Below, piece by piece: positions 1-32,250 of a stretch of DNA of 32,250 bases. The stretch is taken from IMG/VR virus record IMGVR_UViG_3300027836_000327, positions 1 to 32,250 of that record; one strand, written 5' to 3'. The notes below the pieces were generated by a model. The model was not told the origin of the DNA. It did no database searches and saw only the letters and a list, made by a program, of their open reading frames with translations. Position 1 is the first letter of the stretch. Each line of letters opens with the position of its first letter. This DNA is from a virus. The position numbers were made by a program, and so were the translations under genes.

Positions 1-2
1 AG

Positions 3-1433
3 TTTGTATACTTCGGCTGCACTTAGATTATCACTAGATCCGTCTTGCCAATCGATTGCAATCTCTGTTCCAATCTCTTCATTCATGACAGCAGTATACT
101 CTAATGATCCAAACATGCCTTCCCAAGCGGCCGCAAACGATTTACCTTTAGCAAGATGTGCCTGGATATATTCGTCTGTCATTGTTGGTCGCAATTGACC
201 AATAATAGTTTCCGGACCCATGTTAAGTGCTCTAATGGCTGACGGATACAGTGAGTTAATGTCTAACGAACCGATCCAGTCATGAATGCCTTCTTTAGGG
301 TATGCTACATACGCACCAGCTGCCTGACTAGCTTCGCGATCATCCATCTTAGGACGATTCGGAACTTGATATCCTCTACGATGTGCTTCATTAATGATAG
401 CCTGCTCAGTTACAGCTACCGCGCCCATTGTAGTTTGTAGCAATACCGTGCATTCGTGCGCTAGTGTGTTAGCAAGATCGATAAACTTTAACTTCTTGTC
501 TAACTTGTCTAGAAGTGCCGTGTCTTGTCTGTTATATTCAATAAACTTTTTAAAGTCATGATTATAAAGTTGATCCAATGAACCTTCATACGGAGTTTTA
601 CGTTCGTCTAGCTCGTATTCTGCAATAGCGTCTAATCGATAACTATGTCGTTCTTCATATGTGTATTTGCGATACAGTTCGAGACTATCCAAATGCACAC
701 GACCTACTAGGTCATACGTAACCGAATCACGTCCAAACTTCTCGTATTCTCTACGTTTAGGGAATTGATCAAACAAACACAGTCTGCGAGTATCTTCTTT
801 ACTTAGAGCTTTAGTAATGCGGTTAACGGTGTAAGGCATATCGAAGCCTTCGCTGTTCCAACCACTTAAAATATCTGCATCTTGAATTAGGTCTAAGAAC
901 ATGTCTAACATGTCTGCTTCTTTTTCAAACAAATATGTATTAGGGAATTCGGCAACCGCTTCCGTTGCTTCTGCCATAGTCATAGTCTTTGGCGGAACTG
1001 CTAAACATACTAGAGTATCTAACCATTGTAGGTGAACAGCGATAGCAGTAATTGGCATGAATGCATCATCTGGACTTGCATAGCCACGTTCTGGATCAAA
1101 GTCCACCTCAATATCCCAGAATGCTATATTGAGCTTTGGGGCATCTTGATTAAGATAGTTTTCTGACAAGCATACAAAGATTGGATTAATATCTGCTTCA
1201 AATAATTGCTTACCTGAATTGATAGCTTGTTCTCTGCGTAATTCTTTAGTGTTCTTACAGACAATCCTGCTAAGTGGATCTCCGTAAATTGATTGATGCT
1301 TGCCCTTTGCATCTTTATAGTAAAACGTGTGCTTTACAGGAATATCCCTAAATTCACGTTCACCTTTCTTGTTGCGTTCAACAATTTTGATGATGTCGTC
1401 ATCTCGCTTGAACCAAGCGTCTACATAACTCAT
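3..1433 (-). CDS. 43: DNA polymerase, family B (T4 gp43-like), N-terminal part; runs off the left edge
   Basis: Replicative DNA polymerase with 3'-5' proofreading. Reading the minus strand from the ATG at 1431-1433 gives an open frame to the window edge, 477 codons. It begins MSYVDAWFKRDDD. The exonuclease motif FWDIEVDFDPERGY lies near residue 107, and a proofreading-type segment WNSEGFDMPY follows. Polymerase motif A (SLDINSLYPSAIR) appears near residue 390. Motifs B and C and the thumb must lie beyond position 1, so completeness cannot be judged. The Shine-Dalgarno AGGAGA is at 1439-1444, six bases from the ATG. A 5-bp-stem, 8-nt-loop hairpin directly before it resembles the operator T4 gp43 uses to repress its own translation. 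The gene follows a dsbA-like gene and a small membrane gene and is probably transcribed with them. Identity is secure from the motifs and their order. Confidence 0.96.
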   Translation of the reverse strand, partial: MSYVDAWFKRDDDIIKIVERNKKGEREFRDIPVKHTFYYKDAKGKHQSIYGDPLSRIVCKNTKELRREQAINSGKQLFEADINPIFVCLSENYLNQDAPKLNIAFWDIEVDFDPERGYASPDDAFMPITAIAVHLQWLDTLVCLAVPPKTMTMAEATEAVAEFPNTYLFEKEADMLDMFLDLIQDADILSGWNSEGFDMPYTVNRITKALSKEDTRRLCLFDQFPKRREYEKFGRDSVTYDLVGRVHLDSLELYRKYTYEERHSYRLDAIAEYELDERKTPYEGSLDQLYNHDFKKFIEYNRQDTALLDKLDKKLKFIDLANTLAHECTVLLQTTMGAVAVTEQAIINEAHRRGYQVPNRPKMDDREASQAAGAYVAYPKEGIHDWIGSLDINSLYPSAIRALNMGPETIIGQLRPTMTDEYIQAHLAKGKSFAAAWEGMFGSLEYTAVMNEEIGTEIAIDWQDGSSDNLSAAEVYK

Positions 1434-1445
1434 ATTTTTCTCCTA

Positions 1446-1463
1446 TGCAATTTATGGCTTGCA
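1446..1463 (-). promoter_or_regulatory. Possible gp43 translational operator hairpin
   Basis: In the mRNA sense, TGCAA (1463-1459) pairs with TTGCA (1450-1446) around the 8-nt loop GCCATAAA. The hairpin ends one base before the Shine-Dalgarno AGGAGA (1444-1439) of the polymerase gene. T4 and RB69 gp43 are known to repress their own translation by binding a hairpin with a 5-bp stem and 8-nt loop beside the ribosome site. Geometry and position match, but the loop sequence is not the T4 one, and a 5-bp AT-rich stem can occur by chance. Confidence 0.4.
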
Positions 1464-1509
1464 AATACCAACTGTGCGGATTGTGGCCACGCCTACCTTC
1501 TAACTATAT

Positions 1510-1800
1510 TTAATTAATTAGCATTCTAATTAGACCAACGCTATCAATAGTGGTTAACAGTATATAGTTAGCCAACATACCAAAAGATTTCCTAGTCCAA
1601 CTAGCCCAAGCATACATAGCACAGCCAAGAATCCAAATAGGATAAAGAGTAAGAAGCGGAGGAGTGGGGACCGTGAGCGCCATAGTAATACTGCAACCAA
1701 TACTAATAGCCCAAGCAAGCAACTCAATAACAAAGCGAATTCTATTAGATTTAAAGTCATCCTGTATCCAATCTAATGTAGGTCTTAGAAAATCATTCAT
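1510..1800 (-). CDS. Small multi-spanning membrane protein, unknown function
   Basis: A 96-residue hydrophobic protein. After a polar N-terminus (MNDFLRPTLDWIQDDFKSNR), three hydrophobic segments lie at about residues 22-44, 47-65 and 75-95, so it is likely an inner-membrane protein. The middle contains YAWASWTRKSFGMLANY, a Trp/aromatic-rich stretch. I do not recognise a named family; the pattern recalls small phage membrane proteins distantly like PnuC fragments, but this is only an impression. The start codon overlaps the stop of the preceding dsbA-like gene by one base (TAATG), and DNA polymerase follows 76 bases later, so it sits in the polymerase operon. A second hydrophobic frame inside (1554-1760) is taken to be a shadow. 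Confidence 0.75.
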   Translation of the reverse strand: MNDFLRPTLDWIQDDFKSNRIRFVIELLAWAISIGCSITMALTVPTPPLLTLYPIWILGCAMYAWASWTRKSFGMLANYILLTTIDSVGLIRMLIN

Positions 1801-2057
1801 TAGATACGTTTAGTAATGTCAAGAATTGCTTCAATCTCTGCCCAGTCTTCGTTGTGTGATGACCAATCACCTTTATGCGCAATTTTAATAGCACGATTAA
1901 TAACACTTGGCTTAACCTGCAATTCTTCAGCAACTGCTTTAACTGTTTCTTTTAAGCCTTCTGATAGATCTTCAATTTCGCGAAGGACTGTTGAGCCTTC
2001 ACTGATCAATCTTTCCAATTTAGCCTTTTCTTCGGCTCCATAACTACGTCCAGACAT
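1800..2057 (-). CDS. dsbA: DsbA-like double-stranded DNA-binding protein
   Basis: An 85-residue, charged, helical protein starting MSGRSYGAEEKAKLERL. The C-terminal half (AEELQVKPSVINRAIKIAHK) resembles the region of T4 DsbA, a small dsDNA-binding protein that stimulates late transcription, and similar proteins are common in T4-like marine phages. The ATG at 2055-2057 is preferred because AAGGAGA lies at 2063-2069; a longer reading would need a TTG start at 2087 with no ribosome site. A sigma-70-type promoter (2079-2107) lies just upstream, and the gene opens a unit with the small membrane protein and DNA polymerase. The DNA-binding role is inferred from similarity in length, charge and pattern, not from a diagnostic motif. 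Confidence 0.62.
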   Translation of the reverse strand: MSGRSYGAEEKAKLERLISEGSTVLREIEDLSEGLKETVKAVAEELQVKPSVINRAIKIAHKGDWSSHNEDWAEIEAILDITKRI

Positions 2058-2078
2058 AAGTATCTCCTTTGATATAAC

Positions 2079-2107
2079 ATTATACAATAGTTATTGAATA
2101 ATAGCAA
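2079..2107 (-). promoter_or_regulatory. Sigma-70-type promoter for dsbA-like / membrane / polymerase unit
   Basis: On the minus strand the -35 is TTGCTA (2107-2102), then a 17-base spacer and a perfect -10 TATAAT (2084-2079). The predicted start near 2072 leaves a leader of about 15 bases carrying AAGGAGA before the ATG at 2057. The -35 matches consensus at 4 of 6 positions. Confidence 0.65.
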
Positions 2108-2129
2108 GCTCTTAGAAATTTTAGTCGTG

Positions 2130-2156
2130 AAAATGGCAGAATAAATCTGCCATTTT
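2130..2156. terminator. Bidirectional hairpin terminator
   Basis: A perfect 11-bp stem (AAAATGGCAGA / TCTGCCATTTT) with loop ATAAA lies directly after the stop codon of the 640-aa gene (2159). On the plus strand it is followed by TTTTTATT. On the minus strand the stem is followed by TTTTC within the arm, giving a shorter U-tract. It separates the virion-protein block from the polymerase unit, whose promoter begins 23 bases further on. Confidence 0.75.
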
Positions 2157-2158
2157 TA

Positions 2159-4081
2159 TTACATACCTGCGTTTTGTTGTGCTAACATTTGATCCTGTTG
2201 TGATCCAGCATTAACATCTTTAGCCCCAGATGCGTTGCCTACGCTATCAATTGCACGTTGGGCATTGCTCAGTGCTTTAGAAATAACCGGATCATCATCA
2301 TTACCTTGTAAGTCCATCATAGTAGCTTGAATCTGTTTAATAATTTCAGCTTGCTCAGGAGTTGGACCTGTAGGAGTAATTGGCGTATCCGATTTCTTTT
2401 CATCAGATTTCTTTTCATCTGGTTTAGCAGCACCAGCGCCTTTTGCAATTCTACTCAAATTGTCGCCTGGTTTAACAGTATATGTTGAACCGTCTGGCAT
2501 TTTTAATTGTTGGCCGGGTTTAATAATATTTGGGTTTGAACCAATAACATCTTTGTTCATGTCATAGATTTGTTTCCAGCCAGTTCCACCTGCAGCCGGA
2601 GCAGCACTTGGCTTTCCTGAATCCATCGCTCTAGCAGCCGGACTAGCTGTAGCAGCGGGTTGAGCACCTTGTGCAGGCGGAGAAGTAGTCCAATCAGATT
2701 TGCTAGGTGCAGGAGGTTCTTTCCCACCCGCAGCAACTCTTGGATCGGTTGCAGTAGTTTTACGGCCACTTCCATCTAATCCGGCTGCACCTAGTCCTAG
2801 TGCAGCAACACCAGCGCCAACAGTCTTGCCGGGGTTAGCAGCCATCCACTGTTTTAATTTTTCTTTCATACTTGGATCAGTGATCCATCTTGCTTCGACA
2901 TCGATTACATCGTCGATACTCTTACCGGCAGTAGTGGATAATTGCTTTCCAGTTTGGTTAGCAATCATCTTGTCGCCTTCTTTGCCTAAGTATCGGCCAA
3001 CTGGGCCTTCGTCTAGCTGCGATAGTAAATCACGCAATGCGCTCATTGATTCTGCTACTGATTCTTGTTGTGGTGCAGGGTAGTATAACCCGTCTTTGCC
3101 TAGTTCGACGCTAACGGCACCTAGTCCGCGAATTCCAATAACTGCTGCTGGAACTTTAATAACTTCACCACCGCCCGGAGCAGCCTTGTCACGGCCTGCA
3201 AATTTATATACAACACCGCCAATATCAATAGTATACGGCTCTGGCCCGTTTTTAAATCTTGGATCAAAACGCTTACCTAATGGAACAACTGCTGGTGCAG
3301 GTTCTGCGGCCATTGGCGCAGCTTGCGGCTCATTTGGTTTGCCAGTTAATCGATTGATTCCAGGTGGAGTTTCTTCTCCACCAACTACACGCTCTCCGAT
3401 GCCAAACTCTTCGTTTAGTAAACTAGACATCTTACGTTGTAGAGATTCTTTAACCTGTGAGTCCCAAGGCCTTGCACTATCAGGTAATTTAGGTGCAGCT
3501 TTCTGTGCACCTTGTTGAACTTTCTGTGCACCTTGCTGGACTGTGCCCGCCTTAGCTGCATTATACGCATCCGCATCCGCACCAATTTTATCACTAGCAG
3601 TTGGGTTGCCAGTGAGTTTAGCAACTAAATCATTTAGTTTAGCAACATTTTTACCGTTTACATCTTTACTAGTTGCATCGGCGTTAAACTTATTACTTGT
3701 ATCCTTAACTGACTGTGCAGCCTTGGCGTTGTCTGAACTACTACCAAACAAACTACCTGTTCCTACTAATCCACCTAGTGCGGTAGTTTTTGCAGTCTGT
3801 GGAACTAGTCCCATTTTAGCTAATGCTTGTGTGTCTGATTCTCTAGCAGTTGCTGCGATATTGTAACGCCCGCCGCCTTCACCCGATGGCATACTTTGTT
3901 TTGCTACAAAGTATCCGCTAACTGGATCATATAAACCAGGTAGATTATTTTTCCATGCTATATCATTTAAAATAGCAGCACGTTTTTGCTCGTCAGTTTC
4001 CTGCCCAACAGCAGCACGAATATCTGCCATAGTAATTGCTTCTAGGAGCGTAATTTGTGATAGTAGTTTTCTAAAGTCCAT
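2159..4081 (-). CDS. Large Ala/Gly/Pro-rich probable virion protein with permuted LysM-like segment
   Basis: A 640-residue low-complexity protein. The N-terminus, MDFRKLLSQITLLEAITM, matches the short motif shared by several proteins of this block. A variant recurs at about residue 346 (MSALRDLLSQLDEGP) and more loosely near 217-228 (KMSSLLNEEFG). A LysM-like region lies at 499-550, but in unusual order: the usual second half (WKQIYDMNKDVIGSNPN through IKPGQQLKMP) precedes the usual first half (YTVKPGDNLSRIAKG). The rest is Ala/Pro/Lys-rich linker. LysM binds glycan such as peptidoglycan, so a virion or injected wall-binding protein is plausible but unproven. The gene ends at a hairpin terminator and begins three bases before the end of the dps gene (gap 4082-4084). 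The family is not recognised. Confidence 0.8.
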   Translation of the reverse strand: MDFRKLLSQITLLEAITMADIRAAVGQETDEQKRAAILNDIAWKNNLPGLYDPVSGYFVAKQSMPSGEGGGRYNIAATARESDTQALAKMGLVPQTAKTTALGGLVGTGSLFGSSSDNAKAAQSVKDTSNKFNADATSKDVNGKNVAKLNDLVAKLTGNPTASDKIGADADAYNAAKAGTVQQGAQKVQQGAQKAAPKLPDSARPWDSQVKESLQRKMSSLLNEEFGIGERVVGGEETPPGINRLTGKPNEPQAAPMAAEPAPAVVPLGKRFDPRFKNGPEPYTIDIGGVVYKFAGRDKAAPGGGEVIKVPAAVIGIRGLGAVSVELGKDGLYYPAPQQESVAESMSALRDLLSQLDEGPVGRYLGKEGDKMIANQTGKQLSTTAGKSIDDVIDVEARWITDPSMKEKLKQWMAANPGKTVGAGVAALGLGAAGLDGSGRKTTATDPRVAAGGKEPPAPSKSDWTTSPPAQGAQPAATASPAARAMDSGKPSAAPAAGGTGWKQIYDMNKDVIGSNPNIIKPGQQLKMPDGSTYTVKPGDNLSRIAKGAGAAKPDEKKSDEKKSDTPITPTGPTPEQAEIIKQIQATMMDLQGNDDDPVISKALSNAQRAIDSVGNASGAKDVNAGSQQDQMLAQQNAGM

Positions 4082-4084
4082 GTT

Positions 4085-4528
4085 TTATCCAGGTTTACTA
4101 GTTGCACGGAGCATCCATGCATGTTTTTTGTGTGAGTCTAATCTGCCAGCAATAAAGTCTACTAAACCTTGTTCGTTGTTAGCTGATGCAATTTCAAATA
4201 CTTTGTTAAGCATTTCTATAATAACGGTATTATCTTCGGCAAGAACACGAATCATTTCCATTGCTGGCATTGGGATTTGTGGTTCATCGAGGATTGATAA
4301 TTCTGCAATACGTGCCGGACTCATGGGTGTATAAGAACCTAACGCACGGATTTCTTCACCAAACAAATCTACAGCACCATATACATCTTCGTAGATTGTG
4401 GTAAACAACCCTTGATGTAATTGTGGAAATAACGGACCTTCTACATTAAAATGAAAGTTATGTGCCTTCATATAAAAGGCAATATTAGTAGCGTGTGCTA
4501 CTTTCAATGCTTGTTTTAATTCATCCAT
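4085..4528 (-). CDS. dps: Dps-like ferritin (DNA-protecting, iron-oxidising)
   Basis: A 147-residue protein with the Dps signature. KAHNFHFNVEGP (21-32) is followed by LH (H38) and, after a helix, by AVDLFGEEIRALG (52-64). Aligned with E. coli Dps, H26 and H38 match ferroxidase residues H51 and H63. D54 and E58 match D78 and E82 if one residue is inserted; the equivalent of D67 is not obvious. The C-terminal HKKHAWMLRA also fits the family. Dps proteins form 12-subunit shells that oxidise iron with peroxide and protect DNA. The start overlaps the stop of the preceding gene (TAATG). Lying inside a block of probable virion proteins, it could act in the infected cell or be packaged with the DNA; the sequence does not decide this. 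Confidence 0.9.
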   Translation of the reverse strand: MDELKQALKVAHATNIAFYMKAHNFHFNVEGPLFPQLHQGLFTTIYEDVYGAVDLFGEEIRALGSYTPMSPARIAELSILDEPQIPMPAMEMIRVLAEDNTVIIEMLNKVFEIASANNEQGLVDFIAGRLDSHKKHAWMLRATSKPG

Positions 4529-5469
4529 TACTCGTCGCCTTCATCGTATGTTTCTTTTTTAACTACACGCTGTGGCAAACTCTTAACATTTTTACCTTTG
4601 TCAGCACGATTAAATTCTTTAGCAACTGATTGTTTAATCTTTGCTTTTTTAGCAAACTCTGGATTATGAGCAGCCGCAGCCATTATGTGCGCCTGTGCTT
4701 GACTAACTGAACGTTCTTCAATTTCGCTCTCATCCATCGGAATAGACTTAGCTTTGTGTTTAGCATCGCCCTGTTTCTCGGCTTTCTTTTTATCTTTGTG
4801 TGCGCCAGCGCCGCCCATCTTAGCATTCTTAGCTACGAAGTTACGTGGCTTTGCTGGTTCTTCTTTAACTTCGTTTAGCATTGCTTCTAAGTCTGCTCTT
4901 AACACATCTTCTTTAGAAACTTGTTCTGCTTCAACTAGTTGCAAGTATGTTCTAATGCTAGGGCCTTCTTTGATTACAACCGGCTCAAGTTTAGGAGTAT
5001 TCATATACACCATTGTTTCTGCACTGGTTAATTTATTACCAGGACCTTTACCTTCTGTAACAATTAAAAGTAATTTGTTCATACTAGTATCTTCTAAAAA
5101 CTGCGCTGCCAATGCTGGTCCCTTTGCCTGTGCCCGCGCCATCGAATCGGCATTTTCTTTTTGTCTTGCTTGTTCCCACGCTTGTAAGTTAGGCCCCGCT
5201 AGTTGTTCGGCTTTTGTTTTGATAAAATCAATCTCAGCAATAGCATCTGGACTTGCACCTTTTTCGACTCCGCTGTTATCGGGTTGCATTTCTTTGACCA
5301 GCATATCATACTTTGCCATTAGTTGTGCATACTCTATGTATTTAGGATCTGGTTGATTTATTTCAGCTTCGCTAACAACTGACAAAAATTTCTTTATATC
5401 AGTAGAATCTACGGCAGGAGCGGCTAAGGCCGCTCCATCTACTGCCTGTAAGAACTTTTTCATGTCCAT
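4528..5469 (-). CDS. Probable virion-associated protein with four short internal repeats
   Basis: A 313-residue charged, helical protein with no recognised enzyme domain. Four copies of a short hydrophobic-acidic unit are visible: MKKFLQAVDG (3-12), IKKFLSVVSEAE (25-36), MNKLLLIVTEG (130-140) and IRTYLQLVEAE (172-182). The first coincides with the N-terminal motif shared by neighbouring proteins. The C-terminal third is Lys/Glu-rich, including KDKKKAEKQGDAKHKAK. The phrase EMQPDNS (60-66) also occurs near the start of the next protein upstream (5476-7077), suggesting shared origin. ATG at 5469 has AGGA about 12 bases upstream; a second ATG at 5463 is possible. The gene sits six bases from the 533-aa gene and overlaps dps by one base. 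Function unknown. Confidence 0.8.
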   Translation of the reverse strand: MDMKKFLQAVDGAALAAPAVDSTDIKKFLSVVSEAEINQPDPKYIEYAQLMAKYDMLVKEMQPDNSGVEKGASPDAIAEIDFIKTKAEQLAGPNLQAWEQARQKENADSMARAQAKGPALAAQFLEDTSMNKLLLIVTEGKGPGNKLTSAETMVYMNTPKLEPVVIKEGPSIRTYLQLVEAEQVSKEDVLRADLEAMLNEVKEEPAKPRNFVAKNAKMGGAGAHKDKKKAEKQGDAKHKAKSIPMDESEIEERSVSQAQAHIMAAAAHNPEFAKKAKIKQSVAKEFNRADKGKNVKSLPQRVVKKETYDEGDE

Positions 5470-5475
5470 GTTAGA

Positions 5476-7077
5476 TTATCCTAACAAGTGCTTTGTAAGA
5501 GTTTTTAAACGATCTAAGTCTGCACTTTCTTTAACAGTTGAGCGGCTTGGCATTGCTGGGTTAGCTGTGCCTGATTTAACTGCGGCATTAGCTGCCTTCT
5601 TAGCTGGATCAGTTTCGTTGCGACTTGGAAATGGGCTCTTAGCTTTCTTAGGAGCAGGAGCACTTCCACCATCCGGGTCATTAGGAGGAGCAACGCCTTT
5701 ATCAGGACTGCTTACCCAAACTCCGCCTTGAATGGATCCTTCCATCTTGGCTTTTGCTTTAGCAACAGCTTCTTTAACACCTTTCTTTTTCTTATCGGCA
5801 ACTGCTTTCTTCATCGCCTCTTTCTTGTTGCCGTCTTTATCCATGTCTAGGAAATCTGGTTTAGAAGCTTCTTTAATAGGCTTTATTGGTGCCGCCTGGG
5901 CAGCTGGCGCGACACCGCCTAGAGTCTTATCTCGACCAGTGAAATAATCGTAGTCGTCTGCGGCATTTCCACTAGATGGCATATTCTTGCCTTTGTTAGC
6001 CGCATGGGCCGCAGCATTCTTCTCAGCTGTTGTCAACGGTGCCTTCTTTCCCATCCCAGCAGCAGTTTTTACAATCGTTGCTGCCAGCCCTTCATTTTTC
6101 TTAGCAAAAGGATTAACACCTTTCTTTGGACCTGCTTTTTTATCAGCAACTGCCTTCTTCATTGGCTCTTTCTTGTTGCCGTCTTTGTCCATATCTAGGA
6201 AATCTGGTTTAGCAGCTTCGTCAACTTTCTTGCCATCTTTGTAACGGCTTACTGTTCCTGGGTTCTTCTTTTCGTATGCTTTGCTATCTTTTTCAGCAGC
6301 TTTATCTGCAGCCTTGTCCCCTGCCTTTTCAGCAGCTGATCGTGACTTAGCTTGACTCTTTGGCTCAGTGTGCGGCTCGTCTGAATACTTGTGTGTGCTC
6401 TTATGCTTTACACCAGTGCGCTTGCCTTCTTTATCATACTGAACTTCAGTAGTGCCTTCGTCAACTTTCTTGCCGTCTTTAACACGAGTTACTGAACCTT
6501 TACCATGTGCTTTTTCCCAAGCCTTGCCTTCTTTTTCTTCTGCTTTGTCAGCAGCCTTATCACCCGCTTTATCAGCAGCACTTTGTGATTTGGCATTTGA
6601 CTTAGGCTCAGTATGTGGCTCATCACTGAATCGTTTTGTATTCTGTGTATGCTTAGTAACACCTTTCTTTGAACGGTCAATTTCACCACCTGTTGAAGAT
6701 TTTTCTTCTTTAACAGCCATGTCCTTCTTACCAACTTTATCAGCTTGCTTTTTCTTGAGTTCTTTAACCTTGTCTTTAGCTTCCATTAGCTTAGACATCA
6801 TTACACGCTTTTCGCTTTCGGAATACATGTCGCTGTTTTCCAACTGCTCACCGTATTCGCTGAACTTCATTTCGTATTCCATATAGTGGTATACGCTGGC
6901 AATGTAGTCAGCAGCTTTGGTAATCTTAGCTTGAACCCAACCTTCTAGTTGAGCATTGCCGTCGATTTGTTTGAATAGCTTGAAGCTATAGTTAGCTAAT
7001 TTGTATAAGTCAGCTTTGGCCATAGCGCCTTCGTTATCGACTGGCATTGCTGAATTGTCTGGTTGCATGTCTTGCAT
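5476..7077 (-). CDS. Lys/Ala-rich repeat protein with DxDxDG loops, probable virion protein
   Basis: A 533-residue protein. Residues 24-75 form a helical region (LYKLANYSFKLFKQIDG, then GWVQAKITKAADYIASVYHY) of a kind I recall from T4-like marine phages. Two duplicated units follow. Repeat A, about 57 residues, occupies 151-207 and 232-288, each opening SDEPHTEPKS and closing DGKKVDE. Repeat B, about 25 residues, occupies 290-314 and 406-430 around PDFLDMDKDGNKKE. DMDKDGN resembles a calcium-binding loop (DxDxDG), although the final acidic ligand of a classic EF-hand is not in place. High lysine content suggests nucleic-acid contact. Start ATG 7077 has GGAGTTTAACC before it, and a GATAAATA late promoter lies at 7099-7106, consistent with a structural role. 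Confidence 0.85.
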   Translation of the reverse strand: MQDMQPDNSAMPVDNEGAMAKADLYKLANYSFKLFKQIDGNAQLEGWVQAKITKAADYIASVYHYMEYEMKFSEYGEQLENSDMYSESEKRVMMSKLMEAKDKVKELKKKQADKVGKKDMAVKEEKSSTGGEIDRSKKGVTKHTQNTKRFSDEPHTEPKSNAKSQSAADKAGDKAADKAEEKEGKAWEKAHGKGSVTRVKDGKKVDEGTTEVQYDKEGKRTGVKHKSTHKYSDEPHTEPKSQAKSRSAAEKAGDKAADKAAEKDSKAYEKKNPGTVSRYKDGKKVDEAAKPDFLDMDKDGNKKEPMKKAVADKKAGPKKGVNPFAKKNEGLAATIVKTAAGMGKKAPLTTAEKNAAAHAANKGKNMPSSGNAADDYDYFTGRDKTLGGVAPAAQAAPIKPIKEASKPDFLDMDKDGNKKEAMKKAVADKKKKGVKEAVAKAKAKMEGSIQGGVWVSSPDKGVAPPNDPDGGSAPAPKKAKSPFPSRNETDPAKKAANAAVKSGTANPAMPSRSTVKESADLDRLKTLTKHLLG

Positions 7078-7098
7078 GGTTAAACTCCGTTATTAGTA

Positions 7099-7106
7099 TA
7101 TTTATC
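7099..7106 (-). promoter_or_regulatory. Late promoter (GATAAATA)
   Basis: GATAAATA on the minus strand, 21 bases before the ATG at 7077 and overlapping the stop codon of the previous gene. It matches the NATAAATA form reported for T4-like cyanophage late promoters (T4: TATAAATA). No -35 is expected for gp55-type sigma recognition. Confidence 0.6.
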
Positions 7107-7557
7107 GTTTAATGCTTCCGCCGGTCATCAAATTATCACCGTCTAAAGCGTTGTCTGTTGGTTTTTGCATCTTAGGGCTTTGGTTTTTATGCACAGCGCC
7201 TACGCTAACCATGCCAGCACTAGTGCCGCCTGCGGTAGCTGTTTCATCAATTGATTTGTGTATTGTAGCCTTCTTGCCTTTTGCTTGTAGTTTACGAGCA
7301 ACATTGCTAGCATGACTGTGAGATCCGAATGTTTTCCACTTGCGTCCGTCGATATGCACATCGTGTGGAACATCTGCATCCGGTGTCCTACGCTGTCTAG
7401 GTTCGTCGTCTCGATCCCATCCCTCGTCGTTTGCACCCCCGTCCATACGGTATGCTAAACTATCACGCTTGCCCATGCCGCTTACACTCGAATCGTAATC
7501 ACGTTGATACGCATCTCGACGATTCCATCCTTCACCTAGTAAATCTGTAACTTTCAT
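7102..7557 (-). CDS. Conserved phage protein, unknown function
   Basis: A 151-residue basic, polar protein. It starts MKVTDLLGEGWNRRDAY, carrying the short N-terminal motif of this block with an LGE (L-x-E) site. A segment DVHIDGRKWKTFGSHSHA (about 66-83) followed by NVARKLQAKGKKATI looks like a small folded module. The tail (TAGGTSAGMVSVGAV, then KMQKPTD) is of a type I recall from T4-like marine phages. ATG at 7557 has GGGGAGA upstream, and the start overlaps the preceding stop by four bases (ATGA). Neighbours are a probable virion protein and a nucleotidyltransferase gene cluster. No function can be assigned. Confidence 0.8.
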   Translation of the reverse strand: MKVTDLLGEGWNRRDAYQRDYDSSVSGMGKRDSLAYRMDGGANDEGWDRDDEPRQRRTPDADVPHDVHIDGRKWKTFGSHSHASNVARKLQAKGKKATIHKSIDETATAGGTSAGMVSVGAVHKNQSPKMQKPTDNALDGDNLMTGGSIKR

Positions 7558-7841
7558 AATTTTTTCTCCCCAGTCATATATGGTAAACTAAACCACAACT
7601 TGAACCATTCGGGAGTTCCTGGTTTAATATTTTGTTCTCTTTGAATACGAGCATTTTCGTTTCCTGTAACACTAACATTACTTCCTTGACTTGCACGATA
7701 TTCGTGCAATCTAGCTTCACCGCCTAATCCACCTAGTCCTGATAATGCTTTTAATTCGTGAATGGGATCATCCGGTGCAAGATAACAATCATCGTCGGAC
7801 GTTTGATTTAAGTCTTGTGCGGTAATTCTATATTGTCGCAT
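7554..7841 (-). CDS. Small conserved phage protein, unknown function
   Basis: A 95-residue soluble protein. The N-terminal half is acidic and Asp-rich (DLNQTSDDDCYLAPDDP). A Gly/Leu-rich turn (LSGLGGLGGEARL) follows, and the C-terminal KPGTPEWFKLWFSLPYMTG is the most conserved-looking stretch; I recall similar C-termini in T4-like marine phages. There is no signal peptide, membrane helix or catalytic motif. Both ends overlap neighbours: one base with the nucleotidyltransferase (TAATG) and four bases with the 151-aa gene (ATGA). Expression is therefore probably coupled, with the product made in proportion to its neighbours. Confidence 0.78.
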   Translation of the reverse strand: MRQYRITAQDLNQTSDDDCYLAPDDPIHELKALSGLGGLGGEARLHEYRASQGSNVSVTGNENARIQREQNIKPGTPEWFKLWFSLPYMTGEKKL

Positions 7842-9295
7842 TATACACCGTATTTGTTACGTTTGATTTTTGCAACTGTGCTAGTTTTATTGACATCCGC
7901 AGTTTCTTCACTACGCTTGCCCGACCAGTTTTGTATAGTCCCAGCGCCTACTTGTTTAGCAGCCGCTTTAATCATATCAAATTCTTCTTCAGTATATGTT
8001 GATAATAATGGGTCACCACCGATCCAATTATCTGCTTCCATCTTTGTAGGAAAGTTAGGGGCACCGGCCAATGCAATTCCCATGCGATAGTTCATATATG
8101 CACCACCGCTGCCAGTGCTCATGTTTAATGATGGCAATGTGCTAGCATTTTTCATAGCCGCTTTTTGCGATTTTTCAATCTTCTTCATTCCAGTTTCGGC
8201 TAGCATTGCATTTTCTAGTTCTTGCAAAAATGCTTCGTTCTTAGGCACACAGTTAGGAACTTGTTTGCCACCTTTCTTTTTCATACCAACTTGTTTGTAA
8301 TCTTTCCAGCATGGATCATTTGCTTCATTCATCTGTGCAGCCTGCACAGCTTGTTGTGCATATCTCACAGGCACACCTTGTTTAACTAACTGATCAACTG
8401 CTTGTTGTTCTGACATACCTTGCGATAGCATCTGTTTTGCTTTGGCTGCTAGCGCCTGCATATTAATTACACCTTCCTTAACTAAGTTAAAGGCTTTTAA
8501 GTTTTTATAAGGAGTGCTTTTATTAACATCGCCTGTTGAATTTTGTTTTGTAATAATACCAACACCTGCACACTCGTCAGTTTGTTTTTCAACACCCGGT
8601 TTAACAGGTGCTAGTTTTTCTTTAGCCTTGGCATGTTGTGCAGATGGATTAACTGGTTTCTTAGTATACTTTATTGCACGAACACCTTTCTTGTGTTCTG
8701 CTACTTTCTTAACCTTTTTAACTTTTTCTGGATGCTTGGCAAGATAGTGTGCAACTAAGTCAAAGAATGCAACAGTCTTTTTACCAATCCTAATTGGAGT
8801 ATCAGCATCGACACCGGCTGCATCACTAAATCCATCTCTATCACCTGCACGAACCGCAGCACGTAGGGCAGTTGCACTACTTAGACGAGGAGTTGGCACT
8901 TGTTCAATGCTAGCAAATTTATAATACCCGTGGGCACCTTCTTTACCGTTATACTGCATAAGCGACTTTGCTAACCATTCTTCGTCAGTAGCAACTTTTA
9001 AATGTGTATGCTCTCCGTGTTTAGCAAATATCTTTGATACTAGGGTGAATAGACTTTGTTCAGGAATAACGTGCCCTGCAATCTCTGGCCAAATTGTCTC
9101 CATGGCTTTTAACTTTACTTCGTATGGCAACGGATCATTAGGACCTTCTGTATTCTTATTTGTCCCTACGTAGAATGTTCCAAAGCTAGCAGCAATTTCC
9201 CACGCAGCCTTGTGTCCTTTGTGTGGAGGGTTCCATCGACCAAAGCATACGCCTACTGAGTTTCCTCTGTTTTCAAATAGTTGTCTTAATTTCAT
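7841..9295 (-). CDS. HxGH nucleotidyltransferase fused to C-terminal phage modules
   Basis: A 484-residue multidomain protein. Residues 13-150 form a nucleotidyltransferase fold: FGRWNPPHKGH with the HxGH signature at 25-28, and RLSSATALR at 137-145 corresponding to the ISSTxxR nucleotide-binding motif. This family joins AMP or CMP to small phosphates (NMN, pantetheine phosphate, glycerol phosphate); the substrate cannot be told. A Lys-rich linker follows (190-235), then a helical QALAAKAKQMLSQGMSEQQAV region, a short Cys motif CWKDYKQVGMKKKGG with PNCVP (C329, C349), and a C-terminal segment ending VAKIKRNKYGV. The start at 9295 is chosen over the upstream ATG because it gives an ATGA overlap and the shared N-terminal motif MKLRQLFENRG. 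The composite make-up suggests a virion-associated enzyme. Confidence 0.85.
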   Translation of the reverse strand: MKLRQLFENRGNSVGVCFGRWNPPHKGHKAAWEIAASFGTFYVGTNKNTEGPNDPLPYEVKLKAMETIWPEIAGHVIPEQSLFTLVSKIFAKHGEHTHLKVATDEEWLAKSLMQYNGKEGAHGYYKFASIEQVPTPRLSSATALRAAVRAGDRDGFSDAAGVDADTPIRIGKKTVAFFDLVAHYLAKHPEKVKKVKKVAEHKKGVRAIKYTKKPVNPSAQHAKAKEKLAPVKPGVEKQTDECAGVGIITKQNSTGDVNKSTPYKNLKAFNLVKEGVINMQALAAKAKQMLSQGMSEQQAVDQLVKQGVPVRYAQQAVQAAQMNEANDPCWKDYKQVGMKKKGGKQVPNCVPKNEAFLQELENAMLAETGMKKIEKSQKAAMKNASTLPSLNMSTGSGGAYMNYRMGIALAGAPNFPTKMEADNWIGGDPLLSTYTEEEFDMIKAAAKQVGAGTIQNWSGKRSEETADVNKTSTVAKIKRNKYGV

Positions 9296-10518
9296 TCTTT
9301 TCTTCCCGGTGCCCATGTAGTCGGAACAAGTTTGATTTTACCGAACTTATGGTGCCCTTGCGGATAGCGAACGTGCCCTTCTCCGTTAGTGTCCCATATT
9401 TCCTTACGTGGTTGCTGTTTAATTGCAGCATCAAGTTGGTCCTTCATGTTGCGTATACCTTTGATTAAAAAGAATATAGCATCTAAACCGCCTGGGTGTT
9501 GTTGAATCATATCAACAATGTGTTGTTGTTTTTTAGGACTAACACCTTTCTTAGTCATCCAGTCCATAAATGTATGTCCTGAAATTGCATTAAAGTCTGC
9601 TTCGCCTCTAGCATGTGAGCCGCTCATGCCGTTAAAGAATGGATAAAAGATTCCGTTCTTATCTGGATCTGGTAAGCTATCTAAGAAATTATCTATAGCT
9701 GGTCCGTGTTCGTCAACATACTTAATCATTTCATCTACTGCACTAGTGTCCATTTGTGGAGCTTCGTCTGTATAGATAGGTCCTTGAACGATTAGTCCGG
9801 GAGTGTTGTTAAACATACTAAAGTCGTCTAACGGTTGTTGTGTTGTATCCGGAGCACCAAACTCTTCAAAAGTTGCATGACCTACAACCATGACCTTGGC
9901 TTGTGCAATTTGAGCACCTAGATCGCTACCTGCATCGACATGATAGCAAGTGTTACTATTAGGATTAGGACAAAATGTCCATATACCCTTTGGATATTCT
10001 TTACTAACGTCTCCGAGCTTTTTATTTAAACTAGGATCAACACCATACAATGCATCTGCGTATACATAGCCAACAAAGTCTTTAGGTGTAGCTGCATCAA
10101 ATAATGGATATAAGTTTGAAAAGTTCTGTGCAAACGCTTGACGAGCTCGTTGTTCTTCTATAGTCTTTGGAGGCTTACCACTTTGATTAGCAATGAAGTC
10201 ATATACTTGCGCAGCAGTTGTAGCTTTCACACCACGCGACCATTGATTATGCCCTGCTAAGATTAGCGGCCCGCCTTTTGTTTCTCTACCCCAATATACT
10301 TGAGGATTACCGTCCCATTTGCGACGAATGGATGTCTTACCTGCACCTTCACCTGCAATTTCTTTAAAGTGATTAAGTGCTTCTAACGTGCCTTCAACCC
10401 CTTTAAAGAAAACCAAATGCTCCGGGTGATTAAACGGACGCCCGTATTTTTCCATACCGATGTCGTCAGCGGTATTCTTCTTGGCTTCCATTACAGAAAA
10501 AAGTTCTCTTAATAACAT
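9292..10518 (-). CDS. Conserved phage protein with ligase-like KWDG motif
   Basis: A 408-residue protein starting MLLRELFSVMEAKK, the N-terminal motif common in this block. RRKWDGNPQVYWG (65-77) resembles motif I (KxDG) of the ATP-grasp-independent nucleotidyltransferases (DNA/RNA ligases and capping enzymes), where the lysine carries AMP. FVGYVYADALYG (148-159) might be a following beta-strand motif, but I cannot place motifs III-V with confidence. I recall this as a family of uncharacterised proteins in T4-like marine phages (possibly DUF6267; not verified). It overlaps the HxGH nucleotidyltransferase by four bases (ATGA) and the previous gene by one (TAATG), so a shared nucleotide-handling role is an attractive inference. 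No signal peptide or membrane helix is seen. Confidence 0.82.
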   Translation of the reverse strand: MLLRELFSVMEAKKNTADDIGMEKYGRPFNHPEHLVFFKGVEGTLEALNHFKEIAGEGAGKTSIRRKWDGNPQVYWGRETKGGPLILAGHNQWSRGVKATTAAQVYDFIANQSGKPPKTIEEQRARQAFAQNFSNLYPLFDAATPKDFVGYVYADALYGVDPSLNKKLGDVSKEYPKGIWTFCPNPNSNTCYHVDAGSDLGAQIAQAKVMVVGHATFEEFGAPDTTQQPLDDFSMFNNTPGLIVQGPIYTDEAPQMDTSAVDEMIKYVDEHGPAIDNFLDSLPDPDKNGIFYPFFNGMSGSHARGEADFNAISGHTFMDWMTKKGVSPKKQQHIVDMIQQHPGGLDAIFFLIKGIRNMKDQLDAAIKQQPRKEIWDTNGEGHVRYPQGHHKFGKIKLVPTTWAPGRKE

Positions 10519-10862
10519 TAATGCACACCGTCGTTAATATTATTGCCTTCATCTGTATGAAGTTTATGACATACTTTATTTAGAACATCACGTGGCAAAT
10601 TTTCTGGAAGGCGCTTTTCTTTAAACTCTTCGCAGTATTTCTTGTATGCGTTAGTTACGGCAGAACCGAACAATAAATGATCAGTTTCTTCGCCCTTATC
10701 CATTGCGTTCTTGTATTTTACGATGCTAGGATATGTGTGACGACGATATGTATCATCATCGTGATTCATATAGAATAACAAGTCGTCAACTAGATCAAAG
10801 TCTAATTCATCCTTGTTACCTAGCTCTAAACCTATGTTTTCTACTAATTCTGTGATACGCAT
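10518..10862 (-). CDS. Small conserved phage protein, unknown function
   Basis: A 114-residue acidic protein starting MRITELVENIGLELG, which carries the shared N-terminal motif with an L-V-E site. The remainder is helical and charged: DLVDDLLFYMNHDDDTYRR, then HYPS-like TYPSIVKYKNAM and LPRDVLNKVCHKLH. I recall relatives in T4-like marine phages but no assigned role. The ATG at 10860-10862 is chosen over an in-frame TTG at 10886 because it restores the shared N-terminus. A weak GCGGG is the only ribosome site. A GATAAATA late promoter lies at 10905-10912. The stop overlaps the start of the KWDG gene (TAATG), so this gene opens the unit running to 2159. Confidence 0.75.
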   Translation of the reverse strand: MRITELVENIGLELGNKDELDFDLVDDLLFYMNHDDDTYRRHTYPSIVKYKNAMDKGEETDHLLFGSAVTNAYKKYCEEFKEKRLPENLPRDVLNKVCHKLHTDEGNNINDGVH

Positions 10863-10904
10863 GTTGTGCCCGCTATAAATTGACAATAAGCCGATGTCTT
10901 AGAG

Positions 10905-10912
10905 TATTTATC
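10905..10912 (-). promoter_or_regulatory. Late promoter (GATAAATA)
   Basis: GATAAATA in the 73-base gap between the 206-aa and 114-aa genes, 42 bases before the ATG at 10862. It fits the NATAAATA late consensus of T4-like cyanophages and would drive the block from 10862 leftward. Confidence 0.55.
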
Positions 10913-10935
10913 TTGTAAGCAATGTGTGTAATCAG

Positions 10936-11556
10936 TTATTGTTTTATGATCTTTTCTACTTTGTTAATACCGCCGCCTAACATCATACGAGCCATAAGCA
11001 AATTGTTATCGCCCTTAACATAAAAGTAAGTTCCACCCCAGCTGTGATTGCGTTTTAACGCTACTTCGCAGCTTTTTGTCAATTTTAGCTTACTATTTCC
11101 GCTAGCCCAGTCTACAAAATTTTCGTGACTTTGACGGGTTCTGCCCATAGTTACACGGAAATCAAACGGTATTTTAGGAAGTATAACTGTATTTGCAACT
11201 AATGACGCAGTATCCTCTGGCACACTAGTATATTTTACTCTATCGCTATTAAGATCAACCAGTCTGTCTATGTCTGCTTTGTCGTTAGAGTAGAAGCTTA
11301 ATAGCGGACTTTCAACTCTAATTTCAAAGTTTTTTAACTTAGCCAATGCCTTAGCTAGCTTAACACAATAAGCAAGATCCTCTGGACTTTTTAATTTATT
11401 ATCAAAAGTTTTCTTATCTGTAAAACTAAAAGCTGCCAGCTTTTCGAGAGCGTAATCCAAGTTACATCCTCTAAACCAACTGGCAGCTGGAACTACCAAT
11501 ACTGCTTTGTATTGGTATTTTCCGTGGAACAGTTTCCTAGTCTTCTTGACTAACAT
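10936..11556 (-). CDS. Conserved phage protein, unknown function, coupled to clpA
   Basis: A 206-residue basic protein with no signal peptide or membrane segment. Visible features are an N-terminal KKTRKLFHGKYQYKAVLVVP, an internal RVTMGRTRQSHENFVDWAS and a C-terminal KRNHSWGGTYFYVKGDNNLL that reads like beta strands around an aromatic pocket. It overlaps the end of clpA by 20 bases in another frame, so it is cotranscribed and probably translationally coupled to that gene. Similar proteins exist, as I recall, in T4-like marine phages without a function. A partner or substrate adaptor for ClpA would be speculation based only on position. Confidence 0.82.
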   Translation of the reverse strand: MLVKKTRKLFHGKYQYKAVLVVPAASWFRGCNLDYALEKLAAFSFTDKKTFDNKLKSPEDLAYCVKLAKALAKLKNFEIRVESPLLSFYSNDKADIDRLVDLNSDRVKYTSVPEDTASLVANTVILPKIPFDFRVTMGRTRQSHENFVDWASGNSKLKLTKSCEVALKRNHSWGGTYFYVKGDNNLLMARMMLGGGINKVEKIIKQ

Positions 11557-13807
11557 GTTCTTTTATGTCCGATACTAGTAACGGAATCTTCGGAGTCTTA
11601 GGCTTAGCAACAAGTTGTAGTTTATTGTCTACAACTGTGATAGCCAACCATCCACCATTTTTAAGGTCACCGAACAACATCATCTTAGCAAGGTCACGTT
11701 TAATTTCCTTGTCAATAATACGTTGTAGTGGACGAGCGCCCATCTTAGGATCAAATCCTTTTTCGATCAACCACTCAACAGCTTCTTTGTCAGTCTTAAT
11801 ACGAACTGCTTTCTCTTTAACTTGCTCACGGAGTTCATCCATAAACTTGTTAACGATCTTAGTCATAGTAGCTTTACCTAGCTTGTTAAATGTAACAATG
11901 CCGTCTAAGCGATTACGGAACTCAGGAGTTAAGAACTTCTTCAAGTCTGCATCGCTATATGCTTTTTCTTGACTACCAAAACCGATTGCATTCTTTTCTG
12001 CATTTTGCGCACCAGCATTAGTAGTAAGAATAAGGATCAGGTTACGGCAGTCTGCTTGTTTACCATTTGAGCCAGTAATAAAACCGTTATCCATCATTTG
12101 TAGCAATACTGTGCTTACATCTGGATGTGACTTTTCAATTTCATCAAACAACAAAACAGCGTTTGGATTCTCTTGAATTTGTGTAATCAATTGACCAGCA
12201 TTGTCTTCAAAGCCAACATAGCCCGGAGGACTACCAATTAGCTTAGAGATACTGTGCTTTTCTTGATATTCTGACATATCAAAGCGCAATAACTTAGAAC
12301 CTAAGTGTTTAGCAATAGATTTAGCAGTTTCAGTTTTACCTGTTCCTGTTGGGCCCATGAATACAAACGACCCAACTGGTTTGTTAGCCGGCTTTAGTCC
12401 TGCACGAGCAACAATAATCTTATCAACAACTTCTGTAATTGCGGCATCTTGTCCGTATACTTCTTCTTGAATCTTTGTTTCAAGAGTTGCGATGTTTTCG
12501 CTTTCTTGCTCTGCTACAACTTCCTCTGGGATTTGAATCATCTTAGCAAGTTCAAATTGAATCTCTTGCTCGCCGATCACTCGTTCATCAGCTAATTTCA
12601 AATTAAAGCGTGAGCAAGCACAGTCGATTAAGTCAATTGCCTTGTCTGGCAATTTCTTATCTGATTGATATTTAACTGACAACTTAATGGCAGCAGTTAG
12701 AGCATCGTCTTTGATTTTAACATTGTGATGTTGCTCGTAATACTTCTTAATGCCTTTAAGGATCTGAAGTGTAACTTCTGTAGTTGGCTCGTCAACAGTA
12801 ATACGTTGGAACCTGCGCATTAGGGCACGATCCTTTTCGAAGTGCTTGCGATATTCTTCCCATGTCGTGCTAGCAATGACTTTAATTGTGCCCTTAGACA
12901 ATGCAGGCTTCATCATGTTACTCAAGTCGTTAGCTGAGTTGCTTGCACTACCGGCGCCGCTGATCATGTGTGCTTCGTCAATGAACAAGACAGTCTTGCC
13001 TTTCTTTTGCAATGTCTTGATAACAAGTTTAAAGCGTTCTTCAAAGTCGCCACGATATTTACTACCAGCAAGCATAGCACTAATGTCTAAGTTATAGACT
13101 GTATAGTCTTTTAAGAAATCAGGAACTGCACCTTTAATAATATTAAACGCAAGGCCTTCTGCAATAGCAGTCTTACCAACACCTGGGTCACCTACAAGGA
13201 TAACGTTGTTTTTATTCCTACGTCCTAGTGCAAGACTGATGTTTTCAAGTTCTTCAACACGTCCGATAACAGGATCTACTTTTCCTTTCTTGACAGCATC
13301 ATTTAAGTTGCTTGTAAATGCTCTAAGGGCTTTTTCTCCCGCAGCATCTGGCATATCTTCTTCTTCCGGTGTATCTGATGAGTTATTAAGGTAATCGGCA
13401 AACTTGTCTTTGTCGACACCCGCTTGTTGGATATAAAAATATGCCCATGATCGTTTTTCGCCGATCATTGATAGGAATACATCGCTAGGTTCAATGCGTT
13501 GACGTCCGTTGAATAGGACTTGTGTAAACGCACGATTCAGCACACGCTCAACTGATTGAGTTTTTTTAGGTTTAACCACTACTTCGTTAACAGTGATCTC
13601 GTCACACTTGTTTTTCAAATAGTGTTCTAGATTCTTTTTAATGTAGTCCGGGTCACTACCGTATCCTTGCAAGCAGTTACTAAATGACTCCTCGCATAGC
13701 ATGGCAAAAAGCAAATGCTCGATCGTTAAGTATTCGTGTTTGAGCTGTCGGGCTGTTTCAATAGCCTTTTCAAATACCGCTTGTAAATTATCACTTGGTT
13801 CAACCAT
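11537..13807 (-). CDS. clpA: ClpA-like AAA+ unfoldase
   Basis: A 756-residue two-ring-domain Clp ATPase, close to E. coli ClpA in length (758). The N-domain (2-140) includes the helical repeat LTIEHLLFAML. D1 has Walker A GDPGVGKT (206-213), Walker B VLFIDEA (273-279) and arginine finger RRF (331-333). D2 has GPTGTGKT (485-492), LLFDEIEK (552-559) and sensor 2 GARPLQR (690-696). There is no long middle coiled coil, which separates it from the disaggregase ClpB. IGF at 608-610 falls where ClpA has its ClpP-docking IGL and ClpX has IGF, so docking to host ClpP is likely; no clpP or clpS gene is in the window. AGGAAA precedes the ATG, and a sigma-70 promoter lies at 13833-13861, suggesting early expression. 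Confidence 0.95.
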   Translation of the reverse strand: MVEPSDNLQAVFEKAIETARQLKHEYLTIEHLLFAMLCEESFSNCLQGYGSDPDYIKKNLEHYLKNKCDEITVNEVVVKPKKTQSVERVLNRAFTQVLFNGRQRIEPSDVFLSMIGEKRSWAYFYIQQAGVDKDKFADYLNNSSDTPEEEDMPDAAGEKALRAFTSNLNDAVKKGKVDPVIGRVEELENISLALGRRNKNNVILVGDPGVGKTAIAEGLAFNIIKGAVPDFLKDYTVYNLDISAMLAGSKYRGDFEERFKLVIKTLQKKGKTVLFIDEAHMISGAGSASNSANDLSNMMKPALSKGTIKVIASTTWEEYRKHFEKDRALMRRFQRITVDEPTTEVTLQILKGIKKYYEQHHNVKIKDDALTAAIKLSVKYQSDKKLPDKAIDLIDCACSRFNLKLADERVIGEQEIQFELAKMIQIPEEVVAEQESENIATLETKIQEEVYGQDAAITEVVDKIIVARAGLKPANKPVGSFVFMGPTGTGKTETAKSIAKHLGSKLLRFDMSEYQEKHSISKLIGSPPGYVGFEDNAGQLITQIQENPNAVLLFDEIEKSHPDVSTVLLQMMDNGFITGSNGKQADCRNLILILTTNAGAQNAEKNAIGFGSQEKAYSDADLKKFLTPEFRNRLDGIVTFNKLGKATMTKIVNKFMDELREQVKEKAVRIKTDKEAVEWLIEKGFDPKMGARPLQRIIDKEIKRDLAKMMLFGDLKNGGWLAITVVDNKLQLVAKPKTPKIPLLVSDIKEHVSQED

Positions 13808-13832
13808 TGTGTTTCCTGTAAAGTTTTAAACT

Positions 13833-13861
13833 ATTATACACTTACTTTTTACTGTTGTCTA
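13833..13861 (-). promoter_or_regulatory. Sigma-70-type promoter for clpA
   Basis: -35 TAGACA (13861-13856), a 17-base spacer and -10 TATAAT (13838-13833) on the minus strand. The -35 lies in the last codons of dnaJ. The predicted start near 13826 gives a leader of about 19 bases with AGGAAA before the clpA ATG. This lets clpA be transcribed apart from dnaJ. Confidence 0.7.
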
Positions 13862-14709
13862 CTAATTTCGTGGTCAATTAATCTTAATTTTTCCACAATA
13901 GCAGGATCTAAAACTTCTGTTGATTTAATTTTAATTTGAGCAACGTGTCTACCACGCATATTACTGTTTACTACATTGAATCCGTGTCCGCTAACAGCAT
14001 ACTCAGTTCCGGTTTCAACTCCTGCTCGAACATCGATATTTAATCTTTGTCCGCCTAGAGTTACAATATGTTTCTTGCAACCGATCATAGCTTCTATCGG
14101 ACTAACTTCTAGAGTAGAAATTACATCGTTACCTTCTCGACGATAGTTTCGATCCGGCATAACTAGAATTGTAACGTTCAAGTCACCGCGCTGTAAACTA
14201 GGATGACTATCATCGCCTAGCCCAGCATACTTGATTGTTGCCCCGTGTTCAATACCTGACGGAACATTAATAACTACAGTCTGCATTCTACCGCTCGGTA
14301 GTTGATAACTTGCTTCAAGTTGCTTGCCGTTATACGCATCCATAAGGGTAACTTGGCATTGGATATTTAAATCTCGATTCCGATGAACCCGCCGTTGCCC
14401 AAATATGTCACCGAAAGGGCTTTGACCAAATGGATTGCCGCCGCCGAAGATATCGTTGAAGTCTTGGAATCCTTGGCCGCCTGTTCTAAAGTGCATTTGC
14501 GGTCCGCCGCCCATACGCATTTGATCGTATTCGGCTTTCTTTTGCTGATCGCTTAGTGTTGCATAAGCGCCCTGTATCTCTTTAAATTTAGTGTCATCTC
14601 CACCCATTCTGTCAGGGTGGTGTTTCATTGCCAATTTTCTATAGGCAGATTTAATTTCGTCTTGCGTAGCAGATGAATCAACGCCAAGCATTTGGTATAG
14701 ATCATTCAT
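13849..14709 (-). CDS. dnaJ: DnaJ/CbpA-type Hsp40 co-chaperone
   Basis: A 286-residue J-domain protein. The J-domain (1-68) carries HPD at 31-33, the tripeptide that stimulates DnaK ATPase. A Gly/Phe-rich region follows (MGGGPQMHFRTGGQGFQDF, then GGGNPFGQSPFGDIFG). The C-terminal substrate-binding domains begin near 105 (RNRDLNIQCQVTLMDAYNG) and include the GDLNVTILVM strand. The CxxCxGxG zinc repeats of true DnaJ are absent, so it is a type B, CbpA-like Hsp40. It presumably directs host DnaK to phage clients. The ATG at 14709 has no clear ribosome site. A consensus promoter lies at 14742-14770, and a short frame starting at 14734 ends across the dnaJ start codon, so translation may be coupled. 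Confidence 0.95.
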   Translation of the reverse strand: MNDLYQMLGVDSSATQDEIKSAYRKLAMKHHPDRMGGDDTKFKEIQGAYATLSDQQKKAEYDQMRMGGGPQMHFRTGGQGFQDFNDIFGGGNPFGQSPFGDIFGQRRVHRNRDLNIQCQVTLMDAYNGKQLEASYQLPSGRMQTVVINVPSGIEHGATIKYAGLGDDSHPSLQRGDLNVTILVMPDRNYRREGNDVISTLEVSPIEAMIGCKKHIVTLGGQRLNIDVRAGVETGTEYAVSGHGFNVVNSNMRGRHVAQIKIKSTEVLDPAIVEKLRLIDHEISRQQ

Positions 14710-14734
14710 AGTCGTAAAAATAGGGTAAGGTCAT
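14702..14734 (-). CDS. Possible 10-codon leader peptide overlapping the dnaJ start
   Basis: ATG at 14732-14734 opens a frame MTLPYFYDYE ending in TGA at 14702-14704, overlapping the dnaJ ATG by eight bases. The ATG lies seven bases after the TATAAT of the dnaJ promoter, so the transcript should begin at or next to it, giving a near-leaderless start. dnaJ itself lacks a ribosome site. Both facts make a coupling peptide plausible; a frame this short can arise by chance. Confidence 0.3.
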   Translation of the reverse strand: MTLPYFYDYE

Positions 14735-14765
14735 AATAGTAATTATACTATCTAACGCTTACCCT
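14722..14765 (-). terminator. Inverted repeat around the dnaJ promoter; possible terminator or operator
   Basis: AGGGTAAG (minus strand, 14765-14758) and CTTACCCT (14729-14722) form an 8-bp inverted repeat, followed by ATTTTTA. The inner ATAGTA-TAAT-TACTAT is also palindromic, and the whole is centred on the -10 box. Read-through RNA from the gene at 14991 would fold into a terminator-like hairpin; in DNA the repeat could be an operator. Confidence 0.5.
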
Positions 14766-14770
14766 GTCAA
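14742..14770 (-). promoter_or_regulatory. Consensus sigma-70 promoter for dnaJ
   Basis: TTGACA (14770-14765), a 17-base spacer and TATAAT (14747-14742) on the minus strand are perfect matches at both boxes. This is the strongest promoter seen in the window and should be read by host RNA polymerase on entry. It lies in the 69-base gap before dnaJ. Confidence 0.88.
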
Positions 14771-14778
14771 GTATTTGA

Positions 14779-14991
14779 TTACTTTTTCTTAGCTGGTTCT
14801 GGAACCTTTTCGCCTTCCACTTTTTTGTGGACTTTGATTTTTTTGCAAACTTGGACAGGTTTACCATCTTTGCCGTTTACTACTTTTCCAGCTTTGTCTG
14901 TTTTGTCTTTGCAAACTTCTTTCATTTCGCCACCGGCGTATGCCGTGCTAGCTAATGCCAAACTTGTGATTAATGCTAATAATAATTTCAT
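14779..14991 (-). CDS. Small exported Lys-rich protein
   Basis: A 70-residue protein with a classic signal peptide: MKLLLALITSLALASTAYA, with cleavage predicted after AYA at residue 19. The mature part of about 51 residues is Lys-rich and has two cysteines (EVCKDK and QVCKK), which could form a disulphide in the periplasm. The middle, KVVNGKDGKPVQVCKK, looks like a beta hairpin. ATG at 14991 has AAGGAAAAATAAA upstream, a good ribosome site. It lies between the holin-like gene and the dnaJ promoter. Exported phage proteins of this size can act in lysis timing or superinfection exclusion, but nothing here identifies the role. Confidence 0.8.
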   Translation of the reverse strand: MKLLLALITSLALASTAYAGGEMKEVCKDKTDKAGKVVNGKDGKPVQVCKKIKVHKKVEGEKVPEPAKKK

Positions 14992-15002
14992 TTTATTTTT
15001 CC

Positions 15003-15536
15003 TTATAGAACTGGATCAGCGTCTTGTGCTGGTCCTAACTTACCGTTGCTTGCCATTACTGGTGCTGCTTTTGGTGCTGCAAATGCTGGGGTTGAAACTG
15101 GAGTTGTTCCCCAACTTGGTGCTGCTCCGAATCCGCTAGTTGCTGGCGCAACTGGTGCAGAATAACTACTCGTTGTGCCGAAGCCTCCTGTTGAAGGTGC
15201 GCTAGGTGCTGCAAACCCGCTCGGTGATCCTGTTGCAGTTGTTTGTGCTCCGCCATTATTTGCTCCGCCTAATTTTTCTTGTGTGCGACCAAATGCCGCA
15301 ATACCTAAAACCGCACCCATTGCGATATGAAATAAACCAGCACCTTGCAGTGTTAATGGGTTCCATTGTGTAATAGGGCTATGTGTTAAAGTTTGTAGTA
15401 AACTCCATAATATTGGAAATACAACCATGTCCATTGTGCAGACTAGCATATACATCCAACCCATCATTGGACGCCATTTACTATTCATCCAATCTTCTTT
15501 TTTCTTTTCACTTTCACTTTTAACTTCTTCTGTCAT
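15003..15536 (-). CDS. Holin-like membrane protein with Pro/Ala/Gly-rich tail
   Basis: A 177-residue protein. After a charged N-terminus it has KWRPMMGWMYMLVCTMDMVV (20-39), which recalls the three-helix holin family of gene-transfer agents and marine phages. Further hydrophobic segments cover about 40-52 and 66-82. The second half (from about 95) is a low-complexity tail rich in Ala, Pro, Gly, Ser and Thr, probably cytoplasmic or flexible. Holins open the inner membrane so that endolysins reach the wall, which fits its place next to two lysozymes and spanins. AGGAGCGAAAA precedes the ATG. Family assignment is from memory of the motif; the long tail is unusual for a holin. Confidence 0.65.
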   Translation of the reverse strand: MTEEVKSESEKKKEDWMNSKWRPMMGWMYMLVCTMDMVVFPILWSLLQTLTHSPITQWNPLTLQGAGLFHIAMGAVLGIAAFGRTQEKLGGANNGGAQTTATGSPSGFAAPSAPSTGGFGTTSSYSAPVAPATSGFGAAPSWGTTPVSTPAFAAPKAAPVMASNGKLGPAQDADPVL

Positions 15537-15563
15537 TTTTCGCTCCTGACGATTTAATTTATT

Positions 15564-16127
15564 TTAGAACCAAAGGAATAATCCGTTTAGACTCAATAGT
15601 ATTCCAAAGCCTGCTACTGCAAAACTGCCCCAGAACATGGCCATACTAACTGCTAGAATAGACGCAGACAGCACAACGATTGCTAATTGATATGCTGTAT
15701 TGGCATATGCAATCCACGGACTAGATTTTTTAGCCACTTCACGCTCTGCTTCCATCTTACGTGCTTTTTCAGCAATTTCTTTCTTGTCGTTGTCCATGCG
15801 TTCTTTCTCTGCCATGAACTCTGCTTTTATTTTTGGATCGTTTGTTGTCTTAGCTGCAATCTCGTAACTAACGCCCCGGCCTGCTTTTGCTTGATATTGT
15901 GCCCATGTGTTGTTAGCACCTAGCGTATTGTTTAATACTGTGCTACCTAACTTGCCACCATACCATGAGTTAACTGCTAGTAACAATGCAAAGATGGAAA
16001 TAACCATACCTGCTTTGTCTTTTAACTTTGCTTCACGCTCACTTCTAGATCCAACTGGAGGCTTTGGTGCATCCGGATCTTTTGGTTGTTTATTGATTAG
16101 ATTTAATACTGAATCTATTAGTGCCAT
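15564..16127 (-). CDS. DUF4337-like membrane protein
   Basis: A 187-residue protein with a polar N-terminus, one membrane helix at about 40-56 and two C-terminal helices at about 143-162 and 165-187. Between them is a charged helical region with NNTWAQYQAK and KERMDNDKKEIAEKARKME. This arrangement (helix, NxTWAxYQAK, coiled coil, two helices) resembles DUF4337 proteins of bacteria, whose function is unknown. ATG at 16127 has AAGGAG upstream. A weak late-promoter-like GTTAAATA lies about 25 bases before the ATG. Located between a lysozyme and the holin-like gene, it may belong to the lysis cassette, perhaps as an antiholin or accessory; that is inference from position only. Confidence 0.7.
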   Translation of the reverse strand: MALIDSVLNLINKQPKDPDAPKPPVGSRSEREAKLKDKAGMVISIFALLLAVNSWYGGKLGSTVLNNTLGANNTWAQYQAKAGRGVSYEIAAKTTNDPKIKAEFMAEKERMDNDKKEIAEKARKMEAEREVAKKSSPWIAYANTAYQLAIVVLSASILAVSMAMFWGSFAVAGFGILLSLNGLFLWF

Positions 16128-16161
16128 TGTTCGCTCCTTCTAGGCTATGTTTGTATTTAAC

Positions 16162-16926
16162 TTATTTTTGAGTTTTTTTAGTTAACTGTTGCTTTATTGC
16201 CTGTGCGGCTTGGTTACGCTCTTTACCCTTAAGTCCTGCAGGGTTAACAGTCTTAGTTGCCTGCTTAGAAGTCTTACCTAATCCGACCTTTGTTTTAAAA
16301 TACCAGATAGATGTTAACGCAGCTTCTTTAGGATTTGATGATAATAATTCGGGATTGTTTATATAGATGCTAGGATTTTCTGGATGAACTGAAGCACCCG
16401 CTTGTGCATACAGTTCTCTACCAGTAATGTGTATAAAGCCACGACCTCGGTATTTCCACCCGTCACCGCTAGCCTCATCACCATTGCCGTTCTTATTTGA
16501 CAACGCTCTGTTGGCCAATGCAACTTGATTACCGACATATGGCTCTGCGTGTTTAGGAGATGGAAAGTTACTAGTAAACACTTTGTAAATTCTAACCGGG
16601 TCACTATACTTAAAACTTTCGGCAGCTTTGGACCAGTTGCCTGTTTCAATTTGACACTGGCCTAAAAAGCTAGATAGGTCAGATGCCTTGACTAATCCCT
16701 TTGCTTTTGCAATCTTAATTAACAAGTCTTTAAAACTTAACGGGTTAAATGGCGCTGGCTCTGCTTTTGCAGTAGATACCATCTTTGGCGCGGGTGTTGC
16801 AGCCTGATTAACAGTTGGTTTAACAGTTGGCTTACTTGGCTCTTTATAATTCTTATCTACTACAATAGCAGATCCCGGGACCGCAGCCGAAGGCTTTTTT
16901 TCAGTCCACAACTCTCTGAGTATCAT
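16162..16926 (-). CDS. GH19-type lysozyme with N-terminal extension
   Basis: A 254-residue protein. Residues 1-60 are an extension starting MILRELWTEKKPSA, the short motif shared with the virion block, followed by a Pro/Thr/Ala linker. The catalytic domain (about 61-240) is glycoside hydrolase 19-like: FLGQCQIETGNW with E94 as likely acid, E103 as likely base, and YRGRGFIHITGRELY (159-173). It should cut peptidoglycan glycan chains. There is no signal peptide. It overlaps Rz by four bases (ATGA). A second, shorter GH19 gene lies on the other side of the spanins. The extension makes a virion-borne lysin plausible, leaving the shorter enzyme as the endolysin; this division is inference. Confidence 0.88.
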   Translation of the reverse strand: MILRELWTEKKPSAAVPGSAIVVDKNYKEPSKPTVKPTVNQAATPAPKMVSTAKAEPAPFNPLSFKDLLIKIAKAKGLVKASDLSSFLGQCQIETGNWSKAAESFKYSDPVRIYKVFTSNFPSPKHAEPYVGNQVALANRALSNKNGNGDEASGDGWKYRGRGFIHITGRELYAQAGASVHPENPSIYINNPELLSSNPKEAALTSIWYFKTKVGLGKTSKQATKTVNPAGLKGKERNQAAQAIKQQLTKKTQK

Positions 16927-17543
16927 TTTACGCTCTCAAAAATCTTCTTTTGTTCACGATACCACTCTTGCCATGCTTCTAACTTGGCTGCATTTTCGTG
17001 GCAAGCACCGTAGTTTTGAACTACTGTGTCGAGGAGCTCACTGGCTTTAACTTTGCTGGGGGTTCCATCAGTTGCTGTGGCACGTCCGGCCACTTCATTA
17101 CGACTGGCGCTGTCGTGCAAGCTGACAGTAGAGTTAGGCAAACTACAGCTAGCATCCAATTGCTTGCCCGCAACCTCTTTGATAATTTCTCTGTTGACAT
17201 AGACATTTTCCTTAACTACTTTAATTTTAGTAACTACTTTTGTTTCTATAACTGTGTTAACTTGTTGACTTTTTTCTTCTGCAACTTTAACTTTAGCTTC
17301 TAATTCTTTAACACGATCGCGCCATGACATTTCAACTCCATAGCCACCGTAGAAGTATGAGCCCACAACTAACAATATAACACCGATTAATTCTGCAGGA
17401 AGTTTATACTGTCCCATCAAAGGGATCCACTTAATTAGCTTACTGGCAATGTAGAGAGCAATGCCAGAGAACAGTAACAGATAGTAAACCCATACAAGGA
17501 AACTATCCGGAATAAGACTGAACATCCAATTAAGTTGGCTCAT
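16923..17543 (-). CDS. Rz: Rz-like inner-membrane spanin
   Basis: A 206-residue i-spanin. Hydrophobic helices at about 14-34 and 50-68 anchor the N-terminus (two helices, where lambda Rz has one). A periplasmic coiled coil begins DRVKELEAKVKVAEEKSQQV (77-96) and continues to about 125. The C-terminal part contains the Rz-typical phrase CSLPNSTVSLHDSA and ends in an amphipathic helix. With the outer-membrane partner Rz1 it fuses inner and outer membranes at the end of lysis. The Rz1 gene is nested inside in another frame. ATG 17543 has AAGG in the preceding lysozyme gene's end, with a four-base gap; the stop overlaps the second lysozyme (ATGA). Confidence 0.88.
   Translation of the reverse strand: MSQLNWMFSLIPDSFLVWVYYLLLFSGIALYIASKLIKWIPLMGQYKLPAELIGVILLVVGSYFYGGYGVEMSWRDRVKELEAKVKVAEEKSQQVNTVIETKVVTKIKVVKENVYVNREIIKEVAGKQLDASCSLPNSTVSLHDSASRNEVAGRATATDGTPSKVKASELLDTVVQNYGACHENAAKLEAWQEWYREQKKIFESVK
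17021..17200 (-). CDS. Rz1: Rz1-like outer-membrane lipoprotein spanin, nested in Rz
   Basis: A 59-residue lipoprotein encoded wholly within Rz in a different frame. A basic N-terminus (EKLSKRLRASNW) is followed by a hydrophobic stretch and the lipobox LLSAC, with C28 the predicted lipidated residue after signal peptidase II cleavage. The mature peptide is Pro-rich (PDVPQQLMEPPAKLKP), as in lambda Rz1. The second of two in-frame ATGs (17198-17200) is chosen because AAGGAAA lies at a good spacing of about nine bases; the first ATG (17206) would be only three bases from it. The nested arrangement copies lambda Rz/Rz1, which supports both genes. It shows that the host has an outer membrane. Confidence 0.88.
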   Translation of the reverse strand: MSTEKLSKRLRASNWMLAVVCLTLLSACTTAPVVMKWPDVPQQLMEPPAKLKPVSSSTQ

Positions 17544-17547
17544 GGTA

Positions 17548-18180
17548 TTAACCTTGCAGAACGTGTATTGCGTGTGCGTAGTGGTGCTTGCGATCTTCTA
17601 AGCCAATAGTTCCGCCGTTGATACGCTTAGTCATTGTTAAGATATCACCGTTGTCTGCCCATTGGTTTAAGTTAGTAGTTTCCCAGAACCAACATGCTGA
17701 TTGGATTGCGCCTTCGAATGTTGCTAAAAATTCTGGAATTTCTTCAACTGGGGTTTCAATTGATTCAGCAAATCGAGTATAGTTTTCTTTACCGGTTAGT
17801 TGAATAAGTCCACGACCACAGTAACGGAAACCGTCGCCTGAATGCTCATCACCGTTGCCCATACGTCCACCGTAGACACGGTTAGCAATCATCTCTGGCT
17901 TCTGAGCATACGCGGCTGCTAAGTCGTCTGTTGGAAAATACTTAGGGAACACCTTACGTAGTGTTACTGCTCGATAGTTTAAATTCTCTTTAAGTGCCTT
18001 AAACCCACCCGACTCATGAGCGCATTGTGCTAAAAACGCAGCAACACGTGGAACTGTGTTGATGTCATAGTCTGGCAAAATCTTACATAGAGCTTCATAC
18101 CAGTGATCTAAGTATGGGTTACCAGGAATAATCTTTCCTAGTTTTTCTTGTGTAAAATCAAAATCAAATCCGTCTGCCAT
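17548..18180 (-). CDS. GH19-type lysozyme (endolysin)
   Basis: A 210-residue glycoside hydrolase 19-like endolysin made almost wholly of the catalytic domain. FLAQCAHESGGF (49-60) carries the likely catalytic acid E56, KENLNYRA (64-71) the second glutamate E65, and YCGRGLIQLTGKENY (120-134) the substrate-groove motif. MGNGDEHSGDGFRY precedes the last and matches NGDEASGDGWKY in the second lysozyme, so the two are paralogues. There is no signal peptide or SAR anchor, so it needs a holin for release. GGAGAAACTATA precedes the ATG, and the start overlaps the upstream stop by one base. It is followed directly by Rz/Rz1, giving a lysis cassette. Confidence 0.93.
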   Translation of the reverse strand: MADGFDFDFTQEKLGKIIPGNPYLDHWYEALCKILPDYDINTVPRVAAFLAQCAHESGGFKALKENLNYRAVTLRKVFPKYFPTDDLAAAYAQKPEMIANRVYGGRMGNGDEHSGDGFRYCGRGLIQLTGKENYTRFAESIETPVEEIPEFLATFEGAIQSACWFWETTNLNQWADNGDILTMTKRINGGTIGLEDRKHHYAHAIHVLQG

Positions 18181-18899
18181 TATAGTTTCTCCAATATTAC
18201 AGCTGAGTTGCTGTTTTCAAATATAAATTTATTTCCAATCTTAGTAATGTTGTAGTTTCCGATCATCTTAGTTAAGAACATAACTTCGGCCATGTCCTTA
18301 CTTTCTAATAATACAGGACCGTCTACTAGATCATACATTTCGTATTTGTTTCCGTTATCAATAATTTTAAATTCAATAAGTGTAGAACCGCTTCTTGAAA
18401 ATTTGATAACATCTTCATTTACTGTAACTTCGTCTGAGTAGCTGTTGCTAAAGAAGTTAGTAAAGTTGTTTAGTTTATCCCTGCTGGTTGCAATTTCGTA
18501 TTCTGATCCGTTCTTAGGAACGATCATTTCTAAGTTTTCTTCAGTTGCTTCAAAGCTCTTAAAGCTCTTGTGATATCTAAACTTAAATCGCTCAATGCCG
18601 GTTAACACTTGCAACCCTTCAATTAGCGACATAATTTGTTCTGCAACTTTTCGATTACGTTCAATCTCAACAAACACTTTGTAATTACCGTCGTCCATTT
18701 CGCCCGATGTAACATCAGCATCTATCACAAACTCGTATCCCATTTCAAAGAAATTTTCAAGATCGTGTGCTGGATCTGCATAATCGACAGTAAAGCTAAG
18801 GACAACAATTTCTTCATCGTCCCCTAGTTTACTTCTAAACGAATCTATTTCAAAAATATTTTTGACTAGACCTTCTAAGTCGTTAGCTCTCAATGCCAT
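18180..18899 (-). CDS. Conserved phage protein, unknown function
   Basis: A 239-residue acidic soluble protein. The N-terminal half contains VVLSFTVDYADPAHDLENFF and YEFVIDADVTSGEMDDGNYK, followed by VFVEIERNRK, a mixed alpha/beta pattern. The C-terminal half is beta-rich, with repeated short strands (EFKIIDNGNKYEMYDLVDGP). I recall relatives in T4-like marine phages lying beside the next gene upstream, but know of no function. AAGGATTAGACT precedes ATG 18899. It overlaps the lysozyme start by one base and lies ten bases after the 193-aa gene, so all three should be cotranscribed from the late promoter at 19516. Confidence 0.82.
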   Translation of the reverse strand: MALRANDLEGLVKNIFEIDSFRSKLGDDEEIVVLSFTVDYADPAHDLENFFEMGYEFVIDADVTSGEMDDGNYKVFVEIERNRKVAEQIMSLIEGLQVLTGIERFKFRYHKSFKSFEATEENLEMIVPKNGSEYEIATSRDKLNNFTNFFSNSYSDEVTVNEDVIKFSRSGSTLIEFKIIDNGNKYEMYDLVDGPVLLESKDMAEVMFLTKMIGNYNITKIGNKFIFENSNSAVILEKL

Positions 18900-18909
18900 A
18901 GTCTAATCC

Positions 18910-19491
18910 TTATGCCGGTGTTGGTGAAGGAGCTGCCGGAGCACCACCTGCAGGCGCTGCCGGAACTGCACCACCTGCTGCTGGACCTGCTGCTTGCATA
19001 GTTGCTGCTGCATCCATAGGAGTGTCAGTAGCTTCTTTAGTTGCACCTGAAACTTCGCTTTCACCCTTCATTTTATCCATATATCCCTTGTATACATCGA
19101 AGGCCAGTTTCTTAGGCATTCTAATAGTAACAAGCCACATAGGGTTACGATCAAGTTTTCCCTTCTTTGTGCCAGGTCGGAAATCGTCGGGCTTACGAAC
19201 ACGGCGTGGCTCAATTAGATGAGTTTCTTCGTAGGTAATCTTGCAGCCTAGTTCTAGTAGTCTGCGACCACCACTTGGATCAGGCATTTTTTCACGTGGC
19301 CATAAGAAACCACAGCTAATCCAATGTCTCTCAACCTTAGGTCCTATGGCTAATTCACCGTCTAACCAGTTCGCATATACGTATACGTCCATTTCGTCTA
19401 ATACACGCTCGAAGTCTTTTAAGACGCCTAAGCTGGTGTTATTTTCGTAAATGTCTTGAACGTTTTTTATTACATCTAAAATATCGTGCAT
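18910..19491 (-). CDS. Conserved T4-like phage protein, unknown function
   Basis: A 193-residue protein. The N-terminal two thirds is a globular, conserved-looking domain with KDFERVLDEMDVYVYANWLD, then ERHWISCGFLWPREKMPDP and RRLLELGCKITYEETHLI. Charged and aromatic residues are frequent. The last 50 residues are a disordered Ala/Pro/Gly tail. I recall this family across T4-like cyanophages without a function. ATG 19491 is preferred to an in-frame TTG at 19515, because the TTG would abut the GATAAATA promoter (19516-19523) and fall at or before the expected transcription start. It is transcribed divergently from phoH. Confidence 0.82.
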   Translation of the reverse strand: MHDILDVIKNVQDIYENNTSLGVLKDFERVLDEMDVYVYANWLDGELAIGPKVERHWISCGFLWPREKMPDPSGGRRLLELGCKITYEETHLIEPRRVRKPDDFRPGTKKGKLDRNPMWLVTIRMPKKLAFDVYKGYMDKMKGESEVSGATKEATDTPMDAAATMQAAGPAAGGAVPAAPAGGAPAAPSPTPA

Positions 19492-19515
19492 AATGAGGGG
19501 CTCTTTTCTATACAA

Positions 19516-19523
19516 TATTTATC
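19516..19523 (-). promoter_or_regulatory. Late promoter (GATAAATA)
   Basis: GATAAATA on the minus strand, 24 bases before the ATG at 19491, in the divergent region opposite phoH. It should drive the 193-aa and 239-aa genes and the lysis cassette, which fits late timing. Confidence 0.6.
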
Positions 19524-19548
19524 CGTTGTGTTTTTATACTATATTACA

Positions 19549-19578
19549 TTGATTTTAGAGTAAACCTGTAAATACTAT
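19549..19578 (+). promoter_or_regulatory. Sigma-70-type promoter for phoH
   Basis: On the plus strand -35 TTGATT (19549-19554), an 18-base spacer and -10 TACTAT (19573-19578). Both are imperfect (4/6 and 5/6). The predicted start near 19585 sits directly before the leader hairpin. Confidence 0.55.
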
Positions 19579-19585
19579 GTAGGAC

Positions 19586-19620
19586 GAACGGTAGTTATCG
19601 GGCGGTCACTACAGTCGTTC
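19586..19620 (+). promoter_or_regulatory. Structured 5' leader of phoH mRNA
   Basis: GAACGGTAGT (19586-19595) pairs with ACTAC (19608-19612) and CGTTC (19616-19620), with AGT bulged, around the loop TATCGGGCGGTC. The stem starts at the predicted transcript end. It may protect the mRNA 5' end or bind a regulator; it leaves the ribosome site (AGGAG, 19636-19640) free. Confidence 0.45.
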
Positions 19621-19650
19621 TATTTTCCCCAAAGTAGGAGACAATCAACA

Positions 19651-20376
19651 ATGAGTAAGAACAACCGAGTGAAAAAACGTTTTACTTCGAACGTGAATGT
19701 GATAGATTTCGATACGTATCTTCCACAGAAAAAGCAGCGAGTCAGCCTGTATGCACGTAATCCAACGCAGCAAACTTATCTAGAAAAACTACAAGACGAT
19801 AGTAAAAGCATCGTATTTGCAGTAGGGCCAGCCGGCACAGGTAAGACTATGTTGGCAGTGCAGGTAGGCATCAAGCTATTTCAAGAAGGTATTGTCGATA
19901 AGATCATTGTTACAAGACCCGCCGTTAGTGTAGATGAAGACCTAGGATTCTTGCCAGGAACGCTTAATGAAAAGATGGCTCCCTGGACCAGACCAATTTT
20001 TGATGTATTAGGAGAATATTATCAGGCAAAAGACATTGCCAAGATGCTAGAAGAAGGCGTAATTGAAATTAGCCCATTAGCTTATATGCGTGGCCGCACT
20101 TTTAAAAATGCTTATATTATAGCAGACGAAATGCAGAACGCAACTGCAAATCAGATGAAAATGCTACTGACTAGACTTGGGGAAAATTCCAAGATGGTTG
20201 TTACTGGTGACTTAAATCAGGCCGATCGACTTGATAATAATGGTCTATCAGAGTTTTGTAGACTCATGCAAAACGTTAGCAGACTCAAATACATTGATAG
20301 TATTGAATTTAGTGCCAGAGATATTGAACGCCATAATGCCGTGAAGGAGGTGTTAGCGGTTTATGGAGACCAATAA
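19651..20376 (+). CDS. phoH: PhoH-like ATPase
   Basis: A 241-residue PhoH-family P-loop protein and the only plus-strand gene here. Walker A GPAGTGKT is at 59-66, Walker B AYIIADE at 154-160, followed by MQNATANQMKMLLTRLG and the sensor-like VVTGDLNQADR. Residues 86-110 (IVTRPAVSVDEDLGFLPG) are the usual PhoH signature. The first 30 residues are a basic extension. PhoH proteins are ATPases linked to RNA metabolism and are a common auxiliary gene of marine phages; their phage role is not settled. AGGAG lies 10 bases before the ATG. It has its own promoter and leader hairpin, and a convergent terminator follows the stop, making an independent unit. Confidence 0.95.
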   Translation: MSKNNRVKKRFTSNVNVIDFDTYLPQKKQRVSLYARNPTQQTYLEKLQDDSKSIVFAVGPAGTGKTMLAVQVGIKLFQEGIVDKIIVTRPAVSVDEDLGFLPGTLNEKMAPWTRPIFDVLGEYYQAKDIAKMLEEGVIEISPLAYMRGRTFKNAYIIADEMQNATANQMKMLLTRLGENSKMVVTGDLNQADRLDNNGLSEFCRLMQNVSRLKYIDSIEFSARDIERHNAVKEVLAVYGDQ

Positions 20377-20400
20377 AAATAGGAGCGGGTGCTCCTATTT
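20377..20400. terminator. Convergent bidirectional terminator
   Basis: AAATAGGAGC (20377-20386), loop GGGT and GCTCCTATTT (20391-20400) form a 10-bp stem right after the phoH stop. On the minus strand the stem runs into TTTTTATT, a better U-tract than the plus strand's TTTAG. It ends phoH on one side and the 254-aa gene on the other. Confidence 0.82.
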
Positions 20401-20419
20401 AGAATAATATCTCAGTGAG

Positions 20420-21184
20420 TTATTTGATGGGAAGTTCTGTATCGTGTGCATCAACGGTATAGGACTTCTTATCTCTCATTCGTTTAACCCACCCGCTAAA
20501 CTCCATATCATGCAGATATGACAATCCTGCATATCGTTTACTAGCAACATCGTTATGATCACCTGTATATGCTGTAATGGGTTCACGTTTAATAGGAACA
20601 ATCTGCAATAAAGGTTCTCCCATCTTAATGTATGTAGGGATTGGTTCCTTTAACATAATATTAAGCGGACTAGATACTGCTCCGATATCGTGATCGATCC
20701 AGCCTGGAATAGCTTCCCAGTTACGCTTATCATCATAGTAATACATTGGCAAATACATTAAACTATAATCTTCTGCCGCCCACATTGACCACGGGTTATC
20801 TAATTTAACTGACATTCTAACGCCAAACTTTGTATTCATGAAGTTTTGTAGAACGGCAGGGTGATGAAACCCTTGTTTAAACTTAGGATGACTGTATCTA
20901 ACATCAACACTCTGCCCGTCTGGTGTAGGTATCATTTCAATGTCGCACCAAGCCGGAATTACGAATCCTGCACTACAAAAGTCTAAAATTCCCGGGCATG
21001 ATTTAATAGTTTTAACGCTATCTAACATATGCTTCTTACGCACTAGGAATGTATCCATATCCTTCATTGCCGGCGGCAAGAAATTCTTTGCAGGTTGAAT
21101 AGGTGCGTATTTTCTAATAGCCCACTCATCACATGTAAAATAAAATTGATGCTTGGGTGCTTTCTTTTTAAATGGCCACCACAT
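20420..21184 (-). CDS. Conserved phage protein, paralogue of 22434-23156
   Basis: A 254-residue protein starting MWWPFKKKAPKHQFYFTC. Landmarks are KSCPGILDFCSAGFVIPAWCDIEM (quoted in two parts: KSCPGILDF and GFVIPAWCDIEM), then YSHPKFKQGF, SVKLDNPWSMW and PLLQIVPIKRE near the end. The same order (CPGxxDF, PxWxDxxx, HP, VKLxxPW, a final PLL/QPIVxxxP segment) occurs in the 240-aa protein at 22434-23156. They are therefore diverged copies of one family, which I recall from T4-like marine phages without a function (possibly DUF6065; not verified). Cys and aromatic residues are frequent. The start overlaps the gp44 stop by one base (TAATG), and a terminator follows. Confidence 0.82.
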   Translation of the reverse strand: MWWPFKKKAPKHQFYFTCDEWAIRKYAPIQPAKNFLPPAMKDMDTFLVRKKHMLDSVKTIKSCPGILDFCSAGFVIPAWCDIEMIPTPDGQSVDVRYSHPKFKQGFHHPAVLQNFMNTKFGVRMSVKLDNPWSMWAAEDYSLMYLPMYYYDDKRNWEAIPGWIDHDIGAVSSPLNIMLKEPIPTYIKMGEPLLQIVPIKREPITAYTGDHNDVASKRYAGLSYLHDMEFSGWVKRMRDKKSYTVDAHDTELPIK

Positions 21185-22098
21185 TATAAGTTTCCTAATC
21201 TAATCATAGTAGCAGCCAAGTTAATTTCTGGGTCACTAACTAGTGTGTGATCAACTAGCCCTTGCTTGATAATCAAAACTGCTTTATCCTGTTTAGCTTC
21301 GTCGCCGAACACTTCAACATTATCGTATAGCCAGCGATAGATATCATCCATCTCTTCTGGACTAGCTTGCTTACATACTAGTTTACGTGCTTCACTAATT
21401 TTTCCATCTTTAAACAGCCGAACCATTTCTACACGATAGTCCGAGCTATCGTCAGTAGTATCTGCTACAATTAATTTACCATCTAGACTATTCATTTGCA
21501 AGTTGTTAATGCACTTACGCAAGTCTGGATATGTGCCTTTAACATATGTGTCAAGCGTATCTAAGTCAAACTCAACTTGTTCTTCTACAAGAATAGTAGC
21601 GACCCTGGCAGTAAACTCAGTTAAATCAGTTTTTTCAATATGTAGACGCTGGCATCGGCTGTGTAGTGCCGGAATAATCTTGTTAGGGTAGTTACAAGTT
21701 AAAATAAATCTAACACTTGAACTATACTCTTCCATCAAATTGCGTAGCGCAGGTTGCACAGAGTTAACGTTCATATAGTCTGCTTCGTCTACTAGCACTA
21801 TTTTAAATTCACCAAATGGCATAGTTGAACAGAAACCAATTAGTTTATCAATCCATTCTACCTTACGACCTTCCTTAGAACCGTTCACATACAATACATC
21901 GGAGTCTTGAATATCCAATTTATTAATTAGGATCTTAGCTAATGTAGTTTTACCTACACCTGCATTGCCACTAAACAGTAAATGAGGAATTGAACCATCT
22001 TTGATCCAGTTCTCAATTTGACCTTTTTGTTGATCATCTTTAAACACATAGCCGTCTAAAGTATTTGGTCGATATTTTTCTACCCATAGTTGTTTCAT
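21184..22098 (-). CDS. 44: Sliding-clamp loader ATPase (T4 gp44-like)
   Basis: A 304-residue AAA+ clamp-loader subunit, near T4 gp44 in length (319). It starts MKQLWVEKYRPNTLDGYV, the usual RFC-type box. Walker A is GNAGVGKT (44-51) and Walker B VLVDEAD (101-107). SRC at 147-149 is the arginine-finger motif that senses ATP on the neighbouring subunit. The helical collar domain follows. With gp62 it would open the gp45 clamp on DNA for gp43. Neither gp45 nor gp62 is in the window, and gp43 lies about 20 kb away, unlike the compact T4 order 45-44-62-regA-43. The start overlaps the preceding 63-aa gene by four bases (ATGA). Confidence 0.96.
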   Translation of the reverse strand: MKQLWVEKYRPNTLDGYVFKDDQQKGQIENWIKDGSIPHLLFSGNAGVGKTTLAKILINKLDIQDSDVLYVNGSKEGRKVEWIDKLIGFCSTMPFGEFKIVLVDEADYMNVNSVQPALRNLMEEYSSSVRFILTCNYPNKIIPALHSRCQRLHIEKTDLTEFTARVATILVEEQVEFDLDTLDTYVKGTYPDLRKCINNLQMNSLDGKLIVADTTDDSSDYRVEMVRLFKDGKISEARKLVCKQASPEEMDDIYRWLYDNVEVFGDEAKQDKAVLIIKQGLVDHTLVSDPEINLAATMIRLGNL

Positions 22099-22286
22099 TC
22101 TTTTGCCTTGTTAATAATGTTTTGTGTTAGTATACTATTTCTACTGTCAAAAAGCGAGAGTTCATGCAACCGATCTGCACAGTTGCGAATATCGTCGCTC
22201 AATTGTCCGCGTCCGACTTCTCGTTCCACAGTTCTAGCAATATCGTGTAATGCTATTACAGCATCTACTATTTCTAGATTTCTCAT
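22095..22286 (-). CDS. Small conserved phage protein before gp44
   Basis: A 63-residue helical, acidic protein (MRNLEIVDAVIALHDIARTV, then GRGQLSDDIRNCADRLHELS). There is no membrane helix or signal. AGGAACTAGT precedes the ATG, and both ends overlap neighbours by four bases (ATGA), which argues that it is real. I recall similar short proteins beside clamp-loader genes in T4-like marine phages, but no function is known. A regulatory or structural helper of the replication unit would be a guess. Confidence 0.75.
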   Translation of the reverse strand: MRNLEIVDAVIALHDIARTVEREVGRGQLSDDIRNCADRLHELSLFDSRNSILTQNIINKAKE

Positions 22287-22450
22287 ACTAGTTCCTCAAC
22301 AATCCCCAATACTTCTGCCATAATAAAACAGACACCTGCCATTAACAAGTTACCTGTAATTAAACACCCGCCGGCAACAATACGGATTGCGCTTTTTGCA
22401 AGGCTAACATAAAAATGTCCCTTGCTTGTATCCTTAGGTTGAACTTCCAT
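22283..22450 (-). CDS. 55-residue membrane protein
   Basis: A short gene of 55 codons. It starts MEVQPKDTSKGHFYVSLAKS and has a hydrophobic stretch at about 20-50 (AIRIVAGGCLITGNLLMAGV, CFIMAEVLGIV), so one long or two short membrane helices are likely. GGAGAAAAAGA lies directly before the ATG at 22448-22450, a strong ribosome site. It overlaps the end of the 240-aa gene by 17 bases and the 63-aa gene by four (ATGA), filling what would otherwise be a gap of about 147 bases. I recall similar sequences ending in AEVLGIVEE in T4-like marine phages. Function unknown. Confidence 0.78.
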   Translation of the reverse strand: MEVQPKDTSKGHFYVSLAKSAIRIVAGGCLITGNLLMAGVCFIMAEVLGIVEELV

Positions 22451-23156
22451 TCTTTTTCTCCAGTAGTTTTCGTGTTCTTAAATATAGCCGATCAAATGTC
22501 CATTGCCAACCTTTTTGTTTGTTAAACTCATCTGGACTCATAACAATGTGTTTAATGCTTATATTAACATTTTCTAGCGGAATAAAGTTAACTATCGGCT
22601 GTCCTGCTCGTAATGTAATTTCATGCATTTGATCAACCTTAGGTAAAAGCATAATAACGTTGGATGAACGTTGATATTTAAATTCAATATTGCCCGGAGG
22701 AATAATATAATCCATTGGGTTTTCTTTATGCCATATTGGGTCTACCATTACAAACGGAACCATTCTATCAGTTTTAATAAACCACGGACTAGTTAGTTTT
22801 ACGTTTACTTGCCCATTAAATCCGCCCGGGTATTGATGTTGGGGGTGCGAGTTCCACACTTCATTGTGTCGTGCGCTCGGTGTAGTAACGGTTACTAACT
22901 TCTCGTGGTCCCATGCAATTTTATGATCTTGCCACAGGGGTAAGGTTATACCTCGTTTATAAAAGTCATTAAGTCCTGGGCATACTCGAAGTGTCTCAAC
23001 CTCGTGGTGCGGATTTAATTTTACAGTTGGGGGTATTCTCTCAATCCACTCAGGGAAAGATGCTCTTGCCTCAGTAATAGGGAATAAGTCAATAAGCTCT
23101 TGACTTCCTGTATAACATCGTATTTCTAATTTAGGAGATTGTTTCCAAAACATCAT
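22434..23156 (-). CDS. Conserved phage protein, paralogue of 20420-21184
   Basis: A 240-residue protein starting MMFWKQSPKLEIRCYTG. It shares an ordered set of landmarks with the 254-aa protein: RVCPGLNDFYKRG, LPLWQDHKIAW, SHPQHQYPGGF, VNVKLTSPWFIKTD and a late QPIVNFIPLE. The N-terminal third (FPEWIERIPPTVKLNPHH) is Pro-rich. The two flank gp44 and two small genes, consistent with a duplication that later diverged; one copy keeps extra cysteines. The start overlaps the cytidylyltransferase stop by four bases (ATGA). No catalytic motif is evident, and I know of no function for the family. Confidence 0.82.
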   Translation of the reverse strand: MMFWKQSPKLEIRCYTGSQELIDLFPITEARASFPEWIERIPPTVKLNPHHEVETLRVCPGLNDFYKRGITLPLWQDHKIAWDHEKLVTVTTPSARHNEVWNSHPQHQYPGGFNGQVNVKLTSPWFIKTDRMVPFVMVDPIWHKENPMDYIIPPGNIEFKYQRSSNVIMLLPKVDQMHEITLRAGQPIVNFIPLENVNISIKHIVMSPDEFNKQKGWQWTFDRLYLRTRKLLEKKNGSST

Positions 23157-23566
23157 TTTTTATTTGCCTCTGCGTCTATTACACGCTGTCTTAGTTCTGT
23201 TGTTGAAAAACTATGCCTGCGTTGATTAAAATAAAATTCCATAGGAATATCGTGTCCGGTAAATTCTTTACCTTTGTATTCCTCTCCTAATATTCTAATA
23301 TCTATTTGGAACGAAAGCAATATATCTCTCAGTTCTTTTTCTGTAGAATACGGAATAATTTGATCTACAAACTTGCAGGCCTTCAACTGCGCCCAGCGTT
23401 CAAATACACCTTGTATCGGTTTGTTTTTAGTATTGGGGCGATCAGTTGTTGGATCTGTTTGTAATCCAACAATTAAAAACTCGCATTTTTTCTTTGCTTC
23501 TTCGAGCATTAAAATGTGCCCTGCGTGAAACAAATCAAAGGTTGAACATGTAAATCCTATTTTCAT
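23153..23566 (-). CDS. Cytidylyltransferase-like protein (TagD/RfaE-C family)
   Basis: A 137-residue single-domain nucleotidyltransferase. MKIGFTCSTFDLFHAGH holds the HxGH signature at 14-17. KKKCEFLIVGLQTDPTTD follows, then the Lys/Arg segment NKPIQGVFERWAQLKAC and the terminal FSTTELRQRV, the STTxxR motif. This matches glycerol-3-phosphate cytidylyltransferase and the C-terminal domain of RfaE/HldE, enzymes that make CDP- or ADP-activated sugars and polyols. The true substrate cannot be read. The ATG at 23566 is chosen because the fold begins there and a consensus promoter ends six bases upstream, so the mRNA may be leaderless; an in-frame extension to 23617 would run back through the terminator hairpin. 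It is a second HxGH gene, distinct from 7841-9295. Confidence 0.88.
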   Translation of the reverse strand: MKIGFTCSTFDLFHAGHILMLEEAKKKCEFLIVGLQTDPTTDRPNTKNKPIQGVFERWAQLKACKFVDQIIPYSTEKELRDILLSFQIDIRILGEEYKGKEFTGHDIPMEFYFNQRRHSFSTTELRQRVIDAEANKK

Positions 23567-23572
23567 CTTCTT

Positions 23573-23601
23573 ATTATACAGAAAAAAATAGAGCTCGTCA
23601 A
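23573..23601 (-). promoter_or_regulatory. Consensus sigma-70 promoter nested in a terminator
   Basis: TTGACG (23601-23596), a 17-base spacer and TATAAT (23578-23573) on the minus strand. The -35 covers the hairpin loop of the terminator for the preceding gene, and the spacer holds its T-run. Six bases separate the -10 from the ATG at 23566, so the expected +1 is the A of that ATG. Confidence 0.82.
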
Positions 23602-23611
23602 GAGCTCTATT
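23582..23611 (-). terminator. Rho-independent terminator after the co-chaperonin gene
   Basis: In the RNA sense AATAGAGCTC, loop TTGAC, GAGCTCTATT and then a run of seven T (23588-23582). The 10-bp perfect stem begins 19 bases after the stop codon at 23630. It is the clearest intrinsic terminator in the window. Confidence 0.88.
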
Positions 23612-23629
23612 GTTCAAAGTGTCTTTAAA

Positions 23630-24016
23630 TTAGAAAGACGGGCTACTAAAGTCAAAGTTGTTTTCAACGCGATGGGTTTCAATCCCAAACCCAGCTTCAC
23701 CTGGGTTGTCGTCCGATACCAGCATGATTGCTTTGGTATCGACCATTCTAATGATAACTTCGTTACCAGTTTCGTCCTCGACGGTTATACCACGAGTCCA
23801 TCGACCATGTTCTACATAGATCCAGTCACCAATCTTAACATCGTGCTGTTCCGGGCCAACTGCCCACACTTTGCCCCACCTAGGTCTAACACCTTCACTC
23901 TTACCATCGTCAGATGCAATAAAGATACCACTTTTGGTAGTTTGAGAACCAAAATACATATCAGTAATCATTACCTTGTCGTGTAAGGGTGTTATTTTAC
24001 CTTTAACTACGTTCAT
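23630..24016 (-). CDS. 31: GroES/gp31-like co-chaperonin
   Basis: A 128-residue co-chaperonin. KITPLHDKVMITDMYFG (7-23) begins the GroES beta-barrel. QTTKSGIFIASDDGKSEG holds the mobile loop that contacts GroEL, and VGPEQHDVKIGDWIYVEHG is the typical second barrel motif. The final 20 residues (GIETHRVENNFDFSSPSF) are an extension beyond GroES. T4 gp31 replaces host GroES and enlarges the GroEL cage for folding major capsid protein gp23; the same role is likely here. The gene starts one base before the end of the 92-aa gene (TAATG) and ends at a strong terminator. Confidence 0.9.
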   Translation of the reverse strand: MNVVKGKITPLHDKVMITDMYFGSQTTKSGIFIASDDGKSEGVRPRWGKVWAVGPEQHDVKIGDWIYVEHGRWTRGITVEDETGNEVIIRMVDTKAIMLVSDDNPGEAGFGIETHRVENNFDFSSPSF

Positions 24017-24294
24017 TATTCGTTGCCTTCCGGATCCATATCTTGTGCAATAATTGCTTTTCGAGTTACTACTTCTTCTTTTGGAGCAGTAGGATTATCT
24101 TGGTAATATTCTTTAAGGACGTCTTCACGCTTCTTAACTATCTTGCCACCTGCGCCTAGTTCGTCGCCCCGTGCATTTACACGGACATTACCTACTGCTA
24201 CAGTGTTTTCGTTTTGCAGAGCTAGTTTGCTCATATCAACTTCTTTACCTTGCATTGAGCGGTAAACTTGTCGTTGTTGTTCTTTCATTGCCAT
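24016..24294 (-). CDS. Conserved T4-like phage protein, unknown function
   Basis: A 92-residue, highly charged protein. KEQQRQVYRSMQGKEVDMSK (4-23) is followed by GNVRVNARGDELGAGGKIV and an acidic tail. No membrane segment or catalytic motif is seen; the composition suggests an extended or disordered protein that binds a partner. I recall close relatives in many T4-like marine phages, usually of unknown function. AAGGAGATTAAT before ATG 24294 is an excellent ribosome site. The gene overlaps the co-chaperonin start by one base, so the two are cotranscribed and stop at the terminator near 23582. Confidence 0.8.
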   Translation of the reverse strand: MAMKEQQRQVYRSMQGKEVDMSKLALQNENTVAVGNVRVNARGDELGAGGKIVKKREDVLKEYYQDNPTAPKEEVVTRKAIIAQDMDPEGNE

Positions 24295-24321
24295 ATTAAT
24301 CTCCTTGGATTATAGTATTAC

Positions 24322-24834
24322 TTATCTCAGGAATTCCTGCCAGTCTAAATTATATTTGATGCTATCAATCTTATGAACACCAATTAGATATAAAACATAG
24401 CTAGCTACACTAGATCCTCGACCAACACCCCATACTATGTTATTGGCTCGCATTGTATCTACAAAATATTTGAGCCAGCGGAGCAAATCTAGCATACTTC
24501 TGTCTCTAAATGCAGTTAACTCTTCTTCAACCCTAGTAAAGTTTGGATCCCAGGGCGGACATTGTTCCAAGATCCAATTTTCAATATCCATAAGTTTATA
24601 TTCTGATGGCATTTTCCATTGCTCTTGCCATGCGTTATCTAACTGTTCAACTGTTAGTGTTGGAGTATTAATAGGATCAAAAAATTTAATATTAGTCTGC
24701 TGTTCTAACGCCAATATATTAGCGGTGCGCTCTTCTACAAATGTAGTATCGTTAGATATTTGATAACCTTTGTATAAGGCATCAAACAAGTCTTGTTCGT
24801 TAAAAATTGGGTTTGAGTATTTGTCTAGGCGCAT
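24322..24834 (-). CDS. DNA polymerase III alpha-like fragment protein
   Basis: A 170-residue protein whose C-terminal 45 residues closely resemble the palm entrance of bacterial DNA polymerase III alpha. GVGRGSSVASYVLYLIGVHK (136-155) is followed by IDSIKYNLDWQEFLR, against [22 protein letters not shown] and FDLLFERFLN in E. coli. The phage protein stops just before the place where the catalytic Asp pair (PDFDVDF) would follow, so it cannot be an active C-family polymerase alone. Upstream it has NPIFNEQDLFDALYKGY and a helical region. A TTGACA-N17-TAAAAT promoter puts the ATG at about +1. It might be a nucleotide-binding or regulatory relic; its downstream half may be encoded elsewhere. Confidence 0.72.
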   Translation of the reverse strand: MRLDKYSNPIFNEQDLFDALYKGYQISNDTTFVEERTANILALEQQTNIKFFDPINTPTLTVEQLDNAWQEQWKMPSEYKLMDIENWILEQCPPWDPNFTRVEEELTAFRDRSMLDLLRWLKYFVDTMRANNIVWGVGRGSSVASYVLYLIGVHKIDSIKYNLDWQEFLR

Positions 24835-24841
24835 AGCCTAT

Positions 24842-24870
24842 ATTTTACTGCACATTGATCAGTTTGTCAA
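24842..24870 (-). promoter_or_regulatory. Sigma-70-type promoter for the Pol III-like gene
   Basis: TTGACA (24870-24865), a 17-base spacer and TAAAAT (24847-24842) on the minus strand, lying within the end of the 76-aa gene. Seven bases separate the -10 from the ATG at 24834, so transcripts should begin at or beside the start codon. Confidence 0.72.
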
Positions 24871-25075
24871 GATCTTTATTACGTTTTTCAAACTGATTTT
24901 GCCACATCTTGGCTTGACGCTGGCTTAGTTCTTGTTTATACAAATCCAACAGCATGGTAACTTGGTGCTGGACTTCATAATTTGAAGTCATGAAATATTT
25001 GCGAGTTAGTTCTTGAATTTTATTCTCTAACTCGCTATCTTTCAACGCTGATAAATTATCACAGAGTGGATGCAT
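24845..25075 (-). CDS. Small conserved phage protein, unknown function
   Basis: A 76-residue helical protein starting MHPLCDNLSALKDSELENKI. TRKYFMTSNYEVQHQVTMLL and LYKQELSQRQAKMWQNQFEK predict two long amphipathic helices, perhaps a coiled-coil dimer. ATG at 25073-25075 is chosen; an in-frame TTG at 25081 is the alternative. It overlaps the end of the 201-aa fibre-region gene by 17 bases, so translation is probably coupled, and no separate ribosome site is seen. I recall similar small proteins in T4-like marine phages. Its 3' end contains the promoter of the next gene. Confidence 0.75.
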   Translation of the reverse strand: MHPLCDNLSALKDSELENKIQELTRKYFMTSNYEVQHQVTMLLDLYKQELSQRQAKMWQNQFEKRNKDLDKLINVQ

Positions 25076-25664
25076 CAACAAATTCGCCTATTTTTCTTAA
25101 AAAGACTTTTGGAGTTGAATCGCTACCAGTGTATGTCCATGCTTCGACAACCACAGGATCACCTTCTTTGGCTAACACAAATGTAGGAATATTAGAACCG
25201 TCGACGTTGATGTCGCTAGTAATATACATTGCACCGCTATTGTTTGTCTTTACAGTTACGTTAACATCTGCTGAACTGTTAGTATTATACAAGTGAACAC
25301 GAATGCTAGCATACTTGCCGCTTGCTGGCCAGTTAGTGAATTGAATACCACGGCCGTCGACGTTAAAACCAACTGCCTGTAACGGCCCGTTGTTTAAACT
25401 AACTTCTTGTAATGCTGAACCGTTTGGAATTACGTAGGTTGTTCCGTAAAACTTGTTGTAAGTTGCGTTAGTAAGTGTGTTAGCGTTGAAGTCGTTTGTG
25501 GCGTTCTTCTTAGCGGTGTTTGTTTCTAACGTAGTGATATCTGCTTCTGCTTGTGCAATAGCATTCTTGATAGCAGCAAAATTTCCTCTGAAACCCTGGC
25601 TGTTATTATCTTGCCCTGCAACCGGGTAAGTTTCGTCAATCGCTGCGTAATTTAAAGTGCTCAT
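25059..25664 (-). CDS. Fibre-region virion protein, 201 aa
   Basis: A 201-residue protein. The N-terminus has DETYPVAGQDNNSQGFRGNF followed by AAIKNAIAQAEADITTLETN, a recurring signature of fibre-associated proteins in T4-like marine phages (a short motif then a trimeric-type coiled coil). The C-terminal two thirds is beta-rich and Asn/Thr/Gly-rich, as in receptor-contact or tip domains. A GATAAATA late promoter lies 30 bases before ATG 25664, inside the end of the 951-aa gene, so it can be expressed separately. The 170-aa protein at 31674 has an equivalent N-terminal phrase (YPNDGTGDDLYTAFTKVK), suggesting related attachment modules. Exact role unknown. Confidence 0.75.
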   Translation of the reverse strand: MSTLNYAAIDETYPVAGQDNNSQGFRGNFAAIKNAIAQAEADITTLETNTAKKNATNDFNANTLTNATYNKFYGTTYVIPNGSALQEVSLNNGPLQAVGFNVDGRGIQFTNWPASGKYASIRVHLYNTNSSADVNVTVKTNNSGAMYITSDINVDGSNIPTFVLAKEGDPVVVEAWTYTGSDSTPKVFLRKIGEFVDASTL

Positions 25665-28516
25665 ATTGTTATCCTATCGTTTCTGAATACGAGATATTTA
25701 TCTCGTGCGTAACCGTCCACGGCATCAATTAAGTAGCGGTCAACTGTATACTCTAAGGATTTAAAATCAAATCCACTGTATTTTATGTTTAAAATTATAT
25801 CGTCTGCTGTGCCTAGCTTACAGTAGCAAATTGGTAATGCCAGCTGAAAGTCTAACTCTTGCTTACCGCCTGGTTGAATACTGCGCATCCATAACGGCAA
25901 GTAGTTTCGTTCAGTAACACCCACTTCCTGTAGTCTGCGCTTCCAGTTAGTTATACTATTTGGGAAGTAGGTAGCAGCCTGAGGATCTGACACTAAGTAG
26001 CCTTGGCTATTAATGTTAATACTCATATCAGGACGTTCTTTATACGGACGGTCTTCTACTAAACTAGTAGGATTCGCTCGGCTGTCCCAGAAGTTAATCT
26101 TACTATCAATCCGAATAGTGTCAGTTTGTCTACCTAGATGGTTTAGCTGTTGTGGCAATACTCTACCGTTAGGTTCTAATGGGTCGATCATTCTCACATA
26201 AACAACTTCGTATACTTGATTATATGTTCCCGGAATTACTGCAACTGCTTTTGTAATTTCACCAAACTGTAAAGTCTTACGTTTATGGTTCAAGCCCATG
26301 GCACCAACATACGCTGCACTTTCGGTAGTTTCTACACCTGCGTAAATTAATACTTTTAAATCTCGCTGAACTCCAAAGTTAGTATCGTTTGGTCTATATA
26401 TACTAGACGGAGTAAACACTGTGCTATCTGTAATAAAGTTCTTCCATACTGCACGTTGGTCTAATTTTAGCAACGGCTTAATAGAAATATTGCTGTATAG
26501 TCTGTTATTTGGTGTAGTTACATTTAATGTAAAAGTCTTAATACTAGCACTAAATCCAAATTGATCTCTTGCTTTAACATCGAACGTGTATGAACGATCA
26601 ACTGTAGTTGTTCCACCGTCTAGTAAAAAGTCAGTTGATAAATTAGTATCAAATGTAATTAGACCTGCACCGTCTTCGTTGTTGTATTGATTTACTTTAC
26701 CTACAATTTCTCCGCTCAGGTCTAATACCAACCCCGGTGGAAAGCCACCGTTAGCTACACTAACAGTTCCTGACAGTGCAGGTAATCTAGTTTCGTTTCT
26801 ATATGAAACTGTAGTAGTTGTGCAATTTATTACTGAGTAGGTTCCGTTATATGCAGGAACACTCATGCCGGTGATATTAATCATAGACCCAACAATATAC
26901 GGCACCTCAAACTGTTGAGGGAATGTTAATGTGGTTATAACACCGTCACCCGCTAATCCGCCTTGTTGACTGCAAGTTGGCAATACTTCGCTAGCACCTA
27001 CCATCGGAGTCCACGTAGTTATTTGCCAAGGAAACTCAACATCATCAACTGATTTATAGTATTGATTAAGACCTAATTTCCTAAATGTCCAAAAGAATCC
27101 ACTCCACACAATGCTTAGTGTATCTAGAACATAACTATTCTTTCCGTTAACTTTACTACCTAACACTAGAGTTTGATTAAATGCAGCTTCGCCACATCCA
27201 GTAATTGATACATTTGATGTTGCAGGATTAATATTAACAGTTACCGGCAGCGCATTTGTTTGAACAGTGTATACTACAATTGCATCTGTTACGGTTGTAG
27301 TGGCAGAAAGACTCAGGGTTGATATAAAGTTGGCATCAATGGCTCCTAAGTTACTATCAGTGTTCCATGTAATAACGCTATCAATTTCGCCTATGATGTT
27401 AACATAGAATGTTCGCTCGGTTGTAACAACGTCGTCGTTAGTTCCGTAACGTGTTGCTACAATAGTCCAGCTGTATGTTTTTGTAATAGCAGGCTGATAA
27501 GGAACTGTTCCAAATACTTCAGCTGTAGTTGGGTCAAATTGTGTGCCTGGAGGTAGTTTAGCAATCTCTTCTTCAGTCATGCTATAAATTATTACACCTG
27601 CCGTAATTGCATCAAACGTGTCTAGGATAAACGAAATATAATTATTAGCTCTACGTGTTCCTAAATTAGCAGGAGTAGTCCAGATAGGAGCACGTAGATA
27701 GTTTACATCTGCTGTAAACAGTCCTGAGTTAACAGGGAATGCAATATTGTCAGCTCGGAAATAATCATCGCCCACAACAAAAATTCTAAATTTACGTTTA
27801 GTAATACTATCACCGTCTGTAACCGTTACAATAAATTCGTAGTTACGGTTTAACTTCTTAGGAGGTTTATTTGGTAATGCAAAGTCGTAGTAAACTAAAT
27901 CATAAATGTATGAGTCATATCCGTTTGTTGGGCGATAACCAAAGTCGTATGCTACATTATCATAATACGTATTATCGTATGAACCGTCGCCGTCGGCAAC
28001 TTTAATCGATAATGCTGGCTGAACAAATCCTGTAATTCGCCCTTGCTGTGTTAAAATTAGGCCAGGCGGTAATTCGCCATCATCACTTGCAATAAAATAA
28101 CTTAGTATCTGCCCGGCCGCAGTGTCAGTATCAATTGCAGCAATTTGATAATCAACAAACGAACTATCTAACACATACAGCTGGTCATTACTGCCGAGTT
28201 TTAAATCACCCGCAGCAGTAATAAACAACGGACTGTCTGGTCCCACAACTGTAATTTTAAATGTTCTATCAGATATCCCTGTAGAATGACTTGCTCTAAT
28301 GCAGAATGTATAAGTTGTATCTCTTGCAACTTCACCGGATGTTCCGATGATAGCTCCGTTTTCGATGCGAAGCCCTGGTGGCAAACTTCCAGAAATTACT
28401 GTAAATGTTGTTCCGTCAGGAACACTATCTACCGGTAACGGTAAATTTTGCTGCAGACGTTCTTGAAACGTCCCAAACGTGTATCCGGATGGTTGTGTCC
28501 AAACATTTAAAGCCAT
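25661..28516 (-). CDS. Large Ig-like-repeat tail-fibre/adhesin protein
   Basis: A 951-residue extracellular-type protein with repeated Ig/cadherin-like modules. At least four copies of the xPPGL...G(x)I(x)G signature of He_PIG-like domains appear: LPPGLRIENGAIIGTSG (near 50), LPPGLILTQQGRITG (near 155), LPPGTQFDPTTAEVFG (near 320) and FPPGLVLDLSGEIVG (near 600), each followed by a strand such as TYTFCIRASHSTG. The C-terminal 280 residues form a different domain (FTPSSIYRPNDTNFGVQRDL and following) that I recall from T4-like marine phage structural proteins. No signal peptide. The role is probably a fibre or whisker reaching the host surface. It begins three bases after the subtilase gene and overlaps the 201-aa gene by four bases. 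Confidence 0.85.
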   Translation of the reverse strand: MALNVWTQPSGYTFGTFQERLQQNLPLPVDSVPDGTTFTVISGSLPPGLRIENGAIIGTSGEVARDTTYTFCIRASHSTGISDRTFKITVVGPDSPLFITAAGDLKLGSNDQLYVLDSSFVDYQIAAIDTDTAAGQILSYFIASDDGELPPGLILTQQGRITGFVQPALSIKVADGDGSYDNTYYDNVAYDFGYRPTNGYDSYIYDLVYYDFALPNKPPKKLNRNYEFIVTVTDGDSITKRKFRIFVVGDDYFRADNIAFPVNSGLFTADVNYLRAPIWTTPANLGTRRANNYISFILDTFDAITAGVIIYSMTEEEIAKLPPGTQFDPTTAEVFGTVPYQPAITKTYSWTIVATRYGTNDDVVTTERTFYVNIIGEIDSVITWNTDSNLGAIDANFISTLSLSATTTVTDAIVVYTVQTNALPVTVNINPATSNVSITGCGEAAFNQTLVLGSKVNGKNSYVLDTLSIVWSGFFWTFRKLGLNQYYKSVDDVEFPWQITTWTPMVGASEVLPTCSQQGGLAGDGVITTLTFPQQFEVPYIVGSMINITGMSVPAYNGTYSVINCTTTTVSYRNETRLPALSGTVSVANGGFPPGLVLDLSGEIVGKVNQYNNEDGAGLITFDTNLSTDFLLDGGTTTVDRSYTFDVKARDQFGFSASIKTFTLNVTTPNNRLYSNISIKPLLKLDQRAVWKNFITDSTVFTPSSIYRPNDTNFGVQRDLKVLIYAGVETTESAAYVGAMGLNHKRKTLQFGEITKAVAVIPGTYNQVYEVVYVRMIDPLEPNGRVLPQQLNHLGRQTDTIRIDSKINFWDSRANPTSLVEDRPYKERPDMSININSQGYLVSDPQAATYFPNSITNWKRRLQEVGVTERNYLPLWMRSIQPGGKQELDFQLALPICYCKLGTADDIILNIKYSGFDFKSLEYTVDRYLIDAVDGYARDKYLVFRNDRITI
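25695..25702 (-). promoter_or_regulatory. Late promoter (GATAAATA) in a short inverted repeat
   Basis: GATAAATA 30 bases before the ATG at 25664, inside the last codons of the 951-aa gene. It is embedded in CGAGATA-AA-TATCTCG (25705-25690), a 7-bp inverted repeat not seen at the other three late boxes. Confidence 0.5.
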
Positions 28517-28519
28517 ATA

Positions 28520-30073
28520 TTATCTCAGAGCGGTGTTAATAAATGTAACTGCACCAGTTGTTATACCGTTAGATGCAGTATTAAATCTATTTTTTAAAAT
28601 TCTGTTAGGTGATCCTTTTATGCTACTACTGTTTGTGTAATCAGTGTCAGACCCGGTGGTATACATCAAGTCAGATGCAGCATCGCTAGTAATCATTGAT
28701 CTAATCATGGCAGGAGTAGCAGTAGGGTATACTTCTAATAATAAGGCACATGATCCACATACTTGCGGACTAGCCATACTTGTTCCACTAATGTTCATAA
28801 TTTTAAATGCGGTGTTTGCAGGATAGTTTGTAACATAGCCCGCAAACGCATTAGTTGTAGAGCAAGTGCTCATGATATTTGTGCCGGCTGCATACACATC
28901 AACTCTAGGCCCAGATTCACTTGAAGCACTTTTAACTTCGAACCCACCTGACAAACTTACACCAATGTTTCCAACAATAATAGCACCAGCGGCCATAGGG
29001 CTTGAACCTCTGTGGTAGTAAGTATTTCCAAATCCGTTGGTAAAATAATTATTATAATCTAATCCGCCAACTACATCTATCTTCTGATAGTAGTTTCCGG
29101 CTGCTACACAAACTATAACGCCCTCGGCAACTAGCTCTTCCATGTCAGAATCTACGCTTCCTATGCGAACCCCAAATCTAAAATCTCCAGGTCGACCTAT
29201 CATTCCGTAGTCTGTCCTTCTGCTAGAGCCCGTCCATGAGGTGCCTCTATAGTTTCCGCCTGTGATTCCGCTAAAGCTGGAACCATAGCCCCAGCTCATA
29301 TTAACAACAGTTGGTCGCTTATAGCCAGTTGCAGGATCAACTGGCTTATTACGATGCCACAGTTTAATAACATCAAAGCAATCTGTAACACTAATACCGC
29401 TGCCGCTATCTCCGCCGCCTTCTAATCCGCCAACTTTAACTGAATAAATTCTTGCGTTTTTGGCCCAGCCGTATGTTCTACCGGCAGTAATACCTGCAAC
29501 GTGCGTTCCGTGTCCGTCCCAGTCTCGATAGTGATTTGCTGATTGTGTTCCTGAAATTCCACTAGCAGTATACCAGTTAATTTGTTGCACACGAGAAACA
29601 CCATTCCCATCAAAAAAATCGGGATGGTCAGGTTGAATGCCGCTATCTTGTATAACAACATCTACTCCGCTTCCGTTAAGTATGTATTCATACCCACCGG
29701 TTACAGTGGTATTGCTACCCATAACATTAGTAGCTGCGTTATTTCTAAATAATCCCCAGTTTACAATAGCTGGGTTAGTAATTGCACCAGTTTTGTCAAA
29801 GATTGCATTTTGTGTTGCTGTTAAGCCAATTTGCACATCGTCTCTAAGCTGTGGCGGAATCTCTACAGAAAATATTCTAGGATCGTTTCTTAATGTAGCT
29901 GCTTCTTCATCAGTTAGTGCATAGTGACAACTTCTTAAGCTACCTGGTCGCTCATTGACAATTTCAACTCCTCTGCCGGGGACAAAGGAATCTGTATCAT
30001 TGATGTTTTCTATCTCACTCCAGAAGGCATCATAATCAACCCCTGCGTTGAGACTGACAATATATTCTTTCAT
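28520..30073 (-). CDS. Subtilisin-like serine protease in the fibre block
   Basis: A 517-residue S8-family protease with a full catalytic set: D143 in VVIQDSGIQPDHPDF, H188 in DGHGTHVAG, oxyanion N327 in VAAGNYY, and S432 in SGTSMASPQ. Residues 1-80 look like an inhibitor-type prodomain (EYIVSLNAGVDYDAFW, then YALTDEEAATLRNDPRIFSV). There is no signal peptide, so secretion by the host is unlikely; a virion component acting outside the cell, or maturation of phage fibres, are the main options. Starts and stops mesh with its neighbours: the start overlaps the 527-aa fibre gene by one base (TAATG) and the stop lies three bases before the 951-aa gene. Catalytic assignment is secure; the substrate is unknown. 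Confidence 0.94.
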   Translation of the reverse strand: MKEYIVSLNAGVDYDAFWSEIENINDTDSFVPGRGVEIVNERPGSLRSCHYALTDEEAATLRNDPRIFSVEIPPQLRDDVQIGLTATQNAIFDKTGAITNPAIVNWGLFRNNAATNVMGSNTTVTGGYEYILNGSGVDVVIQDSGIQPDHPDFFDGNGVSRVQQINWYTASGISGTQSANHYRDWDGHGTHVAGITAGRTYGWAKNARIYSVKVGGLEGGGDSGSGISVTDCFDVIKLWHRNKPVDPATGYKRPTVVNMSWGYGSSFSGITGGNYRGTSWTGSSRRTDYGMIGRPGDFRFGVRIGSVDSDMEELVAEGVIVCVAAGNYYQKIDVVGGLDYNNYFTNGFGNTYYHRGSSPMAAGAIIVGNIGVSLSGGFEVKSASSESGPRVDVYAAGTNIMSTCSTTNAFAGYVTNYPANTAFKIMNISGTSMASPQVCGSCALLLEVYPTATPAMIRSMITSDAASDLMYTTGSDTDYTNSSSIKGSPNRILKNRFNTASNGITTGAVTFINTALR

Positions 30074-31656
30074 TATACAGTTCCATCTAAGTTAATCCAG
30101 AACCCGTTTTGGTATGCCTGAACTTTATTTTCAGTTGTGTTATAGATCATATCGCCGTTAACTCCTAACAGCGCAGTGCGTTGAGTTGCATCTAGTAACG
30201 GCAGTCTAAATGTTCCACCGCCTATTACTTTAACGGCAATTGGAGAAGACAAGTCTAATGTTGTAGTAGAAGTTACAGATGCAGCGCCAGTTCCAGTTGC
30301 TTCAAAACGTCCGCCAGTAATAGTGCCAGTGGCAGTAATTTGACCGGTGTGTGATAACACTGATATGCCAGTAGCTCCTGAAATCTTAGTTGGAAAAACT
30401 AAAGTTCCTGCTAAGTTAGTAAAACCAAACTGGATAGCACCCGGTGCTCTACCACTTGTAATTGGAGAATCAACGATTGTTCTAATAATAGTTGATAATC
30501 TAAATGTAGTGCCATCAAATGCGTATGATTTTAAATCACTAGTGACATCGTTTTGATTTGCAGTTGCAGGTGCAGCCTGATTACCACGTTGTTTATAAAA
30601 TCCAATAACTGGACCAAACTGGTCAGCAAACGTTGTTCTTAAATTAACAATAGGAGTTGTTGACGAACTAATTGCCTGGCGAACAATTAATTGTCCTGTG
30701 CCAGTGTCGTCAACTGCAACTGGACCAATTGTTACAATACCTTCATCACTAATTCTTAAGCGATAATCGGAAATACCGTCTGTGTTAGTTGTTTCAAATA
30801 ATAATGAGTTTGGAACTTTGCCGGTTGCAACAGCTCCAGTGATAGAAGAAACAATTGCCCCTGATCTTAAAAATCCAGTGCCGTCATGTGCTGAAAACAC
30901 AATGCTGTTTAAAACATCACCTGTTTGCACAGCAGACGGACTAGCCGCAGTATTTCTAGCACGTCTTAATGCAATACTAGTTGGAATAGCGTTACCGTGA
31001 TATGAATCAAAACGCATAACAGCCTTGTCGCCTACTTCAGAAATAGTATTAAAGACGCCGTCTGTGTGCGTTAGAATATTTCCTGTTGGAGTCCAGGTAA
31101 GATTTGCACCAATTGCAGCAACAGCAGAGCCAGTTGACGCATAATATGGAAACTGCCCGGCAGTGCCAGCACCAACTGTTCCTGATCCGCTGGCTGCAAC
31201 TGTGGCGGTGATAGTATTTGTTTCAGCGGTGTAGCTAAATGTAATACCGGTATTAGTGCCGTTACTTGCAACTAGTGCAGATCCTACAGCATCGACTGCA
31301 TCGTTATTTGTATATGCGCCAGCACTAGTTGCAGAAATTGTGTTTAACGTTTCGTCATACACAAACGAAATGTTTGAATGAGTTCCATTCTCAAACATTG
31401 TTCCTACTGCATCTAATGCTTTATTATCTGTATAGTAGAACTTGTTGTTACCTTCAGGAATGTCGTCACTAGTTAGAGCCACTGCTCCTACCTTAGTATT
31501 AACGCTAGTTACAGGTGCGCTAACTCCGTTGCCGCCAACAGTAACACCGTCGCCTACAAACAATCGCTTATTTGTAGTTTCATAAACTAACTCACCGTCT
31601 GCAGGAGTGATTGTTAATCGCTGTGCGTCACTGCCTCGTCTTAATCTTAATGCCAT
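30073..31656 (-). CDS. Tail-fibre-like structural protein
   Basis: A 527-residue protein starting MALRLRRGSDAQRLTITPAD, followed by GELVYETTNKRLFVGDG, a common N-terminal module of phage fibre and tropism-determinant proteins. Repetitive Thr/Asn/Gly/Ala-rich beta segments follow, including two copies of a YTDNKALDAVG / YTNNDAVDAVGS phrase (about 74-125). The C-terminus ends LGVNGDMIYNTTENKVQAYQ and NGFWINLDGTV, a typical fibre end that repeats the GELVYETTNK theme. This points to a trimeric fibre shaft or appendage. AGGAGATATAA gives a strong ribosome site before ATG 31656. It lies between the 170-aa protein and the subtilase and overlaps the latter by one base. Confidence 0.85.
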   Translation of the reverse strand: MALRLRRGSDAQRLTITPADGELVYETTNKRLFVGDGVTVGGNGVSAPVTSVNTKVGAVALTSDDIPEGNNKFYYTDNKALDAVGTMFENGTHSNISFVYDETLNTISATSAGAYTNNDAVDAVGSALVASNGTNTGITFSYTAETNTITATVAASGSGTVGAGTAGQFPYYASTGSAVAAIGANLTWTPTGNILTHTDGVFNTISEVGDKAVMRFDSYHGNAIPTSIALRRARNTAASPSAVQTGDVLNSIVFSAHDGTGFLRSGAIVSSITGAVATGKVPNSLLFETTNTDGISDYRLRISDEGIVTIGPVAVDDTGTGQLIVRQAISSSTTPIVNLRTTFADQFGPVIGFYKQRGNQAAPATANQNDVTSDLKSYAFDGTTFRLSTIIRTIVDSPITSGRAPGAIQFGFTNLAGTLVFPTKISGATGISVLSHTGQITATGTITGGRFEATGTGAASVTSTTTLDLSSPIAVKVIGGGTFRLPLLDATQRTALLGVNGDMIYNTTENKVQAYQNGFWINLDGTV

Positions 31657-31673
31657 TTATATCTCCTGAATTC

Positions 31674-32186
31674 TTAGATGAACGTGCCAAAATCTATATC
31701 GTTAGGGTTTGGCGTGTCAAACGAACCAAAATCAACATCTGCCCCACCTCCACCACCGCCTGCATCTACCTGTGCTTGTAGGTCCCTGATGTCAATACCC
31801 CATACTAATGCATTTACACTACCTGAAATTGTGATATTACCTTGACCAGTAATATCTTTAGAGTTCATGATTAAATCACCGCCTAGTCTAGGACTGGTAT
31901 CATCCTGCACACGCCCTAGCCCCTCAATGTTTACTGTATTGGCAGTATTGGTTATAGTTAACTTAGTGCTAGTTAGTGTCTTAAACTGCAAAACATTAGT
32001 GGTATTATCTACGTATATCTTAGTGCCTAACCCTAAGTTTTGCCCGGTTACTGCGTCAATTCCGTCACTAATTAAATCAAAGCTACCTTTTACTTTAGTA
32101 AAAGCAGTATATAAATCGTCACCGGTGCCGTCGTTAGGGTAGCTACCTAGGTTTAAAGTTAGTTCTGGTGGTATTGTGAATGCCAT
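31674..32186 (-). CDS. Fibre-region virion protein, 170 aa
   Basis: A 170-residue protein. The N-terminal ELTLNLGSYPNDGTGDDLYT with AFTKVKGSFDLI is a recurrent start of T4-like marine fibre-associated proteins. The middle is beta-rich (TLTSTKLTITNTANTVNIEG, then RLGGDLIMNSKDITGQGNI). The end is a Gly/Asp-rich tail with DVDFGSFDTPNPNDIDFGTF, a duplicated DxDFG(S/T)F phrase. It probably belongs to the tail fibre or baseplate periphery. Only a weak AGAG precedes the ATG at 32186; a GCTAAATA box at 32204-32211 is a poor late-promoter match. The order places it just upstream of the 527-aa fibre gene, 17 bases away. Confidence 0.78.
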   Translation of the reverse strand: MAFTIPPELTLNLGSYPNDGTGDDLYTAFTKVKGSFDLISDGIDAVTGQNLGLGTKIYVDNTTNVLQFKTLTSTKLTITNTANTVNIEGLGRVQDDTSPRLGGDLIMNSKDITGQGNITISGSVNALVWGIDIRDLQAQVDAGGGGGGADVDFGSFDTPNPNDIDFGTFI

Positions 32187-32206
32187 TTTTGTTCTCTTTA
32201 GTATAT

Positions 32207-32250
32207 TTAGCTATCCAATGCCCACTGTGTGCCAGCATCGTATCTAATAT
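32207..32250 (-). CDS. C-terminal end of a gene entering from the right (probable structural protein)
   Basis: The last 14 codons read IRYDAGTQWALDS and stop at TAA (32207-32209) on the minus strand. The phrase resembles ends of phage fibre or collar proteins, and all adjacent genes are fibre-related. Another frame is also open over so short a stretch, so the call rests on the sensible ending and its 20-base spacing to the next start. Confidence 0.45.
   Translation of the reverse strand, partial: IRYDAGTQWALDS

Follow-up and report, generated by a model that had tools for sequence, protein, structure and literature searches.

Protein quality-control genes have been described in several jumbo phages. 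In the Agrobacterium phage Atu_ph07, ClpX, ClpA, ClpB, ClpP, ClpS and DnaJ are already on record, and a stress role was proposed for the module (Attai et al., PMC6102473). The occurrence of ClpA, ClpP, ClpS and DnaJ together in one phage has thus been reported, and neither is the placement of dnaJ beside clpA new, as it is annotated in Atu_ph07 and in the Pseudomonas phage PA5oct. An overview of jumbo phages names the four proteins separately and proposes that phage ClpS serves the ClpAP of the host (PMC7824862). Rki of phage RB43 is a J-protein that is expressed early (PMC3486835). In E. coli, the ClpP-docking tripeptide of ClpA has the textbook sequence IGL (PMC7707817).

Here we describe a dnaJ-clpA locus in a virus record of 32,250 bases (the window), which is a fragment of a jumbo phage. 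The records related to it through ClpA include some of 345, 356 and 383 kb, and the genome of the window's phage, sized from these relatives, would be roughly 350 kb. The comparisons draw mainly on 80 phage relatives whose ClpA is 79–89% identical to that of the window; the Acinetobacter phage MD-2021a contigs and the Salmonella AFYI record, called phage in GenBank but bacterial-looking, were left out of the phage evidence. A methanotroph host was considered through AmoC (PF04896), a marker that proved uninformative as the control had no match anywhere. Judging from the gene content of the relatives, it is most likely that the phage comes with a full set of its own for degrading and refolding proteins, and not with adaptors to the machine of its host.

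The dnaJ-clpA block and its promoter

The features of the window that are needed below are the following.

10936 to 11556, minus strand: gene of a 206-aa protein found only in phages, sharing 20 bp with the end of clpA (no Pfam or PHROG match)
11537 to 13807, minus strand: clpA, encoding a double-ring AAA+ unfoldase of 756 aa (TIGR02639, 866 bits; PHROG 4871, 833 bits)
11978 to 11986, minus strand: IGF tripeptide of the ClpP-docking loop, residues 608–610 (aligned with the IGL loop of E. coli)
13367 to 13807, minus strand: ClpA N-domain with the ClpS-contact residues E25, E30, T83 and R88 (alignment and predicted structure)
13833 to 13861, minus strand: promoter-like match before clpA (11/12 in the window, not conserved)
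13849 to 14709, minus strand: dnaJ, encoding a class-B-like J-domain protein of 286 aa without zinc finger (PF00226, PF01556)
14742 to 14770, minus strand: sigma70-type promoter of dnaJ, TTGACA-N17-TATAAT (12/12, with position and sequence conserved among relatives)
23630 to 24016, minus strand: gene of a gp31/GroES-like co-chaperonin of 128 aa (PF00166, 34.4 bits against the Pfam cut-off of 21.1; PHROG 931/3188)

An earlier note on this DNA had recognized clpA, dnaJ and the gp31-like gene, and all three are real. The domains of the ClpA follow in the order PF02861, PF00004, PF17871, PF07724 and PF10431, that is, a Clp N-domain, two AAA+ modules and D2-small. It has two Walker A/B sets and two pore loops, which are fully or largely invariant across the 80 relatives. 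The ClpA model TIGR02639 is the best among the NCBIfam models, with a score under the equivalog cut-off of 993 bits, and by this measure the protein is ClpA-like, outside NCBI's ClpA equivalog. The PHROG that it matches is named 'ATP-dependent protease'.

The DnaJ has a J domain with the HPD motif and a C-terminal domain. The CxxCxGxG repeats of class A DnaJ are absent, and the protein matches only the two Pfam families listed. Its gene is upstream of clpA in 77/77 relatives in which the region is covered. In 57 of these 77 the two are separated by a gene for peptide deformylase, which the window and the relatives closest to it lack at this junction. On the other side of clpA, the gene of the 206-aa protein follows in 79 of the 80 loci, the remaining locus being cut. 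This neighbour was considered as a known ClpA adaptor and rejected, since its fold has no match with E under 0.001 among PDB structures and matches in BFVD only proteins of uncultured phages and of Atu_ph07. The dnaJ-clpA block is set among putative lysis and structural genes.

The dnaJ promoter is the single 12/12 sigma70-type site of the window, in keeping with the earlier view of it as the strongest. It scores 12/12 in 42 of 58 relatives and 10–11 in the remainder, and is 31–33 nt from the ATG in the 14 relatives listed. A promoter of its own had also been assigned to clpA. The position that scores 11/12 in the window scores 7–8/12 in the closest relatives (86–89% identical), no better than shuffled sequence. 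The match is probably non-functional, and a separate clpA promoter was rejected because the site is not conserved.

Predicted docking surfaces of the phage ClpA

The IGF tripeptide is where the earlier note placed it (codons 11986–11978), in a D2 loop that fits the docking pattern [IVLM]G[FL]. The note set IGF against the IGL of ClpA, a contrast that is true only of E. coli-type ClpA. Among 80 bacterial ClpA/ClpC loci, the tripeptide that aligns with it is IGF in 50, MGF in 10, LGF in 4 and VGF in 3, and IGL in one, an Erwinia. Being the most frequent tripeptide of bacterial ClpA, IGF was rejected as an unusual or ClpX-like trait. Within the phages the tetrapeptide IGFG is invariant (81/81, the window and its 80 relatives), while conservation at positions 607 and 612 is only 41% and 30%. 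Such invariance amid variable neighbours fits selection for ClpP docking.

The N-domain is only 23–30% identical to those of four bacterial ClpA proteins. By alignment, its residues E25, E30, T83 and R88 correspond to E23, E28, T81 and R86 of E. coli ClpA, which contact ClpS (PMC12493166), and the combination EETR is found at these positions in the window and in 77/77 relatives. After adding the four bacterial proteins to the alignment, 16 of 147 columns stay invariant and all four contact positions are among them, for which the probability by chance is about 1 in 7,000, a rough and post hoc figure. The predicted domain (pLDDT 92.6) superimposes on ClpA of the ClpA:ClpS crystal 1r6o with Z of 21.2 and rmsd of 1.7; the N-domains of ClpB and ClpC fit almost equally well, so that the fold by itself cannot separate ClpA from ClpB. 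On the side of the partner, phage ClpS has kept the residues E79/E82/K84 that meet ClpA and the Asn, Asp and His of its substrate pocket in 80/80 (roles of residues as in PMC12493166). The co-occurrence of contact residues and ClpS is not strict, since the phage CBB has a ClpS match in its genome but a ClpA without the contact residues. The idea that a divergent N-domain selects new partners is weakened because the residues for ClpS docking are invariant.

Probable partner genes upstream and in the host

The earlier note took the phage to have no clpP, which is correct within 32 kb but most likely not for the phage genome. The window extends 18.4 kb upstream of clpA, and the premise arose because it is a short fragment: a gene missing from a 32 kb piece of a 350 kb genome gives no information on the gene content of the phage. 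In the seven records that reach at least 55 kb upstream, clpP is found every time, at a distance of 40.7–55.4 kb before clpA and in the same orientation; in the 12 relatives that have none, the contig extends less than 50 kb in that direction. The note itself had named a phage clpP outside the window as refuting evidence, and every relative that reaches the locus has one, including a record (L009) with a ClpA 86% identical to that of the window and a ClpP 62% identical to E. coli ClpP.

The S-H-D catalytic triad is kept in 20/20 aligned phage ClpPs. They were read against what we take to be the E. coli ClpP sequence, in which S97, H122 and D171 check out. Some of the positions that presumably line the docking pocket differ from E. 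coli, for example F to K at 112 in four of six. No sigma70-type promoter of the dnaJ/hsp20 kind was found before clpP. All 14 GenBank clpA phages tested also have a ClpP-family gene (PF00574); the more divergent of these may act in head maturation, a function that some records annotate.

The gene for ClpS is farther upstream, 111–116 kb from clpA in both long records searched (the 383 kb record being counted as circularly permuted), and both also have dnaK. A third long record has clpA and the clpS cassette, with clpS 115.7 kb upstream. The genes for ClpP and ClpS are both present in three near-complete relatives of the window. As seen by Pfam in 80 IMG/VR contigs containing clpS, the cassette runs dnaK-hsp20-clpS-heme oxygenase-bilin reductase on one strand. 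In contigs long enough to tell, dnaK and hsp20 precede clpS in 77/77 and the genes for heme oxygenase and bilin reductase follow it in 71/71, with an overlap of 4 bases between clpS and heme oxygenase in 70/79. Heme oxygenase and PcyA/PcyX are known from freshwater phages (PMC11480375). We found no published account of the five-gene cassette, nor of a phage with the whole of ClpAPS and DnaK/DnaJ/Hsp20, in a literature where subscription journals were mostly uncovered.

The cassette has a promoter like that of dnaJ, a sigma70-type site of 11–12/12 between dnaK and hsp20 in 69/79. In these phages a perfect TTGACA-N17-TATAAT is rare, with 111 sites per 3.69 million strand-bases searched, of which about 69 precede dnaJ or hsp20. 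This is an enrichment by position and not genome-wide, the loci having been selected for these genes.

By synteny with the relatives, clpP, clpS and dnaK are to be expected in the window's own phage. Some partners would still come from the host. GroEL, GrpE and leucyl/phenylalanyl-tRNA-protein transferase (Aat, PF03588) were not found in the phage records searched. Without a phage GroEL, the gp31-like gene, about 9.8 kb from clpA (9 kb in the earlier note), would need host GroEL; without a phage GrpE, phage DnaK would need that of the host; and without a phage Aat, N-degron substrates must have another source. The earlier proposal of adaptors for host partners thus survives for GroEL, and fails for ClpP and DnaK, which the relatives encode themselves. 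With ClpP, ClpS and DnaK in relatives, the proteostasis module is present and more complete than had been thought.

Proposed working of the set, alternatives and known systems

The genes, their order, the catalytic and docking residues and the promoters are conserved. We read dnaJ-clpA as an operon belonging to a larger protein quality-control set that the phage owns, in which a ClpAPS protease and DnaK/DnaJ/Hsp20 would act under early host-type promoters and use the GroEL and probably the GrpE of the host; we give this reading a probability of about 0.6. Transcription of dnaJ-clpA would be early, as judged from the promoter type, sigma70-type promoters being early ones in T4, and from the early expression of the J-protein Rki in RB43 (PMC3486835). 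The ClpA hexamer would dock by its IGF loops on a ClpP tetradecamer from a phage gene about 50 kb upstream. The ClpA N-domain would accept the phage ClpS encoded about 111–116 kb upstream, making the phage ClpAPS able to choose substrates by N-degrons. DnaJ, together with phage DnaK, Hsp20 and host GrpE, would keep proteins from degradation by ClpAP by holding or refolding them. We infer the assembly of the complexes, the N-degron selection, the timing and the targets, be they host or phage proteins.

In its fullest form the proposal extends to the freshwater jumbo clade: a full ClpA/ClpP/ClpS N-degron machine and a DnaK/DnaJ/Hsp20 arm, turned on early by two matching host-type promoters, would sort host and phage proteins for destruction or refolding. 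We hold this form only tentatively. If the phage owns the whole of ClpAPS, infection could involve selective, phage-directed proteolysis rather than a borrowed host ClpP, and the intact docking face and substrate pocket of ClpS predict that N-degron substrates change in infection.

It is unlikely, in our estimate, that the phage supplies only adaptors, with ClpA, DnaJ and gp31 redirecting host ClpP, DnaK and GroEL. Docking of the IGF loop on host ClpP is conceivable, the window is without clpP, no phage GroEL was found, and Rki of RB43 acts on host DnaK (PMC3486835). Against these stand the ClpP and DnaK that the relatives have of their own, which leave the GroEL part uncontradicted; mixed phage/host complexes are possible. 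A little less likely again is a ClpA that works without ClpP, as an unfoldase or as a chaperone for virion assembly. Canonical ClpP in relatives, the strict conservation of the IGF loop in the window's clade and the host sigma70 type of the dnaJ promoter argue against it, whereas the putative lysis and structural genes around the block, the detection of fENko-Kae01 ClpA by LC-MS/MS, the degenerate loops of RaK2-type ClpAs and the translocase or assembly role proposed earlier (PMC7824862) are in its favor.

The module may instead help the host to survive the stress of infection or counter defences, by generic refolding and aggregate clearing with no specific substrate. DnaK, DnaJ and Hsp20 are indeed general chaperones, and the role that Attai et al. 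proposed for Atu_ph07 (PMC6102473) is of this kind, but a ClpS substrate pocket kept in 80/80 suggests selected substrates. We consider this the least probable of the three, although it is compatible with a phage-owned ClpAPS and chaperone set and does not exclude it.

Among known systems, Atu_ph07 resembles the window in having dnaJ directly upstream of clpA, IGF in its ClpA and a jumbo genome that also encodes ClpP and ClpS. Its ClpA is only 40% identical, it has ClpX and ClpB in addition (PMC6102473), and it is not among the DnaK matches listed. The same is true of the DnaK matches for the PA5oct group (Wroclawvirus), which shares the adjacent dnaJ-clpA, the IGF loop and the presence of clpP and clpS; its ClpA is 42% identical, and its ClpP is about 50% identical to that of L081. 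The Sinorhizobium phage Phosso has the order dnaJ-deformylase-clpA, as do the 57 relatives above. Moraphages are, like the window's clade, large freshwater phages with ClpA, DnaJ, DnaK and Hsp20; their hosts, however, are Bacteroidota, and ClpP and ClpS go unmentioned in the text of their description (PMC12619734). The RaK2/121Q/GAP32-type phages have a ClpA of similar length (about 760 aa, annotated ClpA-like), but its docking loop is degenerate (IGV, IGM, LGM, MNM), the ClpS-contact residues are mostly lost and clpA has no adjacent dnaJ. Finally, the window and its relatives share with E. coli ClpAPS the domain order, the docking loop, the ClpS-contact residues and the ClpP triad, whereas the window has IGF in place of IGL and an N-domain only about 24% identical to that of E. 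coli.

Genes beside clpA in the window

A peptide deformylase gene separates dnaJ from clpA in 57 (e.g., L013, L028, L053, L060, and L078) of the 77 relatives, phage loci with a ClpA akin to that of the window; the window and its closest relatives are without it at this junction. clpA is itself overlapped by a gene that is kept across the phage clade of the window:

10936-11556, (-) strand, 206-aa phage-only protein

Its AlphaFold model has a pLDDT of 90 (best of five models), and folds like the predicted one were found only in uncultured phages and in the Agrobacterium jumbo phage Atu_ph07. Elsewhere in the window, two endolysin-like genes of one family are neighbors:

16162-16926, best match PHROG 181
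17548-18180, best match PHROG 181

A phage cassette with clpS

A Clp adaptor gene is paired with heme-catabolism genes in a cassette conserved in phages, dnaK-hsp20-clpS-heme oxygenase-bilin reductase:

L091, 2955-6925
L092, 5802-9750

The same five-gene order recurs in 80 IMG/VR contigs with phage ClpS (L209-L288), as far as each contig extends. The clpS and heme oxygenase genes overlap by 4 bases in 70 of 79 cases.

Database labels and RaK2-type ClpAs

The ClpA of Pseudomonas phage PA5oct (NC_071039.1, 193641-195743) is ClpA in GenBank and "porphyrin biosynthesis" in RefSeq, the latter probably a misannotation inherited from PHROG 249. The GenBank contigs CAKLQF/CAKLQH, filed as "Acinetobacter phage MD-2021a," resemble fragments of bacterial chromosomes; clpA/clpS, clpB, dnaK, and hscA are among their genes.

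In RaK2-type phages (L096-L099, L101, L103-L106), the ClpP-docking loops of ClpA are degenerate (IGV, IGM, LGM, MGM, MNM) and the accompanying ClpP-family proteins are divergent; loop and ClpP may have diverged together, or docking may have been lost.
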